Shown here one piece after another: positions 1 to 64,000 of a stretch of DNA of 64,000 nucleotides. The position numbers and the translations under genes were made by a program. The notes under the pieces were generated by a model. That model did not search any database. It was not told the origin of the DNA and saw nothing but the letters and a program-made list of their open reading frames with translations. The DNA comes from Sparassis latifolia (lineage: Eukaryota > Basidiomycota > Agaricomycetes > Polyporales > Sparassidaceae): the NCBI GenBank assembly GCA_018466975.1, contig CM031553.1, positions 558,001 to 622,000 on the forward strand, in the 5' to 3' direction. How positions within the stretch are numbered: position 1 is the stretch's first letter; every line of letters starts with the position of its first letter.

Positions 1-265
1 GCACATTTGCAACAGTTTCTAGTGTCATTTTTTGTAGTGGTTCATATAGGCACATATGTAACACTTTCTAGTGTCATTGTTTGTAGTGGTTCTTATAGGC
101 ATGTTGGTAACCCTTTTTTGGAGTGGTTTTTATAGGCCGTTGGTAACATTTTTTGTTGTGATTCTTGTAGAAACATTTGTAACAGTTTCTAGGGTCATTG
201 TTTGTAGTGATCCTTGTAGACAGGCACATTTGTAACAGTTTCTTGCATCATTTTTTGTAGTGGTT
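1..265. repeat. AT-rich minisatellite, ~48 bp period
   Basis: About five to six degraded head-to-tail copies of a unit with the core 'catttgtaacagtttctag' followed by 'gtagtggttc'. Unit starts lie near 2, 51, 99, 138, 172 and 225. The array probably continues beyond the left edge. No coding potential. Confidence 0.7.
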
Positions 266-699
266 CTAGGATGCTTACTAGACGTTATTATATGGCATAC
301 TAGCAGTCAGTAGAGAATAAATTAGACTATAAGGAGCTTATTAATGGTTTCTAGGTGGTATAAATTCAGTAGATAGCATTGTAGATTGTTGTAAGACCCC
401 TACAAACTGATACTAGGTGGCCTTTCAGACTATTATAAGGCCTTACAAATAAATACTAGGTGGCATACCAGGCTATTATGAGGTTATTGCAATACTAAGC
501 AACTTGCTAAAGGTTAGTAAACTATATAGTAAGATATTGTAGGAGCTTACTAGACATTATGAAATCCCGAAAAATTATAAAAATATCAGAAAAATTGTAG
601 CATGACTATAGAATCTAAGATTCTAAAAAGCTTCCATCAGATAGTTACCTTGGAGTAGGTACATGACATAGTAGGCTATGAAGGTGATCCTTATAGAAT
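266..699. other. AT-rich non-genic spacer with short repeats
   Basis: No credible ORF. Around 385-480 a ~45 bp segment containing 'actaggtggc' is repeated in tandem, and a related piece recurs near 4390-4450. This looks like decayed repeat DNA. Confidence 0.5.
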
Positions 700-1375
700 G
701 AATATTAACAACTTTTTAGTCAGGTTTTTATATAGATTTTATAAAATGACATAGTAATATCATTTTGAAGCCATTTTTCAGCCAATTCTTTTGGAATGCA
801 TAGTAATCACTTTTTAGTAACATTTCGATACACTTTTTGCAAAACAATATAGTAATATCATTTTGAAGCCATTTTTCAGTCGAGTCTTTTAGAATGCATA
901 CTAGTTACTTTTTAGTAAGGTTTTTATATCAGTTTTATAAAATGACAAAGTAGCATCATTTTAAAGCCATTTTTTGGTCGAGTCTTTTAGAATGCATACT
1001 AGTCATTTTCAGTGATGTTTTTATATACTTTTTGCAAAACAACATAGTAATATCATTTTGAAGCCATTTTTTGGCTGAGTCTTTTATAATGCATATTAGT
1101 CATTTTTTAGTAACATTTTTATATACTTTTTGCAAAACAACATAGTGATCTTATTTTAAAGCCATTTTTCAGCCGAGTCTATTAAAATGCATACTAGGAC
1201 CATTTTAGTAATGTTTTTATACATGTTTTACAGAACAACATGATATCATTTTAACGCAATTTTGAAGAGCATTTTCAGGAGAGGCGTACTAACAATTTTT
1301 AGTAACATTCTTATACAGCTTTGATAAAAGGACCGAGTAATATCATTTTAAAGTCATCTTTTAAATAATCTCACT
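700..1375. repeat. Satellite-like array, ~98 bp period, seven copies
   Basis: A unit containing 'atcattttgaagccattttt', then 'gagtcttttagaatgcatac' and 'ttttagtaa', recurs near 756, 853, 951, 1049, 1147, 1241 and 1339. The spacing is almost constant at 94-98 bp. Copies have diverged by substitution while keeping register, which is what unequal exchange in a non-coding satellite produces. No ORF runs through it. Confidence 0.8.
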
Positions 1376-3075
1376 CTGAGATACTTAGCAATATGTTAGA
1401 CTATTATTAGGCAGCTATAAATAAATTATTATCTATATTATACTGCTTATTAACTAATATTAAATGATATGGAAAAAGTTGGTAGATGATATAGTAGACA
1501 TATAAGACTCATGTGATAACATAACATATTATTGTTATAAAGTGTTTTGCAAGCTCTAATACACTATTATAAGGCTCTTATAAACTATAATTAGGCGGCA
1601 TGTTATAACTCAGTCACGAGTATAATATTATTACAAGCATACTATATATTACTAAGCAATCTACCAGTTTTGAATAAGATTGTACACTATTATAATGCTT
1701 TTATTTAGAAAGCACTAGCATTTTCTTGTAACTACTATGTATAGACATATAAATGGCATGCTGGACTATTGCAGTACTGTTACCAAATATCTGTAAGTAA
1801 AATATTAGATAAATAGCATACTAAAATATTGTAATGCAGTTGTTCATGATACCTCGAGTATCCAAATAATATTGTTAGTTATTCTAATACTTTATTTCTT
1901 TAGTATCTGTATAAAATGAATTGTCACATAAATTTAGTTGAAATAAAAACAGAGTATTAGAGCTTCAAAAAATAATATACTAACAAGAAAGACTTAAGTT
2001 CTTTATACTTATTAGTATCACATGAAATTTTAGTAGATTTTCATCTAAAGTGACTGTTTTGAGTGAATACAACTGGTGAAACCTTTAAATAGGTGTCTAA
2101 TAAAAATACAAGATGCTATGCAATGCAATACAATGGACCACTCTTCATAAGTAATCAACTACTAAGGAGTAATATAGAATAATTAAAGCATGTGAAAATA
2201 ATTAGATAATAAGATAAAAGTAGAAACATTGAACCTCAGGAATTGTTCCTGCCATGCAAAGCAGTGGCCTACTTCCCACAAGTATGTACCAGCACAGGGA
2301 ACCAAGCAGCTAAATACTTTCAGCAATGATCCAGCAGAATGATGTGGTCTTAAATGAACTAATTTAGAAAAGGAGAAGAATATCTGCAAATAGCAAGCAC
2401 AAGCATTATAAAGATTTAACTGAAGGTTCTGCTTCACAAAAAAGAGGCAGGTTTAATATTGGTCCTGCAGGTTTTAAGTGGAATGCCAATATATATAACT
2501 GTGCCTAGCCTAACTTCTTTATTCTACTGACTAATAGAGTGTCAATTAAAATGGATTTTGTACTCAATCTTGGGGGGAAGTGTATTATTTATATGAGATA
2601 ATTTATTTGGGTAATTTTTACTTTACTTCACATATTATTACTAAAGAAGAAGATGTATGGTACAATGATGGGGCAGTAACTTTGTTCTCAAAGTGTTCTT
2701 GAGGGAAACATTAAAAGCATAGATGTCAAGACACTTAGTTATGCTTCACAAAAGAGGAAGAGTTGTATGATTATATATACCAGACTATAATATGGTTATT
2801 CAAGAACACAATAAGACAGTTACTAGCAAGTCAGCTGCTAGTCAGATATTATAATATAATAGGCTTGTTTAAGAACACAACAAGTCACTCAGTTGGCCAC
2901 TAGTCAATCAGGTCAGTCATTATACCTGCCATGCGAAGCATTGGCCCACTTCAAACAAGTTAGATAACAGATAGTGCTCAAGTGTCCAGGTGCTTTAACA
3001 GTTACAGTTGACCTAAGTATGCTTTTCTAATTTTGGTTGTATTACTCACAGTCATTATACTAAATAACTTGAAGA
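1376..3075. other. AT-rich non-genic DNA
   Basis: Very AT-rich sequence with stops in all frames. The one longer ORF (2183-2437, minus) resembles nothing I know and lacks fungal gene composition. I see no RNA gene or complete element here. Confidence 0.5.
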
Positions 3076-3078
3076 CAT

Positions 3079-3427
3079 ACTGCAGTGCTTTGACCAACCC
3101 AGCCAGTCACAGGTCACAGGCACATTGGTCAGCCAGTTTTTGACCAGGTATCATGGATCACAGCAATGCTGGCCGAGTGTGACCAATATCTACAAAAACC
3201 TTTTTTTGTGGCCTACAGGGCCTCTTGTTGGGAAATATATTGAGTTTTTCCATTCCATCTAAGGTCTGATTGGCTCACCAGCTGATTATGGTGGGTCACA
3301 ATTGCGACCTCATCTGGCCAGTTTGTCTGTTCTGTCCACTGTCACCCTAAAGCTGGTCACCCAGCCAGATTGAAACTTTGCAGTCATAGTTCACACTTCT
3401 GGCTGGGTTGGTCGAAATGCTATAGTG
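3079..3427. mobile_element. MITE-like element, ~350 bp, inverted termini
   Basis: The left end (from ~3079) reads 'actgcagtgctttgaccaac' followed by 'ccagccag'. The reverse complement of the right end (to ~3427) reads 'actatagcatttcgaccaac' followed by 'ccagccag'. That makes imperfect terminal inverted repeats of about 28 bp. The interior has further scattered 'gaccagg' and 'ccagccag' motifs and no ORF. I could not fix a target duplication, so the exact ends are uncertain. Confidence 0.5.
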
Positions 3428-4528
3428 GTATAGAGGTTCTCTCAAATATATCCTATAATATCTGACACAGAGGCTCTCTCAAACATATTATAGAATATTT
3501 AACAGTAATACTAAATTATTGCTCACTCTAATATTATATTTTCTACCTCTGCATGCTTTGGTTTCACCACATATATAAGATGTTTTAGTGTGTAGGTCAT
3601 CATATTTGTACTCATTTATATCTTTTTATAATAAAAAGAATTTGTGGTCAGGAAGAGAAGCAAAACTAGAAGAATAAATAACTCACCTCAAAGGACAAAC
3701 TAGAGTTTTTCCTGATGCTATTTGGATGTCCAATAATAGGTAGATGAGATTTTGTAAGTTCAGAAGCACTCACTTTTATAAAATACAGTAAGAAATTACT
3801 TATAGCACACAGAATTTAATAATCAAGCTAGAATGACTCTGTACACTCCTAGTTAAGAGTGCACACTGTTTAAGATTATCATATATTATCAGATTACATA
3901 TACAATTTTTGATCATATCTCTGCATTTTCTTGAGCTCTGTAGGTGCTGCTGACATGTAGTGACTATTATAATTTATCACTCTTAGAACAACTAGAATAG
4001 TACTGTAATTATAACTAGATGCTATCTGAAAACAACACCATTGAAAGCAGGCAGAACAAGTTTCTAAGCTCAGAAAAATAAGAGAGTTGTCTAAATTGGT
4101 TTAAGGTGTGAGTGGACAACGAAAAAAGCATCGACATCATCCAAAATATTAAGTGCGTCAACACTTTTTTCATTCTCAGCACTCTGGTGGCTGAAGAATT
4201 ACTAAATGCAGAAAATGTTTAAAGTCAGCACTTCTGTTTTTGGACTAAAGAGACCACTATAGAGCTTGGCTTCCAGATTATTAGCTTTATTAGTAACTGT
4301 TGTAGGGCAGCTTTTAAACACTATAAGCTCAGACTTTTGGTATAAGTACAGGTTATGACAACAATTGTAACACATTTTGCAAGTCTACAAACCCATACTA
4401 GGTGACATTTTAAACTATTGTAACACCTTTACAACACAAACTAGATGTCATATCAGAATATTATGAGATCCTTGAAAACTGATACGAGAGAGTATATTAG
4501 AATTTAATAAACAGTATAATAAGGTGTT
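3428..4528. other. AT-rich non-genic DNA
   Basis: No ORF above noise. Near 4390-4450 there is a short relative of the 'actaggtggc' repeats found at 385-480. Nothing else recognisable. Confidence 0.45.
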
Positions 4529-6209
4529 ACTTCAGGGTACCCTTCTGACCTAGCTCTTAGCTTCAACATAATCTATATTGTGTAGTGGCTAAGAGCCTCT
4601 CAGGTGTCAGACAGACCATGGTACCAATACATGTCCCAGGGCATTATATGGGATTACCCAGGGCAAAGGCAGGGCAAAGGCTGATCCAATGGCACAATTA
4701 TCATATGGGATGTCCTATAGTACTAGGGCATTGATATTTATATTCCAGTATTACTGGTTGTCCCATGGTGCCAGGGGTACATAGGAATGTCCCACTATTC
4801 GTAAAAGATGTATTTTCAGGCTATTGTATGGTAGTTTTTTATACTTTATTCCACTATCATATTATCTAAGCCTTAATTATAAAAACAGTGACTAGAATAC
4901 TGTAAATAAGTGTCTTATTTGCATTTTATATATGGTGAAATATTTATAAAAAGCAGGATATCCCATATCAAGTATTGTGATATTTATATCCCAGTATTAC
5001 TGGTTGTCCCATGGTGCCAGGGGTACATAGAGATGTCCCACTATTCGTAAAAGATGTATTTTCAGGCTATTGTATGGTAGTTTTTTTATACTTTATTCCA
5101 CTATCATATTATCTAAGCCTTAATTATAAAAACAGTGACTAGAATACTGTAAATAAGTGTCTTATTTGCATTTTATATATGGTAAAATATTTATAGAAAG
5201 CAGGATATCCCATATCAAGTATTGTGTATACATTTATAATGTTATAAAGACTATATTACTATTGGTAGCATGTACAACAACTTCATTACCTCATATAACA
5301 ACTAAGACAGGTCAAACAATAATGTTTATTCTCGTGTTTTAAAATCAATTTTACATTTTCTGACATAATGTTCAGACTAACATGATATAATCTTTGGCAT
5401 ATAGTATGCATCATAGCTATACTACAACTTTCACCAAGTGTCTCAAGAAATAGAACAACTCAGTCTACTAATATACTAGCAAAGGAGATATATTCTTGTC
5501 ATGTCTCCTATCATATACTGTATTTAAATGAAAAAAGAAAGGCATTTGACCTAAGACTTCAGTCAAGTTACACTCAGAAATGCATTCACTGAATGACACC
5601 TCTGTATTATGGGATGTCCCTTTATGTGATGGGATATCCCTTGTAAGGACCTGTCACTCTTAAACCTTAGTAATTTAACTGTTAGTATAAATCTCCTAGA
5701 TAATTATAGTAGTTAAATAGAAACTTCAGGCTAAAAAAAAGACTAAATATCTGTGAATCTTAAAATAACATCTCAGGATGTCCTTAAAATGGGAGATCCC
5801 ACCTTATATAATATGCAAATAAAGTGCTTGTTTATATCACTATAGTCACTGTTTTTATAATTAAGGCTTAGATAATATGATAGTGGAATAAAGTATAAAA
5901 AAACTACCATACAATAGCCAGAAAATACATCTTTTACTAGTAGTGGGACATTCCTATGTACCTCTGGCACCATGGGACAACCAGTAATACTGGAATATAA
6001 ATATCAATGCCCTAGTACTATAGGACATCCCATATGATAATTGTGCCATTGGATCAGCCTTTGCCCTGCCTTTGCCCTGGGTAATCCCATATAATGCCCT
6101 GGGACATGTATTGGTACCATGGTCTGTCTGACATCTGAGAGGCTCTTAGCCACTACACAATATAGATTATGTTGAAGCTAAGAGCTAGGTCGGAAGGGTA
6201 CCCTGAAGT
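4529..6209. mobile_element. Palindromic DNA-transposon-like element, ~430 bp inverted arms
   Basis: The left arm starts 'acttcagggtacccttctga' at 4529. The right arm ends with its near-perfect complement at 6209. Inverted similarity runs inward about 430 bp, to roughly 4970 on the left and 5770 on the right, and is very high over the outer ~360 bp. The CAGGG..CCCTG termini recall hAT elements, but no 8 bp target duplication is visible, so the class is unproven. ORFs inside are short and lie in palindromic sequence; no transposase is recognisable. The element is probably non-autonomous. Confidence 0.75.
4733..5226. repeat. ~246 bp tandem duplication inside the palindromic element
   Basis: The segment starting 'gatatttatattccagtatt' at 4733 is repeated immediately from 4979, ending with 'caagtattgtg' near 5226. 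Only a few substitutions and one T-run length change separate the copies. Only the left arm is duplicated, so this happened after the palindrome formed. Confidence 0.85.
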
Positions 6210-6672
6210 GCATGAAATCGAAGCTAGTCACGCTGTTGTCAACTCCGACTGGTCATGTTAGTGCCCCACTAATTCCCTGATGCATTACACTCCTTGGTGG
6301 CAGCATTCAAGTTATATTCACCAAACTTCAGGACATGATCAGATTATGCTGCCACAGTGTTTGTTTCCTGCAGTACTAAGATGAATGCATGAGTCGATGA
6401 TGTTCCAAGGTTGAGTGGCCGCTGAGCGTGCTGAGCGGGCCCACTGGCAGAGGTCGCAAGCGCCCGTCGGCAACAGAACGGGTTGTAACCCCAGGCTTAT
6501 CGATTTGAACTGCCGGTGTATGCAATCCGTAGTAAATTTCGGGCTCCGTCTAAATTGTCCGACCTGGCAATAAACCCCCCGCGTCCGAAAGCAGACTACC
6601 TAGCGCGCCATACTGGGAAGAAACGATAGACGCTCGCCGTCACCGTTACACTCATCCACCGCACATTCCACT
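6210..6672. promoter_or_regulatory. Upstream region of eIF2-gamma gene
   Basis: 463 bp of ordinary-composition sequence between the palindromic element and the eIF2-gamma start codon. It must contain this gene's promoter and 5' leader. I see no decisive TATA or operator motif. Confidence 0.4.
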
Positions 6673-8408
6673 ATGTCTGAAGACGAGCGGACTCTAGATC
6701 ATCACACTGATTCTGACAGTGAAGGGGAGGAGAGTGAGATTGGCGAAGCGGTTGTGAAAGTTGAGATTGATCCGTCAAGGTTGACTCCTCTCTCTCCAGA
6801 GGTGATCTCAAAACAGGTGGGGACTCCTCCCTCGTTGCATCCGATTGTCTGACACACTCATTTTCGCAGGCGACGATTAATTTGGGTATGCCCGCCAATG
6901 CGCCAGTGACTGAGGCTCATGTAGATCATGCAGGTACGATCGGTCATGTCGCGCACGGCAAATCGACAGTGGTGAAAGCCATATCCGGCGTCATGACTGT
7001 ACGATTCAAGAACGAATTAGTGCGGAATATTACCATAAAACTTGGGTATGCGAATGCCAAAGTGAGTTATTTCTCTCTGTGAGACGTGACCAACTTAATC
7101 CTACGCCGATAGATTTACAAATGTGAAAATGATGCTTGTCCAAGACCTGGATGCTACCGCTCTTATCGCTCTGACAAGGAAGACAATCCTCCATGTGAGA
7201 GGCCGGGCTGTGGGTATCGAATGAAGCTCGTTCGCCATGTCTCGTTCGTGGATTGCCCTGGTCATGATATTCTGATGGCGACAATGTTGAACGGCGCAGC
7301 AGTCATGGATGCCGCGCTACTGCTTATTGCGGCAAACGAGACTTGCCCCCAGCCTCAAACCTCGGAACATCTAGCGGCGGTGGAGATCATGAAATTGGAG
7401 AACATAATCATCCTACAAAACAAGGTCGATTTGATCAAAGAGGCACAGGCTCTGGAGCATCAGAAGAGCATATCGGCGTTCGTCAAGGGTATGCTATTTT
7501 AGCACCCGTCCGCTGAGCTCTGATTAAATGATACGGCTAGGAACTGTTGCGGAATCCTCTCCCATCGTGCCAATATCTGCACAATTGAAGTATAACATAG
7601 ATGCCGTGAATGAGTACATTGTCAAGCGCATTCCTATCCCTGTCCGAGATTTCATGGCCGAACCCAAACTCATCGTCATCCGCTCCTTCGATGTGAACAA
7701 GCCCGGTGCAGAGGTCGACGAGTTGAAAGGAGGCGTTGCGGGCGGCTCCATTCTTACCGGCGTGCTCCATTTAGGCCAGGAGGTAGAGATTCGGCCAGGA
7801 ATCGTGACCAAAGATGCGCAAGGTCGCAACAAATGCAAACCAATCTTCAGCCGCATCATTTCGTTACACGCTGAGAGCAATCACTTGCAGTTCGCCGTGC
7901 CAGGTGGTCTCATTGGTGTCGGAACACGTATTGACCCCACACTCTGCCGAGCCGATCGTCTTGTTGGACAAGTCCTCGGTGCTGTAGGCAAATTGCCTAA
8001 CATCTACAGCGGTACGTATGGGTTTGGCTATTGAATTATGCCATCTAACTGTTCATCAGAGCTAGAAATCAGTTTATTCTTGCTTCGCCGGCTTCTGGGT
8101 GTTAAGACGGAAGACAAAAAGCAGACGAAGGTCACCAAGCTGGTGAAGAACGAGCTGCTGTTGATCAATATCGGTTCTACGTCAACCGGTGGTCGTGTAC
8201 TGAGCGTGAAAGCAGACTTAGCAAAAATCCAATTGACGTCTCCAGCGTGCACCGAGGTGGGTGAGAAGGTTGCGTTGTCGCGCAGGATTGAAAAGCATTG
8301 GCGACTTGTGGGTCAGTGAGAGCGTCTCCGATCTTGATTGGCATCACCTAACACATCTTACCAGGATGGGGGAGCGTTCAGCGAGGAACGGTGCTAGAAG
8401 TAGACTAA
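6673..8408 (+). CDS. GCD11: Translation initiation factor eIF2 gamma subunit
   Basis: GTPase subunit of eIF2, the cytosolic factor that brings Met-tRNAi to the 40S subunit. Six exons join in frame: 6673-6816, 6870-7061, 7113-7488, 7541-8011, 8060-8311 and 8365-8408, giving 492 residues, a normal family length. The first donor (GTGGGG) is weak, but the frame requires it. Visible motifs in order: acidic N-terminus, P-loop GHVAHGKST, switch-I-like [17 protein letters not shown], a Cys-rich zinc segment ([17 protein letters not shown]), DCPGH, NKVDL, and the C-terminal beta-barrel ending [18 protein letters not shown]. It converges on the RING-CH gene with about 226 bp between stops. The left neighbour is the repeat island. 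No damage seen. Confidence 0.97.
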
Positions 8409-8634
8409 CCGTGTTGTATTTGTCTTGCTTGCGATGTGTAGCCATACCAACTTGTGCGAGGTACAAATCTTCGTGGTCCACAGCGCGCCACGTTTATAAC
8501 CGTGCTATTTTCTTGCTTGACCTCTCCCGTTATTATGGGCACGTCGTACTTATGCACGAGGTGCGCTTTGGCACTGCTGGTGAGAGATTCAGCTCATGGT
8601 AGATGCAGTAAAATACAGGCAAGTAGAGCGAGAC

Positions 8635-10449
8635 TCAGGAAGGCGAGGAATCTATTAGGTCCAGCTCTCTGATGTCTACTCCTGCAAACGAACGGCTCTT
8701 CACGCGACGTGTTTCAAGCTCACGCTTAGCCAGCCACAGATGTAACAGCGTAATGTAGTCTTTCGCCTGCAAGATTCTATACCTTAGCTGCGCAGCTGAG
8801 ATAGGGATCTAGTACATACCACAATGAAGATGCCGAGTCCCACAGAATTTCTCCACCTGGATAGGGTAGATGAACAACGTCCATGTGATCGACGAAACTC
8901 CACGCTCACCAAACCGGATCACTCTCAGCCCATGTGCGAGTACCTGCACACACCAAATTCAAGGCCATTCTCGCACCTAATCCAAACTGCTTCACATAAT
9001 TGAGATTGTCCCAAGGCTGAGCTGAAACCCATCCACCCAGTGGCGCTGCTGTTGCACGTCCACTCGGCGAAGGCCGGATGGCCAGAATACGACGCAAAGT
9101 GTGAGAATACTTGGACAGCCGGAACAGGATAGAACCCATGTAGTTTGAGATAGCAGGCAACATGAGAGCACCTCCAACAAAACGACCTAACGACGCATTG
9201 GTGATTCGCATGGTGCGCTCGGCAGCTGCAGCGGGATCATCTGCTTCGAGGTCTGCGTCGTTCTGGTTTTCCTCCTCGTTCTGAACTCCCTCCCCGTTCT
9301 GGTTTTGTTCCTCGTTCCTTGCTTGGGCGCCTCGTCTACCTTGTTGAGCGCCAGCGGCAGGGCGCTGATCGTTCAGCGGTTCGATGTTCGCACCGATGCG
9401 CATCCGAAGAGGAGCTGGACCGTCCTCGTTGAATGCCCAGACGACACGACGAACAGGTAGACGAGGCCCTGGCTGAGTCCCCATGACCCAATGCTTCACG
9501 CGAGTGAAATATCGCCGATAAAGGCCAGTGACAAGGGGGTACAATATCGTAGCGATAATGGGAGATGGCGGCCATGTGAGCAGCGACATTGGCGCAATTG
9601 GTTCACTTCTCCGGGTGGTCCAACGACCAATCAAGCTCTGTGTTGTTTGCACAGGTGGGGACGATGGCCAAGCGAGAAAGAGAGTCATTATGGGGAGGGT
9701 ATCAAACAGTCGAGTACGAGAGAGGACAAGACTGAAAGGTATTAGGGGAAGGTTGATAAATGCATGCCAAGGCCAGTTACTCGGATCATCTGTCAAGAGC
9801 AGGTCGTATCTGGAAACAGCCTTCAGAACAACGCAAGGATACAAATATTGTAGGGCGCTTACAATTCCTTTCCCAAAAACTCTCTCACTGCGTAAGCACC
9901 GTACGATGTACAGACAAAGTATATACCTAGCACAACACTGAGCGTGGGCACAAGCTAGGGTAAAAAGTAGTAACGCACCCATCCCGAACGAGACAACTAT
10001 GCCAGTCATGCCAGCAAAGCTGATAACCTTGCCTGCCAGTGACAGGCTACCGCTGATGTGGTCTAGAAGCCTCAGGATGAATGGGTTATTGCTTTCCATA
10101 TCGTAAGTCGCTCCGCATTGTGGGCATTTCAACGCATTAGCAGCTCGATGTGGGTCTTGTTGAGCAGCTTGTATCCAATGCAAAAGACATGACTCATGCG
10201 CCACAAGAGTACAATTGCATGGATGGGTCCAAACCCTACGTGGCTCCTCAGGATCTGAATTCAGTCAAATTCGACAGAGACTATGACGGATCAAGTATGG
10301 AACCGCACTGTCAAAGCGTTCCTCCTCTCGGCATATGTAGCATAACTTGACCTGAGATAAACCGGGAGCTCAGTGGACAAGACTCAGTTGTCATAGTCGA
10401 GACGTACCCGTAGGTCATCCACAGTTGGAATCTGGCGAGGTTCTGACAT
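8635..10449 (-). CDS. RING-CH (MARCH-type) membrane E3 ubiquitin ligase-like protein
   Basis: Seven exons (10449-10408, 10351-10309, 10254-9979, 9926-9863, 9809-8910, 8856-8820, 8766-8635) join to 497 residues. The N-terminus MSEPRQIPTVDDLR leads straight into a RINGv zinc finger split by an intron: CYICREEE, then HPCNC, HESCLLHW and CPQC, i.e. the C4HC3 pattern of MARCH/Ssm4-type ligases. Hydrophobic segments follow (GMTGIVVSFGMG, INLPLIPFSLVL, SPIIATILYPLVTGLY), then a Gln/Asn/Glu-rich loop and a C-terminal region with GLGIFIV. Family knowledge suggests ubiquitin transfer at an organelle or ER membrane; substrates cannot be told. The start was chosen as the first ATG giving an open frame into the finger. 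The two smallest exons (37 and 42 nt) are easily missed by automatic prediction. Confidence 0.88.
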
Positions 10450-10809
10450 ATGGCAAGCGCAATGACCCCCCCACTGGGTTCTGTTCTCAGAACTGGAGTC
10501 GTCGTCAATCTGTCAACCGGAACGAGAGTGTTGAGGGGCTGAACAATGAATGAGAGTAGCGGTGTGTAGACGGCAGGAGGCAAGCTGGTCCTCCAGAAGA
10601 GCGGCACGCACGTGACGTCACGGTACGTAAAGAAGCTCTAGCGCAGTTTTCATGTTGCAGTTTGTTCAGGCTCTCCGACGATAGACGAAAATGATTCATA
10701 TTAACAGTCTCAGCCGTGGACTACATCAACAAGAAACGAATCACACGAAACAGCTCCAGAGTGTAGCGGAATGGAAAACTGAGGAAGAATTTTGCGGAAC
10801 AGACCAGAT

Positions 10810-11797
10810 CTAGTGATCGTAGGGCGGTGTTTGAGCCCTGTCCTCGTCCTTTTTGCCGTCATCTGGCGGAGGAGGCGTCTTCGCCTTATCAGTTCCCGCT
10901 CTCTTTTCAGGAGAAGGACTCCTCCGTCGTTCAGGGCTTCTACTCCGCTTCCTCTTGTCCCTGTCCCGGTCACTATCTCTGTCCTTGTCACGATCATCAC
11001 GCTCTCGGCCACGATCCCTATCACGGTCACTGCGACGACGGGGACTGCGAGAGCGATCACGGTCGCGGCGAAGAGGCGGTGATCTTCGGTCATAGCGCCA
11101 TACCGAAGAGGGAGGGTTCTTTGCCCACTGGCAAATTTCACGGTGAGTTAAGTCGTGTCTCGACCACCTCACGACAGGGAGCATACTCACTTGGATACTC
11201 AGGCGAGAGCCTTCGAAACTTCGTCCATGCCTAGGCGACCAGACGGGGGAAAACATGTCAGCAGTATGTTCACGGTGAGGGTAGAGAACCTACATGTCGT
11301 AATAGGCGTCCTCCGCATCGCGAGTACTGCGGAATTCGACGAAAGCATAACTGCGTACGATTCGAAGGGGAAGGCACGTTGAGCGAAGGAGGTTTTCGGG
11401 CGAAACTCGTACATCGAACGAATCGAAAGAAGTTGTGCTTCGTAAGAGCTCGGCGGTCCAACGCGAGAGCGGCGTGTGAGATTGGCTCGACGGCCGACAT
11501 CCGGAGGGGAGGGACGGGGTGGTCTCGCGGAGAGAATGCAGCGCGTAACGGACGTTCGAGGCCACTCGACTGGAGCAAGAGGGTGAAGCATGCGAATGAA
11601 CACACTCACGGATTAGTGTTGGCGTGTGGGTTTCGCGGTGCTGGAACGTCGCAGCGAACCAGAGGGCCGTACCTCGAAGGACGTCAGGGAGATGCAAGGG
11701 AGACGTGAGTCGGTGGAACTCACCGTTCGAACTCGTATGCAAGGTCGCGGGCGCGCGTTGTAGGATGGAAGCCACTGACGAAGAGAATGCGGGGCAT
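10810..11797 (-). CDS. SR-type pre-mRNA splicing factor with one RRM
   Basis: Five exons (11797-11724, 11672-11610, 11350-11294, 11230-11191, 11127-10810) join in frame to 183 residues. Residues 1 to ~85 form one RRM: RNP2-like ILFVSGF at the start and RNP1-like YAFVEF after the second intron. Then come WAKNPPSSVW and an Arg-Ser/Arg-Asp-rich tail (DRDRSRSPRR, RSRSPERRRSPSPEKR) ending TPPYDH. This is the layout of small nuclear SR proteins that bind exonic enhancers and help define splice sites; it resembles fission-yeast Srp-type and metazoan SRSF proteins, but I cannot name the orthologue. The third exon starts after a ~260 bp interval, long for this window, so an alternative exon there is possible. 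The gene is divergent from the PPR gene. Confidence 0.87.
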
Positions 11798-12097
11798 GAT
11801 GCTGGCTGTGCGGCTCGCTGTAGCGGACGGTGTCGGGAAACGACCGTCGGGGGACGCGAGAATATTATATTCGACTTTCCATTTTGGCTGCGTGCCTTGT
11901 TTGTGTTCGGTGGCCACGCTACTCTGTGGCGGCGAACGACTAGCTCCATCACACACTTCGTATGTCTGCCCCCCTTTGTCTGCGATATTTTGTTGTTCTG
12001 ATTATGTACTCCATCAGGAAGTTTTTGGGCAGATTGTCAGCCCGGTTTCGTACGCACGTTTGCGGTCTGCGGCCCTCCTGGTGCGTCGTCATGCCGA
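11798..12097. promoter_or_regulatory. Divergent promoter: SR factor / PPR protein
   Basis: 300 bp separate the SR-factor start (11797, minus) from the first in-frame ATG of the PPR gene (12098, plus). The single interval must serve both directions. If the PPR protein starts at a later ATG the interval is longer. Confidence 0.45.
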
Positions 12098-14524
12098 GTG
12101 TGTTCTGTCCGTCTTTGTCGACGAATTGTCTGCAGATGCATGTGGTGTAAACCACTTTGCGCAGCCCACATAGCATCATCCTATTGCACCGCTTACCGGG
12201 GCTTTCATCAGCTACTCAGTGGTCGAAGCAAACATGCATCACTCTGTAAAAACGTGTATCGCATTGCCGAGGATTATAGCAAGCAGTCTGGCGACGAAAC
12301 GTTCTCGTTCCTTAACATGCTTGCAAACTCTCCTACATCAGCTATGGCTGAAGGTGCTCCCACTCTACCTGGATTGACTCCCGTCCAGTTTCAGCGTTGG
12401 AAACCCGCCATATCGGCCTGCAACCTGGACTCTGCCCTCGGTTACCTTGGACGGGAAGGAGTCCGCTTATCATGGGCAGCTACACCTACAAACGATATGC
12501 CCCATTTATCTCCAGCTCCTCTCCAGCCTCCTACGTGGGTGATCCTGTATCTGATTTGCCACCAAGTAACATCTCCTGCGGACGCTAAGAAGGCCCTTGT
12601 TCTAGCATATTACCACCTTCCTACCGCACTTCCACATTTACGACCGTGTCTTCTCATATTCTCGGCCTGTTGGCTTGCCGAACACAATCTTGTCGTCCCT
12701 CTGCAGGACCTCATCCGAAGATTGTTGCAATCTTCTTGCGAATGGCGCGAGTATGACTATTCAGCATTCTTGAAACTTGTTGCCGCTGCCTCTGCCTCTC
12801 CGACCGGTATCCGTTTGATCATACCCGTTTTAGAGGCATCGTCAGCTCGTCGACTTCGTCTTGATCAAGACACATTTGATTCGCTCCTTTCCGGACAATT
12901 TGCCACCGCTGAACTTGGGATTGCTCTGGCTAGGTCCATGCAGTCGCAGGCCACCATTCCCAGTGTCAAGAACTTGGAACGACTAGTCAAGCTCTTCGCT
13001 AAAGCGGGTTGGAGGAAGCGAGCTGGCCGGTGTCTCGATCTCGTCCGCCACCATTATGCGGAACAACAAACCGAGACTGTGCCCTTTGGCACCAACCCGT
13101 ATGCCAGGAACGTTATGCAGGCACCGACGTTGTCACAGCATTGGTATATGTCTGCTTTTGGCTCGGTGCGTTCACTTCACGCCTATATGCAAGCGTGCGG
13201 CGTGCATTCCCGTCTGTGGAGGGCGGAGCCCAGGATTGGCACATGGCGAAGTGTTTTGCGTGCTGCCGTACGGGACCGATCATTGTCTGCAAAGTCCTTG
13301 CTCGCGATCCTCGAGCGCGCGAAGGCGTCAGACTCTAGCTTACGCTTAGACGTGGTCTCAGATCTGGTTACTATCAATGGTCTCCTCCACCGCAGGGATA
13401 ACACAAACGCGGCTCGTATATGGGATACCATTGCTGCGAAGAAGGACCGCTTAGAAGTGTGGGGGTTAGCCCTTGGAGTGAAGGCGCTGACTCTGGCTGG
13501 CCGCCCTTCAGAGGCTTTTGCGCTCCTTCGAGGCATTGACACCTCTCGGTATTCGACCACTTCCACTCAATTACTCTCCCGCTCCGAAGCGCGGCAGCAG
13601 ATCACCACGCACACGATCAATATATTCATGGCCTCATTGCAACGCATAGGACGCCCTGACATCGTCTTCGAACTGTGGGACTATATGGAATCGCTTTTTG
13701 GCATCAGTCCTGACCAGTTTACGATGGCTATTGTCCTGAAAACTGCCCGCTTTGCCAGTAAATCAGACCAGTCGGTACGAGGCGCGTTAGCAGATATCGG
13801 GCTCGGAAATTTTTTCCGCCGAAAGAGCGTCGGCGACGCCCCTGTCTCATACCCCGAATCATCTCGCAGCATGGCCGTCGCCAGGATTCAAGAGTTGTTA
13901 GCTCAAAACAGAAATGATACCAACTCCGGTGTATGGAGAGGGGAGAGGGCTGGTGTTCAAGCGCTTCAGGTTGCCCACCATATTTTGCTAGGAAATTGGC
14001 CCGAGCTGCACACTATTCAATCTCCCGTCCACGCTGTTCGTCGTTCACTCGGCTTTTCGCCTGTCGGCGGCCTCTTTCGCGCCCTGAGTGGTCGCCCATC
14101 GACACCCTCTCAAGATGACTCCCGTGCGGCGCAGCAGGCACCGAACTACGACATCGACTCACTCTGGCCATACCCGCAGGTACTACCCAACGACGTCGCC
14201 TTCCGCGCATATATAGATCTACTCGGCGCAGAGAACCAGATGTCCGAGATCCCCCTTGCGCTTGCGTGGATGCGCCACCTAGATGTCAAGCCGTCGCGCA
14301 ACACTTTGGCGACTGCGCTTGTGTATTGGGCCGAGGTCAGCATGGATTCTCCACTGGTCGAGCATTGGAAGAGCGAAAGGAGCGAATACCTGCGGTTGAT
14401 CCGTTGGATGAAGGAATGGGTTGGCAGCGAGAATCTGCCTACAGATGCAGACATAGGATTGCATCTGGGACGCATAAAGTGGTTCAGGGATCTGCGTTAT
14501 GGCCGGAGACCTGTACATTCCTAG
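12098..14524 (+). CDS. Pentatricopeptide-repeat-like protein, probably mitochondrial
   Basis: One uninterrupted reading frame of up to 808 residues, unusual here because neighbours are full of introns. Helix-rich units with PPR spacing are visible, for example NAARIWDTIAAKKDRLEVWG then RPSEAFALLRGI, TINIFMASLQRIGRPDIVFE then LWDYMES, and a late unit with VAFRAYIDLLGAENQ and LALAWMRHLDVKPSRN. Such proteins usually bind organellar transcripts. The Arg/Cys-rich N-terminus (MCSVRLCRRIVCRCMW) could be a presequence, but later ATGs near 12317 and 12344 (MLANSPTSAM..) are alternatives. It ends 240 bp before the stop of the convergent PDAP1-like gene. The family call is moderately sure; the orthologue is unknown. 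Confidence 0.75.
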   Translation: MCSVRLCRRIVCRCMWCKPLCAAHIASSYCTAYRGFHQLLSGRSKHASLCKNVYRIAEDYSKQSGDETFSFLNMLANSPTSAMAEGAPTLPGLTPVQFQRWKPAISACNLDSALGYLGREGVRLSWAATPTNDMPHLSPAPLQPPTWVILYLICHQVTSPADAKKALVLAYYHLPTALPHLRPCLLIFSACWLAEHNLVVPLQDLIRRLLQSSCEWREYDYSAFLKLVAAASASPTGIRLIIPVLEASSARRLRLDQDTFDSLLSGQFATAELGIALARSMQSQATIPSVKNLERLVKLFAKAGWRKRAGRCLDLVRHHYAEQQTETVPFGTNPYARNVMQAPTLSQHWYMSAFGSVRSLHAYMQACGVHSRLWRAEPRIGTWRSVLRAAVRDRSLSAKSLLAILERAKASDSSLRLDVVSDLVTINGLLHRRDNTNAARIWDTIAAKKDRLEVWGLALGVKALTLAGRPSEAFALLRGIDTSRYSTTSTQLLSRSEARQQITTHTINIFMASLQRIGRPDIVFELWDYMESLFGISPDQFTMAIVLKTARFASKSDQSVRGALADIGLGNFFRRKSVGDAPVSYPESSRSMAVARIQELLAQNRNDTNSGVWRGERAGVQALQVAHHILLGNWPELHTIQSPVHAVRRSLGFSPVGGLFRALSGRPSTPSQDDSRAAQQAPNYDIDSLWPYPQVLPNDVAFRAYIDLLGAENQMSEIPLALAWMRHLDVKPSRNTLATALVYWAEVSMDSPLVEHWKSERSEYLRLIRWMKEWVGSENLPTDADIGLHLGRIKWFRDLRYGRRPVHS

Positions 14525-14763
14525 GTTTAATGGAGTCCATATTCTCAAACCCATATCGACGGTGTGTGTAACATACCTCTCTTGCAACGAGCACCGGACA
14601 TCTCGTTGACACTTGTCTAACAAACATATATTCTAACATCAACCATACATCTGTGACCATTGGAGGAAGTAATGTACACTTGAAGCCTGCTGCAACATCC
14701 GGTCGATAGGCTTATTGTTGTACATGAATTGAATACTCCGCACAAATGCTTCGCGAGGGCCTC

Positions 14764-15738
14764 TCATATACGCTTTCCCCTAGCCACTGCTTCTTTCTTC
14801 TTGGCCTCGACTTCGGCGGATTTAGCTGAGGGCCACGTCAACATCAAAGGTAGATTGCTGGACCGATGCCAGACACACCTTCAGCCTCCGCCTTCCTCTT
14901 CGCCTGAGCAGCTTGGCGCTCGGCACGAATCTTGGCTAGGCGTGCCAGATCAGATTTGGCTTGTTCTGTCTTGCCTTGCTCATGAAGCTGGTAGCACAAA
15001 TTGTTCAGACGGTAGATTTGCTAGCTGTTGCGCAAGACACGCTTACCTTCCAATATCTCTCCTTGGCTTCCTTCTTCTCCTTCTCCTCCCTGTACGATGT
15101 ATTAGCTGAACTGTTCTCAAACCCAACACAGAAATTCACCTCTCTCGCCGAGTGGGCTCCCGCGGTGCACCCAAGTCCGCGATGTTCATCTTCTTGCCCG
15201 CAGCGATGTTCGGGTTCACGAACAGAGGGTCCTGGTCTTCTGCGTCCTCATCTTCGTCTGATGTCTGCTGTTTTGCCTGTGCTTTCTTCTTCTTCAGCTC
15301 TCGTCGCTCTGCTCGAGACAATTCGGGTTGTGCAGTGCTTCCCGCAGCCTTGCCGTCGTCTGATTCGTCTGATTCGTCTTCCTCCTCCTCGTCTTCTTCT
15401 TCGTCGTCGTCATCGTCACTGTCGTTCTCCTGATTTCTTCGTCCGCGAGGAGCCCTGGGTGGACGGGCAGGAGTCAATTTCACCATCGTTTAGTTCCGCG
15501 ACATGAGAACACACCACTTGTCGGTAGAGACGGCTGTTCCATTCTCGTCGAGCTCGAGATGCTTGCTGTGCAATTCGAGCGATGAACGATCAGCATGACC
15601 CCAAGCGATCTAATAACATGGCGATCGCATACCTGAAGCTGGAAGGCAGAAGCGGTTAGCACAGAACGGACGAGTCTGAACCGCGAGGACATACTTTCGT
15701 CCTCCACCGCGCTTCTGCTTGAAAGTGCCTCTGGCCAT
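14764..15738 (-). CDS. PDAP1 / PP28 casein-kinase-substrate phosphoprotein
   Basis: Seven exons, including a 6-nt microexon, join to 209 residues: 15738-15695, 15638-15633, 15565-15515, 15454-15140, 15089-15047, 14987-14879, 14825-14764. The N-terminus MARGTFKQKRGGGR runs through the microexon into FSKHLELDENGTAVSTDKW. Next come a long Asp/Glu/Ser tract with many CK2-like acidic serines, then the PP28 core: DPLFVNPN, MNIADLGAPRE, an acidic/basic helix with ERYWKLHEQGKTEQAKSDLA, and a Lys/Arg/Glu-rich C-terminus. This matches the 28 kDa heat- and acid-stable phosphoprotein family; its molecular role is poorly known. It shares a 135 bp divergent promoter with the NDUFA6 gene. An exon prediction starting MVKLTPARPP would be wrong, since that stretch is intron 3. 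Confidence 0.88.
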
Positions 15739-15873
15739 GGTGATGTGCAGTTATGAAGTGTAAGTAAGCAGAAAGTTTGGATCCAAAAGAATCAAAGGAT
15801 CGGATGAGGTCACGTGGAGGGCGCAGCGTAAGTATTCGGACCGTCTGCTGAGCGTCGTCTCTCCAACTGAACT
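15739..15873. promoter_or_regulatory. Divergent promoter: PDAP1-like / NDUFA6
   Basis: Only 135 bp separate the two start codons, so both leaders and the shared core promoter lie here. No clear TATA box in either direction. Confidence 0.5.
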
Positions 15874-16380
15874 ATGTCGACAATCCCGTCGCGCCTGGCT
15901 CGCTCGGCCCATGTATCGAGGAGCCCTGCGGAGGCCCGCGATCGCGTGCTGAAGCTCTACCGAGACTGGTACCGCGGAGTGAGTCCGTCGGTGCTCCGTC
16001 AACGACATTCTGACTGTAGCATGTCTTACAGGCACCAGAGATCGTCTCCCTGTACGCGCTCAACGTCTCGCCAGCGTACTTTCGCGCATGCATCCGCAGG
16101 AAGTTCGAGGATAACCGTTACATCACAGACACGCGCGTCATCGACGTGCTCGTGCTCAAGGGGCGGCAGGAGTACCAGGAGACGATGAACTGTTGGAAGC
16201 TGAATGACCACATTATGGGTATTTTGCTGCAGCCCAAGGGACGGCCGCCACGCACGTTCCTCCAGAAATTCTATGAAGGTGTGTCCTTTCCTTCGTGGCC
16301 GAATTCCGCTCACTGTCTCTGGTGTGATTCCAGGCAGGGACGAGGATGCCGTGCTTCCAGCTGCATCCGGGGTATACTAG
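15874..16380 (+). CDS. NDUFA6: Complex I LYR subunit NDUFA6 (B14)
   Basis: Accessory subunit of mitochondrial NADH:ubiquinone oxidoreductase. Three exons (15874-15978, 16032-16278, 16334-16380) give 132 residues, the normal size. The LYR-family signature is seen as VLKLYRDWYR near residues 26-35, followed by helices with SPAYFRACIRRKFEDNRY, VIDVLVLKGRQEYQETMNCW and TFLQKFYEGRDED, a typical NDUFA6 end region. In complex I this LYR subunit holds the matrix acyl-carrier protein. There is no cleavable presequence, as is usual. The gene converges with the next gene, with ~160 bp between stops. Confidence 0.93.
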
Positions 16381-16541
16381 GTGGTTAGGTAGCGAAGGAG
16401 AACAAACTCATACTGTTTCCTGCCACCACGAGTGTTCTACTGAGGTGCTTAGACGTCGCTGGTGCGTCTCCAAATGTGACTCAGAACATGGCTCTACTAG
16501 ACAAATAAACATCCTCGTGATCCCAGCGCACAGTAAGATCT

Positions 16542-18866
16542 CTACGACAGAAAATCAATAGGGTCATCATCGCTATCAGCGATATGCGCAGGCGGAGGAA
16601 ACAACGATAGTCTGGGCTGTAAAGCAACAAGTGACGTGAGCAGAGTACACCGGTATCATGGCCGGTGCTACTAACCTTGGGTTTTGGTTTCAATCTGCGA
16701 GGAAGACTCTTGTGAGCGCTAGGAGCTGCAGCTCTGCAGTTCTCTTTATCGTACCTAGATTGATAGAACATAGCTGAGCATGAGTCGATATCTGAGACAT
16801 ATTATGACCCACCGTTTTGGCTTCGCCGTGGCTTTCTGCTTGGCCAGTTGCGCCTTCGGAGAAGAGGTGCCCACACGCACTGTTCTTGTTAGTGGTAACT
16901 TTGCTTTCCAAGAAGCGTCGGAGGTGGACTTCGATACATTCGCTCGCTTAGCAGGTCGGGTCCGTTCGCATTCAACCTGGTCTCCCTGTTCCTCTGAAAT
17001 ATTCCAATCGTCCCGCGAGCGTTTCTTAAGCGCTGTATGGCCATTGTGCGAGGGCCCTGCCATCCGCGTTCCAGCTGCATTCACAAGTTGGTCGCGAGAT
17101 CCCAAACCAGACGCTATCTGTTCAGAATTGTCGTCCTGTGAGCGGACCTTCTTCGGCTCGGATACCGTGGTGGGGTGGAACGAGTTATCGCTGTCTCCCT
17201 TCGTTTGCTTGCGCGGCTGCAAAGTCGTGTGCTCGCTCGCCGCCTTCGTGTGCTTGGCTCTTCGCTTAAGAAGAGCAGCTAGAGGGACGTCGTCGTCACT
17301 AGATTCGGCAGGCTCGTTGCCTGTGGGATGAGAGGCCTTACTGCTCGATGGAGCCCTCGAACGGCTTTTCTGCACGCCTTCCGTCTGAGCAGCAGTAGGA
17401 GCCTCCGTGTGTGTTGTGTCTGCGGAGCATTGGAGTGCTGTCTTGCGGGTCCTCGACGCGGTTGAGGACTTCGTGGGTCTCGCCTCTGATAGCTTCTCCT
17501 TCAACGGATGAGTTATCACATCAGCGTCATCACAATCAACAGTTCTTCTGGTAGATCTTTTGCCGTCTTTCGTGGAGTCCTTCACAGACTTCGCCCGCGT
17601 TCGAGAAGGCTTGCACGCAACGCCATCCTGCTGCACAAGTGCAGGTTCATCTGAGACTTCTGCCGTGGCTGATGCATGTATTCAGTCCAAATGTTCGTGC
17701 TCCAGAATACTTTGCTCTTACCAGTCTCAAGCACCTCAGCAGGAGCCTTGGCCTTCCCTTTGTGCTTCGCTGTCCACTTCTTCGCAGCACTCTCACCATC
17801 CTCTTCCATTTCGTCTTCCTCAACCTTCTTCTTCCGCGAAGGCTTCGCCTTGGGTGCGGCCTTTGCACGCCTTCGTGCCAGAGGCTCGTCATCGGAGGTA
17901 ACCGCAGCATCCTCATCGGGGATCGGTGAGGGTCGTTTTGTCCTTATCTTCGTCAGAATATCTGCGGTGTCATCTGAAAATAACTTGAGTCAACAAGGCG
18001 ATGCGGGGTGAGGAGAAAGCAGATCGTACTGTAGGCAGTGGCGGCAGTTCCACGAGTCGTTCTGGTGGTCGTCGATTTGGTCGTACGGCGAGTGGAACGG
18101 GGCTTTGCCTCATATTCTGCTGCATAATCGGCGTAAATCAATGGGCACAGATCAGTCAGTGGCTTGGTGCAAAGATGTACATACCGAGGTCCTCATCTTT
18201 CTCGTCCTGCTGCGTGACCTTCCTGGCGCGTTTCCTGGGCGGATGCGCCGGAGGTTCAACCGCGCGCGATGATCCTACATCGCACAGCGAGATCAGCGTC
18301 GGGCCACTGCTAGCAGCGTTACATGGCGCACCTTCACCGCTCGTATCCTTCACCTCTCTTGCGTCCACCCCTTTCGCGTGGGCTTTCGGCGGGGCGCGAA
18401 CTGCCGCCTTGGGTTTTGCCTTCGCCCGAGTCTTCGTGGGCGCTTTTGCCCTCGTCCTTGTCGTACGCTTCGCAGTCACACGCTCGGGAGTGGTGGCGAC
18501 TTCGACCTCGTCATCCGTGCCGTCAATATCCCTCACAGCATGCGACTTTCTCCTTGCAGCCCTGCTCGCACTGCCAGCCGGGGGCGGAGGGTCGTGCTGC
18601 TCCACTGGGATTGTCTGGGAAAGCGCTTTGGCGGGGCTCTCACCGTTCACGCCGCGTGCGAGGAGGATGTCGAGCAACGCATTGTGCGTCGAAGGCACGA
18701 AGATACTGCAAGGTGTCAGAACGTACAGCCACCTTGCCGGAAGAGTGAGACAGCGGGGTGCTCACCCTCCTCTGTCCCTAAAGCGCGACTGCTGTCGCTC
18801 AAGACGCTTTGCGCGGCTGGCCTCGACGGTGAGGCCCTGTTCTGTGGTCGTCGTCGTCTGGCTCAT
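16542..18866 (-). CDS. Disordered, basic nuclear protein, basidiomycete type (function unknown)
   Basis: Seven exons (18866-18766, 18705-18185, 18119-18030, 17973-17722, 17668-16813, 16754-16676, 16616-16542) join cleanly to 657 residues. The only ordered-looking parts are the N-terminus, ending QSRFRDRGGIFVPSTHN then LLDILLARGVNGESP, and a short C-terminal motif, LSLFPPPAHIADSDDDP then IDFLS. Between them lies Lys/Arg/Ser/Thr/Ala-rich sequence with several nuclear-localisation-like clusters (PPRKRARK, ALKKRSR, LLKRRAKHTK) and AT-hook-like basic patches without a clean RGRP core. Terminal motifs flanking a disordered basic body suggest a chromatin or nucleolar scaffold; that is inference. I do not recognise a domain. 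It is divergent from the DUF1365 gene. Confidence 0.8.
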
Positions 18867-18971
18867 GTTGCAGCTGGTCAGCGAGCTGCCGACGCGAACG
18901 ATCACGCTCGTCGCTGTCACGCCTCAGTCACGTGCATACTCACTTACACCGCGGAGCGCGAATTGCCTTTT
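18867..18971. promoter_or_regulatory. Divergent promoter: basic nuclear protein / DUF1365 protein
   Basis: 105 bp between the two start codons, the tightest head-to-head pair in the window. Both core promoters must overlap. Confidence 0.5.
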
Positions 18972-20690
18972 ATGGCAGTCATCTTGGTCGTCGCCATCGC
19001 CGGTCTGCTCATCGTGCTCATCGCCTCTCTACTACCCACTCGCCATGAGCGTCACAAGCAGCCCACTGATGCACACATCCTCCACAACCAGGTCACTCAC
19101 GCACGGCTTCTACCGACGCGGTCCGCCCACGCCTTCACCTACCCGACGCTCTTCCTCCTCGTCCCGATTCGTGCGCTCGAGGCGCACGCGCTGGACCTTG
19201 GGTGTGGATGGGTGTTCGGATACGGTGGAGTGTCGTGGCGGCTCACAGGCCTCCGCCCCCAGGGGTACCTGATGCCCGACGCGCGGAGCGTGCATGCGAA
19301 GCTGGTGGAGTTGTTGGAACAGCACGGACATGATGCAAGGCTCTTTCGCGATGCGTGGATGATGACGATGCCCAGCTACTGCGGGCTCGAGGGCATCAAT
19401 CCGCTCACAGTGTACTTTTGCTACGGGGATGGTGCAGCGCTGTGGATGGTGGTGCTCGAGGTGCGTACAACCTGAGCGCTGTTGCAGCTGGTCTGATGAC
19501 TGTGCGCTTTCCAGATACACAACACGTTCGACGAACGGCATATCCACTTCCTCGAGGTCGGCGTGAACGAAGACCCGCCGCCAAAGGGGTACGTACGTCT
19601 CAACATTTCGTATCTCGCTGCCCACTGACCGCCCCCCAGGTTCGACCACCAATGGACGTTCCCCCGCCAATTCCACGTCTCGCCCTTCAACGACCGCTCA
19701 GGGTTCTACACCGTCGCTCTCACCACCCCCTCGCACGCCCCAATTCCCGTCTCAGCTGCCGGCCTTTCACAGCCCGCGCCCCGCCCGGTGATCCGCATCC
19801 ACCTGCACGTCCCAGACCCTCTGTGCCCTTCTACCCCAGGTCCTCTGAAATTAACCGCCCTCCTTCGCCCCTCGGTCTCCGAGCCCCTCACCACCACGTC
19901 CCTCCTCCGTGCGCTCGCACACCAGCCGCTTGTACTCCTCCTCTCGTTCGCCCGGATCGTCTTCCAGGCGGGAGTATTGCACTACCGTCGGCGGCTGCGC
20001 GTGAACGTGCGGCCAGACCCGGTGCCCGCCCAGCGCGGGTGGGGTATAAGGGAGGGTGACGACGCGGAGCAGCCGCTGAGTGGGGGAGTGAAGTGGCAGT
20101 CAGAAGGGGTACTGGAACGATATGCACGCGGGCGCGTCGAGGCGTTCCTAAGGGGGAGAGCGAGGGAGACTGGGGTCAGCGTGACGCTGGTGTCGGCGAA
20201 CCCGTTCCTGCCGCCGAGCGTGTTTCTACCGTCGAGGAAGGAGGATTCGACCGCCGAGAAGATAGGGCAGAGCCTGACCGTGTGGTACCGATCGCCGCAG
20301 TTTTTCACGACTGTGTTCGTGGCACCGTCTGCAGCGCATGCGATTCAATTGGGCACCACCGAAGGACTCTTCACCTTCTCGTCCAGGGAGCTCTTCACGT
20401 TAGTGTTCTCGCCGCCATACGCGCAGACTTCACAGACGCTGTGCCAACGTCTGCGGGCACAGGCAGTCCCTCAAGTCTCTAGATACGCTATCCCCCAAAC
20501 TCATCCTCTCGATATGGCAGAGTCAGCGGTGATCGACTCGGCGATGCTGGCGGTGATGCTGACATCAGGTAAGGTGGAAGAATGGGCTTATCGGATGATA
20601 GGCACTCGATTTGTGCGAGGCCAGGAGCCGTGGAAAAGATGGCAGCGGGCACTGGAACGAAAGGAAGCTGCCTCGAAGAGTGCTAATTAA
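18972..20690 (+). CDS. DUF1365 family protein with N-terminal membrane anchor
   Basis: Three exons (18972-19460, 19515-19588, 19640-20690) encode 537 residues. A hydrophobic start (MAVILVVAIAGLLIVLIASL) looks like a signal anchor. Next comes a DUF1365-type region: HNQVTHARLLPTRSAHAFTY, FRDAWMMTMPSYCG, NPLTVYFCY, NTFDERHIHFLEVG and the end pattern FHVSPFNDRSGFYTV. In bacteria DUF1365 proteins are about 240 residues and sit beside cyclopropane fatty-acid synthase and amine-oxidase-like genes, so a lipid-modification role is suspected but unproven. The fungal protein continues for ~300 more residues, including LTVWYRSPQFFTTVF, which I do not recognise. The start was chosen at the ATG that precedes the anchor. 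Confidence 0.85.
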
Positions 20691-21234
20691 AGCACGAACG
20701 CATATTTGTTTCTTGGCCAGTCCGTGTAGCTATAGGTATGACTGTATTTCTTGGATCTTGACGCTACTCGTGCTTTCAGTCGCGTATGCGTCCGTCGTCT
20801 GCCCTGGAGTCAGAATGTAATTGTTTCTTCGATTCTGTTGGGCACCAGTATGCATGCTTTCGTTGCTATTCTCCCCTTTCCAGCCGCGGAGTCGAACGTT
20901 TACGATCGGACAAGATCTGCCGATGACTAGTGTGTGGGTCCAAGTATGAGCACCAATTGCAGCTTCCAATACTATGTGAAGAATCGACAACACTACTGAA
21001 GCCGCCGGATCTTATGAATGAACTACTAATAGTACCGTACGTCTATATACATGTCTGAGTCGTTCGAAGACAGTGAGTCGAGGATGGCCCGCTCGTCGAC
21101 ACCGTAAAGACCTGCTACACTCCAATAAAAATACATCAGCACCTACAGGGCCGACCAATCGCCAAGAGAGACATACAGCAAATCGAAATAAAAAAAGAAG
21201 CATGACCAAGAGACCCCCAGCCTTGCGCCACTGG
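20691..21234. other. Convergent intergenic spacer
   Basis: The 3' regions of the DUF1365 gene and the Zn2Cys6 factor meet here. No ORF worth calling and no repeat or RNA gene recognised. Confidence 0.4.
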
Positions 21235-24023
21235 TCACGTATTAGGAGGCAAGAACCCCGCGCCGCCGTTCTGCCAGTTCTCCATGCCCGCAAGACGCAC
21301 CCACTCGACGTCGAACTCGCCGCTCCCCTGCAACATCTCGAACGGCATCATCATGGTCTGCGCGCTCGCCTTGGGCCCCGGCCCGAGCCCAAGACCCGCA
21401 CCACCTCCGGTGCCGAATAGCGGAGGGCTGTACGTCTCCGCGTACAGCGAGGGCAGCCCCATCGATGGCTGCACTTGCACATGTGTGGGCACCTGCATAA
21501 CGGGATGGGGCGCAAACCCATGCATCGGTGTGGTCAGGTACGGGATGGAGGTCGGCTGCGGCTGCGGCTGCGCGGGTCCCGCAGGGAGGTTGGGTGGGAA
21601 GGACGACGTCGGCGAGTGGTAGTAGCTCGAGCTGAGCGAATGCACGGAGGACGGGTCCGAGCTACTCGACTCCGCAACGCTCTCCCGCCGGGACTGTGCT
21701 GGTGGCTATGTTCCGGTGAGCCGTAATCCCCACCGCTCTCGCCCGAACAAGGATGTTGCTCCGCGCGGCCCCATCCACCGGCCTTGCGTAGCGCCTCGAG
21801 TACGGTGATGGCACGCTTGGCAATCTCGCCCTCGCCGTCATACATTCCCTCGGCGGCGGCAACACACGCCTCGAGCATCCGCAAGGCGCGGTCCATGAGA
21901 TCAAGACATTCCTCCGCGCGCGGGTGCGGCGGCGTCTGCGAGAGCGCCCCCGCAAGCGCGACAGCGCCGTCGAACACAAAGTACGAATATTGGAAGATCA
22001 TCGCGGGCGCGGAGGACGCCCACTCGGGGGTCGCGGCATGTGCGGCACAGAGCGTGTGAACGAGCTCCTGCGCGAGTTCTATGCACCGCTCCCGGCTGGG
22101 GTTGAGCTGCATGCTGCTGCGCGCGAGGCCGGCGGGCGGAGGGAGAATCGGCGGCGGGTGCATCAAGTACGGGCGGTGGATGTTCATGAGTCCGCCGAGG
22201 TAGTATGCAGCGAGCGTGTGCCGCTGGTAGCTGAGGCTGCGTTCGGCGATCGAGAGGCACCGAGGCGAACGCACAGGCTCGTGCTCGAACGGACTGGGCG
22301 AATTTTGCTTCAAGTTGTGCCATTGCAGTTCTGCAGGCAGCTGAGCGAGCCACGTCCGGAAGCGGTGATCGAACTCCAGGACCGTAGCGTATGAGGGTGC
22401 TTGGATGCCGAGGCACTAGGAAGACGCAGGCTGAATGTCGATTCGCACTAGGTAACGGAAACCGAGACAAACCTTGTCAGCGCCCTCGCCTATAATCTCG
22501 CACAGCTGGATGAACGCCTGCAGATAAGGCGCATTCGGATTTGGGAATCCGTCGCTGTGCACCGGACCTGGGAGGAGCGTCACGTCGAAGCTCCCCTTGT
22601 GGGCCATCATTGGTCTCCCGAGAATGAACGAGTATATACTGCGCGGGGTAAGAGTGAGTATCGCCTTGGGTATTTGGCCGCTGAACTCACCGATCAGAGA
22701 TCCAGAGGCTCCACCAGCCGAGCAGCCGCAGCTCGGATTCCTCCTTGCCCATGGTCTCCCACTTCCGCCACCCGGGGTCGCGGTGGAGACCCATTGCCTG
22801 CGCGCTCCGCATGCCGATCCCCGCCAACTTCCACGCCTCGCTCACGCGGCCGCGGTCAGCGTGATAGGCGGCGAGGAGCGCGGTGCCGATGCAAGTGAAC
22901 ACGGCGCCGTGCACGCTGCTCTCCGACATGGAATACGCAGGCACGGCGAGCAGGATGTCCTCGACCAGCCGGCGGGCGGCGAGCGCGCTGCTGCAGAAAC
23001 TCGCGCCGTCGTTTGCCCGGTTCCGTGGGGAGAGGGCGAGGACGGCGAATAAGAGCACCAGCCAGTGGGGGTTAATCTCCTCTGCGCATGCCATGCACGC
23101 GCCGGGTGCGAGGCAGTGGGGGCCGGGGCAGCGCACCTCGAGGTGGCGCCACATCTTCTGGCAGGCGCCGCGGAACCAGTTCTCAGGTAGGCCGAACTCC
23201 CAGTTGCGGCCCTCGAAGTAGGCATCGAGCAGCTCGTCGACGTGCCCGCGAGGGGGAAGACCGGAGAGCAGGCCGCGCATGGGCGCGGAGAATGGATGCA
23301 CGCCGCATGAGTGAGACAAGGATACGGGGCTGGTCATGGAGCTGGATCGGGAGTAGGGGAAGCGCCATGTCTCGGGTTCTCCGAGCTGGAGGCTCGTTAG
23401 CTGCACAGGTGGAAGGAAGGGGGAGAGCGGCGTACCTTGTGGAGAGCACATAGAATGGTGCCGGCGCCGATGTACTCTTCGCGTGGGGCAAGCGAAAGCT
23501 GTGCGAGGGCTACGGCGGCTACCTGCACGTTGAAGTCGTAGAGGGCTCGGGGCCCCTCGGAGTCTGCATTCTCACCGGCAGCGCCGGTGCCTGTGGGGAT
23601 GGGGACCTCGGGCTTGTCGAGGGAAGAAGGTTGCTGATCGAAGGTAGAGTTGCCCGGGGAGTTGCAATCGTAGCCGGTTGAGAGCTGGATGTTCTGGCGG
23701 AGTAGGGTTTGCTCGAGGACGGCGATGCGGGTGGAGAGGGCTTGGATGGTGTCCGAGGCAGCGGAAGAGGGCATGACGGGAGGACGCTGGGGCGTTGGGC
23801 GGACGACGATGGGCTCCCAGCGACAGAGGTGTGCGATGCCGCGGGTGGTGCAGAGTCCGCAGGGAATCTGTCTGTCGCATTTCTGAGGGTGTTGAGCACG
23901 GATGCAACGGCGAGCAGCGAGACATACCTGGCGCCGTTTCGTGCACTCTACGCAGCTGAGACGCTGCCTGCGCCTGGTCTGCTTGACCTTACCACCGTCG
24001 CTTGAGGCCTGCACTTGCGGCAT
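21235..24023 (-). CDS. Zn(2)Cys(6) fungal transcription factor
   Basis: Exons: 24023-23928, 23882-23436, 23400-22691, 22638-22473, 22415 to ~21770, then a terminal exon to 21235. The binuclear zinc cluster is split by the first intron: CVECTKRRQ joins KCDRQIPCGLC, then C in AHLC. A coiled-coil-like linker follows (IQALSTRIAVLEQTLLRQN). The middle holds a fungal-specific transcription factor domain: LAAYHADRGRVSEAWKLAGI, ELRLLGWWSLWISDR and FILGRPMMAHK. The C-terminus is Pro/Gln/Ser-rich and could activate transcription. The frame changes near 21690-21780 and needs a ~50-80 bp intron whose donor I could not fix, or is a real frame break. Targets unknown; no metabolic cluster adjoins it. Confidence 0.88.
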
Positions 24024-24929
24024 GGACGGAGAGACGCGCGACGCGGTGATGGGAGTGCTCCTGACAGTTCTACAATCTTCTCAGCGCCGACTGCAGCTCG
24101 CTCGCTCCCGCCCGGTATGTGCTATCTCCGCACGGTGCCGCCGGAGTCAGCCGTGACGTCACTTGGCACGCAAATCTTGAATTGTCGGCATCCTACCACT
24201 CTGGTCGTTCGAGACACACGTGGAATACTTATACTCTACAGCTCATCGCGCAAAGAGTGTTGACGGCTGGGAGGAGAAACAATCGTCGTATACCGCATTA
24301 GGTGCGCTGCCTGCCCCATTAGGCAATACTTCCGGTGACTCCGGTCCCCAAGAAAGGGGCGCTACTGCGCATGAGCGCTGGCACTGTGTCTATTTTCCAC
24401 GCTTCATAGCTCAATCGCTCTCGCTGCGATAACCGTTGCGCATTCATATTTCTTCGTTATAACATTATAGATACATCGTCTACATCAGATTTCACACCGG
24501 AGCCCGTCTGGAAGCTGGGTGAGGCTAGGAGTAGCTGAATTGTGGCAAATTTTATACTGTAACTCTATCGCCTTTGTGATGCGGCCATGGCATCTCATAC
24601 AGTGCGAGTTTCGACAAAGTAGCACCCACCATGTGTCCGCAGATGGCAAAAATGAGAAATGAGATAGATCGTCGAGCTCCGAAGTCCGGTTGTGGGAGTA
24701 GTATTGACTGAGCTATTGACCTCACAAAGCCGTTGGCTGAAACGAGAAAAGAGGTGGGTGTTACCGATTCAAATCCTGAGGCCTGCCCCCCAACAATTGC
24801 ACGCTACGAAACGCCAGTTTGTTTATGCCATTCCTACTTGTTCGTGCTACTCACATAGGAACAGTGCTCATGACCAACCTCCGTCAATATTCTTCTAACT
24901 CGCCGTCTTCAAGTTCGACGTTCATATTT
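24024..24929. other. Intergenic region without recognisable gene
   Basis: About 900 bp between the transcription factor and the decayed SET2 copy. ORFs are short, overlapping and featureless. A B-box-like 'gattcaaatcc' at ~24768 has no tRNA arms around it. It must include the promoter of the minus-strand transcription factor. Confidence 0.4.
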
Positions 24930-27820
24930 TCTGCTGAGGAAGGATCGAAGCCCGACGGACCCGAGGTGGACGGGTCCCCCCACCCGGGTCCCGGGCCGCT
25001 GCAGGGCGTTCCTCACCCGCCTTCTCCACTTTCAGCTTCCTCACCTTCGCGATACGCCCCTCCGCGAATTTCTTGACGTTCTCGCTTTTCTCCTGGGGCA
25101 GCGAATCCAACTTCCCGTGCTTATATCTCCTCCACTTCTTCACTTCCGCAATGGCAAGTGTCAACTATGGGCTAAATGACCCACCTTCAGAATCAATCTC
25201 GGTGAACTCACCTCTTCAGCAAGCTTTTTGAGGATGTCTTGGAGTATCGCCTTACGATACTCCGACATACATTTTACAACCACGTCTACGATCAGCTCGA
25301 GTAGCCGCTTCTCCTCATTAGCCTGTTGGTCAGAGGATAGCTTCTTGTGCGCCCTGGATCCTTTATGTGCTGAACCACCGAGTATGCTGTCCTCTGCTGT
25401 AGGCGGTACCAGTGTGGCAAACTGGTTGGAGGGCGGAACTGTCGCCGATGGGGCCGCGATGACTGCCGCGCTATCTGCAAGCGAGGGCCCCTTGCGGGAG
25501 GCTACACAGTCAAAATCACGCTCTTCCGAGTGGTGTACGTGCACCGGTTTATAGACTGCCGCGCCCAAGCGGCCTGACGAGGAATTCCGCCTCAAGCATA
25601 TTCGGCTGGTCGGGTTTCAGCCGCTTTGATGGCAGAATATCTGTATCCGCTTCACGCTCTGTGAGTACGCGCTTTGGAATCCGACGAGCATATTCTAAGG
25701 CATCCCATGCAGCCAAAAGCTGCAGAAAGGTTTCACTGTGCAGCACGTCGCGCAAGGACGCGGAAGACTCACTTTTTGCGATAACTTCTCGAGGCTTATA
25801 TCCCTTGCATGGGAACATGCTTGCACCGGTACATAAACTTTGGAGTCTTCAACCTTGTTGCGATGCAGGAGTGGCCAATTCAACATGCACTCAATTTCCT
25901 AGGGGAATTGCTCAATGGTCAGCCATGGCCCCGATAGAAAGCTGCTATGAGTGAAAAACTCGCCAAAGTCGTGATCGGAATTTCACCACTAAAAGCCTCA
26001 AGTATGTCCGTCATCATGCTGAATCCCCGTAATCGCATGAGTTGACGCAGCACAACTTGGTTTTGGGTGGTCTGACGACGGACAGCGCATCCTAGTACAT
26101 AACGGCAAGATGCGACGTACATACCGTTATACGTGTTAATAGCTGTACGCGGTTTCGTGTGTGACGCATGATATGCGCGACAATTTGTATAACTGTAAGC
26201 ACGTCACCGGGGTCGCAGAGGTTTCTTAGAAGTCTGGGAGACAAAAATCAGTTTTCGTCACACATTTTGAAATATTCAAGGCATCACACAGTAACTCTCG
26301 TCAAAGTTGAAGTTTCTTTCAAAATCCTCGCTGAAATCCTCATCGAAATCTTCATTGAGGTCGTCGACGGAATTGCTTGCACCACAATTTGTCACTTCCC
26401 CAGATACTCCAAGAGCTGGGAATACAACATAGTCGTAAAGAGAGTGAATTGCGTATTTGGACAATACAAAGCATGACGCACCATCAGGATCGATGTGAAG
26501 GTCTCGTAGTGTTGCGTTGTCAGTTTCTGGTTTTAGTCCAATGAACCCGACACAAATAGGCTCTCCACAGTGGGTACTCCTTGCGTTGAAATCTTCAATG
26601 ACAACACGGTAGTACAATGATCAGTCAGTACGAGTTTGGTACTGACAACTGGCGACGCACCGCTGATTCTGGCAGTCTAGTCCACAGGGCCATTCGCCAG
26701 GAAGACATTCCACCTGAGAGAGCCGTCTGATGCAATCAGACCTTGGTTGCACAGGCACGAGGGAGGGTCCAGTCCCACTAAACAGTCCTCGGGATTGATC
26801 TCCAAAGAGCTTCAACGATGGAAGAGAGAAACACCCACTTGGATAATACCGGCAATCGCATGTCAAGTCCTCCAGTGCTTCCCGAGAGCGGCCGAGGGCG
26901 TCATTCTCGTAATGGTTGTCCGGGAGCTCGACGAAAGTTTCTAGAGCTTAGAACTCAGCGCGAGGCAGGTAGCCCACCAACTGTAGACTGTGCGGTTTGC
27001 TACCAACTGATGTTCTTGAATTTCGAATAGGAACAACAGCATCCACCTGCTGAAGTTTAATAGCAAGATGATCCAAAGTGAAGCCGACTCTTTCGTCGTC
27101 AAGCCTTGAAAACCCAGAGTCGTGGGCCGGCTTGAACTCGTCGTCCTCAGGCGCTCCAACGAGACAGACGTTCTCATCGAGATTTTTGACCGCGCACTCC
27201 AACGTAAAGCCGACGCGTTCGTCGTCAAGCCTGGAGAAACCATCATAGAGGTCTGCCGCCTTCACACCGAGCTTGAGATCTTCAGAGGCTATGGGGAAAA
27301 TATTGTCCTCTTCCTGTTTTTTGATGGCACTCACCTCTAACGTAAAGCCTACTCTTTCGTTGTTAAGGCTGAATGAGCTATCGAGTATTTCCGACTTCTG
27401 CTCCAACTTGCTGACCTCTGACGTGGCAGGAAGAGCATCGTCCTCTTCAAAATTCTTGAATGCGCAAGTCTCCAACTTGAACCCAACCTTTGCCTCGTCC
27501 AGCTTGAATAAGCCGTTGTCTGCAGCTTCTGGTTTTATCTTGGGGTTATCCTCGGAAGGTTCGTCATTCATTTTTTGGTCTTCGATAGCTTCCAGTTTCA
27601 CCTCGTTGTTCACGAGACGCTCCGCCTTGTCCCTCTTACCCTCCGATCTCCGGTGAGGGGTCGACATGTGTGGAGTCCTAGAGCGGTCCATCCTACGATG
27701 GCCAATGTCCTTGTCCATGACCTGAAAGGTCCCAAGAGCTGATGCGACGGCGCAGAGAATGCGGGATATACGATGTGAGTATCCGAGGCAAGCTATACAG
27801 CTCGGAAAACGCGCCAAAGA
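24930..27820 (-). pseudogene. Decayed SET2 paralogue lacking the SET domain
   Basis: Read on the minus strand, the segments match the intact SET2 at 30378-33681 in order. They are LVGYLPRAE, TFVELPDNHYENDALGRSRE, a damaged AWS region (TCDCRYY.., SDCIRRLSQVECLPG), post-SET (HCGEPICVGFIG), [60 protein letters not shown] and the SRI region (ANEEKRLLELIVDVVVKCMS). Several introns sit at the same places, so it arose by DNA duplication, not from mRNA. Damage: an in-frame TAA just after LPRAEF (~26940), loss of AWS cysteines, deletion of the whole catalytic core between ~26650 and 26590, and a frameshift near 25560 after RPLGRG. The first exon is still open for 289 codons and carries a repeat tract SET2 lacks. 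A short protein could still be made; catalysis cannot. Confidence 0.85.
27040..27530 (-). repeat. Four in-frame ~43-residue repeats in the SET2-copy first exon
   Basis: The open first exon of the decayed SET2 copy contains four imperfect units centred on LDEAKVGFKLE, LNNERVGFTLE, LDDERVGFTLE and LDDERVGFTLD. Each is followed by a short Lys/Glu-rich stretch (AFKNFEEDD, AIKKQEEDN, AVKNLDEN, AIKLQQVD). The intact SET2 has nothing like it at the same place. Confidence 0.8.
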
Positions 27821-28501
27821 AACGGGAGGACCCAGATCATACGATGCACGTATGTCTTCGGCTTCCGCACGACCCTGGCTTGATACCGGGATCCATAGAT
27901 GAACTAATCCTTCACGCGAGCACGGAGAGGCTTACCGTCGACTGATGGCAATATGGTATAGGTTCGTTACCACCACGGACCGTGCAGAGCTGGACTCGAC
28001 GCAGAATCTCAGACAGATATATCCCTGCGGAGTCCGCATCATCCAGGTCAGTCCAAACACGAAAACATGCAAGCAAGGTGACCAAGGCGGACTGTGTAGC
28101 ATGACGAAGCTTGCCATGCCAGAGCTCGAAAGAGTCACCATACTAATCTTCGATTGATTAGCATGGATCCGTCATTTGCACCACTGGGAAAACTGTGAGC
28201 CCACTGAGACACATCCACCTGTATTGCAGCTCCATAAATCAAAGAAATCGTGTACTGTACGCGCAAAGCTAGCTAGAAGCTTCCAGGCTACCGGTCGGAC
28301 ATCTGCACTGGGTTGTCGCCTATCTGCAAACGACAGTAACTCGACGCCGTATTTCGTCGCGTATCCGTCGGCTGCCTCTGCACGTAATTGACTCGTTGTC
28401 TGACTGTCCGCCTGCAAGGCACAGTAAATCAACATCTCGACCTCGACATGCGCATCATGGCCTTCCGATGCAAATATTTCTTCGCACATCCAAACTCCAC
28501 C
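27821..28501. other. Intergenic region, no supported gene
   Basis: Between the SET2-copy first exon and the RPA49 stop codon. A 105-codon minus-strand ORF (28172-28489) has no recognisable motif and starts within the RPA49 3' flank, so I do not call it. Confidence 0.4.
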
Positions 28502-30152
28502 CTACCGTCTTGTGCGTTTGTTCCTCGCCTGAGGGAACTCCACCGGCACCTTGAGAACCGCCCGCTTCGTCTGTCCCGCGGTGTCCGGCAGGCCCAACCG
28601 CTTGAGCTCCGTCGGGCCCAGCTTCTCGACCTTGCAGCCTATCCAGCAAATCAGCATCCACGCGCACGCGGAATTAGTCTTACAGGTGGCTGACTCACCA
28701 AGCGACTTGAAAAGTGTGTTGACGCTGTTCCCGCGTGAGCAAAGCAGAGGAACAAAGAGAGGGTACGCACTTGGTGACGGGCATGCTCAGGTCGTGCGCG
28801 ATGAGTGTCGTGTCGGTCGCGTAGTCGTCGAGGCGGAGACACAGCGCAAACATGTATGTCAAGAGCATAGTCTCGGATTGCGTCGTCACCTGGACTCTGT
28901 CACACGATTGATGTGAATGCGCGGAAAAAGAGAACAGACGGTTTGACGCACACGCTGGTGTTTCTCGCACTTTCCGTGAAGCGTGACAGTAGTCCATCGA
29001 GGACAGGCCCAGGCACGGAAGATAATCGCTTCTGCAGAGCCTCCTTGTCGCTCACTATCCTCTGAGCAACCTTGAACGCGAACATGGCGGAAATATATAG
29101 CAGGATTTTCCTACATCACAGCCCACTGAGCAGCGACGCACCCGTCAGAGGAAAGTCCACGCACATTTCTGATTTTTGAGCTTGGGTGCGCTGAAGAGGA
29201 GGCGAAGGTGCTGATTGATCCAGTGTGACTTCGAGTAGGGCAGAAGGGCCACGCGCTGCAAGTCTGTCTCCGCCGCTTTGAACGCAGAGACGGACAACGC
29301 ATTGAGTTCGTTGTCTGGGATGATATCGTGGATAGCGTAGACGTCGTCCGGACGCTGCGCGTTCGCATCATGTGGAGGGATAAGGCGATTGCTGTCTGCA
29401 GAGGCCTTCGCTTCCTCTACCAAGCCATAGTTTACATAGCGAAAACGGTACCAGAAAGAGACAAAGCTCACCACGCGTAGGTAGACTGCCCGTGTTCTCC
29501 TGAATAGTGTCCTGCAGATGGCTGGCAACGCCGCGCATGGCGTCGACGTCGACGCGGTTGCGCTCCTGGGCGCGTATGACGGCCTTTGCGCGCTTGGTGC
29601 CGAATGTCTCGCCGAGCTGGTTTCGCATCTGCATGCGGTCCTCAGAGGAGATTTGCATGGGCGCGAGGTTTTTGAGCGCCTTCACCTGGCGGACGAGGAT
29701 GTGCAACGGAGCGGGCCGCAGTGTCGTCGCGTTTGTACGTTTGTCGTGCACGCCGATGAGATAGCTGGACGAGGTCAACGTTGGTGTGTAAACATGGGAG
29801 AGAAAAGAACGCACCTGCATCCCGCGGCGGACTGCTGGAGCTCCGAGTCGTGCGAGGTGCTGAACTCGACGGCGTCGGCCTCTCCACCGACGAACGTTCG
29901 CCGGTTAACGAACGGCTCATCGCTGTTCTTTTTCTCGTCTCTTGACCAGCATTGAAAGGCGGTGGATTCGGGCGGGTGGAGGGCGGGGAAGCTCGCTGCG
30001 GGATGTGGTGTCAATTTGCGGCTGAGTGGGGAAAGAGCGCGCTCACCGAGTACCGGGCCCAGCTGGGACACTGGCTGCGACGAGATTTTGAGCGAGGCCT
30101 TGTGTGCATCGTCTGCGCCGCGCTTGCGCTTTTTTGAGGACGAGGAGGCCAT
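28502..30152 (-). CDS. RPA49: RNA polymerase I subunit RPA49
   Basis: A49/PAF53-type subunit of RNA polymerase I, nucleolar, which with A34.5 supports initiation and elongation on rDNA. Eight exons: 30152-30047, 29995-29815, 29764-29472, 29416-29161, 29110-28952, 28896-28771, 28724-28699, 28638-28502, giving 427 residues, normal for the family. Visible features: an N-terminal Lys/Arg patch (SSKKRKRGADD); a dimerisation-module-like region with FVNRRTFVGGEADAVEF, YLIGVHDKRTNATTLRPAPL and HILVRQVKALKN; a basic linker (AKAVIRAQERNRVDVDAM); and the tandem winged-helix end with LLPYSKSHWINQHLRL, then LFKSLGCKVEKLGPTELKRL. The fourth intron uses a weak donor (GTGGAC). It lies head-to-head with SET2 and between SET2 and its decayed copy. 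Confidence 0.92.
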
Positions 30153-30377
30153 GAGCGGGAGGAGATGTCGCAGAAAGGAAATTGCGGGTGGGAGGACCGA
30201 CGCGGCGGCGATCCGTGAGCTGCGAGCTCCCACCACCGCCTGGCCACAACGGACGCTCTCCTGGTCCAGGGACAGCCAAACCTTATCTTATTGCTTTCAG
30301 TATTCTCTTGTTCTCTCTCTCTCCTGCTATAAGTACTTTGCTGACTATCCTCTCGCCTCTCCAAGTCATACCGTATA
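30153..30377. promoter_or_regulatory. Divergent promoter: RPA49 / SET2
   Basis: 225 bp between the two start codons. CT-rich runs near 30298-30345 precede the SET2 start, as is common in fungal promoters. No clear TATA. Confidence 0.5.
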
Positions 30378-33300
30378 ATGTCCCGCTCGCCCTCGAGTGC
30401 AGGACGGGGCACCTCCCCATCACCCAAGTGGGATCAGGACGGTGAGAGCGAAGTTGATGATACAGATACCCCGCTTGCCAGGGCCGACAGCGTCAAGGCG
30501 GACGCCATGGACGACGACGACGACATGGACGCTCTCAAGCAGGGGGAGCCCGTGCAGGACGCCTCCTTCGCCAAGTCCGACACCCGCCCCTCGCGCACAC
30601 CGCCCCTCTCCTCGCGGGGCAAGACCAAGCCCGAGCCCGCAGGGCCCCAGCTCATCGGCCACCTCCCGCGTGCGGAGCGTGAGGCCCTGCAGACCTTCGT
30701 CGAGCTCCCCGGGAACCACTATCAGTACGGGACCCTCGGCCGCTCGCGCGAAGCCCTCGAGAGCATGACGTGCGACTGCCAGTACGACCACGGTCGGTAC
30801 CTCTCTCCCCTCTTCGTGTAGCGTAGCATTAGTATGTGCCGAGTGCTGATGGGTGAGTCATGCTGATGCGCGGCACTTGTCTCTGCAGGCGTGGACCACC
30901 CCTCTGATGCGTGCGGGTACGGCTCCGACTGCATCAACCGCCTCACTCAGGTGGAATGCCTCCCCGACGACTGCCGCTGTCGGTCATACTGCCAAAACCA
31001 GCGGTGCGTCGCTGACCGTAGATAGCTGTAACTACTAGCGCTCACGCGAGGCCGCGCGTCGTTGTCGCAGGCTCCAGCGCCAGGAATACGCCCCGATAGA
31101 CATCGTACTGACGGAGAAGAAGGGCTTCGGCCTGCGCGCAGGCGAGGACCTTATCAAGTGCGTCGTCTTTCGCTCACTGGCCTGTGCGATTCGCCAACTC
31201 AGCACTTCTTCTTTTATTCTCCGATTTTCTACGACAGAGACACATTTATTTATGAGTATATCGGCGACGTCGTCAGCCAGCCCTCCTTCCTCAAGCGCAT
31301 GCGCCAATATGCCGAAGAAGGCATTCGCCACTTTTACTTCATGATGCTCCAGAAAGACGAGGTAACGCACCGCCAGGCGCATCAGCATCCGATCTCCAAA
31401 TTTACTTCATTTTTTACCATCATAGTTCATCGATGCGACGAAGCGCGGCGGGATCGGGCGCTTCGCGAACCACAGCTGCAGCCCAAACTGCTACGTCGCC
31501 AAATGGACAGTAGGTGCCCACGTCCGGATGGGTATCTTCGCGAGCAGGAATATCAAGAAGGATGAAGAACTGACCTTCAACTACAACGTCGACCGATATG
31601 GGTGAGCCCTCCCCGCCGCGGCCGTGCTTTCGCGGGCGGCGCGCTTGTGCGCGAATCTCTGCAGTTCTGATTAAATGTGTTAAAAAGACATGATGCGCAA
31701 CCGTGCTACTGCGGCGAGCCAAACTGTGTCGGCTTCATCGGCGGGAAGACACAGACTGACATCGCAGCGATGGACGATCTGTATCTGGACGGTACGTCCC
31801 CGCGCATCTCCATCTCCACCTTATACTAATACTCATTCTCTACTCCCCATAGCCCTCGGCATATCCGAAGAGGTGGCCGTCCTGGGCCTCAAGGGCAGCA
31901 AGAAGAGGAAGAGCAAGAAACTCGACGAGGACTTTATCGTACGTCCCGTCCTCCGATCGCATTGTCAGATAACTCACGATTCCCGGCCCAAATGCAGCCC
32001 ACGCTAAAGCCGCTGCAGGAGAAGGACGTGCCGAAGGTGGTGCAGGCGATGCGCCAGACGCAGAGCCGCAAGGTGCTTTTCAAGCTGCTCACGCGCGTCA
32101 AGGTCCGTCCCCACTTTTTTAACTTGCCTTTTCTGACACGCGCCCCGAAATCAGCTCACGGAAGACCAGTCCCCGCTGCGCCAGCTCATGCGGTTGCGCG
32201 GTTTCAGCGTGATGACGAACATCCTCGAGGACTACAGCACCGACCTGGAGATGCTCACCTTGGTGCGCATTTTTCAACTCCAAGCAACGACAATTGATAA
32301 CCTTGGAATTTTGCAGGCGGTCGAGTGTATGATGACCTGGCCGCTGATCCAGCGGAACAAGGTCGAGGACTCCAAGGTAAATGTGCCCGTGCAGGTGTGC
32401 GCGCAGTCGGAGAACGCAGTGCTCGCGGAGCTGGCGAAGAAGGTGCGTCCGGCAAAGTCCTACTTGACCGCCTCGAAATTGAAATTAATATTTCCGCCTT
32501 GCCTGCAGCTACTAGCCCAGTGGGACACGCTCGAATACGCGTACCGCATCCCAAAGCGACTGAAAGGGGTACGCACCTCTCACTTCTCACCAAACGAGCA
32601 CTGACGCAGCCTTCTTAGGAGGACGACGAGGCCTCCCCACCACCCGTCATTCTTCTCGCGGCAGACGACGGCGAGGACACGCGTGCGGCAAAGCGGTTCA
32701 AGGCGGAGCCATTCGACGCGCTGCTCGAGGACGCCAGCCTCCACATCAGGCCGCTCGGGCGTACAGCGGTGTATACCAAGCCCGTGCACCACATCGAAGA
32801 AGTTTTCGATGGTAACGTGGGGGCCGTGGCGCGGCCCACCGGGCCCTCGCGGGCGGACATCGCTGCGATCATCGCTGCGGCATCTGCCGCTGCCGCCGCT
32901 GCTTCGGCGTCGGCGAGCCAGACACCCGCAGAGACGAGCGACGCCGGTGCGCGCAAACGGCACCGGCATGCGCACAGGAAGGAGAGCGCGGAGGACAAGG
33001 AGGCAAACAAGGAGAAGCGGCTGCTGAAGCTGGTCGGTGCGGTGGTGGTGAAGTGCATGTCCAAGTACCAGAAACAGATGGACCATGACGTATTCAAGAA
33101 GCACGCGAAGGAGGTGAGCCGCGGGTCGCGCCTATTTCTGTGTATCTGGCCCTGCTGACGCTCTGCAGCTAACGCACCTGATTGCTGAGAAGGAGAAGAA
33201 GTCCTCGAGCTACAAGGAGGGTCGGCTGGACGCGCTGTCGGAGGAGAAAACGACAAAGATCAAGAAGTTCGCGAAGGAGTACATCGCCAAAATCCTGCGA

Positions 33301-33681
33301 AAGCTGGAGAAGGCAGGGCAACGGCGCAAGCCACCGTCGACATCGGACGGGACGAACGGGGCGTCGGTGTCCACGTCTACGCCGGACACGCACGACGACC
33401 TGGAGGACGGGGACGAGGGCGTGCACATGACTGTGGAGGAGGCGATGGACCTAGACGAGGACGACGGCGACGGCGATGGCGATGGAGAATCCCATGAGAC
33501 ACCACCCAGCTCGACGAGCCCGGAAGAGCAGTTGCGCGGGCGCAAGGGCGAGGACAGGCCGGCAGCGATTGGGGTGAGCGACCCGCGGGTGCGGCATCGG
33601 AACGAGGAATGCGGGTGGGACCCACATCAGGAGAAGGTGGAGGTGCTACAGGGATTCGGGACGGTGCTGGTGAGACTATAG
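30378..33681 (+). CDS. SET2: Histone H3 lysine-36 methyltransferase SET2
   Basis: Thirteen exons (30378-30792, 30889-31003, 31071-31157, 31238-31361, 31426-31601, 31688-31791, 31853-31938, 31998-32102, 32155-32262, 32317-32442, 32509-32568, 32619-33113, 33169-33681) join to 837 residues. Domains in order: AWS ([27 protein letters not shown]), SET ([38 protein letters not shown]), post-SET ([13 protein letters not shown]), a conserved middle region ([35 protein letters not shown]) and a C-terminal SRI-like helical region ([35 protein letters not shown]). SET2 deposits H3K36 methylation during elongation by binding phosphorylated Pol II through SRI. I see no clear WW motif between them. All catalytic motifs are intact, unlike the inverted copy at 24930-27820. 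Confidence 0.96.
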
Positions 33682-34087
33682 GTCGAGTAGCGCGTTGTTG
33701 TACGTTTACAGGTCTCATCACTCACCACTTCGGCGGTCGAGTGCAGACTGTTACTGTATGACCAAGATCTGGCCGTCTGACGATCTGGAGTGGTCAAGAG
33801 AGCGAGACTGTAGGTGAGTTCTGGGTTGGTCTGTGTGTGATAACAAGGAACGCGGCCAGCACGTGACTGACGCGACGACGCGTTTCGGCATGTGGCGGCA
33901 GTGAGTCATCGCCTGGGCCTCCGCGCGCTCCGGGGCCTCGGCTGTCGCGCTGCCCCTGACTCAGCGCTCAGGTATATAACGCCGCCCGCACGGCTTCCTC
34001 GCGACTGTCGCACGTCTCTCTGCTGCGCTCACCACCTTCCTCCTACATACTTCCCTTCATCCTCTCCAACTGTCTCTCATTCTCCTC

Positions 34088-34815
34088 ATGTCCGTCGCGT
34101 CCTCTTCTCAAAACCCGTCTGGCGGCGACTCCTACGCCCGCGCGGTCCAGTTCCCTTACTCGTACAGCGCAGCCGACTCCAGCTACCTGCCTCCCATGGG
34201 TCCGCAGTACCCACTCTACCAAACTCCCCGCGCAGCCCACGACGATCGTGGCCGGCAAAAGAAATTCATAGAGTCTTCCGCCCAGCGCCGCGGCCGTGTC
34301 GAGTTCATCCGCCGCCGTGAGTGGACCCACAGGATCACTGACTGGGTCAACCAGTATGCCTCCCCCAGCCCAAAGGTGAGTTCCCCCGCTCTATCCCCTA
34401 CACATCTTCGGCCTTCCTCATTTCACCTTTCGCTCATTCACCTCCCCTCCAGCTAGGCACTACCTACACGTGGGATCACCTTTTGCGCTACGTTGACGAC
34501 GACGACTACGCCGCGAGCGCACCCGATACCCTAGACGACCCGGACGACGCGGAGCCGTATATCATCTACACCGCGAGCCCCCGTCCCCGTCCGCGGTCCG
34601 GCGATACCCCTTCACCCTCACCTTCCTTGTCCTCCATCTCTTCCTCATCTTCCTGCTCTTCGGCAACAGCAACAGCAGCTCCGAGCTCCCCTACATTCCC
34701 GCCCCCGGCGCCTCTTGCGCGCCGGCGGCCCCACGAGATACCCCGTTCGCGGCACTCCTCCCTCTCCTCCATATCCGAGGAGGATGAGTACGCGCACCCC
34801 AGCCCTCTCTACTAA
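34088..34815 (+). CDS. Small conserved-looking protein of unknown function
   Basis: Two exons (34088-34375 and 34453-34815) joined by a good GTGAGT..CAG intron give 216 residues. An ordered core spans the junction: FIESSAQRRGRVEFIRRREW, then ITDWVNQY, then TTYTWDHLLRYVDDDDY. It is flanked by a Ser/Tyr/Pro-rich N-terminus and a Ser/Pro-rich tail that ends SSISEEDEYAHPSPLY. No signal peptide, membrane segment or catalytic motif is visible. The good intron and codon bias, and the core that continues across the splice, support a real gene. Function unknown. Confidence 0.7.
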
Positions 34816-35446
34816 CTGCCACCTTCAAATTCCGAACCGGAGTGCCCGACGAACGTTCGGCCCACATTCTCCGTGTATCCGTAATTGTAATCGTGTTCGT
34901 AGCCCTCGCCGTGTACGCTATCTATATACTCGTACGCTCGCGGAATGTACTCCTAGCTGATATATATATAATTCGGGGCTCCAGGATTGGGCATGCCGGA
35001 ATCTATGTGCATATCCTGCGTGTGCAGTGGACGTCAATTATCGTTATGGCCGGTATCGACGGGATGACGCAGTACACGAATTCGGGATCATCCGAAAGTT
35101 GATCTCGGAGACGCGTGGGCAGATCTGGTGTGCCTCGAGCGCGACGCGTCGTGTGCAGAGTCCGGAAACCTGTATGATCATAAGAGAAGAGGGTGTCGAA
35201 CAGGCCAGTATGCGGAGGGAAACAAAAATGTATGGTGAGGCTCATCCTTGCGAAGTGCAAGGTGGAGGAAATGGGCCAGCAGTTGCCACAGGAGGTCGTA
35301 TCAATAATCAGCTCGTATGTACCTACGAAACGCAGTGCAGTAAATTCACACACTGTGGCTCTTTGAGAAGAGACAGAATGCGTTCAGCGACTTCTGTCAG
35401 ATTTTATGCCGTATATACGAACATTCACTAACAGCCGGCTGTCATA
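34816..35446. other. Intergenic region left of nested transposons
   Basis: No gene supported. Overlapping short ORFs on both strands (35003-35353 minus, 35027-35431 plus) are shadows of each other and show no motif. Confidence 0.4.
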
Positions 35447-35455
35447 ACAGAGCAA

Positions 35456-36703
35456 CAGGCCCTCATCAAATACGTCCCTCCCTACTTTCCCTGCTCTCGC
35501 CTTGGCACTCGTCGCGATCTCTGACATTATGTAAAAGGTGTGCCAAAAATTATCCGCACACTTGCGATGCAGTTTGGCGAGCGCAGTCTCGATAGCAAAG
35601 AGTCCGGCAGCAAGCGGAGAATGTCTAGGTTTCAAACGATCTAAAATTCAAGCACAAAGATGGAAGACCGTTGCCTGCAGAGCACAAAGCAAGTAACCAC
35701 AAGCTGTGATCTAGCCAAGACGCGGGTCTAAAATAAGGCACCTACTGAGGTGATCGAAGTAGTAGCACTGGGGGCAAAAGTGAATGTTCTGCCTTGGAAC
35801 AGTGTCTGAACATCCAAGGAACAGATTACGTTTTTGGACATGTCACATGTTCTGAACATGGTAAGGAACATCTAATATGTCTCGCACAATGTTCCATTGG
35901 AGAGCATGCTGGAGACATGTTGCATGTACCATTCTGGAACATATAATATGTCTCACACAATGTCTCATTGGAGAATGTCCTGCAGACTTGCTGCACGTTT
36001 CATTCTGGAACATTTATCATTTTGCTACTATATTCTGGGCTTGTCTCTTGGTGCAATATGCTCTGTATAATAAGGATGATTTTCCATGGCCAAACACATT
36101 ACATTTCTGGCCACCGTTAATCTTCAGAACATTGTGAGAAGATGTTAAGTGCTCTACTCCAAACATACAAGATGTCTGGGCACCAAGAACATCTGCAGTA
36201 CATGTATGATAAATACTAAAATTTTAGTAAAATTTTACATGTACTGCAAATGTTCTTGGTGCCCAGGACATCTTGTATGTTTGGAGTAGGAGCACTTAAC
36301 ATCTTCTCACAATGTTCTGAAGATTAACGGTGGCCAGAAATGTAATGTGTTTGGCCATGGAAAATCCTTATTATACAGAGCATATTGCACCAAGAGACAA
36401 GCCCAGAATATAGTAGCAAAATGATAAATGTTCCAGAATGAAACGTGCAGCAAGTCTGCAGGACATTCTCCAATGAGACATTGTGTGAGACATATTATAT
36501 GTTCCAGAATGGTACATGCAACATGTCTCCAGCATGCTCTCCAATGGAACATTGTGCGAGACATATTAGATGTTCCTTACCATGTTCAGAACATGTGACA
36601 TGTCCAAAAACGTAATATGTTCCTTGGATGTTCAGACACTGTTCCAAGGCAGAACATCCACTTTTGCCTCCAGTGTAGGGAGGGACATATTTGATGAGGG
36701 CCA
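35456..36703. mobile_element. hAT-like MITE (host of the nested CACTA-like element)
   Basis: Outer inverted repeats: 'ggccctcatcaaatacgtcc' plus 'ctccctac' at 35458-35485 and its complement at 36675-36702, with one mismatch in 28 bp. Directly outside, 'cagagcaa' occurs on both sides (35448-35455 and 36704-36711); with the preceding 'a' it is a 9 bp match. An 8 bp target duplication and CAGG-type termini fit the hAT superfamily. Without the inserted element the MITE would be about 335 bp. It has no transposase. Confidence 0.75.
35766..36675. mobile_element. CACTA-like foldback element with TAG target duplication
   Basis: A 910 bp near-perfect palindrome: the arms are ~440 bp each and turn around ~36220 ('actaaaattttagtaaaatt'). 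Termini are CACTGGGGGCAAAAGTG on the left and the complement of CACTGGAGGCAAAAGTG on the right. The trinucleotide TAG flanks both ends (35763-35765, 36676-36678). CACTG termini with a 3 bp duplication are the pattern of EnSpm/CACTA elements. Subterminal 'ggaaca'/'tgttcc' motifs recur many times, as in CACTA transposase-binding arrays. The two 85-86-codon ORFs inside are the same sequence read from each arm, not genes. Confidence 0.85.
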
Positions 36704-36711
36704 CAGAGCAA

Positions 36712-37150
36712 TCCGTTTCCTCGGGCGGGCGCTAAACATAGTATACGATACTACGTACTAAGGTGTAAGCCCATAATAGGCAATTGAGCGTGTATGTTCG
36801 CATGCGGCCTCTGAATTTCCAGATTAATCTTGTGCCTAAACCAGGCAAAGCCTACCGCGATATCTCTGACGCTCTCTCATTAATATTCTTAAAGTTGTGC
36901 TGTATCGCAATTATCCCTTGCGGTGTACCCCATCTATACGTGTAGAGCTGCGATGTATATGTATAAGATACACGGCTCACGACATTGCTTCGAGTCCACA
37001 GATACTGGGCGGGAAAGCTTCCGAATGTATGACCACAGCCACTGGGGAACATATAGACAGCGGAAAATGTAGCATAGAGAAAGAGAACAAAGAGGTATAA
37101 CATGCGAGGTATCCAACCAGAACGGTCCAACCGCTGGAGACTGACATCAT
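36712..37150. other. Intergenic region right of nested transposons
   Basis: No supported gene. It holds the 3' flank of the UNC13-like gene, which ends at 37151 on the minus strand. Confidence 0.4.
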
Positions 37151-40100
37151 TTATGGTGCAGGCGTCGCTGTCTTCTCGGGTAGCGGTGGCAGCGGCGGCA
37201 CGGGTGGCTGCTGCTGCTGTTGCTGTTGGCGCGGCCGTTGGAGTTTGCGCTTCTGCGCTTCCTGTGCTTGCGACTCCCGCTCCGCTTGCATGCTCGTCAT
37301 CGCGTGCAGCTGCTGAGCGATGAAGTCGGACGTCCCGGGCCTATGCGCACGTCAGTATCTACCACACGAGAAAGGGCGGCGGAGGCAGACGTACCGCATA
37401 CGGAGGATGCGCAGGATGGTCTCGCCGTTCGGAATTTCCTTCGCCTGCTGCTTCTCTTTCTTGCGGTTCTTGATCGTGCCGAGGTTGCGCTGCGTGTACA
37501 CGCTCTTTGCACGCCTCTTCACCGATGGCGAAGCGCGCAAGCTCTGCTGCATCATCCGCACGCACTCCTCCATTAGCGCGTCACTGCATGCGACCGTCAG
37601 CTGTGAAAGAACAACGGGGCAGGGCATGACGACTTACGTATGCCAGTCGTAGTACAGCCGGATCGACAGTACGTCGCGGTACTTCTGGTTCTGCAGTGTC
37701 TCGATCGGCACAGGGCCCTCCCCTCCCGCGTAGAAGTAGTCACGCAAGAACTGGCATCCAGGCACCTCAGCATCACAGCTTGGAGTCCGGAAGTTCCACA
37801 CACCTTGAGCCACTTGAAAACAATGTCGACCTCCTTGTCGCTCAGCGGCTTCATGTCACTCGAGATGTCAGACAGCGGCGGGATGAGCAGGCCCTCGATG
37901 ACGTTCAGGATCTCCTTCCACAGGCGCGTCATGACCATCTCCTTCGTCGACTCACTCAGATAGGTGTTCAGCGTCGGCAAGTTCGCATCCAGGTAATCGA
38001 ACAGCGGCACGATGGCCTGCTCGATCTCGATGTCCGACATCGCCTCGGGCTTAATGCGCGGCCTCTCAGATTGCGGCAGCGGGATCTGTACCTCAGAGCT
38101 GTTTGACCCCAGCTGCCCGAACAGCGCCGTCACGTTCCCGAGCGCTTTATTATAATCGATACTACCGCCAGACGACTTAATCAGCGTCTTCAGCACCGTA
38201 CGTGACAGGGACTGCCGAACGAAAGGCGAGATCTACCGTCACCCATCGTCGTCAGCTGTCGCCACAATCTCAGATGCGCGCAAGTGCTTACCTTGTCGAT
38301 GAAGACCCGCACCATATCGCTCTCCGCACGCTTGAGTGAGCGGAACGCGCGTCCGAAGTAGAATTGCAGCTCATCCTTCTCTCCTTCCATGCTGATGCGC
38401 AGTAAAATGCGACCCTGAGAGTCCAGGTCCATCCACTGATCGTGCGTAAGGAAGTCACCATACCGCCGTGGATCAAGGCAGATGTACGCTCGTCCCACGG
38501 TATCATGCTTTCCTACAAGTGCGCGGTCCCGTACACTGACCATCAGCCACAGTGGCTTCTCAACCGACATATCAAATGTCTCGTCCCCTACACATCACAT
38601 GTGAATTAGATGACACGCCAGCGGACCGAAAGACTCACAGCGAGGGCTGAGGGTCTCGTAGATAGTACGCGTCTTCGCCAGCCGATTTCCCTGTTCATCG
38701 CTGAGGGTGACGAACGTGTCCAACTTCGATGATGGGTTGCTATCCAGGGCAACCAGCCCCTCCGCGATGGCAATCTTGACAGTAAACAGGAAGCGGTCTG
38801 GGTGATTGCCTTTGTCGGGCACGGGCGGAGCATTCTGCAGGATCTCTGTCTTCTTATCCGCCTGCATCTGCGCGTACATATTATCCAACAGTCGCCGGGC
38901 GGCTTCGATATTGTTGAGCTTCACGCAGGACTCGGGCTGGAACGTGAACGGCTCCAGTTTCTTCTCGCTCTGGTTGGTCAGCTGTTTCGCTTTCTCAAGC
39001 CATGCAGAAGATTTCTGCGGCTGCAGATATTCTGACGGTCTCGGGAACATTTCTGTCATGAAGAGTTCCTCAACGGTCCGGCAGTACTGCTCCACTGCTT
39101 TGCTAATGGTCTGAAACAGTAGTGGTCAGCACAGGACTGGACAGGCGGACCGAAGGAACGTCCATACCTTGGACAAGCTTGTGAAAAACCTGGCTTCCTG
39201 GTACTCGTCATACCACTCCAGGTCTTCTAAGAAATTGATAGGACTGCGCAGTGAATCAAACAGGTCAATGATGGAGGAACTGTGCCCCTCTTCACTCTCC
39301 GCTTGAAACTGCAGGAAGGTCAGCATAAGCGGATCCAACCGCGAAACTGTTACAAACCTTGTCTGCAGCAATTGCCTGAAACTCAAAATCAGGAGAGCTC
39401 ATAGCGCATACTTTCAGGAGAACTCACAGCATGCACCCACTGAGTGGTCTTGTTGTCAGTGCTGACTAGCCATTGGCGCACGTAAGGCTCAAAGAATCCG
39501 CCAAGATCGAAGTGAACCTCGCCCCTGGGGCGAATGTCAGCTCTTGCTCGCCGGGACCGCATCACTTCCACTTACTGTGAACAAAAAGCTTTGTACATCC
39601 CTAGCAAAGTCTTCGTGCGACGATAGAGAGCAAATATGTCTTCTATAGGGATGTCCGGTGTCGGGCCATTCATTGAGCCTTCGAACAGGCGCTTCCGTGA
39701 GTCGTCAAGGTCCAACAGGAAGTGAGGAACCTGCACATCAACAACTAGTGATACAATATCTAGTTGCCTGGCACTTGCGTGTGAGCGGCCTAAGATTCGT
39801 CGAATACAGATCACGCACCTGAGGATGGGTTCCGGGAACCGTTTGTCAAGAAGCTTCGCGCCCTTTTCAATCTCATCTGTTAGCAGCAGGTGAGGAAGTG
39901 CTCTGTTGACTCCTGGCGCCGCATGCAGTTCGTGACTCTTCTCGTCGTAGTACCGGCCTGCAACAGATCGTATTTGATCCTGGACGTCAGCTATTCGCGC
40001 AGCAATATCCACGTCATAGCGATCCAAGAGCCCGCTGTCGCGTACCGTCTCCAATACGGATATGAAAGGCATCACATCTGCAGGTTTCAGGTTTGGTAGT

Positions 40101-42078
40101 GCTTCCATTGCATGGTAGAGGGAAGACAAGAAAGTGCTGAACAAGCCACCGTATATCTGGGCTAGGTAATCGCACTACAATTTCAGGATGTGAGTGTCAT
40201 ATAACACCGGAAAGTTGAAATACACACGTCTTGTATCGGCCATTTCTCCAGTTCGATTTCATGCAGTAGCTTTGCAATGTTTGACATCGCCTCCGGTATA
40301 CACTCGAACGGGACTTCGTTGCGTTCATAGAACTGCTTGACTAGGTCCAAGAAGCAGGTCACACGGTATGGTTGCCCTATTCGCCAACGCAACGCACACT
40401 CGTTGATGAGTTCCATGTGAGCTGGTGACAGGATGCCTAACGAGACCTCGTCGTCATCGCCCACCGTTGGACTCAACATAGCCTCCAAGTCGGCGGCTAA
40501 GCAGTGCTCCAGTAATCTCTTGTAGTATTTCCTAGGATTTGGGGGGATAAAGGTGAAGTGATGGCCGACAGGAACATCGTCATCACCTTCTAGATCTTCC
40601 GATACGGCGTCGATGTCATTCGACGTGAGGTTGTTTGAAGGCATCAAGGAATGCCGACTGCTGACTGACGCGTGTCGTGAAGCCGGGGAGTGGTACGATT
40701 CTGGCCTTCGCGTGGAGTACACCGAGCCTGGCCTACCACCATTTGAACTTGGAACGTCCGGGAGTACTTCCGAGGGGCAAACTTAGCCAGGTCGGGATTG
40801 AACTGTACCATAATAAGCATCAGTTGCGATAGATGGGACGTCTCCAGTGTCCGCCAGTATTGCCAAGCTGCTTCGCTCTCGAAGTCTTCACGACGACCTG
40901 GGAATGGCGCACCAGCATTGATGTTTTTCAGACACGTCTAGAATAGTAAATAAGGTGGTGTTAACTGGGATCCCAAACCGACTCTTACTTTGAGGTCTAT
41001 CAATGCAGCCTGACCACACGCATGTCAGGACACTGTACCTGAAGGGGGCTCCAGCACTTACCTTCTCTGAGCAATACTTGCCTAAATCGTCAATCTCCTT
41101 CTGAACTGCTTGATCTGGTAGTTTAAACAGTCGCGCCGCAGTCATCACCAGCGGCATGTCTCTCACGCTGGTGCTGACGCGCTTGGAGGATACAACGGAG
41201 TCGCGATCTCGTGAAGTAGATGCGGAATCATAGCCGGAATCGCTGGGAGCCTGGGACGGGGCCAATTTGGCAGTGTACATATCGAGCCGCGCAGTCAATT
41301 CTGGTGAGACATGGCTGACGTGACGGAGACAGTCACCAAGCAAGCGGATGAACTGCGCGATGTGGTTGTTGACCTCGACCTTCCAGCCATCACCGGCCAG
41401 GGTGGCTTCCTTCTTTAAGACGTTTGTCGCGTTCGTGGCAAACATGAGAATCAGCTCCTCGATCTTGCGGTTCTCCTTCATTTGTCGCCTGAAGTTGTCA
41501 TCTTTTACCTGACCGTAGAACACAGCCATGGTTCTCCGTATGAGCTGGTCATGATAACTGCCGACAGTAAGTGTCTGACGGTCAGTCATGTTCACAGGTA
41601 TTTAACTCATGGAAACGCACGCGGGATCCTTTCCCATGGCAATGTCCTGCAACTTCTGCTCCAAGACCTTCAAGAGGTCTTTGGGGAACCTGACACCCTT
41701 CGCCCCACTGTCTTTGAAGAGGTCCCCGATGGAGAATATTGAGCTTGTCAACGCGCCCGACAGTCGCGAAGAGTAATCCTTCTCTCGACTTTCTCCGTCG
41801 GTCGCCGAGTGAGGTTCCACCACCTTTGGCTGCAGCTGATAGCTTAGCAGACTGCCAATGGGCCGCCCACATTAGCACCGGAATGACTACATATTTGCAC
41901 AGCGAGACGCACGCTACCCGCAGCACGAAACTTCCGTTGAGAGGCTATCAGTACTGTACAGCGCAATGCAACTACACGGAACATACTTCATGAGCTCCTC
42001 ATCTGAGACACGAAAACGAGAAATGCGTCTCTCGTGCTTGGCACCGTACATAGAACTAGCATGGCTCCTCCTCGACAT
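37151..42078 (-). CDS. UNC13/Ync13-like MUN and C2 domain protein
   Basis: A large minus-strand gene with many ~50 bp introns, roughly 1,200 residues. The N-terminus (MSRRSHASSMYGAKHERR) is followed by LRVACVSLCKYVVIP and SSIFSIGDLFKDSGAKGVRF. MUN/MHD1-type helices follow (ATLAGDGWKVEVNNHIAQF, FIPPNPRKYYKRLLEHCLAA, PYRVTCFLDLVKQFYERNEV). A C2 domain sits near the middle to C-terminal third: IAIAEGLVALDSNPSSKLDT, FVTLSDEQGNRLAKTRTIYE, EKPLWLMVSVRDRALVGKHD, RRYGDFLTHDQWMDL. MHD2-type helices come after (ATKEMV-like ESTKEMVMTRLWKEILNVIE, SIRLYYDWHTDALMEECVRM). The C-terminus is Gln/Pro-rich. In fission yeast the relative Ync13 tunes exocytosis and endocytosis at the division site; a similar role is inferred. 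Exon borders were followed but not all fixed. Confidence 0.88.
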
Positions 42079-42692
42079 GATAGCGCTATCCTTGAGGCGA
42101 TTACCTCTGCGAGAGGCCCACAGATACTAATAACAAGCTAAACTGGACTGATGGGTATCCAAGTACGTTGAAATGCTGTTGTAGGCCCAGATCTGCGAAG
42201 GGAGGGCAGCGGGGAGAGTTGGCGTCAAGTGGAAGATCACGAAGTCTGGATGACCTCAATCGGGATGCAAGCACTTGCACAATATTTTGAGTTGTAGCTG
42301 CTTTTCTTTCTGGAATTGTGCACAGATTGACATAGATTTATTCATTCTCTCTTCGAACCGTACCAATGCACAACGTCTCTCTTGAGGCGCAGTACCGTCA
42401 GGAACGAGGAGACCCCAAGATCGACGACTGAAGCTGACTGCCTATTATCGTAGCTATGTATTACAGTCTGCCTTGGCAGATACGTATGTATAACGTAGAA
42501 TCATGAATGCATGTCTGAGAATTGACAATTGGTTTCCCAAACGAGCGCTCTTGCTGTCATAGATATACATTCGTATTTTTCTGTGATCGTTTGCGATTCC
42601 GTTGTCTTTCGGTGCACGTTTCCATTCACGGGAAAGCCACAAGAAATAGAGAATAGATATATGCAGCAGTCGTCAACTATGTGGTATGTACT
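42079..42692. other. Spacer between UNC13-like start and LHS1 stop
   Basis: About 610 bp holding the UNC13-like promoter and the LHS1 3' region. No ORF, repeat or RNA gene recognised. Confidence 0.4.
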
Positions 42693-45600
42693 CTACAGTT
42701 CATCATGATGCTGATCTCCCGCTGGCGCCGTCGGCTGCGTTCTCTCCGAATCGTCCGCCTCATTCGCGCTGGTCGTCGGTGTCGCCTCCGTCTTCGCAAG
42801 CGTCTTCTTGGGTGCCTTAGGAGGCCTCTTCCTTACCAACTTCTGCAGATGATTTTCCAGGATCTTCGCCCGCGCCCTCATCTCGCTCGATAATATCACC
42901 GGATCTTGGTTCATCTTCACTGACTTCTGCTTCTCCACCCACTCGTTCAGCCACCGCTCGTGCTCTATGAGCACCCTCTCTAGCGCATCTAGTTCGTCCT
43001 GGGTATATCGTGACTGAGGACCGCCCTGTCCCACATTCGTCATGTTCGCCTTCGCTTCTGTCAAGAAGAGTCGTGTGCTCCAGTTCCACATCTGGCTGTT
43101 GTTCAGCGCTTGTGGGAATTCTTCGATCTCCTTGTATCGGTGTATAACAGGTCGCTCAAGGCTCCTGTTGAGCGCAACATAGAACTTAGCACGGCAACGT
43201 CAGGTTGGTATGCGAGACTCACTCCAAGACACTTCTCTTGTCAAGATACTCTCTAGTCTGGGCATCGTCTCCATATTCATGCAGCCAGGACAGAGCTTCT
43301 TGCAATTTTTCAGCCATTTTCTGGCGCTCTGCCTCCTGCGAACATTTCATGAAGGGGGTATCCGACTCGTCATCCAGCAAGTCGCGCAGTCTATAGAGAT
43401 ATCCCTCCAGTGAGTTCCTCGCTTCCTCCTTGCGCCGCTTCATGGCTTCTTCATTATCAACGGCAATTAACCTACCGTACGTTGTGTAAATTAGCCGCAT
43501 ATAAGGTTGTTAGAAAGAGAACTCCATTGCACCTATCACGCGAGTGACGCTTTTCTGGAACAGACATAGGGGGTATAGAGGGGAATTTAACCTGTACATC
43601 CAGCGAGATAGTACTGTGTCGCTGTGACGTTTTCTCGGGTGCAGGCGAGGGGGAAGCGGGGGCAGAGACTGACGACGCGGATGGCTCATCCCGTACGGCC
43701 GTCTCTGGCTCAGCTGTGGTCTCTTCCGAGGACGAGGGCGACCCCGCGAAAAATTCTTTCAGTTTCCCTGGACTCGGCTCAATAATTCTGTACTGCGATC
43801 GAGAATGGTGCACGCACCTGCCAGTGAGTCATCTTTGATTTCGCCAAAGGCAATCGCATCGTGGACTGAGGTGAATCCAGATTCGGACAAAACGACGGTG
43901 GCCTTAACCACAGGATCGATCGCTCCGAGATCTGTCAGGTTACGAATCGCATCGCCGACGCCCACGATATCAACTTCCAAGATGTCCGTAGAATATCCAC
44001 TACCGAAGAGTCAGTCTCCGTGGGCACCACTAAAGCTGACTTCGTGCTTACGGGGCTGGCGAAGTCTTGTATTCCAACTTCACGGAGAAGTCATCCGTGC
44101 GCTTGAAGGTTAACGTCTTCTTGCTACCGGTCTTGGAGCCGGACGGTAGTACCAGCGTGCTGATCGTGCGCGGCCTACCGTTCACAGACTTGGCTTCGGA
44201 CGAGTAGGAAACTTGGATATCATGCACACCGATGTCGGAGACCTTGATGTCCTTTGTCTTAAATTGACGACTGAGACTAGCGCCATGCAGAGCGGCGCCT
44301 GGATATCCATCAGCGAGGCCGAAAGCGTTTCCAAAGAATGACGAACCTAGTACAGCGGCTTCATCGGCATTCACGTTCAGAGCGATCTTGTTGCTGGAGA
44401 TAGGGTAGTGAGTGGCCATTCGCATAATAGTCTTGACATAACTCACTCTCCCACAGCGGCTTTTACGGCGGCCTGAATCATGGGAGTTCGAGAACTGCCG
44501 CCAGTTAGAACGACAGATGTGACATTGCTCTATAAGATAATCAGTCGAATTTGAAGGATATGTTTGAGTTCTCATACCAAGGCGAGCCCAGCCTTCGCGA
44601 GGGCGTCGAAGATGGGGCGGGCGAATTGGCCCTTCAAGTCTTTGCATGCGATCTCGAAGTCTGCCCTTGTAATCTTGGACCGATAGTCAATGTCGAACGC
44701 AAGACTTTCCACCTACGAACGTCATTGAGTATGAGTGCGTGGATGGTCGAAAGTCGACATTAATTACCGTCACCATAGCTTCGGAGTTCGCACTTAGAAT
44801 CGCCTTGACGCGCCCCGCTTCTTTCCACAGCTTCGCCATGCCTCTTTTGTCTCCACGGATGTTCTTCCCGTGTTTACGCTGGAAGTCGTTGATCATGATT
44901 TCTCTGAGCCGACGGTCAAGTTCTGTTCCTCCAATGGACCGGTCATATCCGACGCCCGCTACGGAGATCTGTGTGCTATCCCCGATGCCACTTTTTGAGT
45001 TTGGCTCACTTGAACCTGTTGCGAAAGACACGACAGTCGCACGAATGGACGAGGCTCCTGCGTCGTAGATGACGTGGTATTCGGGCATTGGGAATGCGCG
45101 AGTCATCGCGTAGTTAACAGCGACCGCAGTACCATCGTTGATGAGGGCCAGGGTGCGCAGACCTGCGATCTCGATGGCGTCTACGACCGCGTCGCGCTCA
45201 AACTGTGTAAAATACGGCGGCACCGTCACGATGACGTCGTGCACCTTCTCTCCAGCGGAAGATTCTGCAAGTTCGCGCACGTATGCGAACTGCATCGCGA
45301 TTAGCTCTTCTACACTCCATTCTGTCCCTTCCGGCCGCTTCAGGGCTACGGTGCCTCGCTCGGTCTTCACGACGTCTGCCTGAGATATTGATTCGTAGTA
45401 TGACTCAGATCCGTATGGTGCCGCCAGGAGGTATTTTAAAGAAGAAAACGAGTCCGAGGGAAATCGACCAGCCTGCAGCCCATACATCGGAGCTTGTCTA
45501 TGATGAAACCAGTATGGCACTCACGATGTTGAAGGCATCCGAACCAAACAATCTGTCATCCTGTTTCCAGCCAACAACAGACTGAATTTTGCGTTTCGAG

Positions 45601-45746
45601 TCCTTGTTGAGTAGCACATCGAACGGCACCCCCGGCGTCACGAGCGAAGCCTTGATCCAGTCTGCACCGTAGTCAATCGCCAGAACGGAGGCCAGTGTCG
45701 TCTGGGAGAACAATGACAAAAGGAGAAAGAAAAGAGAGAGCTTCAT
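42693..45746 (-). CDS. LHS1: ER lumenal Hsp70-family chaperone LHS1 (GRP170/HYOU1 type)
   Basis: Signal peptide MKLSLFFLLLSLFSQTTLA, an Hsp110/Grp170-type ATPase domain, a long acidic Ser/Pro linker, a helical C-terminal domain and a terminal HDEL retention signal. ATPase motifs: VLAIDYGADWIKASLV, VTVPPYFTQFERDAVVDAIE, TLALINDGTAVAVNYAM, VIYDAGASS and VVLTGGSSRTPMIQAAVK. The divergent phosphate-1 loop (DYGADW rather than DLGTT) is characteristic of this subfamily. Later parts include NVNADEAAVLGSSFFGNAFG, DNEEAMKRRKEEARNSLEGY and ALNNSQMWNWSTRLFLTEAK. In yeast Lhs1 helps protein translocation and is a nucleotide-exchange factor for Kar2. The first exon ends at 45525 and the second begins at 45472. 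The gene is head-to-head with UTP10. Confidence 0.94.
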
Positions 45747-45979
45747 TCTCGGGCTGAAAGTGCTCAAGGAAATCTGAGCATCTATAAGGAGTCCCGTAGC
45801 TGCGTGGCGGATAGACAAAGTACTTTCCGACACGTAGGCAGACAGTAGGCAGACACGTCACGCAGCCACGCGTCAACGCGCGCGTCACGGGCTGTGACCT
45901 GGTACCAGATCGAAAGATCTTAGATCAAAATTTGTGAATCAAGCGCTCACCTCGCGGCTGGGTTTTCAAGTTGGCTCTC
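45747..45979. promoter_or_regulatory. Divergent promoter: LHS1 / UTP10
   Basis: 233 bp separate the start codons. Near 45842-45868 a CACG-rich stretch ('agacacgtcacgcagccacg') contains ACGT/CACG cores that could bind bZIP-type stress factors such as the unfolded-protein-response regulator; that is inference. Confidence 0.45.
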
Positions 45980-48900
45980 ATGGCCTCCAGTCTTGCGGCA
46001 CAACTGGCCCAGGGAGCATCTCTCAATGCTTCACTTCTGGTCGACAGCTCTCGCCGGAAGTCAACGGAATCATATCTATTCTCTTTTAAGGAAGCCTTCC
46101 AACATGATCTTGACTCCCTCCACGCCCTGGGTGTCAATGGCTTTCTGCAGCTCAAGTCCATGAACCCGGTCCTCAGATATTTCGAGCAAACATTGTTCTC
46201 AGATGCCGCGAAATCTACGGATAGAACGCTGCAAGCAGCTGACGCCAATGCGAAGTTGGACGAGCAGATTGCTGCTTTTCTGCCCCTTCTAGGTCCATTC
46301 CTCATGGATGCGCCTACCGGAAAGGTCCTTGAATGGCTTGTGCGGAGGTTTAGGTATGACTCAGCCCCACCTTTTACCTTTTATCCCGCATTGTTCTTTG
46401 CTGCGCTACCGTTTAACGGCTGTTCACAGTCTGCTCTTTCAGGATAAACGAATTCAATGTCAAACATGTCCTGGCGTTGTTCCTGCCGTACCACGAGTCC
46501 CCCCATTTCGCTAAGATGGTGACCATACTACATATATCGTACGCCTACTCCTTTATTCACACACTCTCCCACCTTACTCGGCTTCTTCAGCGACCAGTCA
46601 GTTTTCCGCTTCTTGCTTCCTTACAAGAAGAACGTTGTGTCTCTTCCACGCAGCGCACTTGTCGCTGAGATGTCGAAGAATTCGGACTTCGCGCGCTTCG
46701 TCTTAGAGCTCTTACCAAAAGCCCTAAGAGAAGATGCCGGTCTTCACAGGGCGCTGGTGGCTTTTCATACAGGCTTGTCCCTGGATTTCGTTGCACATCA
46801 GCAGACACTGGATGAGGGAGCTGTTGCTTTCTTGCTTCCTGCCTTCGTGGAACCTTTACAGTTCCGACCGAATGCGAGTTCCACCGTGAAACCAACATTG
46901 ATTCAGGAGTCTACAGTGAGAATGTCCTTCTCTTGCAAAGAACGTGTTAATGATGGAAACCTCAGCTCGGAAGCTATCTACTCCTGGCTGCTACGTCTCA
47001 AAATGCCATCTGTCATCTAAGGCTCTCAAAGCTGTTCTTTCTGCCATCTCGTCTTCCGCAGATCGCGTGTCGCCAAAGCAATTTGTGCGAACACTTGTCG
47101 CTGTGTGTGCACCTCAAGATGAGTTGGAAGCTCTTCCACCAAATGTGATGGACACCTTCATCCAGTTTTCGTATGTGCCACTCAATCTAGGGTCTTGTCG
47201 AATCCTCACAGTATTTTGACAGAGGAATCGATGACGAAGTGAGAGCCGGATTATCTTGGGTTGGAGCTGAGAAGTTGGTCAACCCGCTGATCACTAGTCT
47301 GGTCAAGCAGTACGTAGTGCCTTGTACCTTTCAATTTCTTGACGGTGACGAATTGGCAAACAGTCTAGACCGCGAAACATTGGCTCATTTGCTTGAGTCC
47401 ATCTTGACTAGCACTGAAGTTTCGTCGAACATTGTTCGTCATGCCACGACGGTTCTGCTCCGCCATGCGACAGAAGTTCAATCGACGGAGGGCAATCGGG
47501 ACATGAATACGCGCAGATTTTTATCGCATATACAGCAGCGTCACCCGAAGACATTCGAGCAAGTATGCCACGACGCAATGAAACAGGACGAAGATCAACG
47601 CGAAGCTATTGAGCAGATTATAGTATCCCTGACTGTTGTATGTTTTTATTTGTCCGCGTCACGGCTTTTCTTGTGACTCAATGACTCTTGATTCTAAGGC
47701 GTCCTCCATGTCCAGTCACATGCAAGATCTTGGGGCCATAGTTGCTTCAATCAGTGCTGATGAAAATTCTCGCGCATTGGCAGTGCGAGACCTATTGAAT
47801 ATGTTATCCAACACGGATTTGTCCGTTTCTGATCGTGTATGTGTTCCATTGCTTCTTTCACCCTTTTTATGAAACCAACGTCAAAATTGATTGACTGTCC
47901 GACGTTCATATTTTAGGCCTCTGTCGCGTCTACTCTCCTCTCACGGGCAGGGGACACCAGCGCTGCAGTAATCGAGGCGCTCTATGCACAGCCTAGTGTC
48001 CTCCTACCTGTCCTTCTAGGCGGCGCTGCGGGCTACATATCATCTCTGACCCAAGCTCTACATCCCAAGCGGTCGCCCTCGAGAAATCTCATTCGGCTGC
48101 ACGTGACGTTCGTCACCAACTACTTCTTCTCCGTGGCACGAGCCAAGGATGAGGGTTTGGCGACTACTCTATTTTATCAGGTAGTTTTTCCGTTCCTCTT
48201 ATTCTCGAAGCCCAAGCAGAAGACCACTAGTATGGTGTGGAATATCATAGAGGAAAGGGAGAAAGATCGGCACGATGTCATGGGTATTGGTCGATACTCG
48301 GTTCTGGGCGGCTGCGTAGATGCCGTGAGATGGGAACAAGCAAAACAGGATCAGGAAGGACAGTACTATGATGAAGACCGTCATGTGGAGCTGCTGACGA
48401 AACTGAATCTGGCATTGACCTCCAAACTCGCAGGTGAGAGTCCTAGTCCTGCTACTGTCGCGACGCGTATGGCTAAGATGACAACTGCTAAGACAACGTT
48501 GCCATATCGAATAACTTTGCGCATCATTTGGATGCCTTATTGTCTAAGTTGCACGAAACCGACCTCTATTCGCGCAACCTTAGTTATTTGGTAATCCGAG
48601 CATTGCTCAGTCGACTGTCCAAGGAGCACCGGTGGAACGTCGCGTACCGAGTCCTAGAGGCAATGAAGTTGGAGAGCCTGGAGGGAATGAGTGGCTTCAT
48701 GCGTGGTGTCGACAACTTGCAAGTTGTACGTGTCTCTCCTGCTGTGCGTGTGGCTTTGTTGACACTTTCCGCCAGTTCCTGCAAGATGCCAGTCTGGTAA
48801 CGGCCGTAGTCCTCAAGCCAAGCAGCCAGCATACATTGCACCGCCTTCAAGTCGCTGTATTGAGCGTGCTTTCGACAATTCCCCCGCCTGCTGGTGTTGT

Positions 48901-51900
48901 TTTGAATTGGCTTGCAACTCCTCGATCGGTTCGTTGCCTTATCCGTATTACATTTCCTTCAGTGTTCTCTAAGCTGTATCTTCCATTGATCAGACTGAAG
49001 AGGCGCAGGACGGTATCGATGTCACAGAAGATTACGTGCGGCTGATGCGTGCGATGTATAAACTCAGCAACTCGACGTCATCTCTTCCTCTTCTTTCAAC
49101 CCATATCCTCCGTATGTTGTTCATCAATCTTGGTGATGAAGCCCTAGCATTCCTTGCTGGCGTATGGATTAATTCACTCCCCAATGGCAAAGAGGATGCG
49201 GTTAGCGAGTACCATATTTGTCATGCAGCCCTCCGCCATGCCGTAGCATTTCTCAATGCACACCATGCAACAGGACATTGTGTCGACTTCCAGACTGTAC
49301 TTCCGGCACTCATCGTATGCCTGCAGAGTAGTGAGGGTCGCGTACGAGAAGAGGCCTCGGCGTGTTTGGAATCCTTGAAGATCTTATCGAGTGCGAAAGG
49401 TGTTTCCTCTGTTTATGCGTATGACAAAATCTATGGTCCTAGTTCTGGTGAGTTTTGAGTTTGTGATGCTTATTTGGTCTGTCGCTCACTTTCTACCCAT
49501 CGTCAGCTAGCCTGCAGTACTTGGGATGGGGCGACTTCTGCAAATACGTGAACGCGTTGGTCGAAGCTCGACATCATTTTCTCCATGATGGGACCTTCAT
49601 TGCCAAATTCCATGCGCAATATCTGTCTGAAAACAAGACGGACTCCAAAAAGCAGGCTGGGTACGGTTCCCTTTTCCCTGGCGTTGGTGTACTTATGCAA
49701 GTTATCATTTCGATTTTATCAGACGCAAGCAGAGGATCATGTGCTATCTTCTTTCGCACGTCAACGCCTGCCCAGCCCTCCATGTTCAGCGCAGTCTCCT
49801 GAAAAGCCTGGAATTGGCGCCGAACATGGTCAAATCTCAGGTGCTTCTGCCAACTTTGCAGAAAGTCTTGGACAAACTATCTCGCGTCACTCGGGCTGAA
49901 GATGTCGATCAGCTGTACCAAGACTTCTCCTCCCTAATCGTGTCTTCGTTTGATAGGTCTGCCGCGTCTGATCTTAATGATCAGAGCAAACCTGTATGGT
50001 CTACCTTCGAACAGGTGTTGACAGTATGTTTCAGCAACGGTATGTATCACGAGCGAAATTGTTTCTCTATGTTGCTATAACTTTTCTCTATTCACTAGAA
50101 TCTTTCACTGCCATGAAACTCGCTCTTGTCTCCAACGTTCAAAGCGGGCTCTTCGCGAAGCTGTCAGCTGAGCGCAAGGTAGACTTATGCCGTGTACTTT
50201 TGGAGATCGGGGGTCAACAAGCCAACTCCGTTAGTACTCGTTTAATCTCACGTACAAGATCACTTCTCACATGAAAGCAGACGTCCGACTGTAAACGGCT
50301 GCTGACTCACGTCGTGACGGAAGTGCCATTGATGATACGGCTTCTCGTCTTGCTCCAGCCTACCGCTGAAGAAACAGGTGAACGTGCCAGCAAGCGTGTG
50401 AGACTTGAAGAGTGAGTGGTGCTGTTCTGTGGAGGCTTGACGAGTCTAAATCAAATCTCTGCAGCACCAGCCCTCTGAACAACACCAGTGCCCTTCCTTC
50501 CTTGTGTCTTTTGGCGGAGATCCTGGCTTCAATATCATTACCTGGTTCTCTGGATTTGATGACATGCCTCCTGGAGACATTGAACAAAGTAACTACTCAT
50601 GCAACAGTCCTCCCTGCTGAGAAAAGCTACGTGGAGCAGCTACTCATGACTGCGCTAGACAGCACTATTAGTAGCATGCCCGTACGTTTTCAGTTACTTA
50701 AATTCCCCAGCTGTTGTTCAATTTCCTCCAGGAGAATTCTAAGCTCCCTGCTGGATCTGTCCGCGTTGATGTGCTCGTTGAGCTAATTAGAGGTAGGATC
50801 ATCTTCTGAACAAGAGCATGTCCACTGACAGTGGCTCATGGTAGTGTCAGAGAACCCTCAGACCTCGCATCAAGCACTCCTTGTAATGTCCAACTTGGCA
50901 CGTTTGACTCCCGACGCGATCTTACACAACGTCATGCCGGTCTTCACGTTTATGGGCTCCAATGTTTTCCATCGCGATGACACATATAGCTTTGGGGTTG
51001 TGCAAAGGGTGTGTCCCAGTGTCGCGTCGCAACTGCGGGAACAATCGCTCATGAATGACTTAGACAATAGATAGTATTGTTCCGGTGATGGCGGCTTCGC
51101 TGAAGGACGCCCATGCTGAGCGTCTTGAACTCTACATTGCAGCGCGAGAATTCCTGCGCATTTTCACGGATGCTTCCAACCACATTCCCCGGCATCGCCG
51201 TGCACAGTAAGTGAAGCTTTATCATATCGTCTATGAAACTCATTCGAGACTCATCAGCCTGTTCTCCCATCTTGTGGACGTGCTCGGCCCGGAGGAATTC
51301 TTGCCTCCTGTCTGCATGCTACTCGTAGACAGGATGACAAATCGTGTTGTACGCCAGAATTTCCAGGATGCACGGATAACGCTCTCCTTGCCACTCAATA
51401 TCGTACAACATTATCCTGCAGAGCAAAGACTATCTGTACGCTTTCATCTTCTCAAGTTCTACATAAATCTTAGTGTATTTCGCAGCTCCTGGTGGAGATG
51501 ATGCACGAGAGTCAGCGGTTGCTTGGCCAAGGACAGGAAACTTTCTTGTATACAAGTCTGTGAGCCCTCATTTACTACCTGTTCTTCGATCCATTCTGAT
51601 CCTTGCTCAGAGAGGATGAGACACCTCCTACCGTTCCCAAACGAAAAGTATTGGCACTCCTTGTGTTCACCGATCACACATTGAAGGACATACCTGTCCT
51701 GTCCTCGTCCGAAGCGTCACGGGCACGCATACTGACCTCTGAAGTGCTGTCTCTACTTTTGGGCTTCACGGTGCTTGGTGCCGATGAGTCGCTTCACGAT
51801 TTGACGGTGGCAGCACGAACAGCGATGGCTAGCACTTTGCAGATAATGTCGGCAGGTGACTTCATTGCTGGCATTTTGACAATGATTGAAAGCCCGGAAG

Positions 51901-53897
51901 TCAAAGTGAGCTTGCACAAGTACGTCCTTTGGATACGGCTAGACTTTATTTTCCCTAATAGATCCAAACTGGAGCTTTGGAGCTTCTTGGTGAACGTTTG
52001 ACGAATATTTCTGATCAAGTTCGACGGGAATCAGCGCCTTCCATTGTGATAGTCGTTGATATAGTCCGGCAATCGTTAACTTTGGGACACGATGTTGTGT
52101 TTGTTCGGGCGGCGTTCCATGCGTTGCGTGCCATCAGCCAGACGGCATGTCCAGACGAAGAGAATGCTCTTACGAGCACTGTACCCCTGGTGTTGATAGC
52201 CGCGAAACAGCAAGAGACAGCTTCCATCGCCTTCAACTTGTTGCAATCACTTTGGTGGGCATAGTCGCTCTATAGCTTACACAGGACACTGAACAATCTA
52301 CCAGCTCCACGTTGGGACCGCGCATAATCCCGTATCTTAAAGAGATCGTTCAAGTGTGCGTCACGACCTTGCATTATATTCTGACTGGGACATGGAGTAA
52401 GCGTATATGGCGTGATCAGCACATTCGGGACCGCTGAACTCTTAACGTCCATACAGTCAATCGAGAAGACATACCCAAGGACGCTTTCACTGTCGTGCAC
52501 ACTCTACTTACTACGATTCCGACGTTCTGGAGCGGGCAAGAGCTTACAGGAGTCGTCAATTTATACTTGGATTTCTGCGTCACTGCGTCATCTACACCCG
52601 AATTTGCTACGATGACTTCTGTTGTCAAAACCCTGGCAAAGCACGTGCCGTCGAAGGTGTTGCTACCAACACTGTGCGCAGTGTGGTCATCAACCGGATC
52701 GGTGGATGTAAGTTGAATGTGCCTCCTTGGTCAAGTCATACTGAGGAATCTCAGGTCAACCCGTTGAGGTGTATTGGGTTCTTCTCCCTTATGAAGAGAT
52801 CGATTCGGGCGGCAACAAGACCTCTTGTGCTCGACCATCTGCGACTATTGTTTGAAACGTTCCACGATGCATTCAACATGAACGTGAACATGAATGTGCT
52901 CGCTGACGGGAAGGAAGTGCGTATATATGTTCACATCTATCCTGAACCTTGGATATTGACAGGTTAATCCAGATAGAAACGGATATCATCTCGTCGTTCG
53001 TCGAACTGGTCGTTAAGCTGAACGAGACGGCTTTCAGACCCCTGTTCCGAAAACTGTGCGATTGGGCCTTTGCAAGTGACAACGGTTAGCCTTTTGTTTC
53101 TCATGAAGACGTGCGTCTGACCCCGTACCATTGCAGACGCGGCTGAAGCATCTCGCCAAGTTAGGTTCTGCCATATATATATAGCGCTCTTGAATTACTT
53201 CAAGGTGAGGAAATGACAATCCAGAGCCCATGTCTCATGCTTATGTTGCCCCAGGGTTTGATGATTCCCTACATGTCATTCGTATGGCAACCAGTCCTGA
53301 GAGTCTTCGAAGGATTTGTCTCTGGATCGCTGCAAGACTCGTCGGTGTGGATAGCAGTGTTGCAAACTATTACCAGCTCCCTGGCCTACGACGAAAGATG
53401 TACGTGCCATAGCGTAAATGCATGCAGTAACCCAGTGGATTCTGATTCCGTTTCACAGCGTTTTGGAGAGACAGGAAATTGGGGGAGCTTGTCTCCATTA
53501 TGAGCAAGCAGGTTCCGGTTTGCGTCCAGTTGAATGCAGGAAAGATCCCATTCTTGAGCTGTCTGACAGCTACTATGGGCACACTAGACGATGATACCCT
53601 GTTAAAATCCATGAACCTGGATATTCTCATGGAAAGCCGCTCAGAAGATCCGAGAATACGTCAATTCAGCCTGTCATGCAGCGAAGCCCTGTGGAGAGCC
53701 CATGGAAGCAAATTACTAGGTATATTTTTCTATTCTACCTGGAGTTCGTCTCACTACAGCATTATGCAGGATTCGCTGAGGAAACATCCACCTTCCTTGT
53801 TGAATGTGCCGAAGATGAAAATGACAACGTTGTCCGAGAAGCCCTTAAACTGAAGAGTGCAGTGGAAGGCGTAGCCGGGAGAATAGATGCCTCGTAG
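45980..53897 (+). CDS. UTP10: U3 snoRNP component UTP10 (HEATR1/BP28)
   Basis: The longest gene here, about 7.9 kb with many ~50 bp introns and roughly 2,000 residues, in line with this HEAT-repeat family. The start MASSLAAQLAQGASLNASLL then DSSRRKSTESYLFSFKEA is diagnostic for UTP10/HEATR1. HEAT-type helices continue through the gene (FNVKHVLALFLPYHESPHF, ELLPKALREDAGLHRALVAF, LPPVCMLLVDRMTNRVVRQN). Near the end, ENPLRCIGFF-like VNPLRCIGFFSLMKRSIRAA and then FDDSLHVIRM mark the BP28CT region, followed by a HEAT helix with RQFSLSCSEALWRAHG and the terminus GVAGRIDAS. UTP10 belongs to the t-UTP/UTP-A complex of the small-subunit processome, linking rDNA transcription to pre-18S processing. No internal break was found. 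The first intron starts at about 46354. Confidence 0.93.
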
Positions 53898-54614
53898 TAT
53901 CATGGGTTGACGCGCTTATCCTCATCTGATGCTACTTGCTCCACAGAAACTCTAAGCGGCGGGACAGTGTGCTAGACTGTCCTCCGCGGAGACACTGTGT
54001 GTATCTGGCGTCATGTAGCAAGATAGAAGCATACAATACGATGGAGAGTATGTTGCCATGATACTGCTGCTGCACCAGCTGAACCTCACGGGAAAGCGCA
54101 GTACAAATTTTCGTCAAATTAACGTAAGATCCCAAGTACATACTCACTGAAATTCTAGAGAACCGTGAGGTGCTCTACTTCCTGGACCGAGAGCCTTATC
54201 GAGCGTCGTCACACCTGCTACCAGAAACACACTCTGCAACGCAAATCCGGCCGCTTGCCTACCATGTAATGAGCTAATAAAAGTACTATAGCACTAGAAT
54301 AATATGCGGGGAGTGCTGCTGATCAATTGCTTCTCTTTCTCTGTACGGGGGATCCTGCATTAGTGTTTTGGTTATTACAGAGCTGGATTGCCCGTAGCGA
54401 ATTCTCTACTGGCTGCAGGATTCTGGGCATCATGGAAACGAAGAGCACTCCGCATCTGTGGTGTGTCGAAGGGTAAAGACGGATGGCAAAATCTGAAGCA
54501 TGCCGAGCGCATTAGAGACTGAATCAATTGATTGTGAACACTTGCCTATTCTAGGTGTACAATACCGACGGTGCACCTGGCGTCTGAGGGAATTATCCAG
54601 GATCCTGTAGAAGG
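53898..54614. other. Intergenic region after UTP10
   Basis: About 700 bp without a supported gene, including the UTP10 3' flank. Short ORFs only; no RNA gene or element recognised. Confidence 0.4.
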
Positions 54615-54922
54615 GCTCTTCAATTCTTGTGCTCGTCTACCAGCTCACCCGCCTTGCCTGTTAGAATGATTAGCCAGGATTAGACGAGTGATGGGGCAAT
54701 AATATATCCCGAGATCGCTGCGTGGCCGCCAAGGCTGAGGTCGCGCTGAACCATGCTACAACTCATAAATAATGTATATTGTCATTGTCCATAGTGATTA
54801 TCACTCAAGAGAGAGGTGAACAGAACTTCCAGAATGTGAACTTCAAAGATTTTGCACGAAGAAACAGTGGGTTCCCCGACGCTGTGCTCACCACGCTGGA
54901 CGTAGCTGAGATCTGGATCTAT
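54615..54922. repeat. Direct repeat, copy 1, at the 3' side of the protease gene
   Basis: About 300 bp nearly identical to 57624-57919, in the same orientation. Shared blocks include 'caattcttgtgctcgt', 'gattagccaggattag', 'ccatgctacaactcataaat' and 'gaacttcaaagattttgcac'. Similarity stops abruptly after 'gatctggatctat'. Confidence 0.88.
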
Positions 54923-55004
54923 GATAAATAAGAAGAATCAAGCATATACACCAAGGGACGAACGGCCACCCGCCAGACGCCCACAACCATCACCACCGGG
55001 ACGC

Positions 55005-57286
55005 TCAATGCGGCCTCGCCGGATCGTCATACGGCGTCACGAACGCCTCACTTTCAGGCTCGTAAGGCTTGTCGCTGAAATGCATCGGCGGACGTATGAC
55101 GTTCGGCACCGCGCGGTACTGCTGGTTCCGGCCGTCGCTGACAAGCTTGATCAGGACGCCGAGAAGGAGCACGAGCACGCCCGCGATGAGGCCCATGATG
55201 ATGTACGAGTTGCGCGTGAGCCCGCCGAGATCGACCGTCGATGACGACGACGCGCCGCCGGACGCCTCAGCGAGTGCCGCGTCGAGCTTCGCAGCCGCAG
55301 CGGGAGTGGTGGTGCTCGCCGTCGACGGGCTCAGGGTGCTTGCAGAAGGGCCCGAGGTGCTGGACGCACCCGCCGAATGGGTCGCGGAGAGGGAGGGGGA
55401 GGTGAGCGAGTACGTGACGCTCTGCGAGACGGTCTTCGGGTACGTGTAGTTCTGGTTATCCTGGATCTGCTGCTGCTCAGTCTGCCCGATCCGCTCCAAG
55501 TTGAGCGTGTCGAAGTTCGCCCAGGCCTTGTCCGGGTCCGTGAGCTGGGAAGGCGGTCAGTAACAGATGGTGCACTTGAGCGCCGGACGCACAGAGAGTA
55601 GCTGCATGTAGGGCTGGTTCGTGCGGTTCTCGGTCCAGTTTCCCCAATGAAAGAGCGTGTAGACATTCCGCAGGAACGAGCTGCCGAGGATGAAATCTAT
55701 GGTACGAACGAATCCGGGCGATCAGCTGGAGCCGCCACACTTGCAGAAGGGATACATACCGGCACCAACGGATGCACCGCTGTAACTGATAGCACCGATG
55801 CATTTCAAAGAACCATCATCGCTGACGCCGACAATTGTGGAGTCGATGGGGTCAACCGGGTAGATGCTCTCACTGTGAATCGCGAGTCGACAGATAAACA
55901 ATTTGTTCTGCAAGAATAGGGATTGAGATGTAGACGAACCCAAACACCATACTGATGTTCAACTTTGTCGAACACGGCACCGAATAAGTCCTTATACTAG
56001 GAATCCATTGCGCTCCAGGGATATCCTTGTAGATCCCGTGGACGTAGTACGGCGGAGCTATCACTGTCAATGTACCAGTTAGCACACCGACAACTATGTG
56101 AGTTAATCGACAAGGTGAACACCCACTCAGGGCAGTACCAGAATCAAGGATGACGATAGTCTGATTGGGACCAGGGTTAGCATTAACACCAGTGCCATTG
56201 GGTCTGAATAGCACCGGGTAAGCGCTGTACATCTCAAAATGAAAGATACAAAACGCACCCAAACGAGTTGCCAGTTAGAAACTTCCCATCCAAGTAAACA
56301 CCGTCCATGAACGTGGAGAAGGTATCGTCAGAGTATACCGGTAATGGAGGTGCCTCAAGGACCGCTTCAAAGTTCGTCACAATCTCCGCTACGCAGACCC
56401 AGTCAGTGCATACGCACCAAGAGTGTATCAGCGAACTTACAGATCGTGAGAGCACCGCCGTCAACGACGCCAACAGCAGAGCGTGTAAGGTATAAGGTAA
56501 TGTACGGCTCCATGTCGGGATTGTTGTTGAATAGCTACAACGTGTTTGAGCGATAGGATCTCATGATTCTGAGACATCGTAGGTTCTTACATTTGACAGG
56601 AATGGCCAACCATTGTCTGTGCTATTGTGATATAGATTTTGGAAAATACCGGAAGCGAACGGTCTGCCCAAATTACGAGATCAGTGGAAGCAAGGCAGGA
56701 GGTCGATTGCTACACGTACGAGCTGACACCCAGGATACCATCGGCAGACCTGGCAATTTCAGCAGCAGCGGATCCGGAGTTGACTGGAGTAACATGGTAA
56801 GTACTAAAAAGCGCCGGAATGGCTGAGATACAAACTGAACGCCTGTGCTTGCACTGTATACTGGCCAAGGGAGATATTCGCGAGCACGATCGGCCCATCA
56901 ATATAAGTCCCATCACTACCATGAGCGAAGTATGAATATTGCGCACACTGCCGTCGAGGCGAGAGCTCTACTCACTCATAGGTGACGTTCTCGCTGTGCC
57001 CAGTGGGAATGAGGCCGTCCAGCGTCAGATTTTGGGAGTTGTAGATCCATAGGTCCGAGCTGCCAGTGTCAATCACAACCTGGAACGGCTGGCCCTGGAT
57101 GTAAACGGTCGCGGTGTACATTCCAATGAGCATCCATGAATTGGTGAACCCGAGCCGGCCCTCGTTCGTGGTGTTGACCGTCACAACAGCTGTCGTGTTC
57201 TTGAAGATGGGGTTGTGATCGGTCGCGGCATAGATCGCGGCAAAGCAGGAGCAGAGCGACAGGAGAGTCAACGGAACCACAAACAT
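55005..57286 (-). CDS. Membrane-anchored pepsin-type aspartic protease
   Basis: An A1-family aspartic endopeptidase in about eight exons. A signal peptide (MFVVPLTLLSLCSCFAAIYA) is followed by LIGMYTATVYIQGQPFQVVI and the first active-site motif DTGSSDLW. Next come a flap-side region (FAHGSDGTYIDGPIVLANIS), VYLDGKFLTGNSFG and the second active-site motif IVILDSGTALSG. A Ser/Thr/Ala-rich stalk near the C-terminus leads to one transmembrane helix (SYIIMGLIAGVLVLLLGVLI) and a short cytosolic tail ending YDDPARPH. So the enzyme is probably held at the cell surface or vacuolar membrane with its catalytic part outside. The start was set at the ATG that gives the signal peptide. It lies between two ~300 bp direct repeats, a sign of past local duplication. 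Confidence 0.9.
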
Positions 57287-57623
57287 GTGACCGCGTACCA
57301 GAGGTTGGGGAGATGATGGAGGCTTCGTGCCAGCAACATGGCATTTTATACGTGCCTCACCAGGAGAGAAGCCCAAGGGAGTAAGGCGGATATAGTCGGA
57401 GTCCCATGCTTGAACAGCCACTACTAGCGGTGGCTCGCCCGAGCGCGTATGAGCGCGCGGTGATGCACCATGAGCCTATGTGCACCCCGAGCCATCTGTG
57501 CCGCACAGAGCAGCATGGACTGAGTCATCATTCGAGGTGAGGTCTTGTGACGTGTTTTCAATGCTAGGACACCCGAGACGTTGAATCAATAGAGTAAGTA
57601 CTTGATAATTGTGGCCCATAGGG

Positions 57624-57919
57624 CTTCTCAATTCTTGTGCTCGTTTTCCAGCTCGCCCGCCTTGCCTGGGAGGATGATTAGCCAGGATTAGCCGAGTGAT
57701 GGGCCCGAGATCGCTGCACGGCCGACAAGGCTGAGGTCGCACTGAACCATGCTACAACTCATAAATACTGTACATTATCATTGTCCATAGTGATTAGTAC
57801 TCAAGAGATAAGTGAACAGAATTTCCAGAATGTGAACTTCAAAGATTTTGCACGAAGAACCGGTGGTATCCCCCGACGCCATGCTCACCGCGCTGGACAG
57901 CTACGAGATCTGGATCTAT
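57624..57919. repeat. Direct repeat, copy 2, upstream of the protease gene
   Basis: Partner of 54615-54922 at an offset of about 3.0 kb. It lacks a short 'aataatata' insertion and has scattered substitutions. It ends at the same 'gatctggatctat' boundary, 60 bp before the hAT-like MITE. Confidence 0.88.
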
Positions 57920-57979
57920 TGGCATCAGTCGGGTGATTCTGGCTAATCTTCCCACCCCAGGGAGCGCGCGAGCTGGAAA

Positions 57980-58762
57980 AGGACCCCTGAATATACCCTA
58001 GGACGTCGTTTCCGCATCCGGACAAAAATTTGGAGGTTTTCAGCTGGACGCCGTATCCCATCCGGACAAAAACAGGACAAAAACGGTCGACCGCCGTGCG
58101 GTTCATCCGGACATAAAATTCGAGGTCCCTCGGAGGCCATCTGACCGTCCGGACATTTTTCGGGCCTATAGTCGTATGTCGTAGCGGTTGGAGTGTGTAC
58201 CGGAGATCTGCTGGTTTGTGCGAGCATGTGTTTGAGTCCCAAGAAATGCACATCGGGGATATGTTTAATCTTTCCACTACTGAGAGCCTAGGTTCACCTT
58301 AAGCGGCAATGTTCAGTTTTGCATCAGCATCCAATCATTGAACTTCTCAGCTTCTCACTGTGATTGTTGGGCACAAGATTCCTTTTCTATATCAGAGGAA
58401 ACAGAGTGAATAGAAGTAGAAGTACCCTAGTAGTAATCTACAGTACATGCATTCTACCACTACTGTGCCAACTGATGCTATCACCTGTTTCCTCTGTGCT
58501 ATCCGGACAAAACAATCAGTTCTTATAGGCCATTTGTGCCATCCGGACAAAAATTTGAGGTTTTATAGGCCGTTTTCACCATCCGGACAAAAATTTGGGA
58601 CTTGTAATGCCGTCTCCGTTGTCCGGACAATTTTTCGGAAAAGTCGCCATCGTCTCCGCATCCGGACAAAAAACTCCCAAAACCTGCTGAAAAAAGTCCG
58701 GACAAAAAATTGGAAAATCGATGATTTTGGATACGACGTCTTAGGGTATATTCAGGGGTCCT
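57980..58762. mobile_element. hAT-like MITE with 8 bp target duplication and 40 bp internal array
   Basis: Terminal inverted repeats: 'aggacccctgaatataccct' continuing 'aggacgtcgt' from 57980, and its complement to 58762. The octamer GCTGGAAA flanks both ends perfectly (57972-57979 and 58763-58770). An 8 bp duplication points to hAT-type transposition. Inside are about ten direct copies of 'atccggacaaaa'; six form a regular ~40 bp array at 58499-58735. There is no transposase ORF. Confidence 0.88.
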
Positions 58763-58804
58763 GCTGGAAAGCGAGCGTAAGAATTGAGAAGCCATGTACA
58801 AGCT

Positions 58805-60094
58805 TGCAAAGGACCCCCGACAATTGGGGAAGGTCCCTGAGCCGGACAGATTTTGAACTTTCGAGAGCCTCATGTTGGAATTTCTGGGTGTTGAGTGAGC
58901 TCGCAAGCTGAAGAGGGTTAGGGTTTGTCGATTGAGTACTTATGCCATGCTTTCGTGTTTGTATTCCTTACGCGATTGCCCCATCCTCACTCGTCCCTTG
59001 GGGTCAAACGTGCTCATTCTTGGTTGAAACATCTACTGTGCTACTGGTGATTTCAATCCAATCGCATGACCTAGCTTGGAGGTTTACCCAAGTGGCTCTG
59101 GGGGCAGCCAAAAGCCTGCTGTTCGCTGTGATGCTGTGAAGATGTGTCATATGCTATTCTCTGCTGAGGTCGAGGTTCACTTTCCGACTCTCGCATGCCA
59201 TGTCTGCTTGAAGACCATAATCTTGTCGTGGTTGATCTTTTGGATCTTTTGAAGGAAGTCGTCACTTGTCGGCGCAGAAGAATCTGTTGGTTGAAGAAGA
59301 GTTGAAGAAGTTGAAGAGTTGCAGAAGAAGTTGAAGGATTGTTGAAGAACTTGGTGCGAACCATCGTCATTGTCTCTCTTTGTCGCCTAAGAGTCATCGG
59401 TCGGAGCCCTGCTGGTCTGGGCATGGACCACTGGCTGGATGTCGGAGATTGGGAAGGATTTTGACTGGTGGATTGGATGCTGTTGAGTTGTTGAGGTTGA
59501 GGTGGAGATTTCAGGGAGTGCTCTGCTTCAGGGAGTGAGTCATTTTTATCGGCTTGCTTCGCTCAAGGGAGTGTGTTGGAATTTCTGGGTGTTGAGTGAG
59601 CTCGCAAGCTGAAGAGGGTTAGGGTTTGTCGATTGAGTACTTATGCCATGCTTTCGTGTTTGTATTCCTTACGCGATTGCCCCATCCTCACTCGTCCCTT
59701 GGGGTCAAATGTGCTCATTCTTGGTTGAAACATCTACTGTGCTACTGGTGATTTCAATACCTCATGCCTGGTATTTCACTGACAAATCAGGGGGTTGACC
59801 ACCGGATAGCCTCAGGGAGCCATTTCGTGGACATCGGGGAGGCAGTGCCCAGGAGGCCTGATTCGGGGCCGGACAAACGCTTTTTGTGGAAGGCCAGGGC
59901 CGGAGGAGGAGGCGGCGTAGCCGCCGTATCAGAAGCGCCCTAAATTACCTTTTTAGGGTTAGAAACTCACGTTAGGCCTGCAGCCTGCGAGGTCTTGCCA
60001 AATTGTCCGGATTAGACACGGCATAGGCCATTTTTTTGCCCGAATTTTGTCCGGATTGCGAAACGGCATCCTCGCCAATATTCAAGGGTCCTTT
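58805..60094. mobile_element. Older relative of the MITE, split by a TRIM insertion
   Basis: The left end 'aaaggacccccgacaattgg' (58805) and the complement of the right end, 'aaaggacccttgaatattgg' (to 60094), form ~26 bp imperfect inverted repeats. They share AGGACCC..GAATAT with the MITE at 57980. The right half carries 'ttgtccggat', the same motif in reverse orientation, at 60001-60056, and 'ggccggacaaa' near 59868. No target duplication is visible. The TRIM at 58873-59759 sits inside it. Confidence 0.55.
58873..59759 (+). mobile_element. TRIM (miniature LTR retrotransposon)
   Basis: Two direct terminal repeats of ~186 bp (58873-59058 and 59574-59759) begin TGTTGGAATTTCTGGGTG and end ctggtgatttcaat(c/a). 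I see two differences between them. CCTCA flanks the element on both sides (58868-58872 and 59760-59764), the 5 bp duplication expected of integrase. A purine-rich 'caagggagtg' just before the second repeat could be the polypurine tract. The ~515 bp interior has no gag-pol coding, so mobility would depend on another element. Near-identical repeats imply a recent insertion. Confidence 0.88.
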
Positions 60095-60251
60095 AAATTT
60101 TAAGAGCCTGATCCATATCTGCCTTTGCATCCGACCGTGCTCCGTGCTCCTGTCCGACCTCCGACATATGCTCCCGTCAGCTCCCGCGTCTACTTATTAA
60201 AAGGGGCGCGATCCCCACTGAATCGCTCTCAAGAATTGTCTCTCAACCACC
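60095..60251. promoter_or_regulatory. Upstream region of the duplicated-module gene
   Basis: 157 bp between the transposon cluster and the start codon. 'ttattaaaagg' near 60195 is the only TATA-like stretch. The promoter is therefore short or overlaps transposon sequence. Confidence 0.4.
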
Positions 60252-62746
60252 ATGTCTTCCACCTGCAACTCAGAAGATGTCCCGCACAAGCTCAATGTTA
60301 CGAATAGCTCAGTTGGTCGGCGTTACCCCCGATATGTGCATTGGTTCCGTCAGTATTTGCCTCATACGAACTGCGGCAGCTGTTCATGTGATGTGGACTG
60401 GGCATACAAGTGCGTTTTAACTGTGTGTCCGGCTGACTTTCCACATCGATGATGTATATACGTGGATAGACGAATTACAGTTCGTTTATGGGACTACTTT
60501 CTCTCAGAAACGTATTCCGAATATGTTTATATCCTTGACAAAGATGGTTACTTAGACTACGCAGTATTGGCACGTGACTTGGGTGTGGAAGAACTTTTGG
60601 TATCTCTCAATCTATTCCCATTCACCTTGCACTTACCATCTGCTTAGGCGGTAGCCACACGATGTGTGACAGCGTGCCACTTCTGTACTCGTAGGTCTAC
60701 GCGTGAACGAGCTGTAAGCACGAAAGCCAAGATGGAAGGGAGATCTTACTTGACAGTAGTTGGTCAGCGTTGTCTTTTTCCATGTATTGTTGTTGCGACA
60801 TCACTTCATTCGGCATCGGTTCTAGAAAATCCTCGCGGCCTCAACAAGATTTTACGAGAAATACCACGGCAGGAGGTGTCTTTGAGGATGATTCGCGTGC
60901 GTTGGTACCCCACCCCTGGCTCGACATTCGAAGAGACAGTCGAGCCGTTGGATAAGTATGGCCGCCTATCTCTTGGCCAAATCGCTCGTCGACACAGTAT
61001 TGCAAATGTTCACGTCTTTAATCGTCGGAACAAGAAGCGCTTCATTACCGACCGCATGCGAGCTCTATTCTATGATGAATTCGAAAAGGTCATGTTTCCC
61101 CATGGTTTTATTGCGCTCACTGGTATGTACCATGGTGGCTCTCTTTTTTTCTCACAGCGGAAACGGTCACAGATGCCGCTGTCCCTATGAAACCGGAAGG
61201 CCAAGGTTGGATTTTTTGCTTACTCCTCGGTTGTCGCTCTCAATCCCTTCGACCTGTTAGTCATATGCTACGAGCTATCTCAAGCGTGGAACAGGTTGAC
61301 CCGTATCTTTGGCACTGCGACCAAGATGCCAAAGGCAAGCCAAACATATTATTTGCCTCAGTCTGAGTAAGTTCGCTGTCCAATTTATCACCCTGCTAAG
61401 AACTCAATCGTGGCAGTGTTACAAGGGAAGTGAACGAGAGTAAAGATAAATCGTACTGTTCGGACCATGCTCGTCAGAGCGGAGGAATTGATTCATACCC
61501 CCAGTAAGCCAAGTCTACGTAATTTGTAACGGTCAATTCCCCCTGTTTCTCACACTTGTCTCTCCAAAATTTGCTTCTAGGGACTCCACAGAAAAGTCGA
61601 AGGATGTTTCGCCAATCCCACACCCGCTCGGTACTTCTTACCATCGATCTCAGCGAAAGAAACCCGACTTGCAGCGGAGGGATCCAGAATGGGCATATAG
61701 CCTAAAGAGACATCCGAATTGCCCCAACTGTATTTGTGGGTCAAGATGGGCAAACAAGTAGGTTTGAATGTATTGTCAACTCGTTCTAGTCTTCACCATC
61801 ATCTCTCAGGCGAATCACTATTCGTCTCTGCGATTATTTCCTCTCAGAAACCTACTCCGAGTTCGAACACACACTTGACAAAGATGGTGTTTTAGATTAT
61901 GAAGAGTTAGCGCATAACTTGGGCGTTACGGAATTGATGGTATCCAGAGTTATCTCCTTGTCTACCCACCACTCACCTACTTCACAGCCGGTCCCAGTGC
62001 GGAGTGTCAAAGATGGCTTTGGTCAAATTTATCCCTCGACAATCCGCGAACCGCCTAGGATCACCAGGTCCATGATGGAGGGAAGGAAGTACTTGATTGT
62101 CGTGGGTAAGTGTATTCCACTCATGTCGTAAGGTGGATTGAGTATACAGCAACACTCCTTACGAAATCCAGAGAACTCTCGTGATGTGGGTAAGCCGCAG
62201 CGTACTGTTCCGCAGAACGAGGTCTCAGTACGGTCAATGCGCGTGCGATGGTATTCTACCCCCGGCACGGGTTACGAAGAAAGTGTCGAGCCCCTGGACA
62301 AGTACGGCCGCCTCTCTCTTGGGCAGATCGCTCGTCAGCGTGGGGTTGCGAACGTCCATGTTTTCGATCCTAAGGACAACAAACGATTCGCGACCGATCG
62401 CAGGCGCGCCCTATTTTTCGACGAGTTCGCAGGCATCGTGGATCCTGATGGTTATTTGGCTCTCACTGGTGTGGTTGCATTTGGCCGAAATGTTCTCACT
62501 TAAGTCATTTTGCATCCCAGATGCCGCGGTAGCTATGCGCACCAAGAAACCACGTGGAGGTTATTATCCTAGCGCTCTCTCCTCTTTAGTTGGGCCACTG
62601 ATATGTGACGTTCGATAGTGTCGTCTGTGGACACTGGAGAACGCTTGACGCGACAAATCCGCCCTGTAAACTGGCTTCTTCGCACAATGTTTCGGAGGCC
62701 GAGCAAGATGAGAAGCAACTCCCAGAAAAGCAAAGATGGACTATGA
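60252..62746 (+). CDS. Protein of two tandem ~300-residue modules, unknown family
   Basis: Thirteen exons join in frame to 609 residues: 60252-60409, 60470-60599, 60648-60762, 60826-61122, 61158-61205, 61261-61366, 61417-61503, 61581-61757, 61810-61939, 61988-62105, 62172-62468, 62521-62559, 62619-62746. Each module has, in order, a Cys-rich start (HTNCGSCSCDVDWAYK; HPNCPNCICGSRWANK), a block with LSETYSE..LDKDG..LDY and LGV, then EGRxYLxVV, then a block with RVRWY..TPG..EPLDKYGRLSLGQIAR and ANVHVF, KRF.TDR.RALF, and an ALTG end. Matching exons are 130/130, 115/118 and 297/297 nt with equal phases, so the duplication copied introns too. Introns at 61206 and 62560 use weak donors. If either is wrong, there are two adjacent genes, or the end is at 62618. 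I recognise no known domain; zinc binding by NCxxCxC is a guess. Confidence 0.7.
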
Positions 62747-63036
62747 CACTTGTCGTGTGTAAGCGAGATAGCAATAACACACGCGAATCAAGGCGACGAC
62801 ATAGTGAAGAAACATCCTCAACGGAACGACCAATGTTGGTGACTTCGGAGCGTTCGTATCATTGTCCCGGAAGACTGTCTGCTTGAGTTCTACCACACTA
62901 CCGAACTATCCTCGTAGTTGGCTGGGCTCGCTGAGAGGAAACGTGATGTATTGCAGTATATCACAGCGAACGAATGTGTCCATTTCTATGATGATCGTAA
63001 TAATAATTCACGCACGCATGGTATATAATGTATAGA
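62747..63036. other. Convergent spacer before the kinase gene
   Basis: About 290 bp. An overlapping plus-strand ORF through this stretch is featureless and in a frame not used by the upstream gene. No other feature seen. Confidence 0.35.
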
Positions 63037-64000
63037 TTATGGCAAAGAAACAGTCCCATCAGAGTCGGTGCTCTGCCGCCGTGCTATTCGTTCCTCGACG
63101 GCCCTGCATTCTGAGAGCAGCTTGATGACAGCTGGTCGTCCGTTGGCGTTTCGGATGAATGGCATCTGAGTGGTCACATAGGAAAAAAATAAGCTCATCC
63201 CTTAGGGATATACAAAAAAGAGCATACCTTCGACAGTGTGTCTGGATCTGGTCGTAACGAGTTAGGTTGAGAACATTGATGCAAAAAATCGTGAAAAGAT
63301 CGTGAATATATTTCGGGCTGGCGTAACGGAGGCCATCGATCGGCCAGCTGTCGAGGGTCCTCAATCCCAAAGAATGGTGGTTCCGCCTCGGCCATCTCCC
63401 AGACAGTCGCACCCAGTGACCAGACATCAACCTTCAAGGCATTGTATGATCCCCTGAGAAAACTGGAAGTCAGCAGTGATCCACATCCTAGAGAATGCGT
63501 CGCGCACCTTCTTATTTCAGGTGACTAGATGAAACGAAAGTTGACTCATCAACATATTCCACAGACCGAGTAGAAAGTGTATCGCACCTGCCAATAAATA
63601 ACACCCGCTGGATCAGTGCGCATTGGCTGATCCCTCGAAACTTGCACGGCACTCGAGAAGTCCGCTGTGCGGAGAACCCGTGTTAAAACTGAGGACATTG
63701 CCACAAGGGCCAAAACGTACCAATCTTCACCACGCCGTCTCTGCCAACGAGAAGGTTGTCCGAACGCAAATCCCTGTGCGCGATGCCCAGTGATTGCAGG
63801 AAGCTCAGCGCCGACAACACCTGATCGAGACTATCAGAACACGTCATACTACAATATCGAGGGCAGGACGTACGTCGCTGGCGAACTGAGCTATCGGCTT
63901 CTCCTGCACGACAATACCCTCTGCCACAAGCACCACCACGTCCGCCAAACTACGCTCCATGAGGTCCATCCGCAACCAGAGCGAGTCCTCCACGACGTCC
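63037..64000 (-). CDS. PAK/Ste20-like kinase, C-terminal part (runs off the window), DFG altered to DFS
   Basis: The reading begins beyond 64000 and ends at 63037. Visible kinase motifs, N to C: a hinge-side segment (LWLRMDLMERSLADVV), helix E (VLSALSFLQSLGIA), catalytic loop HRDLRSDNLLVG, DGVVKI, then ADFSSAVQV where family members have DFG, YWQSPEIRR in the APE position, helix F (KVDVWSLGATVWEMAEAEPP), and a C-terminal helix with MPFIRNANGRPAVIKLLSEC. HRD with Asn in the loop and the helix-F Asp-Trp-Ser pattern are intact. Spacing and HRDLRSDN favour the PAK/Ste20 group. Any CRIB or PH domain would lie to the right of the window. Introns are ~50 bp with good sites, so this is not a random open frame. 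Activity is uncertain because of DFS. Confidence 0.85.

Follow-up and report, generated by a model that had tools for sequence, protein, structure and literature searches.

Organization of the locus

The window, a 64,000-nt stretch of the Sparassis latifolia genome (GCA_018466975.1; 41.4 Mb, 22 contigs), lies on contig C2 (CM031553.1, positions 558,001 to 622,000). Two homologous modules were rebuilt on its plus strand at 60252-62746, the position claimed by an earlier sequence-only reading (Table 1). A two-sequence BLASTP comparison of the modules showed identical residues in 135 of 259 aligned columns (E 9e-83). Three pairs of exons correspond, with lengths of 130/130, 115/118, and 297/297 nt, and the introns bordering them have phases 2-0-1-1 in both modules; the two modules, the repeated blocks, the exon lengths, and the matching phases described in that reading are all present. 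The HxxCxxCxC motif of the first exon is common to module 2 and to the single-module relatives described below.

For exon 5 of module 1, the acceptor at 61173 is probably the one used rather than that at 61158, because it restores a DAAV.M block common to module 2; the intron before this exon is read through by P0002, a public S. latifolia model from another genome. Two features of the region between the modules matter for the gene structure: the stop codon of module 1 (TAA 61368-61370) sits within a possible splice donor, GTAAGT (61367-61372), and an ATG at 61467, inside the possible linker exon, is a candidate start of module 2 itself. Homology of the C-terminal tails of the two modules was unsupported (score reached by 257 of 1000 shuffles).

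Table 1 Features of the two-module locus (positions in the window).
Feature	Position	Strand	Remarks
Module 1 exon 1, start codon and HxxCxxCxC motif (HTNCGSCSC)	60252-60409	+	open frame, GT donor
Module 1 exon 2, 130 nt, first half of domain A (RITVRLWDY...LDKDGYLDY...)	60470-60599	+	
Module 1 exon 3, 115 nt, end of domain A (EGRSYLTVV)	60648-60762	+	
Module 1 exon 4, 297 nt, domain B (IRVRWYPTPG...LDKYGRLSLGQIAR...ALTG)	60826-61122	+	
Module 1 exon 5 (DAAVPMKPEGQ)	61173-61205	+	alternative acceptor 61158
Module 1 tail; one-module reading ends at TAA 61368-61370	61261-61370	+	translation; tail exon also in P0002
Candidate linker exon if the modules are fused, 87 nt, no stop	61417-61503	+	exon also in P0002
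Module 2 exon with HPNCPNCIC motif	61581-61757	+	
Module 2 exon, 130 nt, first half of domain A	61810-61939	+	
Module 2 exon, 118 nt, end of domain A	61988-62105	+	
Module 2 exon, 297 nt, domain B, predicted ubiquitin-like beta-grasp	62172-62468	+	
Module 2 exon (DAAVAMRTKKPRG)	62521-62559	+	spliced junction present in P0001
Module 2 last exon, to TGA 62744-62746	62619-62746	+	P0001 agrees until ...RRPSKMR, then diverges

Genomic surroundings

A short repeat element, which does not belong to the family, is found just upstream of the locus; it carries direct terminal repeats of 185 nt and inverted CATCCGGACAAA-type repeats. The two direct repeats (58873-59758) are 99% alike and 701 nt apart, start to start; a pair with the same spacing is found at C12:2615337/2616038, and across the genome the repeat is matched 18 times, including both copies in the window. 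The segment resembles a small LTR element of the non-autonomous kind. In addition, 57978-60094 contains inverted arms (50 nt, 80%) together with repeated CATCCGGACAAAA units, which stop ~160 nt short of the module 1 start codon; the segment 59980-60110 has three other genome matches.

Downstream on the minus strand, and likewise outside the family, 63059-63500 codes for the C-terminal end of what is likely a protein kinase (Pfam Pkinase, E 8.4e-5, 22.5 bits, under the curated cut-off of 31.7); also on the minus strand, 56972-57421 encodes the N-terminal part of an aspartic protease (Pfam Asp, E 3.9e-5, above cut-off).

Domain architecture and predicted fold

Each module consists of an N-terminal HxxCxxCxC motif followed by domain A and then domain B. 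The motif occurs as HTNCGSCSC, HPNCPNCIC, HPRCPTCTC, and similar variants, and is kept only loosely in the family copy at C7:1379k. Domain A follows the pattern IRIRFLDY...LDxDGxLDYxxLAxxLGV...YLxVV, domain B the pattern VRVRWYPSP...FEExxEPLDxxGxLSLGxIARxHGI...GFIALT. An hhalign comparison of the two domains, each represented by a profile of eight sequences, aligned 75-76 columns (probability 91.7, E 7.8e-7; in a repeat run 93.6, E 2e-7); the score was 40.5, whereas the best of 200 column shuffles scored 17.6 and the reversed profile 15.5. The internal resemblance of the LDKDG and LDKYG blocks noticed earlier is therefore a real repeat, but its unit is a domain of ~80 residues, not ~42; on these profiles the locus is better described as four ~80-residue domains than as four ~42-residue units.

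Two AlphaFold2 models of domain B both have, as computed, the order strand-strand-helix-strand-strand-helix-strand, the topology of a ubiquitin-like beta-grasp. Foldseek comparison of domain B with solved structures gave E values no better than 0.037, and the structural neighbours listed are nearly all of this one fold. Each module thus probably comprises two domains whose predicted fold is most likely ubiquitin-like beta-grasp. That the domains have some other small alpha/beta fold, the likeness being only a common arrangement, is unlikely, given that the two models agree in the full order of elements and that the listed neighbours point nearly all to one fold.

Searches by sequence gave no family. 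No match to PDB sequences was better than E 0.41; with three public relatives as queries, no NCBIfam family scored above cut-off; and phage records searched with P0003, one of these public proteins, gave no match. The earlier remark that the signature recalls no named family was borne out in Pfam and NCBIfam; the novelty claimed with it is reduced by the predicted fold. Two candidate assignments were rejected. An EF-hand has a 12-residue DxDxDG loop; the loop in LDKDGYLDY is too short, and no Pfam EF-hand match was found with four proteins at E <= 10, a scope in which the program's filters drop most matches above ~0.1. DUF6741 (PF20526) matched module 1 with 15.1 bits against a cut-off of 27 bits and module 2 not at all; among the domain-B members one of eight matched (E 0.0078), and the above-cut-off matches in this genome belong to another gene, on C10. 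Literature searches for DUF6741, SCP_0309420, and BKA93DRAFT, and for lineage-specific ubiquitin-like domains in Agaricomycetes, found no papers; for bacterial multi-ubiquitin filaments, titles and the opening parts of abstracts held nothing on point.

Family members in the genome and among public proteins

Searches with the two window modules, P0003, and P0005 revealed at least eight further loci in this genome, each with at most one module in the stretches examined. The conserved exons are open at three of them (C12:1279k, C7:1379k, and C12:1889k-1898k); a frame break or stop is present at the other five (C12:779k, C4:2767k, C6:2089k, C7:1456k, and C2:207k). With ~10 copies as a lower bound, the family is dispersed, multi-intron, and diverged; a transposon-encoded protein would be expected in high copy number, with terminal repeats bounding the copies. 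That several copies are broken suggests a family subject to birth and death more than one with a core function.

The third intron of the C12:1889k-1898k copy contains an LTR element (C12:1889.4k-1898.4k; 728-9695 of the extracted stretch L034) with 250-nt repeats, 96% alike, and antisense open reading frames that resemble reverse transcriptase and integrase by eye; the public model P0011 runs into its LTR repeat. The copies at C7:1456k and C2:207k (L029 and L028) are decayed, and P0006, the S. crispa counterpart of the former, is annotated as a gene despite missing part of domain B.

At least 11 distinct public proteins matched at E <= 10, all of them from S. latifolia or S. crispa and all 'hypothetical'; among the matches listed, those closest to the window come from S. 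latifolia. The splice junctions of P0003 and P0005 match those set beforehand for their counterparts at C12:1279k and C7:1379k, respectively, and P0005 has no intron after ...ALT. P0004 (S. latifolia) is the same gene as P0003 (S. crispa), with the third intron spliced differently; both are alike at several places where this genome differs. The lengths of P0003, P0004, and P0005 are 279, 299, and 289 residues, all three being predictions, not transcripts.

Among the proteins listed, 11 of 11 are from Sparassis, in agreement with the lineage restriction proposed earlier, and among these matches the putative gene family is so far found only in this genus. The searches covered ~5.8 billion sequences and required shared five-residue words; relatives outside Sparassis are possible, because one search, in which the best 7999 word-sharing candidates were scored, missed even the known members P0001 and P0002.

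Duplication and constraint

Modules 1 and 2 are 58% identical to each other, and either is 32-38% identical to four other copies. The modules being closest to each other, and the other loci examined holding one module each, the tandem duplication already proposed from the letters was upheld. A tree of ten rows settles nothing: two of its seven inner branches are well supported, and the midpoint root falls between M1 and M2.

Within the 297-nt exon, the modules differ at 27, 21, and 55 sites at codon positions 1, 2, and 3. For the 130- and 297-nt exons jointly, pN is 0.214 and pS 0.739 (saturated), so that the sequence is coding and under constraint; dN/dS is ~0.08 for both exons together, ~0.12 for the 297-nt exon alone, and dS of the 130-nt exon is not computable. 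The saturated dS and low dN/dS indicate an old duplication and a protein under constraint.

These values weigh on the suggestion that the locus is a remnant, with one or both modules unexpressed and frames open only through recent decay. The breaks or stops at five of eight other loci, of which the single-base ones could be assembly errors, and a possible loss of the start codon of module 2 speak for it. Against it, no conserved exon in either module is interrupted, and amino-acid change is modest although synonymous change has reached saturation; we consider it improbable.

One gene or two

Both frames across the locus are open. Module 1 alone encodes 280 residues, up to its TAA; module 2 alone, started at ATG 61467 and spliced from 61503 to 61592, encodes 304. 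The fused frame encodes 604 residues with one stop at the end, and its introns up to 62520 are GT-AG introns of 48-77 nt.

Read as two independent tandem genes (60252-61370, and from ATG 61467), the modules would yield proteins near the single-module models P0003-P0005 in size. The distance from the stop of module 1 to this ATG is 96 nt, however, which is very short to hold both a terminator and a promoter; P0001 does not use the ATG, and the start may be due to chance: enumeration found six single-intron open paths by which module 2 could begin, so that an open path in itself proves little.

Read as one fused gene, the locus would lose the stop of module 1 by splicing at TCTGA/GTAAGT (61367) and encode a four-domain protein of 604 residues. 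The open frame with its GT-AG introns, the consensus-like donors GTAAGT and GTAAGC, and the narrow 96-nt gap favour this reading, as does P0002, which joins module 1 to the linker exons and continues GGACTCC... directly after the intron, implying from its letters the same AG acceptor. That acceptor lies where a start codon might be expected: in ungapped alignment the site of module 2 opposite the ATG of module 1 is AGG (61579-61581), whose AG would be used as the 3' splice site; the protein alignment of the two modules also underlies this pairing. Offset 0 was the best of 121 in this alignment (19 of 33 identical; next 16 of 33), a weak match; the gapped DNA alignment pairs the ATG of module 1 with ATT, at a score reached by 79 of 500 shuffles. 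Homology upstream of the modules is weak on the latter count, although alignment of the upstream parts alone had a score reached by 2 of 500 shuffles. Further points against fusion are the 280 residues of module 1 alone, close to the 279 of P0003; the single-module state of the other loci examined; the start of P0001 inside module 2; and the poor quality of P0002 as a model, with its start in exon 3, two introns left unspliced, and a departure from the module 2 frame.

We rank two genes above fusion, the former at close to an even chance and the latter somewhat below it. The duplication and lineage restriction of the earlier proposal, in which a tandem duplication was followed by fusion into a lineage-specific protein, were retained; the fusion is a candidate reading. 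Since the donor GTAAGT contains the module 1 stop codon, a two-domain and a four-domain product could both come from this locus. A speculative extension, which we regard as rather unlikely, is a fusion in the making: keeping the intron would give a two-domain protein, removing it a four-domain chain, and the lost start of module 2 would now serve as the 3' splice site.

Discussion

The explanation that we prefer overall, and to which we give an even chance, is a Sparassis tandem pair, derived from an old duplication, that encodes paired ubiquitin-fold adaptor proteins. The N-terminal HxxCxxCxC motif would perhaps bind metal and would be followed by two homologous ubiquitin-like domains of ~80 residues, whose exposed sheets may bind partners, so that the proteins would act as intracellular adaptors or scaffolds; paired predicted ubiquitin-fold domains behind a cysteine motif would fit such a role. 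The two copies, attributed to an old tandem duplication, may be expressed separately, as two genes, or jointly, if splicing bypasses the stop of module 1 and yields a single four-domain protein.

Conjugation to targets is unlikely in view of the spliced models, as P0001, P0003, P0005, P0008, and the 604-residue model have no Gly-Gly after domain B, where a conjugated modifier would carry it at its C-terminus, directly or once processed. If module 2 retained its last intron (62521-62617), the tail would read ...TKKPRGGYYPSALSSLVGPLICDVR, with RGG and then an extension; read on in this way, exon 62521 gives ...KKPRGGYYPSALSSLVGPLICDVR and ends at 62617. With this unspliced tail (...TKKPRGGYYPS...), which has TKKPRGG twelve residues after the last strand of domain B, conjugation is conceivable. 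PB1 and DIX domains, which have a ubiquitin-like fold, assemble head to tail, and by analogy self-assembly of the Sparassis proteins is possible.

If this explanation is right, an unnamed family of paired ubiquitin-fold domains exists, so far in one mushroom genus, with intact, broken, and tandem copies side by side in a single genome; the tandem pair would offer a clear example in which to follow how two adjacent genes become one. One Pfam-type family and a splice question would be added, and the general picture would be unchanged.

Among known proteins, the Sparassis hypothetical proteins SCP_0309420, SCP_1301270, SCP_0510680, BKA93DRAFT_486504, _762500, and _756255 belong to the same family; in contrast to the locus, they are single-module or partial models, with no assigned function. 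The best structural neighbours belong to the ubiquitin-like beta-grasp domains (ubiquitin, SUMO, UFM1, Atg8/LC3, Atg5, PB1, and DIX), which resemble domain B in the predicted order of elements; the Sparassis family differs from them in that no sequence relationship was found (Pfam, PDB sequences) and in that its spliced models lack the Gly-Gly end. Bacterial proteins with multiple ubiquitin domains (PDB 8u38, 9d5b, 9cd2, 9d5a) match at the level of the fold only, with 12% (8u38) and 14% (9d5b) identity to the Sparassis domain.
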